Source: Bacteroidales bacterium (GTDB lineage: Bacteria > Bacteroidota > Bacteroidia > Bacteroidales > JAFGHD01). Taken from it: DNA of 40,143 nt. Positions 1 to 40,143 of the stretch are shown here, piece after piece. The translations under genes were made by a program, and so were the position numbers. The first letter of the stretch is position 1; each line of letters starts with the position of its first letter. The DNA lies in assembly GCA_016939365.1 (NCBI GenBank), contig JAFGHD010000090.1, positions 1 through 40,143 of the forward strand, given 5' to 3'. The notes below the pieces were generated by a model, which searched no databases, was not told the origin of the DNA, and saw nothing but the letters and a program-made list of their open reading frames with translations.

Positions 1-35
1 AGGCGGGGCGGAGCTGAAGTAGGTCACTGACCTGC
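1..35. repeat. Direct repeat, copy 1 (left edge)
   Basis: This 35-base segment recurs at 155-189 with four mismatches, at an offset of 154 bases. It is GC-rich, and its middle holds a short palindrome (GGTCACTGACC). It lies at the window edge downstream of the LuxR-type gene, so a third copy could lie outside. It may be part of a dispersed intergenic repeat. No coding function is seen in 1-206. Confidence 0.6.
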
Positions 36-154
36 CCGCCGGCCTTTCGGCTTTAAGAACGGTATATTGAATCAGCAGGATGAAAGAGGCCGACGTCGAA
101 GTATCTTATTTCATGGCCTTCTGGCCGTCAGGCCGGAATCCAATCTCCGGATGA

Positions 155-189
155 AGGCGGGGCGGAGCCGAAGTTGTTCACTGAGCTGC
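155..189. repeat. Direct repeat, copy 2
   Basis: Second copy of the 35-base repeat at 1-35, with 31 of 35 positions identical. It ends 18 bases before the stop codon of the minus-strand regulator, so it lies in that gene's 3' flank. Function unknown. Confidence 0.6.
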
Positions 190-206
190 GTCGAAGTGAG
201 CGCTCC

Positions 207-884
207 TCATCCCAGCCCGCACTCCGCTGCCAGGCGGACCAGGCCGGCGACCTTACGGACCTTCAGCTTGTTCATGATGTTCTTGCGGTGGTTGTTCACC
301 GTGTGGACGCTGATGTTCAACGCTGCGGCGATCTCGCGGGCACTCATCCCGCGGGCGATCAGCCTCATCACCTCCCTTTCCCGGACCGTGAGACATGAAA
401 TGGCGATCATGTGCCTCAACCGCTGGTTCTCATGGAACAGGGCGGTGAACTGCTTCATGGTCCTGAAATTTTCAGTGAAATCGATGCAGATGCCGAGCAC
501 CTGATCCGGATGACCCTCTGCGTCGCGCCGGTACACCACCGCATTACTGTAAACCCACACCCAATGCCCCAGCTTGTGCCGGATACGGTAAATACCCGAA
601 TAGGAATCCCCCCTGCCCTGCCGGAAGTACTCGATGCGCTCCCGGATGATGTGTACATCGTCGGGATGATAGTTTTCACGCGCCCAATCGGGACCAAAAG
701 TCCTGACCTCACTGTCAGTGTATCCGATGATGCCCGGATAGTTGTTGTTCGTCCAGATATGCCGCAGTTGCTTCAAATCGTGAATGAAAATGGCAATGTT
801 GAGCCGGGAGACAATGTCCTTCAGGAAACGGAGCCGATCGATCAGCTCGGTGTGGTGCTTCACCGAGTTCCTGATCAGCCTCAT
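207..884 (-). CDS. PAS domain LuxR-type transcriptional regulator
   Basis: A 225-residue putative DNA-binding regulator. Residues about 28-140 form a PAS-like sensor fold, including the NYHPDD and GHWVWVYS segments typical of PAS/PAC domains. Residues about 163-220 form a LuxR/GerE helix-turn-helix, with LTVREREVMRLIARGMS followed by the recognition segment ISVHTVNNHRKNI. There is no receiver domain, so input is probably a ligand or redox signal read by the PAS domain. I chose the ATG at 884. A TTG at 923 would add 13 residues; an in-frame stop lies just beyond it. The gene is divergent from the NifX-like gene, which makes that gene a possible target. The family call is confident; signal and targets are unknown. 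Confidence 0.85.
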   Translation of the reverse strand: MRLIRNSVKHHTELIDRLRFLKDIVSRLNIAIFIHDLKQLRHIWTNNNYPGIIGYTDSEVRTFGPDWARENYHPDDVHIIRERIEYFRQGRGDSYSGIYRIRHKLGHWVWVYSNAVVYRRDAEGHPDQVLGICIDFTENFRTMKQFTALFHENQRLRHMIAISCLTVREREVMRLIARGMSAREIAAALNISVHTVNNHRKNIMNKLKVRKVAGLVRLAAECGLG

Positions 885-1117
885 GAAGCTGATGTCTTCG
901 TTTTGATTCAGGCTATTGATCAATACAAACCTTTTTGGTTAGGCGCTTAAAAGATATAAAATATATTTGAATTCATCATTTTAATATGAATATTTTTATC
1001 TGTTTGCTGACCTGGTCGTGATCCGGATCGGAGGTCGCAGGGATTTTTCAGGCTTTCACTGGCCCATGATTCAACACGGATTTTTAACAGTCTCTCAGAA
1101 ATAACAGATTTGCCTGA

Positions 1118-1144
1118 TTGTAAAATTATTTTCCCTTATTTTTG
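1118..1144 (+). promoter_or_regulatory. Bacteroidota-type promoter of the NifX-like gene
   Basis: TTG at 1118-1120, a 16-base spacer, then TATTTTTG at 1137-1144, which fits TAnnTTTG. Transcription would begin near 1150. This supports the ATG at 1167 and argues against starts further upstream. Confidence 0.5.
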
Positions 1145-1166
1145 GCCTCCTGAGAAAACAGTTGAA

Positions 1167-1505
1167 ATGAAAAAACGTATTGCCATTCCCCTGGAGCAGG
1201 GCCGGTTGTGCATGCATTTCGGCCATTGTGAAGAGTTTGCCATCTATGAGGCTGAAGAAGATACTATTACAGGTGAAATCCGGGTCACACCACCCATGCA
1301 CCAGCCGGGGGTGCTGCCCGGATGGATCGCTGAGCAGGGGGTGACCGATGTGATCGCCGGGGGTATGGGCCAGCGGGCCATCCAGCTGTTCAACCAGCAC
1401 CGCGTCAATGTTTTTGTGGGAGCCGGGATGAAGGATCCGAAAGAGCTTGCGGAAGACCTGCTGAATGACAGGCTGGAGGCCGGAGCCAACTACTGCGACC
1501 ACTGA
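1167..1505 (+). CDS. NifB/NifX/NafY-like (dinitrogenase Fe-Mo cofactor family) protein
   Basis: A 112-residue single-domain protein of the NifX/NafY/MTH1175 type. It starts with the strand KKRIAIPLEQG, has the conserved MHFGHCEEFAIYE segment (His17, His20, Cys21), and a later Gly-rich stretch (GVTDVIAGGMGQRA) before the NVFVGAG strand. Relatives with nif genes bind iron-molybdenum cofactor or its precursors. Stand-alone copies are common in anaerobes and their role is poorly defined. No nif gene lies in the window, so nitrogen fixation is not implied. The ATG at 1167 matches the family N-terminus and sits just after a promoter-like box. It converges with rmuC, with 7 bases between the stops. 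Confidence 0.85.
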   Translation: MKKRIAIPLEQGRLCMHFGHCEEFAIYEAEEDTITGEIRVTPPMHQPGVLPGWIAEQGVTDVIAGGMGQRAIQLFNQHRVNVFVGAGMKDPKELAEDLLNDRLEAGANYCDH

Positions 1506-1512
1506 ACAGCTT

Positions 1513-3000
1513 TTACTCCTGATCAGGCTCCGCAGTCGTTTCGATATCAAAATTGCTTTCCAGCAGCGCCCGGGCTTCGGCAGCCGGTAACTCCTCAAAC
1601 TTCCTGAGCCTGGATTTGATCATCCGGGTCCGGGTTCCCACCAGTTTGTCAATCTCACCGCTGGCTCCCTGGATCTTTGACTGGGCACTCTGCAGGACTT
1701 TCTCGAAGGTGGCGAACTCCGTCTTCACTGCCTGCAGCGTCTTTCTGATCTCGCTCGATTGCTTTTCTATCGCAAGGGTATTGAACCCCAGCCGCAAGCT
1801 GCTCAGCAAGGCAGCAAGGGTGGAAGGACCGGTAACAATGATCCTGATATCCCGCTGCAGGGATTCGATCAGAGCTGTGTTACGCACCACCTCGGCATAC
1901 AATCCCTCAAAAGGCAGGAACATGATCCCGAAATCGGTCGTCCCGGGGGGATCAAGATATTTGTCGCGGATATCCCTGGCACACTTCTTAATGACCGATT
2001 CAACACCTTTCCGTGCCGTTTCAACGGCGGCCATATCCCCGTTATCATAGGCTGTTAACAGAGTATAATAATCCTCAACCGGGAATTTGGAATCGATAGG
2101 CAGATAACAAGGCTTGCCGTCATCATCCCTGCCCGGGAGGCAAACGGCATACTCCACGGTCTCCCTGGAGCCCTTTTTCGTTTGCACATTGGTCTGATAT
2201 TGTCCGGGTGCCAGGATCTGCTCCAGAATGGCTCCCAGCTGTATCTCGCCGAGTATACCCCTTGATTTCACGTTGCTCAGTACTTTTTTCAGATCGCCCA
2301 CACCCGTTGCCAGCTGCTGCATTTCACCCAATCCCTTTTGCACGGACTCCAGATTACGGCTCACCAGCTCAAAAGACTGTGTCAGACGTACCTCCAGGGT
2401 TTTCTGCAGCTTCTCATCCACCGTGGCACGCATCTCCTCCAGTTTCTTTTCGTTGCCCTCCTGCAGGTTCCTGATGGATGTCTCGAGCGTTTTCTTCAGG
2501 TCGGCCAGCTTTTCGGTCTGGGCAACATTCTGTATTCTTTGCTGTTCATTGAAATCCGAAAAATTACTCCGGATATGCTCCTTGAAGTCCTTCAGCGCAT
2601 CATTCAGGCTTGTCTTGAATGTATCGAGGCTCTCTTTCAGTTCCTTTCTGCTCTCCCTGTTGTTGGTATCCATGGCGGACTGAAAAGTGCCCAGCTTCTC
2701 CTCCACCGACTTCGTCAGGGCGGAGAGCTGACCGGAAAATGTTTTCGTGAATGTATCGAGCCGGTGCCCCACCTCTTCCCTGAGCTCCTTCGATCCTTGC
2801 CCGGACTCACGCCGGTTGGTCGAGAACTCCTCTTTTATGCTCCTCTCGAAATCCTTCAGGTCATGCAACAGGGTGGCAAGAGTATTTCTGATTTCTGCAA
2901 TCTCCGGGGATTTTTCTTTCCGGACCGCTTGGATGGTTAACAAGAAATTGGCGATCAGAAGTAATAACAGAACGATGAATATAATATACAGGTAAGTCAT
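1513..3000 (-). CDS. rmuC: DNA recombination protein RmuC
   Basis: A 495-residue protein of the RmuC family, which is linked genetically to limiting inversions and rearrangements at short repeats. An N-terminal membrane segment (about residues 4-24) is followed by a long charged coiled-coil (about 30-235). The globular nuclease-like domain then carries SRGILGEIQLGAILE, VEYAV (282-286) and IDSKFP (302-307), the expected place for the catalytic core of this restriction-endonuclease-like fold. Length and domain order are normal. The ATG at 3000 begins directly with the membrane segment. It stands alone on the minus strand between two plus-strand genes. Confidence 0.93.
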   Translation of the reverse strand: MTYLYIIFIVLLLLLIANFLLTIQAVRKEKSPEIAEIRNTLATLLHDLKDFERSIKEEFSTNRRESGQGSKELREEVGHRLDTFTKTFSGQLSALTKSVEEKLGTFQSAMDTNNRESRKELKESLDTFKTSLNDALKDFKEHIRSNFSDFNEQQRIQNVAQTEKLADLKKTLETSIRNLQEGNEKKLEEMRATVDEKLQKTLEVRLTQSFELVSRNLESVQKGLGEMQQLATGVGDLKKVLSNVKSRGILGEIQLGAILEQILAPGQYQTNVQTKKGSRETVEYAVCLPGRDDDGKPCYLPIDSKFPVEDYYTLLTAYDNGDMAAVETARKGVESVIKKCARDIRDKYLDPPGTTDFGIMFLPFEGLYAEVVRNTALIESLQRDIRIIVTGPSTLAALLSSLRLGFNTLAIEKQSSEIRKTLQAVKTEFATFEKVLQSAQSKIQGASGEIDKLVGTRTRMIKSRLRKFEELPAAEARALLESNFDIETTAEPDQE

Positions 3001-3228
3001 AATTGGGATGTTCTGGATTTATCTTTTCTGTGTCATTAATAATGAAACCCAGGTTTTTCCGGACTCTTAAGATCTTGTCTTACGGCAAACCTCCAAATAC
3101 TAGAAGACAGGAATGTTTTATCCATCATTTTCACCCGGGAAGGACATAAGACAAAGGTACCACATATTCCCCAACAGCCTGGATTGTGACATAGCTGACA
3201 GTGAAATCCGTATCATTGGTTTTTATCC

Positions 3229-3236
3229 TAAATTTG
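3229..3236 (+). promoter_or_regulatory. Promoter -7 element of the S41 protease gene
   Basis: TAAATTTG matches TAnnTTTG. No convincing -33 element is seen at the usual distance. It lies 17 bases before the ATG at 3254, giving a short leader, and argues against the in-frame ATG at 3113. Confidence 0.4.
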
Positions 3237-3253
3237 CCATAACAGTCAACCCG

Positions 3254-4870
3254 ATGGAATCCGAGCCGAAAAAGAGGTGGGTCACTTATCTGCCGATCGT
3301 TTTCTCGCTGGTTTTGGTAGCGGGCATCCTGCTGGGTTATGAACTCACCAGGGTAGGGAACGGCGGATGGTATTCCGGAGGCAGGTACGACAAGCTGACG
3401 GATCTGATCAGCTATATCACCAGTGAATACGTCGACCGGATCGACCGGGACGCACTCACGGAAGGGGGCATTTACGGTATCCTCAGCGGACTGGATCCAC
3501 ACTCCCAGTATATCACGGCTGAGGAGTTCGATGAAGTGAACGCGCCCCTGACAGGCAGATTCGAAGGGATCGGGATCGAATTCCGGATGGTGAATGACAG
3601 CATCACCGTCATGCATACCATTCCCGGCGGGCCGTCGGAGAAGGCCGGCATCATGGCAGGGGATCGTATCCTCACGGTGAATGATACCATACTGACCGGG
3701 CCCGGTATCACTACCCAGGATGTGATGAAAAAGCTGAAAGGGCCCAGGGGCACCCCCGTAAAGGTGGAGGTGTTCAGAAAAGGATTGACGCAGTTGCTTG
3801 CCTTCAGCCTGGTCAGGGATGTGATCCCGACCTATAGTCTCGATGTTGCGTATATGCCTGAACCGTCAACGGGTTATATCCGGCTGGGCAGGTTCTCCTC
3901 CACCACCCACGAAGAACTCAGGGATGCCGCACAAAAACTGCTGGATCAGGGCATGAAGCGGCTGATCCTCGACCTCAGGGGCAACTCCGGAGGCTATCTG
4001 CAGGCAGCCATCGAGCTGGCCGATGAATTCCTGGCGGATGAGAATCTGATCGTTTATACCGAAGGATTCAACAGACCGAGGAAATACTACCATGCCACAA
4101 CAGAAGGTCTGCTGGAGCAAATACCCCTCGTTGTGCTGATCGACGAGGGCTCTGCCTCATCCAGCGAAATCCTGGCTGGTGCCATCCAGGACAATGACCG
4201 GGGGGTCACCATCGGCCGGAGATCCTACGGAAAGGGTCTGGTACAGGAACAACTCGACCTGCCCGACGGATCGGCCATCAGGCTTACCGTAGCAAGGTAT
4301 TACACTCCCACCGGCCGCTGTATCCAGAAACCCTATGACAGAAATGAGGGTTTTGAGGATTATTATGCCGAACCCTACCAGCGTTACCAAAACGGCGAAA
4401 TGGAATATCCCGATTCCATCCCGATGAACGACTCCCTCAGATATACCACACCCGGCGGCAAGGTGGTCTTCGGCGGAGGAGGTATCGTGCCAGACATCTT
4501 CGTCCCCATGGAACAGGGTGAAGGAATGGATTATTACTATGCCCTGACACGAAAGGGACTCATCTTCCGGTTCGCATTCGATTATACAGACAGCCACAGG
4601 CAGGAGCTTTCCCGGTTCGTATCCTTCGAGTCCTTCGACAGGGATTTCGAAGTGGATGATGACCTCCTGGCAAAGCTGGATTCATTTGCCCTCAGGAACG
4701 GCATCACCCGGCAAGGGACAGCAAGCGGAACCGGTGACGAAAGGATCAGGAACCTTCTGAAAGCCTATATTGCCAGAGACCTGTTCAATGATGCCGGATT
4801 TTACCCCATTTATAACCGCACAGACAACGGATTCCTTAGTGCTTTGGAATCTCTGGGAAATCCAGATTAA
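3254..4870 (+). CDS. S41 family C-terminal processing peptidase
   Basis: A 538-residue membrane-anchored protease of the CtpA/Tsp type that trims or degrades periplasmic proteins. A membrane segment (about 11-30) is followed by the N-terminal helical region, a PDZ domain (about 100-185; note GGPSEKAGIMAGDRIL) and the S41 core. The catalytic set is visible: Ser302 in GSASSSEI, Lys327 in YGKGLVQ and Gln331. The Ser-Lys spacing of 25 and Lys-Gln spacing of 4 match characterised Ctp enzymes. A C-terminal extension of about 150 residues follows, as is usual in Bacteroidota. An upstream ATG at 3113 would add 47 residues before the membrane segment; it is rejected because a promoter-like box lies inside that extension. 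sodB follows after 20 bases, probably in the same unit. Confidence 0.93.
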   Translation: MESEPKKRWVTYLPIVFSLVLVAGILLGYELTRVGNGGWYSGGRYDKLTDLISYITSEYVDRIDRDALTEGGIYGILSGLDPHSQYITAEEFDEVNAPLTGRFEGIGIEFRMVNDSITVMHTIPGGPSEKAGIMAGDRILTVNDTILTGPGITTQDVMKKLKGPRGTPVKVEVFRKGLTQLLAFSLVRDVIPTYSLDVAYMPEPSTGYIRLGRFSSTTHEELRDAAQKLLDQGMKRLILDLRGNSGGYLQAAIELADEFLADENLIVYTEGFNRPRKYYHATTEGLLEQIPLVVLIDEGSASSSEILAGAIQDNDRGVTIGRRSYGKGLVQEQLDLPDGSAIRLTVARYYTPTGRCIQKPYDRNEGFEDYYAEPYQRYQNGEMEYPDSIPMNDSLRYTTPGGKVVFGGGGIVPDIFVPMEQGEGMDYYYALTRKGLIFRFAFDYTDSHRQELSRFVSFESFDRDFEVDDDLLAKLDSFALRNGITRQGTASGTGDERIRNLLKAYIARDLFNDAGFYPIYNRTDNGFLSALESLGNPD

Positions 4871-4890
4871 CCCCATCAATCACCATTGAT

Positions 4891-5466
4891 ATGAATCATA
4901 ACCTTCCACCGCTCCCCTACAGCCCGGATGCACTCGGACCTTACATCTCGGCGGAAACCATCAGTTACCATTACGGGAAGCATCATCAGACCTATGTGAA
5001 CAACCTCAACAAGCTCTTACCCGGTTCACCCTTCGAAAATGCAACCCTCGAGCAGATCATCTGCGAGGCCTCCGGGGGCATCTTCAACAACGGTGCGCAG
5101 GTGTGGAATCACACTTTCTACTGGAACTGCCTCTCCCCGCAGGGAGGAGGTACGCCGGAAGGGGAGCTGCTTCAGGCCCTCACCGGGTCTTTCGGTTCCT
5201 TCGAACAGTTCCGGGAAAGGTTCACCCAGGCAGCTGCCACCCTCTTCGGGTCGGGATGGGCCTGGCTGGTCAGGAAGAATGACGGCACACTCGATATCCT
5301 CCAGACCGGCAATGCCGGCAATCCCCTCAGGGACGGGCATATACCCCTCATGACCTGCGATGTCTGGGAACACGCCTACTACCTCGACAAGCAGAACCGG
5401 CGCCCGGATTATATCGCCGATTTCTGGAAAATCGTCAACTGGCAGTTCGTCGCTGAACTTCTCTGA
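4891..5466 (+). CDS. sodB: Superoxide dismutase, Fe-type
   Basis: A 191-residue enzyme that converts superoxide to hydrogen peroxide and oxygen, with no signal peptide, so cytoplasmic. All four metal ligands are present: His27, His74, Asp157 (in the DVWEH block) and His161. Gln70, in the NNGAQVWNHTFYWN block, sits where FeSODs place the glutamine that tunes the metal, which favours iron or cambialistic use over strict manganese. Length is normal. It starts at the ATG 20 bases after the S41 protease gene. Its presence implies at least occasional oxygen exposure. Confidence 0.96.
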   Translation: MNHNLPPLPYSPDALGPYISAETISYHYGKHHQTYVNNLNKLLPGSPFENATLEQIICEASGGIFNNGAQVWNHTFYWNCLSPQGGGTPEGELLQALTGSFGSFEQFRERFTQAAATLFGSGWAWLVRKNDGTLDILQTGNAGNPLRDGHIPLMTCDVWEHAYYLDKQNRRPDYIADFWKIVNWQFVAELL

Positions 5467-5475
5467 TAATTATAA

Positions 5476-5519
5476 TGACGGAAATCAGGTTTGCAAATTT
5501 ATACTGTCTGATTTCGTCA
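5476..5519. other. Inverted repeat just downstream of sodB
   Basis: The arms 5476-5488 and 5508-5519 pair over 12 bases with one bulged G, around a 19-base loop. It begins 10 bases after the sodB stop. There is no clear T-run, so it is more likely an RNA-stabilising or attenuating hairpin than a classic terminator. Confidence 0.5.
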
Positions 5520-5552
5520 GTATATCTCATAAGGTATCCCGGCATGCATTTT

Positions 5553-5592
5553 TGATTAAAAATACGTCAAATAAATGACGTGTTTTTAATCA
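5553..5592. terminator. Long A/T-flanked hairpin, probable terminator of S41-sodB
   Basis: A 17-base stem (arms 5553-5569 and 5576-5592, one T-G wobble) closes on a 6-base loop AATAAA. The outer stem is A-rich on the left and T-rich on the right, so it could end transcription on either strand. It is the strongest structure between sodB and the fibre-like gene. Confidence 0.6.
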
Positions 5593-5594
5593 AT

Positions 5595-5628
5595 CAGGCC
5601 GGTGGTATATCCTTTCCAGACCGGCCTG
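5595..5628. other. GC-rich inverted repeat
   Basis: CAGGCCGGT (5595-5603) and ACCGGCCTG (5620-5628) are perfect 9-base complements around a 16-base spacer. It follows the preceding hairpin after two bases. A smaller hairpin (ATTTCC-GAG-GGAAAT) lies at 5642-5656. Role unknown: a folded leader or a protein-binding palindrome are both possible. Confidence 0.5.
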
Positions 5629-5765
5629 TGGCTCCGTGCGAATTTCCGAGGGAAATCCTGCGATCAGCAGTATAATGCCGACACCTCTCAATAAATTACT
5701 TATAATTATTTGACTTTCAGCCGGATATTTTGTACATTCGGAGCTTGTATCAACTGTTTTCTGCC

Positions 5766-7403
5766 ATGAAAAAGATATTTGCCCTCCTGCTCATGAGTGC
5801 GGCCGTGCCTGCGTTCTGCCAGAACGTCACCATCACGGATGACAGCACCCATACGGCGGATCCATCAGCCGTGCTGGATGTCCATTCTGCGACGAAGGGA
5901 TTTCTCATCCCACGGCTCAGCTCGGCCGGAATACAAGGCATCAGTCAGCCGGCCACCGGCCTGCTGATCTACCAGACGGACGGGACGGAAGGATTTTATT
6001 ACAATAAGGGAACCCCCGCATCACCCTCATGGGAGATGCTGTCGGGTTCTTCTTCGTCCCTTTGGATCAAAGGCCCCCTGGGTTCAACCACCCTGCTGGG
6101 CAGCCAGGCCGACAGTGTCGGTATCGGCACTCCATGGCCCGAAGAAAAGCTGGATGTGACCGGTAATTTAGTACTTGACAACTTCATGCCGATGATCCTC
6201 TTCAAGGAAGACAGCATGCAGGCTGCCCGGATCATGCATTTCGGCCCGCCCAATAACGGCTATCTTCATCTCCAGGCATGGGACGGCAACAATTTCGAGA
6301 ATACCGGACTGGTGGTGAAATCGCCTGGGCAGGAGGTGGGTGTGGGAACCACCGCACCCGTATACCGCCTCGATGTGGCAGGCACCGCACGGATGAACGG
6401 ATTCATCCTTTCTTCACCGACAGACAGCGGCTATGTGCTGACTTCGGATGAAAACGGCCTGGGAACCTGGAAACACATGCCACAACACGTGTCAGGAACC
6501 GGTACTCCGGATTATATCCCAAAGTTCTCTTCAGCTGACACCCTTGCCAACTCAACGCTTTACCAGGACAGCCAGGGCAGGATCGGTATCGGGATGAACC
6601 TCCCCGCGGAAAGACTCCAGGTGAACGGCAACGTCAAGGCCACCCAGTTCATCGGCAATGGGTCCCAACTCACCGGAATCCCCGGTGACAACCTGGGCAA
6701 CCACACAGCCACCTCCAACATCCGGTCAAACGGTCACTGGCTCAGCAGCGACGGAGGCAATGAGGGCATTTTCATTAACAACGACGGCAAGGTGGGTGCC
6801 GGGATCAACAGCGTGCTAAACTCACTCTTCACCTCCAACGGTATGATCGAATCACGTTCCGAAGGATACCGCTTCCCGGACGGTACGGTACAGATGTCCG
6901 CCGCCGCATCCTCCATGCCGGATGTGGGAACCCCCAGGCTGGAAATAGGACTGGAATGCAGCAATTTCCCGGGCAGCTGGGGAGTTCAGTATTGCCCTTA
7001 CTGCAGCGCTGTTTTCGATGTCAAGTGGTACTCCAGCCGGCCTTGGAATGAAAATAGCGGTCTGCCATCAGGCGACAGGAGATACAAGGCCCTGACGGTC
7101 ATCAAGGATGTGGATCTGGCAACTGTTAAATACATCGAGTATTTCAATCTCAATCAACAAATGAATGAACTGATCCTTCATTATTACTGGATTGAGCCGC
7201 CACAGGGTCAGATCGTTGAATATTACCGCATTCGCCTGCAGGACGTCTGGATCGTCGCCTTCAACACCCGGGTGATGGAGGTGGACGGGGGGTATGCCCA
7301 TCTGGATGAGATATCCATTATTGCAGAGGATATCAGGTGGGAATACCTACCTGCCGGTTTGGAGTTTAATATACAGTGGATTTTCCCTCACCTGGATAAC
7401 TGA
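5766..7403 (+). CDS. Exported fibre-like protein with Hcp-like C-terminal domain
   Basis: A 545-residue secreted protein. Residues 1-19 form a signal peptide ending in AFCQ. Residues about 20-95 are the module found at the start of many exported Bacteroidota proteins (ADPSAVLDVHSATKGFLIPRL, TGLLIYQTDGTEGFYY). The middle carries fibre-type repeats near 118-135, 191-208 and 272-300, of the form (V/I)GIGT..P...LDV.G, the last ending in ATQFIGNGSQLTGIPG as in phage tail-fibre-like proteins. Residues about 405-540 resemble the Hcp tube-protein fold: KALTVIKDVD, then EYYRIRLQDVWIVAFN, then HLDEISIIAEDIRWEY. A CPYC motif (410-413) opens this region. No other type VI genes are nearby, so a surface fibre or adhesin is likelier than a secretion tube. 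The ATG at 5766 begins the signal peptide; the in-frame start at 5730 is less likely. Confidence 0.75.
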   Translation: MKKIFALLLMSAAVPAFCQNVTITDDSTHTADPSAVLDVHSATKGFLIPRLSSAGIQGISQPATGLLIYQTDGTEGFYYNKGTPASPSWEMLSGSSSSLWIKGPLGSTTLLGSQADSVGIGTPWPEEKLDVTGNLVLDNFMPMILFKEDSMQAARIMHFGPPNNGYLHLQAWDGNNFENTGLVVKSPGQEVGVGTTAPVYRLDVAGTARMNGFILSSPTDSGYVLTSDENGLGTWKHMPQHVSGTGTPDYIPKFSSADTLANSTLYQDSQGRIGIGMNLPAERLQVNGNVKATQFIGNGSQLTGIPGDNLGNHTATSNIRSNGHWLSSDGGNEGIFINNDGKVGAGINSVLNSLFTSNGMIESRSEGYRFPDGTVQMSAAASSMPDVGTPRLEIGLECSNFPGSWGVQYCPYCSAVFDVKWYSSRPWNENSGLPSGDRRYKALTVIKDVDLATVKYIEYFNLNQQMNELILHYYWIEPPQGQIVEYYRIRLQDVWIVAFNTRVMEVDGGYAHLDEISIIAEDIRWEYLPAGLEFNIQWIFPHLDN

Positions 7404-7433
7404 CAGGGAGGGGTCAGTCCAATACGAAACCAA

Positions 7434-9272
7434 TTACTCCACCGTCACCGACTTGGCCAGGTTGCGGGGCTGATCGACGTTGCAATCGCGCATCACGGCA
7501 ATGTGGTAGGCGATGAGTTGCAAAGGGATGGTGGCCAGCAGCGGCACCAGCAACTCTTCCGTTTCCGGTATCTCAATGGAATAATCGGCAAGTTCCCTGA
7601 CCTTTTTATCGCCTTTGGTCACGATGGCGATGATCTTGCCTTTCCGTGCCTTGACCTCCTGGATATTGGTCAGCACCTTGTCGTACGGTCCGCGGTTCGT
7701 GGCAATGACGACCACGGGCATCTCCCGGTCGATCAGGGCGATGGGGCCATGCTTCATCTCGGCTGCCGGGTATCCCTCTGCATGAATGTAAGATATCTCC
7801 TTGAGTTTCAGGGCACCTTCCAATGCCACCGGGAAGTTATAACCCCTTCCGAGGTAGAGGAAGTTGCGGGCGTAGGTAAATATCTTGGCGATGCTGCTGA
7901 TCTCCTTGTCGAGGTTCAGCGTCTCCTCCACTTTCCGGGGAATCTCCTCGAGCTCATCGATGATCTGCTGAAAGCGGGAAGTTTCGATAGTGCCCTTCTT
8001 GATGGCGAGCCTCAGGGCCATCAGGGTAAGGATGGTGACCTGTGCCGTAAAGGCTTTTGTGGATGCCACCCCTATTTCAGGGCCGGCATGGGTATAAACG
8101 CCGGCATGGGTGGCCCGTGCAATGGACGATCCCACCACGTTGCAGATACCCAGGATGGTAGCACCCTTTTCCCTGGCCAGCTCGATGGCAGCCAGCGTAT
8201 CCGCCGTCTCACCCGACTGGGAGACGGCGATCACGATATCCGTCTCATCAATGACCGGGTTCCGGTACCTGAATTCACTGGCATACTCCACCTCTACGGG
8301 TATCCTCGCCAGCTCTTCCAGGAGATATTCGCCGACCAGGGCCGCATGCCACGAGGTGCCGCATGCAATGATGATGATCCGGTGGGTGTTCAGGAGCTTC
8401 GGCTCATAATCGAGTATGCCTCCCAGGGAAACGATACCGTCCCTGGCATTCAGCCTTCCCCGCATGCTGTCGCGGATCGACCTGGGCTGTTCATAAATCT
8501 CCTTCAGCATGAAGTGTTCGAAACCGCCCTTCTCCAATGCGCTCAGGTTAAACTCCAGTTTCTGGATATAAGGCGTCTTTACCCGGTTCCGGATGGTCTT
8601 GAGCAACATCTTTTCTCCCTTCTTCACCGTGACGATCTCCTCATCATCCAGGTAGACCACATCCTTGGTGTGCTCGACGATGGGTGTGGCATCCGAGGCA
8701 AGGTAATATTCGTTGTCGCCGATACCCACCACCAGCGGGCTGCCTTTGCGTGCCGCCACCAGCATATCCGGATGGTCATCCGAAATGACCACTATGGCAT
8801 ATGCCCCGATGACCTGGTTCAGGGCGATCCTCACGGCTTCAGGCAAATCCACCCCTTCATTCTGACGGATGTCCTCGATCAGATGAATGAGCACCTCAGT
8901 ATCGGTGTCGCTGGTAAACCGGTATCCGCGGCTGATCAGCTCTTCCTTCAGCGGTCCGTAGTTCTCGATAATGCCGTTGTGGATGATGGCCAGTTTCTTT
9001 GTGCGGGAATAGTGGGGGTGGGCATTGATGTCATTGGGCTCCCCATGGGTGGCCCATCGTGTATGTGCGATACCGATCTTGCCCTTATGATCCTTATCCT
9101 GCATAAAGTTTTCAAGATCGGCCACCTTACCCCTGGTCTTGTATATCTTCAGGGATTCATTCAGCAATGCGATCCCTGCGCTGTCATAACCTCTGTATTC
9201 AAGCCTGTACAATCCCTTGATCAGGATCGGAAAGGCGTCTTTATCACCCACATAGGCTACAATTCCACACAT
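7434..9272 (-). CDS. glmS: Glutamine--fructose-6-phosphate aminotransferase (isomerising)
   Basis: A 612-residue cytoplasmic enzyme making glucosamine-6-phosphate from fructose-6-phosphate and glutamine, the first step towards UDP-GlcNAc for peptidoglycan and lipid A. It starts MCGIVAYVG, giving the N-terminal Cys nucleophile after Met removal, so the ATG at 9272 is firm although the frame is open 14 codons further. The glutaminase half includes GIAHTRWATHG and TSDTDTEVL. Two SIS sugar-isomerase domains follow (IACGTSWHAALVGEY, SQSGETADTLAAI), and the C-terminus has the conserved DQPRNLAKSVTVE. It is the last gene of a likely unit with the DUF4270 and GT5 genes. No glmS ribozyme was seen upstream. 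Confidence 0.97.
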   Translation of the reverse strand: MCGIVAYVGDKDAFPILIKGLYRLEYRGYDSAGIALLNESLKIYKTRGKVADLENFMQDKDHKGKIGIAHTRWATHGEPNDINAHPHYSRTKKLAIIHNGIIENYGPLKEELISRGYRFTSDTDTEVLIHLIEDIRQNEGVDLPEAVRIALNQVIGAYAIVVISDDHPDMLVAARKGSPLVVGIGDNEYYLASDATPIVEHTKDVVYLDDEEIVTVKKGEKMLLKTIRNRVKTPYIQKLEFNLSALEKGGFEHFMLKEIYEQPRSIRDSMRGRLNARDGIVSLGGILDYEPKLLNTHRIIIIACGTSWHAALVGEYLLEELARIPVEVEYASEFRYRNPVIDETDIVIAVSQSGETADTLAAIELAREKGATILGICNVVGSSIARATHAGVYTHAGPEIGVASTKAFTAQVTILTLMALRLAIKKGTIETSRFQQIIDELEEIPRKVEETLNLDKEISSIAKIFTYARNFLYLGRGYNFPVALEGALKLKEISYIHAEGYPAAEMKHGPIALIDREMPVVVIATNRGPYDKVLTNIQEVKARKGKIIAIVTKGDKKVRELADYSIEIPETEELLVPLLATIPLQLIAYHIAVMRDCNVDQPRNLAKSVTVE

Positions 9273-9348
9273 AAGAAAGAGTTGTAACTGAAACCGGCCA
9301 CAAAGATACGCCAAAATCGCGTGCCTGTCTACAAGGCCGTAAAGGAAA

Positions 9349-10641
9349 TCAAAACAGTCTGGTATAGATTATTCGAAGTTTCATCCGGTTGGCCAGCTCC
9401 GGGCCGGTACCGGCCAGTACCGCTCCGTTGGCATGGATCGCCGGTCCGGAGACATTGAGGCTCATCCCATAATCGGGTTCGCCGTTCACCAGCTGCTGGA
9501 TGTAGAGAGATATTCTGAACTGATACTGATTGCCCGTTTCCGTCAATTCTCCGCCCAGGTACTCCTCCCCTTCAAACTGGTCATCAAGGTAGGTCTCTGT
9601 CCCTCCTTCCTCAAACCGGTAAACAATCAGATTCGGAGGGGGATCGTGTTCAATGCCTGCCTCTTCTACCGGCAGGATCAGTCGCGCCTGGTTTATTGCG
9701 TACCTGCCCGATCCTGCCCATTCCTCCAGACCCGGGAAAAATATCAGGGTTTTGATCCCCCCTGTACCCTGGATATAGAGCCGGGAGGTTCCAAGTGTGG
9801 TGTCGTTCTGCAATACCTGTGAAACAAACACAGGATCTGAGCTCAGGGAGTAATCATGTGTAAAATGGCCGATCCGTGCACAGGATTCATTGATCAACAA
9901 ATCAAAATCAAGACTGTCATTATAATAAATGGTAATCTTTGATGAGGTGCTCAGAAGGTTGAAATAAAGAATGGCTCCCTCATTCGGTGCGCTCACCGTT
10001 TGTGCGGAGAGGCAGAAACCCTTGAAAAAGGCCAGGAAAGCGGTATTATCAGCCAGATTCGTACTGCCTGCATTCAGGATCTTCTCACCAAAGGACTCTG
10101 CCAGCGGGATCCTCAATGCAGGGGCCTGAAGCACGGAATCAACATAGATACTGTCTTCAGGGTGGGGAATGAAAGTCAGTTCACCAATCTGGTCCATCAA
10201 AGGGACTGTTTCCGTTGAATAATAAACGCTATCACGGTAAATATCCCCGTCCAGTTCATGGATCGTGAAGGTTTGCGGTGTTTCTGTATTCCCGTAGTAG
10301 CCGTAATAGACCAGGGTCAGCACGACGGAGTCAAGTTGGGGGGATTCGCCGAAATCAGGTGCATTGACAGATAACCTTGCATGGGCATAGAACCCTGCAT
10401 CGGTCAGCCCGAATACCGGGTCCCAGTAGCTGCCGGCCAGATTGCGGGCCATGTTATCGCTCCGGACAGAATCCATCCGCACCGAATAGGCGGTGATGTC
10501 CACGGTGGTATCCAGTTCCACCGGGTATTTCTCACCGGCAACGAGTCCCAGCCCGATGGATTCGGGCTGCTTATCACAGGAAAGAAGAACGGTTGTCATT
10601 AAGATCAACCCGATGATGATCCTGTTGGAGCCGATATGCAT
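9349..10641 (-). CDS. DUF4270 family lipoprotein
   Basis: A 430-residue exported lipoprotein. The lipobox VLLSC places the lipidated Cys at residue 22, followed by DKQPESIGLGL, the usual start of the mature DUF4270 region. The rest is beta-rich, with repeated Asp-Ser-Val strand segments. Molecular function is unknown. In Bacteroidota this gene often lies beside the GT5-domain gene, as here, with 132 bases to that gene and 76 bases to glmS. The ATG at 10641 gives a standard signal sequence; the frame is open 23 codons further upstream, but those residues do not resemble a signal peptide. Confidence 0.85.
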   Translation of the reverse strand: MHIGSNRIIIGLILMTTVLLSCDKQPESIGLGLVAGEKYPVELDTTVDITAYSVRMDSVRSDNMARNLAGSYWDPVFGLTDAGFYAHARLSVNAPDFGESPQLDSVVLTLVYYGYYGNTETPQTFTIHELDGDIYRDSVYYSTETVPLMDQIGELTFIPHPEDSIYVDSVLQAPALRIPLAESFGEKILNAGSTNLADNTAFLAFFKGFCLSAQTVSAPNEGAILYFNLLSTSSKITIYYNDSLDFDLLINESCARIGHFTHDYSLSSDPVFVSQVLQNDTTLGTSRLYIQGTGGIKTLIFFPGLEEWAGSGRYAINQARLILPVEEAGIEHDPPPNLIVYRFEEGGTETYLDDQFEGEEYLGGELTETGNQYQFRISLYIQQLVNGEPDYGMSLNVSGPAIHANGAVLAGTGPELANRMKLRIIYTRLF

Positions 10642-10773
10642 GATCTCCAAAGCTTTTTGCAAGGGGACTGAAAGGTTTATTAACGAAAAGGCACTTTTTA
10701 ACATTGTCATGGGGCACAGTAAAAATGAGACCTCCCTCCGTCAAATCCGGCCAAAATTAATCAAGGACAGCAA

Positions 10774-11598
10774 TCAGTCATCCAGGTCAAATTCACCCAT
10801 TACCTGGTCATAGAATTCATTGTAAGCCTTGATATATGAATCTTCCGGCTGCAGAGGCAAAGCTGGTTTACCGGAAACTTCCACATAAGTGGTAATTTCG
10901 GAATTTATGTTATCAGAGGCATAAATGACGGCATCGGAATAGTCGACGGCCGCCTTCATCAGGTTCAGATAAGTGGGTTCCTTATAATACGACAGGTCTT
11001 TGTTGGTGATCCCGTCCGTCTTCACCTTTTTCCCGAAATCGGGTCTCAGGACACCCGGAAAATCATCATTATAGAGCGAAGAGATCACCTTGGACCGCGT
11101 GAACAGAGGATTATCGCGGAACGCTTTCTTGATATAAATGGGTATCAGGCTCGACATCCAGCCGTGGCAATGAACTACATCCGGCGGCCATCCCAGCTTT
11201 TTAACTGTTTCAATCACCCCGCGGGAGAAAAAGATCGCCCTTTCATCATTATCAGGGAAATGATTTCCGTTCTTGTCCGTGAAGATGGCTTTTCGCTGAA
11301 AATAGTCTTCGTTGTCAATGAAGTATATCTGCATCCGGGCTTGCTGAATGGAAGCCACTTTGATAATGAGCGGGTGATCGTTGTCGTCAATGATGAGGTT
11401 CATGCCGGAGAGTCTGATCACTTCGTGCAGTTGGTTCCTTCTCTCGTTGATCATCCCGAACCGGGGCATGAAGGTCCGGATTTCCCTGCCCATCTCCTGG
11501 GTGCCCTGAGGCAGGTACCTGCAAATGTTTGCCATCCTGCTTTCCGGTAAGTATGGAAAAATCTCATGAGTGACATAGAGTACCTTGGCCTTTCTCAT
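10774..11598 (-). CDS. Lone starch/glycogen synthase catalytic-domain (GT5-like) protein
   Basis: A 274-residue protein matching only the N-terminal Rossmann half of GT5 glycogen synthases. It has KAKVLYVTHEIFPYL at the start, the VVHCHGWMSSLIPIYIKK segment (compare the DVVHAHDW motif) and a later SSLYNDDFPG loop. The second domain is absent. The usual KTGGLAD substrate loop after the first strand reads PESRMAN, so canonical ADP-glucose transfer is doubtful. It is a recurring family in Bacteroidota, often beside DUF4270. Start chosen at ATG 11598; a TTG two codons earlier is unlikely. A good -7 box lies 33 bases upstream. Function is unproven; a regulatory or scaffolding role is possible. Confidence 0.8.
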   Translation of the reverse strand: MRKAKVLYVTHEIFPYLPESRMANICRYLPQGTQEMGREIRTFMPRFGMINERRNQLHEVIRLSGMNLIIDDNDHPLIIKVASIQQARMQIYFIDNEDYFQRKAIFTDKNGNHFPDNDERAIFFSRGVIETVKKLGWPPDVVHCHGWMSSLIPIYIKKAFRDNPLFTRSKVISSLYNDDFPGVLRPDFGKKVKTDGITNKDLSYYKEPTYLNLMKAAVDYSDAVIYASDNINSEITTYVEVSGKPALPLQPEDSYIKAYNEFYDQVMGEFDLDD

Positions 11599-11630
11599 TC
11601 TCAAGGAAGTTATTAATTTCTAAGGATTTG

Positions 11631-11638
11631 CAAAAATA
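11631..11638 (-). promoter_or_regulatory. Promoter -7 element of GT5-DUF4270-glmS
   Basis: On the minus strand this reads TATTTTTG, a match to TAnnTTTG, within an A/T-rich tract. Transcription would begin near 11625, leaving a leader of about 27 bases before the ATG at 11598. No clear -33 element. Confidence 0.5.
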
Positions 11639-11670
11639 CAAAAAAATATGATATTTTTTTTAAACCATAG

Positions 11671-11700
11671 CCGGGTTGAACGAAATTGCACTCAACCCGG
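11671..11700. other. Perfect 9-base inverted repeat upstream of the GT5 gene
   Basis: CCGGGTTGA and TCAACCCGG are exact complements separated by 12 bases. It sits about 33 bases upstream of the GT5 promoter box and well past the terminator of the gene before it. No T-run follows on either strand, so an operator is as likely as a hairpin. Confidence 0.5.
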
Positions 11701-11761
11701 ACAGATCGCATGGGGAAATCAGCAGCAAATCAGGAATCCCTTGCCAGGAATCTTGTGAAAT

Positions 11762-11788
11762 AAAAAAATGGCCCGTGATGAGCGGGCC
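11762..11788 (-). terminator. Rho-independent terminator of the OmpP1/FadL-like gene
   Basis: Read on the minus strand, GGCCCG, a 7-base loop and CGGGCC are followed by ATTTTTTTA. It lies about 30 bases after the stop of the minus-strand porin gene, in the right orientation. Confidence 0.8.
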
Positions 11789-11818
11789 TCAAGGTTGGGA
11801 CAATCAGGAAGAAAATGA

Positions 11819-13282
11819 TCAATACCTGAACCCGAGAGTGAGCAGGAAGTTGTTGGTGATCATTTTGTTTTTAACAGGGTTGACCTGTACTTCGTTCAGA
11901 GTGTACAGATAGTAATCCTCCCGGGAAACGGAGCGGACATAGGCCAGATCCATGAAGAAATGCTTGTCACGGTAACCAATGCCTCCCGAGTAATACTGCT
12001 GTTCCGCATCATTGAGTGTTGATTTGAACGGGCTGCCGTACCATCCGAAACCTCCGCGCAGGGTCAGGTGGTCGATCCGGTATTCGCCTCCCAGCCTGAG
12101 GTTGGAAGCGGAGGTGTATACATTGCGGATGGCGGCGTTTTCTTCGATGAAGTTGTATTCACCCGACCGGAGCCGCGACTGCGAGTAGTCCATATACTCG
12201 TAATCCGCACTGATAAGGCCGTATTGGCCGATGATGAAAGCAATACTTCCGATTGCCTTCAAAGGAGTTTCCAGTTTGTAATCGAAGTATCCGTCGGGGG
12301 AGTATTGCCTTTCGGAGGAATAGACGTCCCAGTATGTTTCCATCCGGCTGTACCAGTTGTCGGACATACCGGTAAACCAGGTGGGTGTGTGGATGGCTCC
12401 GCCCAGTCGGAGCCAGTCAGTGGCTCTCAGTAGCATGCCGAATTTAAAGTTGATACCCGTACCTTTCGTACGCAGGTAATCATACAATTCGAAGCTTTTA
12501 AATTCGGGATAGCTGTTATTATAGTCCTCCTCAGAGTAATAGGATTCCTGGAAATACCGGATATAGGGGAATCCAAGGGTAATTCCGGCGTAAAGCCTGT
12601 CGGCATAGTTTGTACCGAGAGAGAGCACCATCTCATTCATCGAGCCCCAGGTGGTGATCATCTTCCGCTGGAGGAGATCACCGCTTGCGGCCCCGGTGTA
12701 TCTGTCGGGCATTCCTGCAACCGTATCCAGCAGATAAGTCCACCAGGCCATATTGAGATCGTATGCATAGTATCCGTAAGGATCTTCCTCAAGGTCACTG
12801 TAATGGATGCCGTTGGCATCCTCGACATACGAATCGATCATGGAATGATAGGGGCTGACACCCTGGATATTCATCCTGTTGTGGTAATTATTCAGACGGT
12901 TCAAACCAATGGCAAACTGGAAGGATTTCAGGTCTCCGGATCCGTCAATGGGCATGTTCAAAACCAGCCCCACATTGCTCAGGTTGAAATTCTCCTTGGA
13001 ATCGTCTGAAAAGGTGCCGTTGTGGGTTGATTCGGTTTTTCCGAAATAGAGTGCCGGGGTAATTGAAAATTCAGAATTCTGATACAGTCCGATACCGGCC
13101 GGATTGGTGCTGAGTACCGAAAAGTCGGCACCCAGGGCCCCAAAAGCCCCTCCCATGCTGACGAAGCGGGCGGTGCCTCCAAGGCTGGTCCGTGAATATC
13201 TGAGTGCATCCACCTCATTCTGCCCTGCAGCCAGGGATACAATAAGGGCTGCCATCACTGTCCAAAATGATCTCTTTTTCAT
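11819..13282 (-). CDS. OmpP1/FadL/TodX-like outer membrane transport protein
   Basis: A 487-residue outer-membrane beta-barrel related to the FadL family, which takes up hydrophobic compounds. A signal peptide (about 1-20, ending SLAAGQ) is followed by RYSRTSLGGTARFVSMGGAFGALGADFS and NPAGIGLYQNSEF, the hallmark FadL/OmpP1 N-terminal segment, then alternating amphipathic strands. The last residues, LLTLGFRY, end in an aromatic as expected for a barrel closing strand and BAM recognition. It lies 53 bases after the aromatic-rich lipoprotein gene and may be co-transcribed with it. A terminator follows. The substrate is not known. Confidence 0.87.
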   Translation of the reverse strand: MKKRSFWTVMAALIVSLAAGQNEVDALRYSRTSLGGTARFVSMGGAFGALGADFSVLSTNPAGIGLYQNSEFSITPALYFGKTESTHNGTFSDDSKENFNLSNVGLVLNMPIDGSGDLKSFQFAIGLNRLNNYHNRMNIQGVSPYHSMIDSYVEDANGIHYSDLEEDPYGYYAYDLNMAWWTYLLDTVAGMPDRYTGAASGDLLQRKMITTWGSMNEMVLSLGTNYADRLYAGITLGFPYIRYFQESYYSEEDYNNSYPEFKSFELYDYLRTKGTGINFKFGMLLRATDWLRLGGAIHTPTWFTGMSDNWYSRMETYWDVYSSERQYSPDGYFDYKLETPLKAIGSIAFIIGQYGLISADYEYMDYSQSRLRSGEYNFIEENAAIRNVYTSASNLRLGGEYRIDHLTLRGGFGWYGSPFKSTLNDAEQQYYSGGIGYRDKHFFMDLAYVRSVSREDYYLYTLNEVQVNPVKNKMITNNFLLTLGFRY

Positions 13283-13335
13283 TTGCCTGTGGTTTTAATA
13301 TGCCCGCTGTCTGTAACGGATCAAATGTTTCAGGT

Positions 13336-14910
13336 TTACTTCCTGCTCCTTCCGCTTGACGAGCCTGAGCTGCTGCTGGACCGGGGGGATGAATTGGAGG
13401 ACCTCCCGGATGAGCCCGAAGGTGTATAGCTCCTGCTCGATGAACGGGAGGGCGAGGAAAAGGAGTTGCTACCCGATGACCTGGCAGGAGGGGAATAGGA
13501 TTTGGTGCTCCTCGAAGGAGGAGTGTAGGTATTCCTGGCCGGAGGTGTGTAGTTATTGCGCTGGTTCTGGGAAGGCCGGGAGAAAACGTCCCTGCTTTCC
13601 CTGTTGGCCGGCGGATTATAGGGTGTCACATCCCTGCCCTGCTGAACGTTGGTCCTGTTGTTTTGAGGCGGAGTGGACTGTCTTTCGGTTGTCCTGGTAT
13701 TTTCCGGAGCCTGATAAGTCTTGACCGGCCTCGAGGAAGGCTGATGAGTGCCGTTTTCCTGCGTCCTTTTCACATTGAGGTCATTACCCGGGACATAACG
13801 TTCTCCTCCCTGGGTTTCACCCGACTGGGTGGTCCGGTAGGTATACCTGGGCTGGCGTTCCGTTGAGACCGGTTCCTGCCGGGTAGTGACCCGTTCCTGT
13901 GCACCCTGTCTTTCGAGTGACTGGCTTTCGTTGGCAACAGGTTTTTTTACTTCACCGGTGACCTGATACCGTTCATTACCCGTCTGGTTATCACGTGATC
14001 TGACCGAAACATTGTTCATTTCCGTTGAGGGTGCCTGTTCCGGCCGGCCGGTCACCATAGTTCCGGTACCGGTATTGCTCCCGCCGCGCACACCCCGCCC
14101 CAGGGCAGCGGCGTTTTCATATTTCTCCCCGAAGGTCGAGTAGTTTCCCGATCCGCCCGGCCCGGGATTGTTTCCCCCTCCTCGTGCAGGACGGTGTCCG
14201 TAATAGTAATAGCTGGAGTAATAATCCCAGCTGTTGAAGTACTGGGAGGCATAATACCCGTCCCAGTATCCATGCCAGTAACTGCCGTAACCATACCACG
14301 GAGAATAGCCGTACCATGGATAATAACCTCCGTAATAGTTCGGCCAGCCCCAGCCCATACCGAAGCCGCCCCAACCCCAGTTGTAGGAGAACCCGAAATA
14401 GAGGGAGGGCGACCAGAAGGGGTATCCGAAGTAGATGCTGCTCCCCCAGTACCAGGGATCATAGTTGTACCAGTAAGCATTGGTATAGCAGGGGGAGTAG
14501 TATCCAAAGCCGAAGTAGGGATCATGAAAGCGTCTGATCCGTGCGGAATATGAATAATCATAATAATCCGAGGCGTAACCGTCGTAATAATAATTGTTGG
14601 TGATATAGGTGGTCCCATTGGGATCGGCATAGGACTCGGAAGTGGAGTAATAGGGTTCCTCTTCCTGGTATTCGACATAATCCCCGGTCTGGTAATCCTC
14701 CGAAACATTCGTGGATTCATCCGGCCCGGCCGACTGGTAATAATCAGGTTCGGCAGTCTCTGCCTGGTAAACGCTCTTTGCCTTGGCCGGGGTTTCAGAC
14801 TCATGGCTTGTCTTCCTGTAAACGTCATCAAAGTCTGCCGTCTGGTAGGTGGTTGAACATCCCGCCATCAGGATGACCAGGAGTGCCGTTAAGAATGTGG
14901 CTGATTTCAT
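13336..14910 (-). CDS. Aromatic-rich lipoprotein with Ser/Arg-rich tail
   Basis: A 524-residue predicted lipoprotein with a signal sequence and lipobox LMAGC (Cys18). Residues about 25-95 are acidic and Tyr/Glu-rich. Residues about 95-245 are extraordinarily rich in Tyr, Trp, Gly, Phe and Pro, with repeated YGYSPWYGYGSYW-like phrases. The remainder is polar, disordered-looking and rich in Arg, Thr, Pro, Gln and Asn, and the last 50 residues are mostly Ser, Arg, Gly and Pro. No enzymatic domain is recognised. The composition suggests a sticky or self-associating surface protein, but this is inference. Its neighbours are the OmpP1-like porin (downstream) and proS (divergent). Confidence 0.75.
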   Translation of the reverse strand: MKSATFLTALLVILMAGCSTTYQTADFDDVYRKTSHESETPAKAKSVYQAETAEPDYYQSAGPDESTNVSEDYQTGDYVEYQEEEPYYSTSESYADPNGTTYITNNYYYDGYASDYYDYSYSARIRRFHDPYFGFGYYSPCYTNAYWYNYDPWYWGSSIYFGYPFWSPSLYFGFSYNWGWGGFGMGWGWPNYYGGYYPWYGYSPWYGYGSYWHGYWDGYYASQYFNSWDYYSSYYYYGHRPARGGGNNPGPGGSGNYSTFGEKYENAAALGRGVRGGSNTGTGTMVTGRPEQAPSTEMNNVSVRSRDNQTGNERYQVTGEVKKPVANESQSLERQGAQERVTTRQEPVSTERQPRYTYRTTQSGETQGGERYVPGNDLNVKRTQENGTHQPSSRPVKTYQAPENTRTTERQSTPPQNNRTNVQQGRDVTPYNPPANRESRDVFSRPSQNQRNNYTPPARNTYTPPSRSTKSYSPPARSSGSNSFSSPSRSSSRSYTPSGSSGRSSNSSPRSSSSSGSSSGRSRK

Positions 14911-14925
14911 GGTTTCTTCCTCCTG

Positions 14926-14955
14926 TTGTTTGTATTGGGGTTTTCCTTAATTTTG
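14926..14955 (+). promoter_or_regulatory. Promoter of proS
   Basis: TTG at 14926-14928, an exact 19-base spacer, then TAATTTTG at 14948-14955, a full match to the Bacteroidota consensus. Transcription would begin near 14962, about 40 bases before the proS ATG. Confidence 0.65.
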
Positions 14956-15002
14956 TTGCGTTTCCTTAAAAGAGATACAAATACCATACCACAATCTGTT
15001 AA

Positions 15003-16478
15003 ATGGCAAAAAATTTAACTACCCGGCAGGAAAATTATGCGCAGTGGTACAACGACCTGGTTATCAGGGCGGATATGGCTGAAAATTCTGCGGTAAGGGG
15101 ATGCATGGTCATCAAGCCATATGGCTATGCCATATGGGAGATAATGCAAGGCGTCCTGGATAAGATGTTCAAGGATACAGGCCACGTGAATGCCTATTTC
15201 CCCCTGTTCATTCCCAAGTCGTTTTTCTCCAGGGAGGCGGATCATGTCGAAGGATTCGCCAAGGAATGTGCCGTAGTTACCCACTACCGGCTCAAAAACG
15301 CAGCGGACGGAAGCGGTGTGGTTGTCGATGAAGATGCCAGACTGGAAGAAGAACTGATCATCCGGCCGACATCCGAAACCATCATCTGGGATACTTACCG
15401 CAACTGGATCCAGTCATACAGGGACCTTCCGCTGCTGATCAACCAGTGGGCCAATGTGGTACGGTGGGAGATGAGAACCCGCCTCTTCCTGAGAACGTCC
15501 GAGTTCCTCTGGCAGGAGGGACATACCGCCCATGCAAACCGCGAAGAAGCCATTGAGGAAACCCTGAAAATACTCGATATCTATACTGAATTTGCGGAAA
15601 AATGGATGGCACTCCCCGTCCTGAAGGGGATCAAATCACCGAATGAAAAATTTGCAGGAGCAGTCGACACCTATTGTATTGAAGCCCTCATGCAGGACGG
15701 CAAAGCCCTGCAGGCGGGCACATCCCACTTCCTGGGCCAGAATTTCGCCAAAGCATTTGATGTGCAGTTCCTGTCGCGCGAGAACAAACTGGAATATGTG
15801 TGGGCCACCTCCTGGGGGGTCTCCACCAGGCTTATGGGGGCCCTGATCATGGCCCACTCAGATGACAACGGCCTGGTTCTCCCACCCAAACTGGCACCCA
15901 TCCAGGTGGTGATCGTCCCCATCTACAACAACGAGGAAACTTTTAAAAAGATTTCCGAAAAGGCCCTTCAGATACAATCCGCCCTCCAGGCCAGAGGGAT
16001 CAAGGTGAAATTCGATGACCGGGATACCTACAAACCCGGTTGGAAATTCACGGAATATGAGTTCAAAGGGGTGCCACTCCGGATTGCCATCGGACCCAGA
16101 GACCTTCAAAACAATACGGTCGAAGTCGCAAGGAGGGATACCCTGGAAAAGGAGGTCCTCCAAATGGCTGACATCGACAACAAAGTGGAGCACCTGCTCC
16201 AGCAGATACAGGACAATCTCTTCCGCAAAGCCTATTCCTTCAGGGAAAGCAATACATACAAAGTCGACTCATGGGACGAATTCCGGGACATCATCGAAAA
16301 CAAGGGTGGATTTGTCCTGGCCCACTGGGATGGAACCGCTGAAACTGAGGAACGGATCAAGGATGAGACCAAAGCTACCATCAGGACCATACCTCTCGAT
16401 TCGAGACCGGAACCCGGAAAGTGCATCTTTTCAGGACAGCCCTCCCGGCAAAGGGTAGTCTTTGCGAGGGCTTACTGA
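15003..16478 (+). CDS. proS: Prolyl-tRNA synthetase (short, eukaryote/archaeal-like type)
   Basis: A 491-residue class II aminoacyl-tRNA synthetase charging tRNA-Pro. It begins [19 protein letters not shown] and has the class II motif 2 region in [15 protein letters not shown] and [20 protein letters not shown], followed by [12 protein letters not shown]. The anticodon-binding domain follows ([11 protein letters not shown]). The C-terminal zinc-binding-like domain ends in RVVFARAY, with the terminal Tyr typical of this class. It lacks the large editing insertion of the E. coli-type enzyme, so it is the short type common in Bacteroidota. It starts at an ATG 48 bases after a consensus promoter. 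A separate promoter precedes the kinase genes downstream. Confidence 0.97.
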
Positions 16479-16547
16479 CCATCATCTTTCCCGGTCATTC
16501 CGGATCATAATCCCTGTTTGGACCAGATCACGGGAAAAATCACCGGA

Positions 16548-16575
16548 TTTGATTTTTTAACTTTCTTTATATTTG
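16548..16575 (+). promoter_or_regulatory. Promoter of the tandem sensor kinase genes
   Basis: TTTG at 16548-16551, a 16-base spacer and TATATTTG at 16568-16575, a full -7 match. Transcription would begin near 16581. This lies downstream of the ATG at 16518 and so favours the GTG at 16605 as the kinase start. Confidence 0.5.
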
Positions 16576-16604
16576 AACTCATAATCCCCGCACTGTCCAA
16601 AGGA

Positions 16605-19181
16605 GTGGCCACGGATAACCATAAATCACGCCGCATCACCCTCGTTTTTCTCACGATGATGGTATCCTGTCTGTACGCTCAGGGACAAACAGAAACGGAC
16701 AGTCTGGAGCGTTCGCTTGACGGAATGGATATCGTTGAACGGATGCACACCCTGAATCACCTGGCTTTCTCCTACCGTGTCAAGGATCCTGAAAAAACGA
16801 TCCTCTACTCACGGTCTGCGCTGGAACTGGCCCTCAAAGAAGGAAATATCCAGGAAGAGAGGACTGCCCTGAGCAACCTGGGTTTGGGATACCGCTATCT
16901 GGGTTCCTATGATACGGCCCTGCTTTACCAGAATGCTGCATTGGAACGGGCACTGGATATCGGCAAGGATGAGTACATAGCCACCGAATACAACCGCATT
17001 GGGATCATTTACAAGCAATGGGGATTGTTCAGCAGGGCATTGGAATATTACCTGAAAGCCCTGAGCATCCGCGAAAAGATCGAAGACAGTTACGGAATGG
17101 CCAACCTGTACAATAACATTGGAAACGTCTATTCTAAAAGGGGAGACTTCGACCTGGCCCTCGAATACTTCTTTAAAACACTCCGGATCCGACAGGAACT
17201 CGGCGACAGGGAAGGTTACGCCTATGTACTGAACAATATCGGAAACATCTTCTCAAACCTGGCCAACTACGAGAAAGCCATTGAATATCATGAACAATCA
17301 CTTGAAGTCAAACTGGAACTTCAGGACAATTATGGAATTGCTACGTCCAACAGCAATCTGGGCAATGTGTACCTCAAACTCGGCCAACCCGAAAAGGCCC
17401 TCGAATTCTTTCAAAAATCGCTCGACATCGAGACCGCCCTGGGAATGAAGCATGAGATTGCCCACACCCTGAACTTCATTGGTAAAACCTACCTTGCTGT
17501 CGGCAACTTCAAAAAAGCCCTTGAATATCAGGATCAGTCACTCTCCCTCATGAACCAGGTGGGCAGCAAAGAGGGAACGGCCATGGTTTACATCGACCTG
17601 AGCAATATTTATATCCAAAGGGGTCTTTATGATAAAGCTGCCGTGTTGCTCGAAAAAAGCCTGGATATCGCACGGGAGGAGAAGCTGATCAATATTGTAA
17701 GTGAGGTCTATCTCAATCTCTCCGAAATCTATAACAAGACCGGAAATCCGGGCCTGGCTCTCTCTCACTACCGTAAATACTCCCAGGCCAGGGATTCCGT
17801 TTTCAATTCAGAGATCAGCCAGAAGATCACCGAACTCCAGATCAGCCATATTGTTGACGAATATGAACAGGAAAAGGAGATCCTGAAAAAAAACAATGAG
17901 ATCCAGCGACTGAAACTGAAGTGGCAAAAACTGCTGGTCTATTTCCTGGCAGCCTTCATCCTGCTGATCACAGCCCTGATTTTCCAGGTTTACAGTAAAT
18001 ACAGAACCAACCGCAGGGCCAATCGCATCCTTGAAGAAAAAAACCGGAGCATCACCGAGCAGAACAATTTCCTTGAGGTGCTGATGGACACGATCCCCAA
18101 TCCCATGTATTACAGGAACCTTTCGGGGAGATTACTGGGTTGCAACAAGGCTTTTGAACAGTTTGTAGGGAAAACCCGCCCGGAGATCATGGAAGTCCCG
18201 GGCAGAGACCTGTGTGGCGTTAAAGCTATGACACTGATCAGCCAAAACGAATCGGAGGCCATCACAAAACGGAAGATGCAACAATGTGAGATCAGGATAC
18301 CCATTGGCAACAAGGAATACCGGGATGTTATCCTCTTCAGTAATGCCTTTCTCGGACAAAACAACCAGGTGGCAGGCATTCTGGGGATCATGATCGACAT
18401 CACCGGAAGGAAAAAGGCAGAGATCAGACTCAAACATTCCGAAAAGCAACTCAGGGAAGCTGCCATCACAAAGGATAAATTCTTCTCGATCATCGCCCAC
18501 GACCTGTCCAATCCCTTCAATGCCATTCTCGGGCTTTCATCACTGCTCCAGGATAGCTACGATACGCTGTCGGATGAGGAAAAGAAAGGGATAATCAGGA
18601 ACATCTCGAATGCGGCGGAAAGTACCTTCAGGTTGCTCCAGAATTTACTGGAATGGGCACGCTCGCAAACGGGCAAACTGGGGATCTACCCTGAAAATTT
18701 CGATCTTAACGGGGTCACGACGGAAATCCTGGAGATGCTCATGAGCGTGGCTGACAAGAAAAACATCACTCTGGTTTCAGATATCCCCGGGAATACAGGT
18801 GTTTATGCCGATATCAACATGATCAGAACGGTCCTGAGAAACCTGATAATGAACGCAGTGAAATTCACAGTCGCAGGGGGGAGGGTGACCATCGGAGCCT
18901 CCCGGATGAACGGTTATTATCAGGTGACCGTCATGGATAACGGCATCGGTATCAGTAAGGATCAGATGACACGTTTGTTCAGGGTGGATGCCCAGATCAA
19001 GCAGAAAGGTACGTCAAACGAGGAAGGCAGTGGCCTTGGCCTCATCCTGTGCAGGGAGTTTGTTGAAAAAAATGGTGGTAAAATCTGGGCGGAAAGTAAA
19101 ATCGGAGAGGGGAGTCGGTTTATTTTTACACTGCCGGTGGGAAATACTTCGAAAAGACAAGGACAACCTTCTGAATCATAG
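16605..19181 (+). CDS. TPR-PAS sensor histidine kinase
   Basis: An 858-residue (from GTG 16605) exported or membrane sensor kinase. A signal peptide (about 9-26, ending in LYAQG) is followed by about eight TPR units (roughly 75-395, for example LYNNIGNVYSKRGDFDLALE), a coiled linker, one membrane segment (about 443-465), a PAS domain (about 490-600), HisKA with phospho-acceptor His632 in FSIIAHDLSNPF, and HATPase_c ending in GSGLGLILCREF. The TPR part is probably periplasmic and sensory. The upstream ATG at 16518 adds 29 residues, but a promoter-like element lies between. The stop is TAG. The paralogous hybrid kinase follows after 25 bases, so the two are probably co-transcribed. No DNA-binding response regulator is adjacent. 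Confidence 0.88.
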   Translation: MATDNHKSRRITLVFLTMMVSCLYAQGQTETDSLERSLDGMDIVERMHTLNHLAFSYRVKDPEKTILYSRSALELALKEGNIQEERTALSNLGLGYRYLGSYDTALLYQNAALERALDIGKDEYIATEYNRIGIIYKQWGLFSRALEYYLKALSIREKIEDSYGMANLYNNIGNVYSKRGDFDLALEYFFKTLRIRQELGDREGYAYVLNNIGNIFSNLANYEKAIEYHEQSLEVKLELQDNYGIATSNSNLGNVYLKLGQPEKALEFFQKSLDIETALGMKHEIAHTLNFIGKTYLAVGNFKKALEYQDQSLSLMNQVGSKEGTAMVYIDLSNIYIQRGLYDKAAVLLEKSLDIAREEKLINIVSEVYLNLSEIYNKTGNPGLALSHYRKYSQARDSVFNSEISQKITELQISHIVDEYEQEKEILKKNNEIQRLKLKWQKLLVYFLAAFILLITALIFQVYSKYRTNRRANRILEEKNRSITEQNNFLEVLMDTIPNPMYYRNLSGRLLGCNKAFEQFVGKTRPEIMEVPGRDLCGVKAMTLISQNESEAITKRKMQQCEIRIPIGNKEYRDVILFSNAFLGQNNQVAGILGIMIDITGRKKAEIRLKHSEKQLREAAITKDKFFSIIAHDLSNPFNAILGLSSLLQDSYDTLSDEEKKGIIRNISNAAESTFRLLQNLLEWARSQTGKLGIYPENFDLNGVTTEILEMLMSVADKKNITLVSDIPGNTGVYADINMIRTVLRNLIMNAVKFTVAGGRVTIGASRMNGYYQVTVMDNGIGISKDQMTRLFRVDAQIKQKGTSNEEGSGLGLILCREFVEKNGGKIWAESKIGEGSRFIFTLPVGNTSKRQGQPSES

Positions 19182-19206
19182 GTTATAATTCTCGCTGAGA
19201 AGAGGG

Positions 19207-22128
19207 ATGTCCCATTGGCCAACCATGAACCAGGAAATACCATTTCATCGTCACTGCCTTGTTGCCGGATGGTTTGGTTTGGTATTGCTTGCCAGCCTGA
19301 TGATCCTGATCCCACCCTTGTTGACGACCGGCAAATCCATTCCATGCCCTGAAAAATCATCATTCTCTGAATATCCGGCGGGAGGGGAGACGATCGGAAC
19401 GGTTCAGGCTCACAACAGCAAAACCATCCGGTCTGCTAACCATGAAATAAATGTCGGAGACGACCGTGTGAACACCCTCAACCTGCAAGGACGACATTAT
19501 CTGGATCAGGGATTATATGACAGTGCTGCAGGTATTTTTGAGGAAGCCGTGATCCTCAGCAGGTCTGCAGGAAACAGGGCAGGTCTGGCAAAATCCCTGC
19601 ACAACCTGGGAATGCTATATGAAACCCTGAATGACTATGACCGTGCACTGGAATGCTATCAGCAGTCAATCCTGGAGGAAAGCTCCGAAGCCAACATCCA
19701 TGGGATGGCCCAATCCTATCTGAGTATCGGGAATATCTATTTCGAGATGGAGGACTTCACCAACAGCCTGAAGAACTTCCTGATCGCAGACAGTCTCTAC
19801 GAATGGACAAGAGATGATTCCGGACTGAGAAAGAGCAAAAACAACCTTTGCAGCCTGTATTACCAGACAGGGGATTACTCAAAGGCCCTGGAATATGGTA
19901 ATGAAGCCTTCCGTATCAGCAGCATGACCAACGATTCCGCAGGGATCATGCAGGCCTTAACCAACAACGGAAACATACTTTTTGACCTGAAACGTCTTGA
20001 TGAAGCGCTGGATCATTACACCCGCTCGCTGGAGATCGCAAAAAGAATGAGTATGAAAGCTTCCATGGTAAATGCCATCCGCAATATCGGAGGTGTCTAC
20101 CTGACCATGGGAAGAAAAGAGGATGCCGGTGAAAAGCTGGGTGAAGCATACCAACTGGCCCGGGAATTCGGCTTGCTGGACCTTGAAATGAAACTTTGCC
20201 TTGATCTTTCGGAAATCAATGAGATGAACGGTCAGAACGGCCCGGCACTGGCATGGCTCTGGAAGCACCAGAATTTAAAGGACAGTATCCTCAACATTGA
20301 AACCGCACTTCATGTCGCCGAACTGCAGACGCGTTTCGATGTATCCCGAAGAGACCAGGAAAATCAGTTGCTTCGCAAGGATCTTGAAATCCAGAAGCTT
20401 CAGAATGGCAGACAGCGGTGGATCATACTGGTATCATTCTGTGTTGGCGTCTTCCTGATGGCCCTGCTGCTGCTGATACATCAGCGCTTTGTCGTCGGCA
20501 AAAGGATCAACCGGCAACTGGGTCAAAGCAATATCCGGATCTCAGAACAAAAGATTTTACTGGAAAAAACCCTGGCAGAACTCAGGGAAAGTGAAGAGAA
20601 ATACCGTATCCTGCTTGCCAATGTCCAGGATGGAATATTTCTGATTCAGGATCAGAGGTTGATATATGCCAACGAGGGATGTGAGCGTATCACAGGCTAC
20701 CCTCTTGCTGAGCTTTGCCGGATGACTTTCAGGGACATTATAGCACCGGAGGACCTGGATCGGGTGCTGCATCAGTACCAGGACAGGATGGCCGGTAAAA
20801 ATGTTGATTCCTCCTACGAGATCAGGCTATTGCACAAGGTTCCGGGCAGGCGGATCCATGGATCCGTTTCAGTAGGCACCATCACTTACCAGGGCAAAAC
20901 AGCCATTCTTGGCACAGTGAAAGATATTACCGGCCAAAAATGCTACGAAGAGCTTTTAATCCATGAGAAAGAGGTTGCCGAGAAAGCCACCCGTTCGAAA
21001 TCCTTGTTCCTGGCAAGAATGAGCCATGAAATCCGCACCCATATGAGCGGAATCATCGGGATGTCTGAACTGCTGAACGATACATCCCTCTCTGCCGAAC
21101 AAACCAAGTACCTGGATATTGTCAGACTATCGGGCAACAACCTGCTGAGCATTGTTAACGAAATCCTGGATTTCTCGCGCATTGAAGCAGGTCAGATCCG
21201 GCTCGACCATCAGCCGCTGGATATTCGCAGGATCATTGAACAGATCGTGGAGCTCAACGATATGAAAGCCGCCCGAAAAGGTTTGAAGCTGAATATTGAC
21301 GTCTCACCTGATATTCCGTCACCCCTCCTGGCCGATGAGCTGAGGCTGACGCAGATACTGATGAATCTCACGGATAATGCCATTAAATTCACAGATTCAG
21401 GAACCGTATCCCTTTCTGCGGGCATCGCCGATCCCAGGGAAGAACCGGGCTGCGACAAAATCCGCCTGATTTTTACCATCACCGACACAGGCAGCGGTAT
21501 CCCGGAATCCGATATCCCCCTGCTTTTCCAACCGTTCACACAATCCGGGCTCACCCTTCACAAGAGACGCGGAGGTACTGGGCTGGGTCTTGCCATATGC
21601 AAACATCTGGCAGAGCTTATGGGAGGGAAAATAGGAGTCACCAGCCGGCTGGACCAGGGATCCGCCTTCTGGTTCACCGCGGTTCTTGCCAAAGACCTTC
21701 GACAGGAAAATTGCACGGAAGAGACCAGGGAACCTCCCGGATCTTCAGAATCACATAAGAAACTCCGTGTGCTGCTCATTGAAGACAATGCAGTGAACCG
21801 GCAAATGGCCTGCTCCATCCTTGAACATGAGGGCCATGTAACCGAAGTGGCGGAAAATGGTGCCGTAGGGGTCGAAATGTTCCGGGGGAAAAAATACGAC
21901 CTCGTCCTGATGGACATCCAGATGCCTGTGATGGACGGAATCATGGCGACCCGTGCGATACGACAGTATGAAAAGCAACAAAACCTGCAAGAGACACCCA
22001 TCATCGCGGTTACCGCACATGCCACAGGTATTGAAAAGACATATCTGATCCAGGCGGGAATGAACAATTACCTGACAAAACCCTACAAATCATCAGAGCT
22101 GCTCGATATCATAAACAACCAGAAATGA
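19207..22128 (+). CDS. TPR-PAS hybrid histidine kinase/response regulator
   Basis: A 973-residue hybrid kinase paralogous to the upstream one. An N-terminal membrane or signal segment (about 20-40) is followed by about six TPR units (about 90-350), a membrane segment (about 403-428), PAS (about 460-577), HisKA with His607 in ARMSHEIRTHMSG, HATPase_c (about 710-830, TGLGLAICKHLAELMGG) and a C-terminal receiver (about 852-972) with Asp903 in LVLMDIQMPVMDG and Lys in LTKPYK. In the H-box the usual RTPMN reads RTHMS, so a normally conserved Pro is His. There is no output domain, so the receiver probably passes phosphate on through a phosphotransfer protein. The ATG at 19207 is used; the Met at 19225 is an alternative. 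Confidence 0.9.
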   Translation: MSHWPTMNQEIPFHRHCLVAGWFGLVLLASLMILIPPLLTTGKSIPCPEKSSFSEYPAGGETIGTVQAHNSKTIRSANHEINVGDDRVNTLNLQGRHYLDQGLYDSAAGIFEEAVILSRSAGNRAGLAKSLHNLGMLYETLNDYDRALECYQQSILEESSEANIHGMAQSYLSIGNIYFEMEDFTNSLKNFLIADSLYEWTRDDSGLRKSKNNLCSLYYQTGDYSKALEYGNEAFRISSMTNDSAGIMQALTNNGNILFDLKRLDEALDHYTRSLEIAKRMSMKASMVNAIRNIGGVYLTMGRKEDAGEKLGEAYQLAREFGLLDLEMKLCLDLSEINEMNGQNGPALAWLWKHQNLKDSILNIETALHVAELQTRFDVSRRDQENQLLRKDLEIQKLQNGRQRWIILVSFCVGVFLMALLLLIHQRFVVGKRINRQLGQSNIRISEQKILLEKTLAELRESEEKYRILLANVQDGIFLIQDQRLIYANEGCERITGYPLAELCRMTFRDIIAPEDLDRVLHQYQDRMAGKNVDSSYEIRLLHKVPGRRIHGSVSVGTITYQGKTAILGTVKDITGQKCYEELLIHEKEVAEKATRSKSLFLARMSHEIRTHMSGIIGMSELLNDTSLSAEQTKYLDIVRLSGNNLLSIVNEILDFSRIEAGQIRLDHQPLDIRRIIEQIVELNDMKAARKGLKLNIDVSPDIPSPLLADELRLTQILMNLTDNAIKFTDSGTVSLSAGIADPREEPGCDKIRLIFTITDTGSGIPESDIPLLFQPFTQSGLTLHKRRGGTGLGLAICKHLAELMGGKIGVTSRLDQGSAFWFTAVLAKDLRQENCTEETREPPGSSESHKKLRVLLIEDNAVNRQMACSILEHEGHVTEVAENGAVGVEMFRGKKYDLVLMDIQMPVMDGIMATRAIRQYEKQQNLQETPIIAVTAHATGIEKTYLIQAGMNNYLTKPYKSSELLDIINNQK

Positions 22129-22202
22129 CCTGTATTCTGAACATGGGCCACCTGGTAAATTAGTCATATTTTTATCCCGTCTCTGATATCATTATTTCTG
22201 TC

Positions 22203-22973
22203 ATGGATCCGAAACTGGAAGCATTTGAAAGACTATTGAACATCATGGATGAGCTCCGGGAGCAATGCCCTTGGGACCGGAAGCAAACCTTTGAAACCTT
22301 GCGGCATCTGACGATCGAAGAGACCTTCGAGTTGTCAGAAGCCGTCCTGGATAAAGACCCTGAAGCCGTTAAAAAGGAACTGGGTGACCTGATGCTGCAC
22401 CTGGTCTTTTATTCGCGGATAGCAGAGGAATCAGGCTTATTCAGCATCCGGGATGTACTTGAATTCATCAATGCCAAGCTTATCCGTCGTCATCCCCATA
22501 TCTACGGTGATGTAGAAGCACCGGATGCCAGGACAGTTGCCGATAACTGGGAAAAAATAAAAATGAAGGAGGGACGAAAGTCTGCCCTGGATGGTGTTCC
22601 CAAATCGCTTCCACCCCTGGTAAAAGCCTACAGGATCCAGGAAAAAGCAAGCGGTATCGGTTTCGACTGGGAACATGCCGGGCAGGTTTGGGAGAAAGTC
22701 CGGGAGGAACTGGATGAGCTTTATTCCGAAGCCAGTGAAGGTTCAGATACGGAAAAGCTGGAACTTGAATTCGGCGATGTACTCTTTGCCCTGGTCAATT
22801 ATGCCCGGTTCATCGGAGTAAACCCTGAGGATGCACTGGAAAAGACCAACCGCAAATTCATCCGGCGTTTCAGACACCTTGAGGAACAAGCCCGGCTTCA
22901 GGGGAAAAGCCTTGGGAAGATGACGCTGGAAGAGATGGATGTTTTCTGGGAGGAGGCCAAAAAGAAAGAATAA
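22203..22973 (+). CDS. mazG: Nucleoside triphosphate pyrophosphohydrolase MazG
   Basis: A 256-residue cytoplasmic all-alpha NTP pyrophosphohydrolase that splits NTPs, including non-canonical ones, to NMP and pyrophosphate. The N-terminal part has CPWDRKQTFETLRHLTIEE and the metal-binding pattern EExxE (Glu39, Glu40, Glu43) with ExxD (Glu59, Asp62). A second MazG repeat follows the linker segment WEKIKMKEGRKSALDGVP, with LELEFGDVLFALVNYARF. This two-domain form is the standard housekeeping MazG rather than a toxin-antitoxin variant. The ATG at 22203 is 74 bases after the hybrid kinase. PAP2 follows. Confidence 0.95.
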   Translation: MDPKLEAFERLLNIMDELREQCPWDRKQTFETLRHLTIEETFELSEAVLDKDPEAVKKELGDLMLHLVFYSRIAEESGLFSIRDVLEFINAKLIRRHPHIYGDVEAPDARTVADNWEKIKMKEGRKSALDGVPKSLPPLVKAYRIQEKASGIGFDWEHAGQVWEKVREELDELYSEASEGSDTEKLELEFGDVLFALVNYARFIGVNPEDALEKTNRKFIRRFRHLEEQARLQGKSLGKMTLEEMDVFWEEAKKKE

Positions 22974-23027
22974 CTGCGAAAGGTGGTTCATCAGGCATAT
23001 CAGGACCACATTACTTCCCTTTGCCAT

Positions 23028-23879
23028 ATGATGGAAAGGGCTGCCCGCGTCGCATCCGGATGCCATCCCGGAGATCGCAAGGTATTGATGCTATGGGTCT
23101 TCATTGCGGCACTCCTGGCTCCCGGCAGACTGATCTCACAAGAGATTCATTTCCAGGGCTATCTGGGTTCATATGTCACCGATGCTTCTCATATTGCAGC
23201 CTCACCGTTTACATGGGATGCAGGTGACTGGGGTATGACAGCCGGTCTGGCAGGGGCCGCGGTGGTCATTATGGCCTTTGACAAGGAAATACTGGATTTT
23301 TTTGAAAGGAACCGTACACCGGATACGGAAAACATATCCAGATACTTTGCCGAGCCATTCGGCAGCGGGCTGTACACCCTCCCTCTGCTGGGCATATTAT
23401 ACGGTGCAGGCACTGCCAGGAAGGAGCCCCGCATGAAGGTTGCGGCGCTCACCGGACTGAAGGCGTTCCTGTTCAGCGGCGGGGTCGCCTGGGTGGGAAA
23501 GCAGATTTTCCAGAGACAGAGACCCGGCCAGGGTGACCCAGCGGATCCCTGGATCTGGATCGGGCCGCTTCCGCCTTCCAGCCCGTACGATGCCTTCCCT
23601 TCAGGTCATGCAGCCTCCGCATGGGGAGTCGCAACCGTCATCTCCAGGGCATGGCCCGAGAAAAAATGGGTGACTCTGGCCTCCTGCGGCGTGGCAATCC
23701 TTACATCGCTCTCAAGGATCCACGATCAGAAACACTGGGCAAGCGATGTGTTCGCCGGTGCAGTGCTCGGGGCCTACATCGGTTCTCACCTCGCCGGCCT
23801 GAACCTGTTGTCCGGCCATATCACCCTCTCACCCTGGAACGGGATGAACGGATTGACCCTTTCGTTTCAAATGGAATAA
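23028..23879 (+). CDS. PAP2 family phosphatase, membrane-associated
   Basis: A 283-residue phosphatidic acid phosphatase type 2 family protein. The three signature blocks are all present: KQIFQRQRP (KxxxxxxRP), PSGHAAS, and SRIHDQKHWASDV (SRxxxxxHxxxD). The catalytic His residues are therefore intact. The N-terminus has a hydrophobic export segment (LWVFIAALLAP), and further hydrophobic stretches surround the core. Likely substrates are undecaprenyl pyrophosphate, a phosphatidyl lipid or lipid A phosphate; the sequence cannot separate these. Starts at GTG 22983 or ATG 23088 are possible; ATG 23028 is a compromise. It converges with the GT4 gene, 28 bases apart, with no obvious terminator between. 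Confidence 0.82.
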   Translation: MMERAARVASGCHPGDRKVLMLWVFIAALLAPGRLISQEIHFQGYLGSYVTDASHIAASPFTWDAGDWGMTAGLAGAAVVIMAFDKEILDFFERNRTPDTENISRYFAEPFGSGLYTLPLLGILYGAGTARKEPRMKVAALTGLKAFLFSGGVAWVGKQIFQRQRPGQGDPADPWIWIGPLPPSSPYDAFPSGHAASAWGVATVISRAWPEKKWVTLASCGVAILTSLSRIHDQKHWASDVFAGAVLGAYIGSHLAGLNLLSGHITLSPWNGMNGLTLSFQME

Positions 23880-23907
23880 CCCTCGGTAATCCCGGATGGC
23901 TGACCCG

Positions 23908-25038
23908 TCAGGGCTCCCGGCAGGCTTTCATCATCGAGTCCCACAGGAGATCGGCAGACCGTTCCCATGAAAACATACTGCCCCGCCGGATGCCCTTTTC
24001 GATCAAAAGCCCGCGCATCTTTGAGTCGGTCGCGATCTGAAGCATGGCCTCAGAGATCGACGCCGGCATGAAGGGATCGGTCAGCAACGCTGCATCGCCT
24101 GCCACCTCAGGCATGGAAGTGACGTTCGAAGTGATCACCGGAACGCCCGAATTGAATGCTTCCACAATGGGTATCCCAAATCCCTCAAAATAGGAGACAT
24201 AGGTCAGTGCAACAGCGGACGCCATCACGCGATGCAAATCCTCAGGGATCAGACGGCCGGTAAAGATCACCTCCTCCCTGTGTTTCATCGATTCATACGC
24301 AGCCTTAAGGTCTTCCGTCCACCACATCCGGGCCCCCACCATTAGCAACCTGAAAGGGGCAGGGTGTGATTCCCTGAAAAGATCATATGCCCTGAACAGA
24401 TTGGCCAGGTTCTTCCGCCGGTGAAGAGCACCCACATAGATGAAATAGGGCACCCCGCCGGTGTATTCCATCCTGACCTTCTCTTTTTGCTCCTCTCCCA
24501 GAGGTCTGAATCCCTCATGGGCACCATTGTAGACCACATCTATCCGCTCTTCCGGAACCCCGTACAAGCGAACAATATCCTGCCTGGAATACTCTGAAAC
24601 CGTGGCAATACGACGGGCTTTCCGGGCATACCTGGGGAAAAAATGCCGGTAATACTTCCGTTCCCTCCAGGGCAGATCGCCCGGATTATGCTCAAAGTTG
24701 AGGTCATGGATCACATTCATGCTGGGAACAGGCGTACGTAAGGAAAGATAGCCCTCGGGGGAAAGGAAGAGATCGGGTTTGATCCTTTTTAACAATGCAG
24801 GCAACGACACCTCGAACCAAAGATAATAGAGCACCGGATGACGGGCCTGTGGCATCACCACAAGGGGTGTTATATTGTCGCTGAAGATAAAGTCCGGATG
24901 ATACTTCCTGTCGAAAATGAAAAAAAACTCCACATCCCGGTGGTTTGCGGTGATCCTTCGCAGCGTCTCGCAGGTGAACCATCCGATACCCTCAAGACGG
25001 TCCTTCAGCAACAAGCGGGTGTTAACGGCGATCCTCAA
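23908..25038 (-). CDS. Glycosyltransferase family 4 (GT-B)
   Basis: A 376-residue cytoplasmic GT-B glycosyltransferase using an unidentified nucleotide sugar. It begins MRIAVNTRLL, as in its relatives. The first domain includes VIHDLNFEHNP, and the linker strand YNGAH. The C-terminal domain has PYFIYVGALHRRKNLANLFRAY, LTYVSYFEGFGIPIVEAF (the E-x7-E donor-binding motif) and TSNVTSMPEVAGDAALLTDP. The start is TTG at 25038: there is no ATG in the open frame upstream before a stop, and the family N-terminus matches here. It is divergent from the flippase gene, suggesting joint surface-polysaccharide work. Confidence 0.9.
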   Translation of the reverse strand: MRIAVNTRLLLKDRLEGIGWFTCETLRRITANHRDVEFFFIFDRKYHPDFIFSDNITPLVVMPQARHPVLYYLWFEVSLPALLKRIKPDLFLSPEGYLSLRTPVPSMNVIHDLNFEHNPGDLPWRERKYYRHFFPRYARKARRIATVSEYSRQDIVRLYGVPEERIDVVYNGAHEGFRPLGEEQKEKVRMEYTGGVPYFIYVGALHRRKNLANLFRAYDLFRESHPAPFRLLMVGARMWWTEDLKAAYESMKHREEVIFTGRLIPEDLHRVMASAVALTYVSYFEGFGIPIVEAFNSGVPVITSNVTSMPEVAGDAALLTDPFMPASISEAMLQIATDSKMRGLLIEKGIRRGSMFSWERSADLLWDSMMKACREP

Positions 25039-25051
25039 AGTCAGCGGTTTG

Positions 25052-25072
25052 GCACTGCAAGACGGTCAGTGC
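25052..25072. promoter_or_regulatory. Possible operator between GT4 and flippase genes
   Basis: GCACTG (25052-25057) and CAGTGC (25067-25072) are perfect inverted half-sites 9 bases apart, just beside the flippase promoter box and 14 bases from the GT4 start. The geometry suits a dimeric repressor shared by both genes, but this is inference. Confidence 0.35.
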
Positions 25073-25080
25073 ATTTAGTA

Positions 25081-25088
25081 TACTTTTG
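25081..25088 (+). promoter_or_regulatory. Promoter -7 element of the flippase gene
   Basis: TACTTTTG fits TAnnTTTG. No -33 element at the usual spacing. It lies 43 bases before the ATG at 25131 and rules against translation from 25086. Confidence 0.45.
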
Positions 25089-25130
25089 TACAAATGTAAA
25101 CGAAAAGAGAGGAAAAGCCCTTCTGAAGGC

Positions 25131-26639
25131 ATGCAACGGAAATTCCTGACCAATCTGGCCTTCCTCATTTTCCTGAACCTGGTAGTGAAACCCTTCTGGG
25201 TGCTGGGAATCGACAGGTCGGTGCAAAACATCGTGGGAATTGAGGATTTCGGTTTTTATTTTTCAATCCTTAATTTCTCATTTCTTTTCTCCATCCTGCT
25301 GGATATGGGGCTGACCAGCTACAACAACAGAAACATCGCTCAGTACAACCACATGCTGGGCAAATACCTCTCAAGCATTCTGACCATAAAGATACTGCTG
25401 GCTGTATTGTATTTCATCACCATTGTCCTGGTCGGTCTGATCATCGGATATGGAAAATCACAATTCCAGATACTGGCCTGGATCGGGCTGAACCAGTTCC
25501 TGCTCTCTCTCACACTCTATCTCCGATCAAACATCTCGGGTTTGATGATGTTCAGGACCGACAGTATGTTATCTGTGCTGGACCGGATCCTGATGATCGC
25601 GATCTGTTCGGTGCTTCTGTGGGGCGGATTCACCCATACCCCGTTCCGGATCGAATGGTTTGTCTATGCCCAGACAGCTTCCTATTTCCTGACAGCCTCC
25701 ACCGCCTTCATCATTGTCATCCGTAAGGCCTCCTTCAAAAGACTGAACTGGAACCTTGCCATAATCAGGACCATCCTCCGGCAGAGCTATCCTTTTGCCC
25801 TGCTGGTGTTATTGATGGCTTTCTATAACAGGATCGATCCGGTGATGATCGAACGCCTGCTGCCCGGGCATATCGGGGAGGCACAATCGGGGATTTATGC
25901 GCAGGCTTTCAGGTTGCTTGATGCTGCCAACATGATCGCCTACCTGTTTGCCGTTTTGCTCCTGCCCATCTTTTCCAGGATGATCTACCGCAAGGAATCT
26001 CTGTCAGGCATCATCAGACTCTCATTTTCGTTGCTGATCACCCTGAGCGGCATTGTGGCGATCGGATCCTTTTTCTACAGCAGGGAGCTGATGGAATTCC
26101 TCTATCCCATGCATCCCAATGAGACCGTTCAGATGTTTGCGTCGCGCATGGGACAGTCATCCATCGTGTTTGGGTTGCTGATGTTCTGCTTCATATCGGT
26201 ATCCACTACCTATGTTTTCGGAACGCTGCTTACCGCCAACGGCAGCCTGAAAATCCTCAACATGACAGCTGCCTTGGGTATGCTGCTCGGTGTAACCCTC
26301 AACATAATCCTTGTACCCCGCCTGATGGCGACGGGATCCGCCTGGGCCAGCCTCATTTCACAAACCGTCACTGCCCTGGTTCAGGTATTGTTTGCCGTAC
26401 GCATTTTACAACTGAGGACAGACCGTAGCTTCCTGTTGCGACTTATCGGTTTCCTCACGGGCACACTGTTGATGGCATGGCTTTCCGGATTTCTGGCATG
26501 GCCATGGCATCTGAATCTCAGCCTGATGGCGGCGGCTTCATTTCTCCTGGCATTTCTTCTCAGGATGGTCGACCTGAAAGGCCTCCGGATGATACTGCAG
26601 AAGGGGAGTGAAATGACCCCTACCACAGGAAGAAATTGA
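25131..26639 (+). CDS. Polysaccharide flippase (MATE/Wzx-like)
   Basis: A 502-residue multi-spanning membrane protein with about 12-14 hydrophobic segments, matching the Wzx/oligosaccharide flippase family that moves undecaprenyl-linked glycans across the inner membrane. It begins MQRKFLTNLAFLIFLNLVVKPFW, as in Bacteroidota relatives, and has an NIVG.EDFGFYFSILNFSFLF segment typical of the first helices. The ATG at 25131 is preferred to 25086, which precedes the promoter box. It is divergent from GT4, and a terminator-like hairpin follows. No Wzy polymerase is seen, so this is not a full antigen locus. Confidence 0.88.
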   Translation: MQRKFLTNLAFLIFLNLVVKPFWVLGIDRSVQNIVGIEDFGFYFSILNFSFLFSILLDMGLTSYNNRNIAQYNHMLGKYLSSILTIKILLAVLYFITIVLVGLIIGYGKSQFQILAWIGLNQFLLSLTLYLRSNISGLMMFRTDSMLSVLDRILMIAICSVLLWGGFTHTPFRIEWFVYAQTASYFLTASTAFIIVIRKASFKRLNWNLAIIRTILRQSYPFALLVLLMAFYNRIDPVMIERLLPGHIGEAQSGIYAQAFRLLDAANMIAYLFAVLLLPIFSRMIYRKESLSGIIRLSFSLLITLSGIVAIGSFFYSRELMEFLYPMHPNETVQMFASRMGQSSIVFGLLMFCFISVSTTYVFGTLLTANGSLKILNMTAALGMLLGVTLNIILVPRLMATGSAWASLISQTVTALVQVLFAVRILQLRTDRSFLLRLIGFLTGTLLMAWLSGFLAWPWHLNLSLMAAASFLLAFLLRMVDLKGLRMILQKGSEMTPTTGRN

Positions 26640-26649
26640 AGGATTAATG

Positions 26650-26683
26650 AACAGGTCTCTTACTGGACCGGACCAGACCTGTT
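26650..26683 (+). terminator. Hairpin terminator after the flippase gene
   Basis: AACAGGTCT (26650-26658) pairs perfectly with AGACCTGTT (26675-26683), followed only by TAAAG. The T-run is short, so it is a moderate terminator. It lies between convergent genes and could serve both. Confidence 0.5.
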
Positions 26684-26758
26684 TAAAGATCAACCCCATC
26701 CATCATTGGAAAATGCAATTCAAATGACCAGCTGGGGATAAGTAATCAACCCGGAAAA

Positions 26759-27499
26759 TCACATCTCCACCATGATCTCATCCGGGATGTCCATATTGTG
26801 AAATACTTTCTGGACGTCATCATCCTCCTCAAAAATCTCAATGATCCTGAGTATCTTGCGGGTATTTTCATCATTCAGCCTGACGGTATCGTTCGGTATC
26901 CGCTCCAATTCGGCATTTTCAGGATCTATTTTCATCTCCTCAAGTTTCCGCTGCATCTTGCCGAAATCCTCGAGGGCGGTAGTCACCGTAAAAAATCCAT
27001 CTGAATACTCAATGTCTTCGGCACCTGCATCGATCATCGCCAGTTCAAAATCATCCCTGTCCAGATCACCCAGAGGGATGGAAAACACTCCTTTTCGCTC
27101 AAAGAGGAAGCTCAGTGAGCCGTTGGTTCCCAGGTTACCACTGTATTTATTGAAGATGGCCCTGATATTGCTGACCGTCCTCTGCTGGTTGTCGGTGGCA
27201 CACTCCACATAGACAGCGACGCCATGGGGAAGATAGCCTTCATAGGTAACCTCCACGAGCTGACTGCCTCCCTTTTCTTTGCCCTTACTGATCGCCCGCT
27301 CGATATTATCCTTGGGCATGCTGACCCCCTTGGCATTGGAAATGGCCAGCCTGAGCCGCGGGTTGCCGTTGGGATCGGGACCACCCTCCCTGACGGCGAT
27401 CGAAATTTCCTTTATGATCCTGGAAAAGATCTTGGAGCGCTTGGCGTCCTGTGCACCTTTCCTCCTCTTGATGGTCGACCACTTGTTATGTCCGGACAT
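26759..27499 (-). CDS. yebC: YebC/PmpR family protein
   Basis: A 246-residue cytoplasmic protein of the YebC/PmpR/TACO1 family, described as a transcriptional regulator and, in recent work, as a translation factor easing ribosome stalls at proline tracts. It starts with the invariant MSGHNKWSTIKRRKGAQDAKRSKIFSRI and has PKDNIERAI and EGYLPHGVAVYVE, all conserved. Domains: N-terminal helical (about 1-80) and two alpha-beta domains. Length is normal. The ATG at 27499 is 59 bases downstream of a -7 box. It is convergent with the flippase gene. Confidence 0.96.
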   Translation of the reverse strand: MSGHNKWSTIKRRKGAQDAKRSKIFSRIIKEISIAVREGGPDPNGNPRLRLAISNAKGVSMPKDNIERAISKGKEKGGSQLVEVTYEGYLPHGVAVYVECATDNQQRTVSNIRAIFNKYSGNLGTNGSLSFLFERKGVFSIPLGDLDRDDFELAMIDAGAEDIEYSDGFFTVTTALEDFGKMQRKLEEMKIDPENAELERIPNDTVRLNDENTRKILRIIEIFEEDDDVQKVFHNMDIPDEIMVEM

Positions 27500-27557
27500 A
27501 TCTGTTTTATTTATTCCTGCCTGAAATCATCCCGGGAATACTCCCTGTAAAGGCCAG

Positions 27558-27565
27558 CAAAATTA
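27558..27565 (-). promoter_or_regulatory. Promoter -7 element of yebC
   Basis: On the minus strand this reads TAATTTTG, a full match to TAnnTTTG. Transcription would begin near 27551, about 50 bases before the ATG. No clear -33 element. Confidence 0.45.
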
Positions 27566-27650
27566 ATAATAATCTCCTCCGGAACATTCACTCCCGGCCT
27601 GAAAATCTTCAGGTAAGCCCTTAACGGGTCATCCGGAAATCAACGAAACA

Positions 27651-27684
27651 GGCTGACCCTTACCGAAACCAAAAGGGGTCAGCC
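27651..27684 (-). terminator. Hairpin terminator after the GIN-domain gene
   Basis: GGCTGACCC (27651-27659) and GGGTCAGCC (27676-27684) pair perfectly around a 16-base loop. It lies 27 bases after the GIN gene's stop on the minus strand. The following T-run is weak (TGTTTC), so termination may be partial and reach yebC. Confidence 0.5.
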
Positions 27685-27710
27685 CGATAACGTCAGAATG
27701 TCATGCTGAT

Positions 27711-29315
27711 TCAGAAATCGGTCAGCGTGATCCCGATTGTCCAGGGATAGAGTTCGGGGCCCTTATCCTTGCGGAAGAGGCTATTGAGCGAATAGGTGCC
27801 AAACAGGTTAATAAAGCCCCAGCCGATCCTCACTGTTGCATCCCATTTGAACGGAGAGAGATAGTAATCATCATGTTGTTTGCTGATGGATTGTCCGGGC
27901 GATTTTGCAGTGTAAACAGGCTCATAACTGTCAGAGGCGGGCTGGTAACGCGTCACTTCAAAATATTTATCCCTTTCCTCGTAGTATTTCTTTGTATGGG
28001 ATGAGAGGCGGATACCCATCATCATCCCTGTACCCAGGTGGAAACTGTTCTTCTTGTGCCGGGCGTTGGTCTGGAATTCGAACATCAGCGGCACATCCAG
28101 ATAAAAGGCAGTCAGCTTCGATTTACGGATATCAATACCGCGGTCCAAAAAGCCTGTGATGGTGGAGGAGTCGCTATTGAGGCGGGTGGGGTTGCTGAAC
28201 CTGTAGTTGTTCCAGTGCATACCGAGTCCAGAAAGGATGCCCCATTTCTGATTTTTTAAAAGTGGGATGTTCTGTTCGAAGAAATTGATGTGCACCGCCA
28301 CTGACTTCTCCATCCGCAGATCCATATATTCCGCCTCCCTGGGGAAGCTCATATTGAAATCTTTGTTTACATAGCCATTGATGCCGATATCTACACCCGC
28401 CCAGTGCCCGTTGAAGCGGGCTTTTTTGTGTTGTCTTTCCAGGAATACATTTCCTTCGGAATCCACAAACAGTTCGCGGTTACCGATGCGGATCCTCACT
28501 GAGTCCTCATGCTCGTAAACATCAATGTTCAGACCACCAATTTGGACCTTGGTGGAGTCGGGTGTTTCGATCACCATATGATGATCCCATGTTCCCGAAT
28601 ATCCTGATGTTTCGCCATTCTGGATATTTCTGATCTCGGGATCACCGGAATAGTTCAGGTCCGATGCACCTGAAGTCTTCCCCGAGAGTTCATGGGTTGC
28701 ATGAACATGGGCCTGGGATGCGCCGGAAAGGTCAAAGCCGGTATAGCGGGTGACCAGATTGGCAGCCTTCAGGTCGCTGGCACCGCTCACATCAGTATTG
28801 TGATTGCCGGCCTTTCCGGCCAGGGTAACGGTAGAAGCCCCCGATACCACGGATTCCAGGTCCTCCACATCCATATCGAGCCGTAAAGTGCTTGCGCCGC
28901 TGGCTTTCAGCATAAGATGTCTTCCAGTGATTCCCGATGGGGATTTAACGGTTGAAGCTCCTGATGCCTTGATAAAGATGATGGCAGGGACTTCCACGCT
29001 CGCATACAAATGTCCGGACTTACGGATATTCCGGGTCGTGATGTAAAGTACATCGTTCTTGACTTCTGTGGTGATCTTCTCCAGGATCTCCTGCGGCGCC
29101 TCCACGATCACCCGTTGCCGTGCAGCCTGTCTGAGGGTCACTTCCAGAGCCCCTCCCACATCGACACCTGAAAACGATGGCAAATTCCTTTCCTCCCGGG
29201 CCAGCTCCTTCCCTCCCCTTTCATCCTGAGAGGCTGCCGGTGTCCAGCTCATGGCGAACCATGCTGCCAAAACCATCATCAAAATCCTTGTTTTTTGTTT
29301 TGCGTTCATCTCCAT
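27711..29315 (-). CDS. GIN (DUF2807) domain protein with C-terminal PorT-like beta-barrel
   Basis: A 534-residue exported protein. A signal peptide (about 5-29, ending PAASQ) is followed by a head GIN/DUF2807 domain (about 45-235) with FSGVDVGGALEVTLRQ at the start. Its core has six SGAS motifs at residues 119, 139, 158, 177, 197 and 215, a ladder of about 19-20 residues per rung, as in a beta-helix. After a short linker with an acidic strand pair, residues about 320-534 look like a PorT/OMP_b-brl outer-membrane barrel, ending in GITLTDF. Starts at 29315 or 29309 are equivalent; an ORF extension to 29402 (GTG) overlaps the upstream stop and lacks a signal peptide. It is third in the sigma/anti-sigma unit, so it may be the regulated envelope product. 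Confidence 0.8.
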   Translation of the reverse strand: MEMNAKQKTRILMMVLAAWFAMSWTPAASQDERGGKELAREERNLPSFSGVDVGGALEVTLRQAARQRVIVEAPQEILEKITTEVKNDVLYITTRNIRKSGHLYASVEVPAIIFIKASGASTVKSPSGITGRHLMLKASGASTLRLDMDVEDLESVVSGASTVTLAGKAGNHNTDVSGASDLKAANLVTRYTGFDLSGASQAHVHATHELSGKTSGASDLNYSGDPEIRNIQNGETSGYSGTWDHHMVIETPDSTKVQIGGLNIDVYEHEDSVRIRIGNRELFVDSEGNVFLERQHKKARFNGHWAGVDIGINGYVNKDFNMSFPREAEYMDLRMEKSVAVHINFFEQNIPLLKNQKWGILSGLGMHWNNYRFSNPTRLNSDSSTITGFLDRGIDIRKSKLTAFYLDVPLMFEFQTNARHKKNSFHLGTGMMMGIRLSSHTKKYYEERDKYFEVTRYQPASDSYEPVYTAKSPGQSISKQHDDYYLSPFKWDATVRIGWGFINLFGTYSLNSLFRKDKGPELYPWTIGITLTDF

Positions 29316-29394
29316 ACAGGTTTCTGTGAGACAATGTTTATTGTTTTGCACATATGACGGATGGTAAAATGGAAAAGTTACAGCCTTCCTATCA

Positions 29395-30447
29395 TTATTC
29401 ACTCCCGGGGATTCTCCGCTTCATGTAGGCAACCTCCTCCCCTCCGAAATCCATGGCGATCAGCCTGCCTTCGGAGTTGTAAAAGCGGGTGACTGTGATA
29501 TCACGGTCTGTCAGCAGGTTATACCCCGACACCAACTGGTCGAGGAATGACCGTGAGGCCGGTCCGACACTTCTGTCCTGAGCGGGCAGGATGCCTGTTT
29601 TTCGGATCAGGCCTCCGGCAAAGTGGGCGGCGAAGGATTGCTTTTCCGCTTGAGATAACAGGGAACCAAGAGCCCCGAATGTGTTGCGGCGGATGATCCA
29701 GTCCGTGCCGGAAGAGGGGTTCAATCCGGATTTTGTATCTTCCTGCACTGCCAGGAGGCGGGTGGGGATAGATTCCAGTCCCGGGAGATGATCCCGTTCG
29801 GCAGGTGTGACTCCGACACTGATCCGGTGAAGGTTCCGTTGAGAAAGGATATGTGTCCTATGCTCCGGCGGATCCAGCTTCGCTGCCTTGATGGGCACCA
29901 TGACAATCTCCAGGGGAAACTTCCGCACGGATCGGCCTTCATCCCGGAGAAGGAAGTAGCTTCCGGCAAGCAGCAGCATTGAAGCTGCGACGGCCAGAGC
30001 GGCCCTCATTTTAAAGGATATCAGCGGCACCGCCATTTTTAGTTCACTTTTTCCCGGACATACCACCGAGTAATCCGGCCGGAGTCGGCAGTGCCCGTAT
30101 ATATCCCGTTCCCTGCCAAGTAAGGGATTCCCGTCGAGAAATCGTTCCAGGTGGATTTTTTTATCAGGCTCCAGATCTCCTTCCAGGTCAGCCACGAGCC
30201 AGGATTCGTAATTCCCGGCATTCACAGGTCCGGAGGGTACGATCACCCTTCTCTTCAGATCATGGGTGTCAGGGTAACGGATATGACGGTCAGGACGAAG
30301 CGTGACCGCCTGGTATTCCTCCAGCTCTTTCCTCAGACCGGGATGTGCTTCAAGGAAGGCGAAAAGTTCCCCGGTAGCGACTGCATCGAGCCTGCCCTCA
30401 ATGTAATCGAGGAACCATGCACCATAATTTTCTTTCCCGATCTCCAT
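29395..30447 (-). CDS. Putative transmembrane anti-sigma factor with tandem N-terminal repeat
   Basis: A 350-residue protein with one membrane segment (about 147-167), so its N-terminus probably faces the cytoplasm. Residues 7-65 and 79-137 are an ungapped internal duplication with an offset of exactly 72: Tyr8/80, Trp11/83, Glu17/89, Gly18/90, Phe31/103, Leu32/104, Pro36/108, Tyr45/117, the LRPD blocks at 50/122, and Leu-Lys at 64/136. The unit resembles the short helical segment found at the start of many Bacteroidota anti-sigma-like proteins; no zinc-finger HxxxCxxC motif is visible. The residues after the membrane segment show no known domain. It starts at an ATG one base after the sigma gene stop, so translation is coupled. 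The role is inferred from position, domain layout and membrane topology. Confidence 0.7.
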   Translation of the reverse strand: MEIGKENYGAWFLDYIEGRLDAVATGELFAFLEAHPGLRKELEEYQAVTLRPDRHIRYPDTHDLKRRVIVPSGPVNAGNYESWLVADLEGDLEPDKKIHLERFLDGNPLLGRERDIYGHCRLRPDYSVVCPGKSELKMAVPLISFKMRAALAVAASMLLLAGSYFLLRDEGRSVRKFPLEIVMVPIKAAKLDPPEHRTHILSQRNLHRISVGVTPAERDHLPGLESIPTRLLAVQEDTKSGLNPSSGTDWIIRRNTFGALGSLLSQAEKQSFAAHFAGGLIRKTGILPAQDRSVGPASRSFLDQLVSGYNLLTDRDITVTRFYNSEGRLIAMDFGGEEVAYMKRRIPGSE

Positions 30448-30448
30448 C

Positions 30449-30940
30449 TCAAATAAGTGTATCTATGCTGACCAGGTAGTTTTTCAGAAACATCCGGGCC
30501 CTGTAAATATATACCTTGACCTGTGATTCATTCAGTCCGGTGATCTCCCCGATCTCGTTGTAGCTGTAACCCTCGTAATCCCTGAGCAGAAGTACCGATC
30601 TCTGGATCGCCGGCAGCCTTTCAAGCGCTTCATCCAGAATCTCATGTATGTCAGAGTATTCCGGACCCAAGGTGGTAAAACCGCTGTATTCCGGGATTTC
30701 GGCCGTAAGCACCTCGTGTTGTTCTTTCCGGATCATATCAATCATGGTATGATAGGCCGCCGTAAAGATGTACGACTTCGACCTGGAGAACTCAATATCC
30801 CTGGCTTTCTGCCACACCCTGGCAAATACCTCCTGAACGATGTCCCTGGCTTTGTCTTCCGACCTGATGTTCTTCAGGACAAAGCGGTAAACACCATCGG
30901 CATGCTCATCTACACAACAGTTGTATTCAGCCGCAGTCAT
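30449..30940 (-). CDS. ECF-type RNA polymerase sigma-70 factor
   Basis: A 163-residue sigma factor with only regions 2 and 4. Region 2 includes DKARDIVQEVFARVWQK; region 4 includes LPAIQRSVLLLRDYEGYSYNEIGEITG and the recognition helix NESQVKVYIYRARM. Such factors direct RNA polymerase to envelope or stress promoters when released from an anti-sigma factor. It is the first gene of a unit with the putative anti-sigma factor and the GIN/barrel protein. Length is slightly short but normal for the group. It starts at ATG 30940. Targets are not known; this operon is the natural candidate for autoregulation. Confidence 0.93.
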   Translation of the reverse strand: MTAAEYNCCVDEHADGVYRFVLKNIRSEDKARDIVQEVFARVWQKARDIEFSRSKSYIFTAAYHTMIDMIRKEQHEVLTAEIPEYSGFTTLGPEYSDIHEILDEALERLPAIQRSVLLLRDYEGYSYNEIGEITGLNESQVKVYIYRARMFLKNYLVSIDTLI

Positions 30941-31024
30941 ACCGGACGGATATCCTGTCCATTTTTTGATTATGACGGACAGTTTGAGAAAAAGTTACAA
31001 TTACCAAAATCAGGCCATTCATGA

Positions 31025-31032
31025 TATTTTTG
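31025..31032 (+). promoter_or_regulatory. Promoter -7 element of the MBL-fold gene
   Basis: TATTTTTG is a full TAnnTTTG match. The likely start near 31038 leaves about 16 bases before the ATG at 31054, and argues against the in-frame ATG at 31021. No -33 element at normal spacing. Confidence 0.5.
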
Positions 31033-31053
31033 CATACGGACAAAAAACTTATT

Positions 31054-31695
31054 ATGAAACTGGAATTGCTGGTTTTCAATCCTTTTCAGGTCAATACCTA
31101 TCTGTTATATGATGAGACCGGGCAATGCCTGGTTCTGGACCCGGGATGCTCCGGTCACCGCGAGGAGGAAATCCTGAAGAAAACGATCAGGGACAAGGGC
31201 CTTCAGCCCGTCATGTGTGTAAACACCCATTGCCATGTGGATCATATCCTGGGCAACGGATTTGTTTTTGAGACCTATGGGCTTGCGCCTGTCTTTCATC
31301 CCCTTGCACTACCCTTCTATGAGGCGGTGGAGGGCCAGGCCCGGATGTTCGGCCTGGAAAGTGTGTTGGTGCCCCCGCACGGAGACTTCATAAAAGAAGG
31401 TGATATGGTCTCATTCGGCAATTCCAGACTGAGGGTGATCTATACTCCCGGACACGCCGACGGCAGCATCTGCCTCATCTCCAGAGACCACAGGTTGGTG
31501 CTGTCAGGAGATGTGCTTTTCCGGGACAGCATCGGACGGACAGATCTGCAGACCGGCGATTTCGATACGCTGATGCAATCGATCCATCAGAAGCTCTTCA
31601 CACTGGAAGACGATTACCGGGTTTATCCGGGACATGGCCCGGATACGACGATAGGATACGAAAAATTGAACAATCCCTACGTCGGTATTTTCTGA
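31054..31695 (+). CDS. Metallo-beta-lactamase-fold hydrolase (glyoxalase II-like)
   Basis: A 213-residue cytoplasmic MBL-fold hydrolase. The zinc motif is THCHVDH (His59, His61, Asp63, His64), with later ligands in TPGHADGS and VYPGHGPDTT and the metal-bridging Asp in LSGDVLF. It is closest to the small hydroxyacylglutathione-hydrolase-like proteins common in Bacteroidota, which act on thioesters such as S-lactoyl-thiols or persulphides; the exact substrate is not readable. It starts at ATG 31054, just downstream of a -7 box. It converges with the GT9 gene, with 97 bases between holding no clear terminator. Confidence 0.9.
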   Translation: MKLELLVFNPFQVNTYLLYDETGQCLVLDPGCSGHREEEILKKTIRDKGLQPVMCVNTHCHVDHILGNGFVFETYGLAPVFHPLALPFYEAVEGQARMFGLESVLVPPHGDFIKEGDMVSFGNSRLRVIYTPGHADGSICLISRDHRLVLSGDVLFRDSIGRTDLQTGDFDTLMQSIHQKLFTLEDDYRVYPGHGPDTTIGYEKLNNPYVGIF

Positions 31696-31792
31696 ACACG
31701 GAAAATGTATAATGATTCAGAATTTACTGTTGCAGTTACCACCCGGTAATCCTGATCAGAAAACACATTCAGCGGCGGATTGGGAAAAATGA

Positions 31793-32776
31793 TCAGACCA
31801 GGCTGCTTTCCACCTCTTTTACGATCTCATCCCCGCTGATCATTTCCATGCAGTTGAAATGGCCCTTCGGGCACTTATCAAAGCCTATTTTGCTGCAGGG
31901 CCGGCAGGGCAACCCTTTCACTTCCATAATCCGTGAGCCCTCGCCGGGCAGATAGGGAAACATGCCAAAAGCCGGGACGGTATTGCCCCAGAGGCTGATG
32001 ATGCGTTTGCCCAGGGCTGCGGAGATATGCATCAACCCGGTGTCATTGGTAATGACCAGAAAGGATCCTTCAATAAGGGATGCGCTCTGTCCGATTGTGA
32101 GCTTTCCGCAGGCATTCCATACATGCGATCCGGATTCGCGGGCAACGAACTCCCCGCGGGAGAAATCCCCGGCATCGCCCAGCAGAACCACCGGAATCTT
32201 CAGCCTCCGGCACACGGGAACGATCTTATGGACCGGAAATATCTTGGTTCCATGTCTGCCACCGATCGCCCAGATAATATATTTGCCATGGTAATCCGGA
32301 CGGATCTCACCCAACGTGATCCTGTCCTCCTCCGCTATGAAGTAGTCCAGGCCCTGGCCGTCGTTGGTTACTCCCAGGGATCTTACTGCATGAAAGTACC
32401 GGTCCACCACATGCAGTGGGGGCATCAGATCCATCCTCATATTCACCAGGATCCATTTCCGGAGGTTCAGTTTCGGGAAGCTGAGGGGTTTCTTCCGCAA
32501 ACCAATGGCTACGCCGGCAGATCGGAAGTTCCTGTGCAGATCCACTACGGTACGGTACCTCTCCTGCTGCAACTGCGGAAGCACTTCGCTTATCCGGTCG
32601 TGTATAGTGAATATCCTGTCGATGAAAGGATTGGCCTGGATCAGGGGACGGTAGGTCTCCCGGGTCAGAAAATGTACCTGCACCCCTTCAAGCTGTCTCT
32701 TCACACAGCGTATTACGGGTGTGGTGAGCACAATATCCCCGATGGAACTGAAACGGATGAAAAGGATCTTGTCCAA
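31793..32776 (-). CDS. Glycosyltransferase family 9 (heptosyltransferase-like)
   Basis: A 327-residue GT9 protein that probably adds a sugar, perhaps a heptose, to the lipopolysaccharide core. It begins MDKILFIRFSSIGDIVLTTPVIRCVK, the standard GT9 N-terminus. Later motifs include the donor-domain GSFLVITNDTGLMHISAALGKRIISLWG. The C-terminal Cys cluster CRPCSKIGFDKCPKGHFNC resembles that in many Bacteroidota GT9 proteins. The TTG at 32776 is chosen over the TTG at 32815 because a promoter box lies between them and the family start matches. There is no in-frame ATG. It is divergent from tatD. Confidence 0.87.
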   Translation of the reverse strand: MDKILFIRFSSIGDIVLTTPVIRCVKRQLEGVQVHFLTRETYRPLIQANPFIDRIFTIHDRISEVLPQLQQERYRTVVDLHRNFRSAGVAIGLRKKPLSFPKLNLRKWILVNMRMDLMPPLHVVDRYFHAVRSLGVTNDGQGLDYFIAEEDRITLGEIRPDYHGKYIIWAIGGRHGTKIFPVHKIVPVCRRLKIPVVLLGDAGDFSRGEFVARESGSHVWNACGKLTIGQSASLIEGSFLVITNDTGLMHISAALGKRIISLWGNTVPAFGMFPYLPGEGSRIMEVKGLPCRPCSKIGFDKCPKGHFNCMEMISGDEIVKEVESSLV

Positions 32777-32788
32777 TCCCTTTTTGAG

Positions 32789-32815
32789 CAAAAATAAAAT
32801 AATGTAAGGAATCAA
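32789..32815 (-). promoter_or_regulatory. Promoter of the GT9 gene
   Basis: Read on the minus strand: TTG at 32815-32813, a 16-base spacer, then TATTTTTG at 32796-32789. Transcription would begin near 32783, only about 7 bases before the TTG start codon at 32776. Confidence 0.45.
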
Positions 32816-32819
32816 GGAT

Positions 32820-32827
32820 TACTTTTG
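32820..32827 (+). promoter_or_regulatory. Promoter -7 element of tatD
   Basis: TACTTTTG matches TAnnTTTG. Transcription would begin near 32832-32834, at or next to the tatD GTG start, so the message may be leaderless. No -33 element at normal spacing. Confidence 0.4.
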
Positions 32828-32831
32828 CCAG

Positions 32832-33608
32832 GTGGAACTGACTGACACGCATACACATCTCTACCTTGACGAGTTCCTTCCCGACAGGGATGAAATGATC
32901 CGCCGTGCCATAGACCGGGGAGTGACACGCATGCTCATGCCCAACATTGACCGGAACTCGATCCGTCCCATGCTGGAACTCAGCGAACGTTACCCCGGTC
33001 ATTGCCTTCCGATGATGGGACTGCATCCGACATCAGTAGGGGAGGATTATGAAGAAGTGTTGGATGTGATGGAGGACTGGCTGTCCCGGGGAGGATTCTG
33101 TGGGGTGGGTGAGACCGGCATAGACCTTTATTGGGAGACCAAATACCGGGAGCAGCAGATCAGATCGTTCCGGGCTCATGCTGAGCTGGCCTTGAAGTTC
33201 GGGATACCTTTGGTCATCCATTCGCGGAACTCCTTCCCGCTGATCTTGGAAATCCTCCGGGATTACCGGGGCACCGGTCTGAAAGGGGTATTTCACTGTT
33301 TTGGCGGCACCAGGGAGGATGCGGAGACGGCAACCGAAATGGGATTCATGCTGGGTATCGGCGGTGTGATCACCTACCGCAACTCCCGCCTGAGGGAGTC
33401 TGTCAGCCATGTGGACCCCGGCTATCTCCTGCTGGAGACCGATGCTCCCTTCCTGAGCCCCTTACCCTACCGAGGAAAGAGAAATGAAAGCGGTTATCTG
33501 CCGCTGATCGCCGCCAGCCTGGCCAAAGCCAGGGGGGTATCGATCGAGGTGGTGGCCGGCTTCACAAGTAAAAATGCCATCAGCCTGTTTCAACTCCAAG
33601 CATCATGA
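32832..33608 (+). CDS. tatD: TatD family hydrolase
   Basis: A 258-residue metal-dependent hydrolase of the TatD family, cytoplasmic; characterised members are DNases or tRNA-quality-control nucleases. Metal ligands are visible: His7 and His9 in TDTHTHLYLD, Glu in GVGETGIDLYWE, then VIHSRN, FHCFGG and the Asp in LLETDAPFLSP. The start is GTG at 32832: the family N-terminus requires it and the open frame upstream offers no ATG. Its TGA overlaps the ATG of the asparaginase gene (ATGA), so the two are translationally coupled. Length is normal. Confidence 0.93.
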   Translation: MELTDTHTHLYLDEFLPDRDEMIRRAIDRGVTRMLMPNIDRNSIRPMLELSERYPGHCLPMMGLHPTSVGEDYEEVLDVMEDWLSRGGFCGVGETGIDLYWETKYREQQIRSFRAHAELALKFGIPLVIHSRNSFPLILEILRDYRGTGLKGVFHCFGGTREDAETATEMGFMLGIGGVITYRNSRLRESVSHVDPGYLLLETDAPFLSPLPYRGKRNESGYLPLIAASLAKARGVSIEVVAGFTSKNAISLFQLQAS

Positions 33609-34654
33609 AATCCCGGACATCCATTCTGGTGATCTACACCGGGGGTACGATCGGTATGGTGGTCGACAAGGAGACCGGTGTGCTCCACCCCTTTAACTTC
33701 GACAACCTCTACCGGTAGATCCCCGCCCTGGAACTCTTCGACCTTACCATAGATCATTACTGTTTCGATCCGGTGGTTGACTCGGCCAATATGGACCCGG
33801 TATTCTGGAGCGAACTGGTCAGGGTCATCGAAGAGCATTATGAGAAATATGACGGATTCGTGGTACTTCATGGATCGGACACCATGGCATACACTGCTTC
33901 CGCCCTCAGCTTCATGCTTCGTAACCTGAACAAGCCTGTCATACTGACGGGATCCCAGCTTCCGCTGGGTATGATCCGCAGCGACGGCAGAGAAAATTTC
34001 ATCACGGCCATCGAGATCGCTTCAACCATGGAAGATGACACGCCGTTGGTTCCGGAGGTCTGCATATACTTTGAAAACCAGCTGTTCCGGGGCAACCGGA
34101 CGCACAAGCACAACGCCGAACATTTCGAGGCGTTCAAGTCGGTCAATTATCCCACCCTTGCCGAGGTGGGGGTGCATATCCGCTACAACCGCAATGCCAT
34201 CCGCAAGCCCAATTTCAGAAGATTGCAGGCCAACCGGACACTGGATACCAGGATCATCATCCTGAAGATCTTTCCCGGCATCACCCGGCAGGCTGTTAAG
34301 GTAGTGCTGGATGCGCCGGGTATCCGGGCGGTGATCCTGGAGACCTTCGGCACAGGCAATGCCCCCGATGCTTCCTGGTTCATCGATTCATTGAAAGAGG
34401 CCATCGGAAAGGGAATCATCGTGCTGAACATCACCCAGTGCCGCGGGGGGAGCGTGGATATGGGCAAATATGAGACGGGTGTGCAGCTCCAGCAGATCGG
34501 CGTCATCAGTGGCTTCGACATGACCATTGAAGCAGCGGTAACAAAACTGATGTTCCTGACGGGACAATATGATTCGCAGGAAAAGGTCAGGGCCATGCTG
34601 GGCAGGTCGATCGCCGGCGAGATGACAACACCCTCTGGTGAGGGAATCCTGTGA
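33605..34654 (+). pseudogene. ansA: L-asparaginase type I, interrupted by an in-frame TAG
   Basis: The frame from ATG 33605 would encode a 349-residue cytoplasmic AnsA-type asparaginase, but codon 38 (33716-33718) is TAG. Everything else is intact: YTGGTIGM with the first catalytic Thr (Thr15), HGSDTMAYTASALSFML (the second catalytic position is Ser91, with Asp92), TGSQLPLGM, RGNRTHK and GVISGFDMTIEAAVTKL. The stop falls in the segment where relatives usually have Gln (QIPEL), so CAG to TAG is a simple explanation. Restart at GTG 33773 or ATG 33791 would lose the first catalytic motif, so both pieces should be inactive without readthrough. The start is firm because it overlaps the tatD stop. 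A sequencing error, a recent mutation or suppression are all possible. Confidence 0.85.
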
Positions 34655-34701
34655 ACACCGTCAATGTCTGCTTAACAGATACATTGATAAAAAGATGCAT
34701 T

Positions 34702-34732
34702 TTTGTTGGAGATGATTTTTTTTGTACTTTAG
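34702..34732 (+). promoter_or_regulatory. Promoter of tRNA-Ser (and perhaps exbB)
   Basis: TTTG at 34702-34705, an exact 19-base spacer, then TACTTTAG at 34725-34732, one base from TAnnTTTG. It lies about 33 bases before the tRNA. No further promoter-like box is seen between the tRNA and exbB. Confidence 0.55.
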
Positions 34733-34765
34733 CCCCCTCGAATCAACCCCAGCACGCGGGAACAG

Positions 34766-34853
34766 GGAGAGATGGCCGAGTGGACTAAGGCGCACGCCTG
34801 GAGAGCGTGTAAGCGCCAAAAGCGCTTCATGGGTTCGAATCCCATTCTCTCCG
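34766..34853 (+). tRNA. tRNA-Ser (GGA)
   Basis: An 88-base type II tRNA. The acceptor stem GGAGAGA pairs with TCTCTCC, the anticodon loop is CTGGAGA (anticodon GGA) on a CACGC/GCGTG stem, a long variable arm follows, and the T-arm is ATGGG-TTCGAAT-CCCAT. Discriminator G. CCA is not encoded, so a nucleotidyltransferase must add it. It decodes UCC and UCU. Confidence 0.95.
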
Positions 34854-34915
34854 CTGAATACCAAAATGTGAAAACTATCATTAAAAAAATAGTCACGAAT
34901 CAATCAACATCAACT

Positions 34916-35731
34916 ATGAAAAGATTCATTGCTTTTCTGACAATGGCGCTGATGCTTTCCTTTGGAATTTCCAACTTGATCATGGCACAGCAGGGAGCAG
35001 CCTCCACACAAGGCACAGATACCACTGCGGTCAAACCCCAGACTACTCCCACGACAGCCACAACCACAACAACGCAGCCTGCGGATGAACCGCAATCATT
35101 CCACCAGGTGCTCAAGGAAAAATTCATCGAAGGTAGCCCGGGATTTATGGGTATTGTGCTCCTGTGTCTCATTCTGGGTCTCGCCTTGGCCATCGAAAGG
35201 ATCATATATCTGAATCTCTCCACGACCAACACGCAGAAACTGCTTAACAAGGTTGAGACGGCTCTGGAAAATGGTGGTATTGATGCTGCCCGGGAAGTCT
35301 GCAAGAATACCCGCGGACCGGTTGCCGGTATCTTCCTCCAGGGCATCGACAGGATCAATGAAGGGCTCGAAGTGGTGGAGAAATCGGTCATCGCCTATGG
35401 CGGTGTTCTCATGGGAAGACTCGAAAAAGGCCTCTCATGGATCAACCTGTTCATCGCCCTGGCCCCGATGCTTGGATTCCTCGGTACGGTCATCGGGATG
35501 ATCATCGCATTCGACAACATCGAAGCAGCAGGCGATATCTCCCCGACCATCGTGGCAGGCGGTATCAAGGTGGCCCTGCTCACCACTGTGTTCGGCCTGA
35601 TCGTTGCCATCATCCTCCAGATATTCTATAATTACCTCGTGGCCAAGATCGACAGTCTGGTCAATGATATGGAAGACAGCTCGATCTCCTTTGTCGATAT
35701 ACTGGCCAAATATTCATCTTCAAAGAAGTAA
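34916..35731 (+). CDS. exbB: ExbB/MotA/TolQ proton channel protein
   Basis: A 271-residue inner-membrane proton channel that with ExbD powers TonB-dependent transport. An N-terminal signal-like segment ending in MAQQ is followed by a Thr/Pro/Gln-rich linker (about 25-60), then TM1 (GFMGIVLLCLILGLALAIE), a cytoplasmic domain (AREVCKNTRGPVAGIFLQGI), and TM2 and TM3 (NLFIALAPMLGFLGTVIGMI and VALLTTVFGLIVAIIL), which match the ExbB/TolQ family. The ATG at 34916 is 62 bases after the tRNA; the frame is open into the tRNA itself, but that part is not protein-like. It heads the exbB-DUF-exbD-exbD unit. Confidence 0.92.
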   Translation: MKRFIAFLTMALMLSFGISNLIMAQQGAASTQGTDTTAVKPQTTPTTATTTTTQPADEPQSFHQVLKEKFIEGSPGFMGIVLLCLILGLALAIERIIYLNLSTTNTQKLLNKVETALENGGIDAAREVCKNTRGPVAGIFLQGIDRINEGLEVVEKSVIAYGGVLMGRLEKGLSWINLFIALAPMLGFLGTVIGMIIAFDNIEAAGDISPTIVAGGIKVALLTTVFGLIVAIILQIFYNYLVAKIDSLVNDMEDSSISFVDILAKYSSSKK

Positions 35732-35735
35732 AGCA

Positions 35736-36173
35736 ATGGATAAGACCATCCTGAATATTTTCAAGATCATCTCCATCATCCTGATCATTCTGGCTGTCGT
35801 CCTGCAGGTTTTTGTGCTTGTCCAGGGTGAGGAAGACCTGATGGAGAGTTCTGTGCTTGACAATTATGCCCTTCTGAGCTATATTGCTGTGGGCCTGACC
35901 GTCTTCCTGGCGATCCTGTTCCCGATCATCTTCATGATCCGGAACCCCAAAAGCGCCCTGAAGCTGATCCTGGCCCTGGTATTCCTGGTAGTGATCGGAT
36001 TCATCTGTTATTCCGTTTCCGTCAGCAACTTCAACCTCGACACCCTTCAGAGACTGAAAACAACAATGGAGATCGAAAAAGCCGTAGGTGCATCCATATT
36101 ATTCACCTACATTATTGGCGGACTGGCTGTCCTATCGATCATCTATTCCGGAATCACAGGATTATTCAAATAA
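35736..36173 (+). CDS. Small membrane protein of ExbB-ExbD cluster
   Basis: A 145-residue integral membrane protein with about four hydrophobic segments (about 9-29, 47-71, 78-97 and 120-142). No catalytic motif is seen. It begins MDKTILNIFKIISIILIILA at the ATG 4 bases after the exbB stop and lies 11 bases before exbD, so it belongs to the unit. A gene of this kind sits between exbB and exbD in many Bacteroidota, so a structural role in the energising complex is likely, but function is not established. A longer frame reading back into exbB is rejected. Confidence 0.8.
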   Translation: MDKTILNIFKIISIILIILAVVLQVFVLVQGEEDLMESSVLDNYALLSYIAVGLTVFLAILFPIIFMIRNPKSALKLILALVFLVVIGFICYSVSVSNFNLDTLQRLKTTMEIEKAVGASILFTYIIGGLAVLSIIYSGITGLFK

Positions 36174-36184
36174 TATTCCGAGTC

Positions 36185-36757
36185 ATGGCGAAAAATGCAT
36201 CAGAAATACCTATGGCATCGATGGCGGACATCGCCTTCATGCTGCTGATATTCTTTCTGGTCGCCACTACCATGGACGTCGACTCCGGTATTACCCGGAA
36301 GCTTCCACCACCACCTCCCGACAGTCCTGAAGATATCCCGGAAATCAAGGAAAGGAACATCTTCAAGATCCTGATCAACAGCCGGGATAACCTGCTGGTG
36401 GAAGGACAGATCGGTGATATCACCATGCTGAAGGAGCAGACCAAGGAATTCATTAATAATCCCAGCAACAGGGAAGACCTTCCGGAAAAGAAACTGGAAA
36501 GCATTCCCCTGCTGGGCGATATCTGGGTTTCCAAAGGGATCATCTCCCTGAAGAACGACCGGGGCACTTCATACGACATGTATATCCAGGTGCAGAATGA
36601 ACTGGCGGCAGCCATCAATGAGCTCCGGGATGAATTGTCCATGGATAAATTCGGACTCAGGTTCTCCCTGCTGACGGAGGACCAGTCTGAAGCCATCCAG
36701 AAAGCCATCCCGGTAGCGATTTCCGAAGCCGAACCAGAAGATGTAGGAGGAAACTGA
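36185..36757 (+). CDS. ExbD/TolR family biopolymer transport protein (first copy)
   Basis: A 190-residue single-span protein of the ExbD family, partner of the proton channel. The short cytoplasmic N-terminus leads to SMADIAFMLLIFFLVATTMD, where Asp15 corresponds to the proton-pathway Asp of E. coli ExbD. The rest is periplasmic, starting with a Pro-rich linker (KLPPPPPDSPEDIPE) and a larger-than-usual domain. It is longer than the second copy. The start is ATG 36185, 11 bases after the small membrane protein. Paired ExbD genes are common in this phylum; the two may form a heteromeric complex. Confidence 0.92.
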   Translation: MAKNASEIPMASMADIAFMLLIFFLVATTMDVDSGITRKLPPPPPDSPEDIPEIKERNIFKILINSRDNLLVEGQIGDITMLKEQTKEFINNPSNREDLPEKKLESIPLLGDIWVSKGIISLKNDRGTSYDMYIQVQNELAAAINELRDELSMDKFGLRFSLLTEDQSEAIQKAIPVAISEAEPEDVGGN

Positions 36758-36758
36758 T

Positions 36759-37232
36759 ATGGCAAAATTCACCAAAAAAGTGGGAAAGGATGTTCCCAAG
36801 ATATCCACATCCTCACTGCCGGATATCATTTTCATGCTTCTGTTCTTTTTCATGGTAACCACAACCATGCGTGAGGCTACGCTCCTGGTAAGGGTCAGGG
36901 CACCCGAGGCCTCTGAAGTGCAAAAGCTGGAAAAGAAATCGCTGGTCAGCTACGTCTACATCGGACAACCCCTGAACTACCGCAAATACGGTACCGAGTC
37001 ACGTATCCAGCTCAATGATCAGTTTGCAACAGTGAAGGACATCCAGGAATTCATCCAGCTGGAACGCGAAGCCCGTGATGAAGCCGACCGCAAGCTGCTG
37101 ACCACATCCCTGAAGGTGGACCGCGAAACAAAAATGGGGGTTGTCACAGATGTCAAACAGGAGTTGAGAAAAGTTGGAGCGTTCAAAATCAACTACTCCA
37201 CCAGAAAAAAAGCGACACCCAAGAGGAAATGA
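36759..37232 (+). CDS. ExbD/TolR family biopolymer transport protein (second copy)
   Basis: A 157-residue ExbD-type protein. The membrane segment is SLPDIIFMLLFFFMVTTTMRE with the conserved Asp22, followed by a periplasmic domain including VSYVYIGQPLNYRKYGTESR and a basic tail (STRKKATPKRK). It starts one base after the first exbD stop (TGA then TATG), so they are coupled. Its TGA directly abuts the stop of the convergent CPBP gene with no bases between. No tonB follows in the window. Function with ExbB is inferred from family and context. Confidence 0.92.
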   Translation: MAKFTKKVGKDVPKISTSSLPDIIFMLLFFFMVTTTMREATLLVRVRAPEASEVQKLEKKSLVSYVYIGQPLNYRKYGTESRIQLNDQFATVKDIQEFIQLEREARDEADRKLLTTSLKVDRETKMGVVTDVKQELRKVGAFKINYSTRKKATPKRK

Positions 37233-38189
37233 TCAGAAGGCCTCTTTATCATGAACAGGGGATCGGAAACGGTTCCCTGTTTTTTTTGAATACGCTCTGG
37301 AGATCAACAGGAAAAAGAACAAAGAAAGGGTAACGGAAGCGGTCAGTATCCAGGGATCGCTGCTGCTGCCGAACGTCTCTGGATCCGAGCTTATCCAGTT
37401 CCTCCCTGCCATAAAATAAACCACCACGGTCACACCGTTGAACAGCGCATGCAATAAAACCGGGATCCACAGACTGCCAGTCCAGACCAGCAGGTAACCG
37501 AACATGATTCCAAGCAACAACCGGGGTACCAGCCCATAGAACTGGAGATGCATGACACTGAAGAGGAGCGAAGCGGAAAACACACCCCAGTGTATGTTCC
37601 TGAACAGTGCGGTGAAAAGTTTCTGGAGCACGCCCCTGAAAAGCAGTTCCTCCCCGACTCCGGCCAGGACGGAGATCATCAGCAGGTTGACGGCAAATCC
37701 CTGCCAGGTAGTATTCTTCATGAACGCGTCGGTCAACTGCCGGGCCTGTTCCTCGGTATGCTTCATCCAGCGTTCCATCCCGGCCATCGAACCCGGCAAC
37801 TGCCAGGACTCGTTCCAGACGACCAGCTGATTGATCCACGGAACGGAGAAAATGATCAGTAATACACTGAAAAAAACCAATCTGCCTTTTGGAAAGCGGT
37901 TCATATTGAGATAATCCCAGGGCTTGCCGGTGGCAAAGACAGCAAATGCGATGGATGGGATGACAAATACACCCAGCTGGTTGACAATCTGGAAGTATTT
38001 GAGAAGGGCCACCGTTTCCGGGTCACTGAAGTCATCCAGGTTGGTGGCCATCTCCATCAGACCGCCGCCGGTGAAGGGAAGCACCAGGAGCATACCGGCC
38101 AGCATGGTCGCCAGAAAGGAGGCAACCACCAGAAGGCCGAGGAATATCAGCTGCATGAATATGGGACGACCTTCCAGGTAGTAATGCAT
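37233..38189 (-). CDS. CPBP family intramembrane metalloprotease (CAAX type II)
   Basis: A 318-residue multi-spanning protein of the CPBP/Abi family, related to Rce1-type CAAX proteases. Its motifs are GVGEELLFRGVLQ (Glu180, Glu181, Arg185), a His in FSVMHLQFYG (His214), and the LLHALFN block (His247). Several hydrophobic helices span the protein, with the motifs in the C-terminal half. Function in most bacteria is unknown; peptide processing or self-immunity are suggested. The ATG at 38189 is preferred to a TTG at 38195. The last codons double as the exbD terminator of the convergent unit. Confidence 0.88.
   Translation of the reverse strand: MHYYLEGRPIFMQLIFLGLLVVASFLATMLAGMLLVLPFTGGGLMEMATNLDDFSDPETVALLKYFQIVNQLGVFVIPSIAFAVFATGKPWDYLNMNRFPKGRLVFFSVLLIIFSVPWINQLVVWNESWQLPGSMAGMERWMKHTEEQARQLTDAFMKNTTWQGFAVNLLMISVLAGVGEELLFRGVLQKLFTALFRNIHWGVFSASLLFSVMHLQFYGLVPRLLLGIMFGYLLVWTGSLWIPVLLHALFNGVTVVVYFMAGRNWISSDPETFGSSSDPWILTASVTLSLFFFLLISRAYSKKTGNRFRSPVHDKEAF
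37254..37287 (+). terminator. Rho-independent terminator of the exbB-exbD unit
   Basis: An 11-base stem (arms 37254-37264 and 37271-37281, two G-T wobbles) with a 6-base loop GGAAAC continues into a T-run to 37287. It lies 22 bases after the exbD stop but inside the CPBP gene, encoding part of that protein's C-terminal tail. Confidence 0.85.
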
Positions 38190-38199
38190 TGCCAATACC

Positions 38200-38229
38200 T
38201 TGTGAGACCTTTCAAAAGTAGTAATTTTG
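38200..38229 (+). promoter_or_regulatory. Promoter of dusB
   Basis: TTG at 38200-38202, an exact 19-base spacer and TAATTTTG at 38222-38229. Transcription would start near 38235, about 22 bases before ATG 38257. It overlaps the divergent CPBP promoter. Confidence 0.65.
38213..38220 (-). promoter_or_regulatory. Promoter -7 element of the CPBP gene
   Basis: On the minus strand this reads TACTTTTG. A TTTG at 38248-38245 is a possible -33 element, though the spacer of 24 is long. It lies one base from the dusB -7 box in the opposite orientation. Confidence 0.5.
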
Positions 38230-38256
38230 AGTCTTCATCATTGCCAAATACCATTC

Positions 38257-39231
38257 ATGCGGCTCGGAACGCTTGATCTGGGAACTCATCCGGTACTTCT
38301 GGCCCCGATGGAAGACATCACAGGGCCGGCTTTCCGTCTGATCTGCAGGGAGGCGGGCGCCGCAATGGTTTACTCGGAGTTCATCTCTTCGGAAGGGCTG
38401 ATTCGCAATGCCATGAAGAGCACGGTCAAGCTGAGGTTCTCGGAAGCGGAGCGGCCCATGGCCCTGCAGCTTTTCGGTGCTGATGAAAAGGTGATGGTCG
38501 AAGCAGCCCGGATGGCGATGGAGGAGCAGCCCGATGTGATCGACATCAACTGGGGCTGCCCGGTCAGAAAGGTGGTCAGTAAAGATGCAGGCGCCGCCAT
38601 GCTTAAGGATGTGCCCCGGATGATACGGATCACATCCGCAGTGGTCAGAGTGGTCAACCGACCGGTAACGGTGAAGACCCGGCTGGGATGGGATGAGAAG
38701 AGCAAGAACATCGTCGAAGTGGCGGAGAGACTACAAAATACCGGCATCAGCGCCATCACCATCCATGCAAGGACCAGGCAGCAGCTCTATGGCGGCAAGG
38801 CCGACTGGACACTCATCGGCGAGGTCATGAACAACCCCCGGATGAACATCCCTGTGATCGGCAACGGAGATATCGACAACCCTGTCCAAGCCAGGGAAGC
38901 GTTCGACAGGTTCGGAGTGGCCGGAATCATGATCGGACGCGCTGCCACGGGACGGCCCTGGCTGTTCAAGCAGATCCGGCACCTTCTCGACAAGGGCGAA
39001 ACGCTTCCCGAACCGGATATGGATACCCGGACAAGCCTCTGCCGCCGGCAACTCCTGGAGTCGCTGAAATGGAAAAACGAAAAGACAGCCGTCCTGGAAA
39101 TGCGAAAGCACTATTCAGGCTATTTCAAGGGACTGCCCTTCTTCCGGGATTTCAAGTTGAAGCTGATGCAGGCCGCCACGAAGGAAGAGGTGCTGTCCCT
39201 ATTCGACCTTATCAGGGAACATTACGCCTGA
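38257..39231 (+). CDS. dusB: tRNA-dihydrouridine synthase (DusB-like)
   Basis: A 324-residue FMN enzyme that reduces uridine to dihydrouridine in tRNA D-loops. The TIM-barrel start is VLLAPMEDITGPAFRLICREAG with VYSEFIS. The catalytic Cys101 lies in INWGCPVRKVVSKDAGAAML, then VKTRLGWDE, TIHARTRQQLYGGKADW and the FMN phosphate-binding NGDI and GIMIGRAATGRPW. The C-terminal helical domain includes RKHYSGYFKG. The ATG at 38257 matches the family; a TTG at 38227 overlaps the promoter. Its 3' end overlaps the convergent HAD gene by 33 bases. Confidence 0.94.
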   Translation: MRLGTLDLGTHPVLLAPMEDITGPAFRLICREAGAAMVYSEFISSEGLIRNAMKSTVKLRFSEAERPMALQLFGADEKVMVEAARMAMEEQPDVIDINWGCPVRKVVSKDAGAAMLKDVPRMIRITSAVVRVVNRPVTVKTRLGWDEKSKNIVEVAERLQNTGISAITIHARTRQQLYGGKADWTLIGEVMNNPRMNIPVIGNGDIDNPVQAREAFDRFGVAGIMIGRAATGRPWLFKQIRHLLDKGETLPEPDMDTRTSLCRRQLLESLKWKNEKTAVLEMRKHYSGYFKGLPFFRDFKLKLMQAATKEEVLSLFDLIREHYA

Positions 39232-39879
39232 ACATTTTTCCGTAACCAAACGGTCATCAAGGAACAGATCCGCCAGATCCGTCGCCGGTTCAAGATAGAG
39301 TGATGGAATACCAAACCTGACTGCAGCCTGGACATTGATCAGGTTGTCGTCGATGAAAAGGGTTTCCGGCGCCCTGATGCCTGATTCCCTGAGCGCCAGG
39401 TGGTAGATTTCCGGTTCCGGCTTGCGCAGGCCTGCATCGAATGACCAGATGACCCGGTCGAAGAGCTGCTCCAGTGGCTTACCATATGTCCTGAGGAAGA
39501 TATCCGAATAAACATCATAATGGATCCTGTTGGTATTGCTCAGGAGGATCAGCCGGTAATGCTTCCCGATCCGTTCCAACAGGCGTATGCGATGTTCCGG
39601 ATAATCGAGGATGATCCGGTTCCAGGCATCATCGATCTGTGGGTCGGTGAGTGCAAGTTTTGATATCTGCCGGATCTCTTCCCTGAACTGTTGCGGTGTG
39701 ACCTGATCCTTTTCAAAGCGCTGGAAAAGCTCAGATTGCATGGCATGGGAGAACAGCTTTTCGAAATCCGTCATACCCAGCGCCCGGAAGGCATCCTCTG
39801 TAGCCCGGTGGCTGATGCTGATGATCACCCCTCCGAAGTCGAGGATCAGACTGGTGAAATTCCGGCTGTGGGATGTCAT
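39199..39879 (-). CDS. HAD superfamily hydrolase (subfamily IA, YihX-like)
   Basis: A 226-residue HAD phosphatase-like protein. The first motif is LDFGGVII, in which the nucleophile Asp is followed by Phe-Gly, a pattern also seen in YihX-type members. Motif II is the ILLSNTNRIH strand, the motif III Lys is in DAGLRKPEPEIYHLAL, and motif IV is TLFIDDNLINVQAA. A helical cap lies between motifs I and II. The substrate is probably a small sugar or nucleotide phosphate, but cannot be read. The ATG at 39879 follows family length; the frame stays open to 40002 but runs into the tRNA. The stop is TAG. It overlaps the end of dusB convergently. Confidence 0.87.
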   Translation of the reverse strand: MTSHSRNFTSLILDFGGVIISISHRATEDAFRALGMTDFEKLFSHAMQSELFQRFEKDQVTPQQFREEIRQISKLALTDPQIDDAWNRIILDYPEHRIRLLERIGKHYRLILLSNTNRIHYDVYSDIFLRTYGKPLEQLFDRVIWSFDAGLRKPEPEIYHLALRESGIRAPETLFIDDNLINVQAAVRFGIPSLYLEPATDLADLFLDDRLVTEKCSGVMFPDKVE

Positions 39880-39897
39880 GTTAAGGGGACTTGTGTT

Positions 39898-39928
39898 TTT
39901 GAAAATCGGATACAAAGTTGTAAATTTG
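39898..39928 (+). promoter_or_regulatory. Promoter of the CAT-anticodon tRNA
   Basis: TTTG at 39898-39901, an exact 19-base spacer, then TAAATTTG at 39921-39928. This is a full match in both elements and spacing. It lies about 66 bases before the tRNA. Confidence 0.65.
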
Positions 39929-39994
39929 CACCTCTTTTCACAAGCGGTCTGATGAAATAGTGATGAAGTAATTTGGACCGCTGCAGAAAGTCCG

Positions 39995-40068
39995 GGGCCC
40001 ATAGCTCAGTTGGTTAGAGCAACTGACTCATAATCAGTAGGTCCCAGGTTCGAGCCCTGGTGGGCCCA
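39995..40068 (+). tRNA. tRNA with CAT anticodon, probably tRNA-Ile2 (otherwise elongator tRNA-Met)
   Basis: A 74-base tRNA. The acceptor GGGCCCA pairs with TGGGCCC, the D-arm has AGCTCAGTTGGTTAGAGC, the anticodon loop CTCATAA (anticodon CAT) sits on an ACTGA/TCAGT stem, and the T-loop is TTCGAGC. Discriminator A; only CC follows, so CCA is not encoded. C4-G69 and C5-G68 pairs are those known in E. coli to help TilS recognise tRNA-Ile2, where C34 becomes lysidine. That favours Ile2 over Met, but is not proof. Confidence 0.9.
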
Positions 40069-40077
40069 CCTACACAT

Positions 40078-40119
40078 AGAAAATGCCATTGGTTTCAAGC
40101 CGATGGCATTTTCTGTTTT
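40078..40119 (+). terminator. Hairpin terminator after the tRNA
   Basis: A long stem (AGAAAATGCCAT at 40078-40089 with ATGGCATTTTCT at 40103-40114, extended inward by further pairs) is followed by GTTTT. It lies 9 bases after the tRNA 3' end. Confidence 0.7.
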
Positions 40120-40143
40120 ATGATAATCAGCAACTTAGAAAAT

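What the first reader, a model, noticed from the sequence alone, without database searches (positions are those of the whole stretch)
5766..7403. Hcp-like domain on the end of a secreted fibre-like protein
Seen: a signal peptide, the common Bacteroidota exported-fibre N-terminus, three fibre-type repeats, and a C-terminal region (about 405-540) whose order of motifs (KALTVIKDVD; EYYRIRLQDVWIVAFN; HLDEISIIAEDIRWEY) follows the Hcp tube protein pattern. Known: Hcp normally forms rings in type VI secretion and has no Sec signal. Inference: here the fold may cap an extracellular fibre or form a trimeric or hexameric tip, with the CPYC motif as a possible metal or disulphide site. No type VI genes are nearby.
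Basis: partly seen in the sequence, partly recalled or inferred. Interest (0 to 1): 0.62.

Follow-up and report, generated by a model that had tools for sequence, protein, structure and literature searches.

The report
T6SS tube domain tipping exported fibre
A Bacteroidales bacterium that appears to lack a type VI secretion system makes Sec-exported fibre proteins whose tips are the ring-forming Hcp domain of the type VI needle tube, which suggests that this injection-machine part has been reused as an interchangeable cap for surface fibres.

Summary
The ORF at 5766-7403 (545 aa) has a Sec-type signal peptide, a recurrent Bacteroidota N-terminal domain, four fibre repeats (three good, one degenerate), an FPDGTVQ joint and a C-terminal Hcp domain. 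Pfam PF05638 matches at E 1e-11, 45.6 bits against a cut-off of 23.5. A profile of six such domains finds solved Hcp structures down to E 1.2e-20.

The genome has three such proteins and no detectable T6SS (no VipB, no VgrG OB-fold, no PAAR by Pfam). Relatives occur in two other Bacteroidales MAGs and, more distantly, in a fourth Bacteroidota MAG (L058), all without VipB. The order survey found the long architecture in 3 of 393 genomes.

After FPDGTVQ, other fibres carry Peptidase_S74, YadA head, Collar, C1q, H-type lectin and other modules. The best reading is therefore that Hcp is an exchangeable, probably oligomeric tip of an exported trimeric fibre, not a secretion-system part. A sister fibre ending in a VgrG-like beta-helix and PAAR-like tip lies next to one relative and about 5 kb from a paralog; what that pairing means is open.

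CPYC is not conserved; the recurrent pair is C398/C413, a likely disulphide. Oligomeric state, outer-membrane crossing and target are untested.

The parts
5766..5819 (+). Sec-type signal peptide (aa 1-18, MKKIFALLLMSAAVPAFC), no lipobox
   Evidence: By inspection; paralogs end the same region in S/QN. No SignalP available.
5820..6041 (+). Bacteroidota N-terminal domain (TADPSAVLDVxSxxKGFLIPR...YQTDGxEGFYYNxGTP), no Pfam model
   Evidence: Conserved in the two paralogs and in L004 and L005; found in many Bacteroidota loci; no Pfam or NCBIfam hit
6042..6836 (+). Fibre region with four VGIGTxxPxxxLxVxG-type repeats (aa 118, 191, 273, 343; the last degenerate)
   Evidence: phage tail / tail fibre PHROGs match at 1.2e-8 and 9.9e-7; weak tblastn hits to phage records including a distal tail fibre protein
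6873..6893 (+). FPDGTVQ joint (aa 370-376), after which C-terminal modules are exchanged
6936..7400 (+). Hcp domain (aa 391-545; Pfam match aa 416-527 = 7011-7346)
   Evidence: Foldseek of a homologous domain model
6957..6959 (+). C398, proposed disulphide partner (in L005 the Cys is one residue earlier)
7002..7004 (+). C413, Cys in all five long exported forms and in none of 34 non-exported Hcps
6993..7004 (+). CPYC motif (C410-C413); C410 shared only with paralog L003, so not a conserved site

Best explanation
The gene encodes a Sec-exported, probably trimeric fibre whose C-terminal tip is an Hcp domain taken from the T6SS/phage-tail tube family and used without a T6SS. Shown: the domain identity, the exported-fibre architecture (signal peptide by inspection), its recurrence in three paralogs and three other MAGs, absence of the T6SS sheath gene VipB in all four of those genomes, and that the same FPDGTVQ joint carries other tip modules in other proteins. 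Inferred: the Hcp domain acts as the oligomerising cap or binding head of the fibre. It would assemble either as a three-fold ring on one fibre or as a hexamer joining two trimeric fibres, stiffened by a C398-C413 disulphide that would clamp the hairpin loop between the first two strands.
For: PF05638 above cut-off in the window protein, both paralogs, L004, L005 and L058. Six-row profile to PDB Hcps, E 1.2e-20. Low-confidence model of the L004 domain still ranks Hcps first (4hkh, E 5e-4, prob 1.0). No VipB, Phage_base_V or PAAR match in the genome, while control genomes ring; no VipB in the genomes of L004, L005 and L058, with two T6SS-bearing phylum members ringing. 59 C-terminal regions after FPDGTVQ carry S74 (10), Hcp (6), YadA head (3), Collar, C1q, H-type lectin, FGE-sulfatase, Lcl_C and others. 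The five long fibre-Hcps group together (97/99). C413 is Cys in 5 of 5 long forms and 0 of 34 non-exported Hcps.
Against: No test of oligomeric state, surface location or binding. Both AlphaFold models are low confidence (pLDDT 43 and 48). The protein has no T9SS tail, so how it would cross the outer membrane is unknown. The set used for the module count was retrieved with Hcp-fibre queries, so Hcp frequency in it is biased.
Confidence: 0.68

Rival explanations
1. The Hcp-tipped fibres and the sister fibre with a VgrG-like beta-helix and PAAR-like tip form one extracellular assembly, an exported tube-and-spike device without a contractile sheath.
For: In L004 the beta-helix/PAAR fibre gene ends 47 bp upstream of the fibre-Hcp gene. 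In the window's own genome the same two kinds lie about 5 kb apart on C184. Spike part: PAAR_motif E 1.3e-4 and DUF2345 E 7.2e-4 in L004, DUF2345 E 7e-6 in L072, all below curated cut-offs; best PDB hits for L004 are VgrG/gp5 proteins.
Against: The window copy and the C175 copy have no such neighbour. The genomes of L005 and L058 lack the spike fibre. No VgrG OB-fold/base domain was found in the genome, so the part by which a VgrG spike docks on the tube is missing. On C184 three unrelated genes lie between the two.
Confidence: 0.12
2. The Hcp domain is only a folding nucleus for the trimeric fibre, like a foldon or S74 chaperone, with no binding role.
For: The commonest module in the same slot is Peptidase_S74, an intramolecular chaperone. 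Fibres often need a C-terminal trimerising cap (established knowledge).
Against: Other modules in the same slot are typical binding heads (lectin, C1q, Collar). Shorter exported proteins carry an Hcp-like domain without any fibre to fold (L127, L128, L144, L145).
Confidence: 0.15
3. A T6SS or phage/eCIS component or effector (evolved Hcp) delivered by a machine encoded elsewhere.
For: The Hcp domains of L004 and L005 exceed the NCBIfam TssD cut-off (61.8 and 61.7 bits against 58.9); fibre repeats resemble phage tail fibres.
Against: Signal peptide and long N-terminal fibre; no VipB, Phage_base_V or PAAR match; housekeeping neighbours; no Hcp-domain match in phage records.
Confidence: 0.04

Closest known systems
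Hcp / TssD, T6SS tube protein (PF05638, TIGR03344)
   Same: Sequence family and, by low-confidence model of a homolog, order of fold elements
   Different: Sec-exported, fused to a fibre, in a genome without detectable T6SS; extra Cys pair; window domain scores below the TIGR03344 cut-off
Hcp fused to extra C-terminal effector domains ('evolved Hcp'; own knowledge)
   Same: Hcp in a multi-domain protein
   Different: There Hcp is N-terminal, not Sec-exported, and carries an effector through a T6SS; here Hcp is the C-terminal end of a Sec-exported fibre
Phage tail fibres and exported bacterial fibres ending in Peptidase_S74, Collar, C1q or lectin modules
   Same: Fibre repeats, FPDGTVQ joint and C-terminal exchangeable module
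   Different: The module is an Hcp tube domain
VgrG/gp5 spike with PAAR tip
   Same: Sister fibre C-termini (L072:2100-2657, L004:1020-1445) resemble the beta-helix and, in L004, a PAAR motif
   Different: Sits on a fibre stalk instead of a gp27/OB base; all Pfam scores below curated cut-offs

Membership tests
Hcp domain family (PF05638) | Match above the curated gathering score | tested here: met
   45.6 bits against 23.5
Hcp domain family (PF05638) | Hcp fold | tested here: inconclusive
   Profile to PDB Hcps E 1.2e-20, but the models have pLDDT 43-48; Foldseek top hits are Hcp
Hcp domain family (PF05638) | Hexameric ring | not testable with these tools
   No multimer prediction offered
T6SS tube protein TssD | NCBIfam TIGR03344 cut-off | tested here: not met
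   45.4 bits against 58.9 for the window protein; L004 and L005 do pass
T6SS tube protein TssD | T6SS core genes in the genome | tested here: not met
   VipB and Phage_base_V absent with controls ringing; Bacteroidota TssD PF17642 absent but its control did not ring
T6SS tube protein TssD | No Sec signal | tested here: not met
   Signal peptide by inspection in the window protein and its close homologs
T9SS cargo | C-terminal sorting domain (TIGR04183) | tested here: not met
   No hit at E <= 10
Phage tail fibre | Phage genes around it | tested here: not met
   Neighbours include rmuC-like, S41-type peptidase and SOD (by inspection), glmS-type (GATase/SIS) and DUF4270

The most novel reading that the evidence does not exclude
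Exported fibres bearing Hcp rings and exported fibres bearing VgrG-like beta-helix/PAAR spikes assemble outside the cell into a sheathless tube-and-spike structure, a puncturing or adhesion device built from T6SS parts but delivered by Sec.
Probability: 0.1. Interest if true: 0.85.

Novelty: new variant of a known kind. Interest (0 to 1): 0.56.

Why it matters
Hcp is normally taken as a marker of type VI secretion. Here it recurs on Sec-exported fibres in genomes with no detectable T6SS sheath, and two of its relatives pass the NCBIfam TssD cut-off, so automatic annotation would call them T6SS tube proteins and could report systems that are not there. It also suggests that tube and spike modules of contractile machines can be reused as fibre tips, and it gives a testable question: does an Hcp ring form at the end of a trimeric fibre?

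Tried and rejected
CPYC as a conserved metal site: C410 is in 2 of 5 long forms. Phage or prophage origin: no Hcp-domain match in phage records, no relative in viral contigs, housekeeping neighbours. T6SS in the genome: marker searches negative. Structure prediction: two jobs with 4- and 3-row alignments, both low confidence; I tried to deepen the alignment with canonical Hcps from viral contigs and none were found. Literature searches found no description of Sec-exported Hcp fibres in the open library, judged from titles and abstracts, which does not show that none exists. PADLOC: nothing.

Full report
WHAT IS THERE. The ORF at 5766-7403 (+) encodes 545 aa. It begins with a Sec-type signal peptide (by inspection), then a domain common in exported Bacteroidota proteins (TADPSAVLDVxSxxKGFLIPR...YQTDGTEGFYYNKGTP), then four VGIGT-type fibre repeats at aa 118, 191, 273 and 343, the last degenerate, then FPDGTVQ at 370-376, then the C-terminal domain. 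PF05638 (Hcp) matches aa 416-527 at 1e-11, 45.6 bits, above its cut-off. TIGR03344 gives 45.4 bits, below its cut-off of 58.9. A single-sequence search of the PDB finds Hcps weakly (4hkh E 4e-4); a profile of six such domains finds 19 PDB sequences at E <= 0.01, nearly all Hcps or Hcp fusions, best E 1.2e-20.

STRUCTURE. AlphaFold2 with the few rows allowed gave low confidence: pLDDT 43 for the window domain plus stem and 48 for the L004 domain. The order of elements in the second model (two strands, one helix, long strands) is that expected of Hcp. Foldseek of that model against the PDB puts Hcps at the top ten ranks (4hkh E 5e-4, prob 1.0), but TM-scores are about 0.4, so this supports the sequence evidence and does not replace it.

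HOW MANY, AND WHERE. The genome (3.67 Mb, 197 contigs, 97.5% complete) holds three PF05638 proteins, all of this architecture: the window protein, a 320-aa paralog on C184 and a 322-aa paralog on C175. Outside it, the long architecture is in L004 and L005, both titled Bacteroidales MAGs, and a shorter form is in L058. Of 393 genomes of the same order, five match the domain profile: this one, two that hold the same proteins as L004 and L005, and two (L144, L145) with signal peptide, N-terminal domain and a divergent Hcp-like domain without further fibre repeats. That the order is Bacteroidales is inferred from the titles of L004 and L005. In the class, L127 and L128 are signal peptide plus Hcp-like domain alone. 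In the phylum, 43 of 396 genomes match PF05638; the 30 loci fetched hold unfused Hcps in frames mostly of 160-230 aa, without an exported-fibre N-terminus. The five long fibre-Hcps form one group in a tree (97/99), on a long branch.

NO TYPE VI SYSTEM FOUND. The genome has no match at E 0.1 to VipB (PF05943), Phage_base_V (PF04717) or PAAR (PF05488), and E. coli rings in each of these controls. The Bacteroidota-type TssD (PF17642) was also not found, but nothing rang in its control, so that result is not informative. VipB is also absent from the genomes of L004, L005, L058, L127, L128, L144 and L145, while two T6SS-bearing members of the phylum ring.

AN EXCHANGEABLE TIP. I took the stretch after FPDGTVQ-like motifs from 56 places in the loci, added the window and two paralogs, and scanned the 59 with Pfam. 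They carry Peptidase_S74 (10), Hcp (6), YadA head (3), glycine-rich (2), and one each of phage Collar, FGE-sulfatase, Lcl_C, H-type lectin, C1q and Laminin_G_3. The loci were retrieved with Hcp-fibre queries, so the Hcp count is inflated, but the variety is real. The window's own genome has at least ten further fibre proteins with other C-termini, including S74-like ones by inspection. This is the main reason for reading the Hcp domain as a fibre tip.

A SISTER SPIKE. In L004 the gene that ends 47 bp upstream of the fibre-Hcp gene is a fibre with a beta-helix-like repeat region and a PAAR-like end (PAAR_motif E 1.3e-4, DUF2345 E 7.2e-4, both below curated cut-offs); its best PDB hits are VgrG/gp5 proteins. 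The window's genome has one relative of it on C184 (L072:501-2660, DUF2345 E 7e-6), about 5 kb from the fibre-Hcp paralog, with three unrelated genes between. The genomes of L005 and L058 have none. Two of four is suggestive and no more.

CYSTEINES. CPYC (C410-C413) is not conserved: C410 is shared only with the C175 paralog. C413 is Cys in all five long forms and in none of 34 non-exported Hcps; its likely partner C398 is Cys in four, and L005 has a Cys one residue earlier. I infer a disulphide between the first two strands, as expected for an exported protein; not tested.

MECHANISM. Most likely (0.68) the protein is exported by Sec, trimerises through its fibre repeats, and displays the Hcp domain at its tip as an oligomeric cap or binding head. 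One Hcp domain per chain in a trimer gives half a hexamer, so either the domain closes as a trimer or two fibres share one ring. How the fibre crosses the outer membrane is open: no T9SS tail. Rivals and their tests are listed in their sections.

NOVELTY. The domain families are known; the combination, exported fibre ending in Hcp in genomes without detectable T6SS, was not found described in the open literature I could search. I call it a new variant of a known kind.

Noticed in passing
L072:501-2660 (G000 C184) and L004:12-1448: Fibre-repeat proteins (the L072 one with a signal peptide) ending in a VgrG/gp5-like beta-helix and a PAAR-like tip, near or next to fibre-Hcp genes.
   Followed up: partly
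G092, G197, G736, G130 (L111, L117, L124, L096): Genomes of the phylum that carry unfused, unexported Hcp (MALNAYL... type) but no VipB match: orphan Hcps, or a sheath too divergent for PF05943.
   Followed up: no
L144:2341-2943 (-) and the Hcp-like ORF on the same strand of L144: A short exported N-domain-Hcp-like protein lies near a protein with a T9SS type A sorting domain (TIGR04183, E 1.1e-11).
   Followed up: no
L131-L139 (G000 contigs C82, C5, C119, C11, C103, C91, C13, C77, C146): The genome holds at least ten more fibre proteins with assorted C-terminal modules, some S74-like by inspection; several begin with a different N-terminus (PPQAFKYQAVxRD...).
   Followed up: partly
window 11819-13282 (-): Weak PorV/PorQ-family match (22.2 bits against a cut-off of 90), at most a hint of T9SS in this organism.
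   Followed up: no
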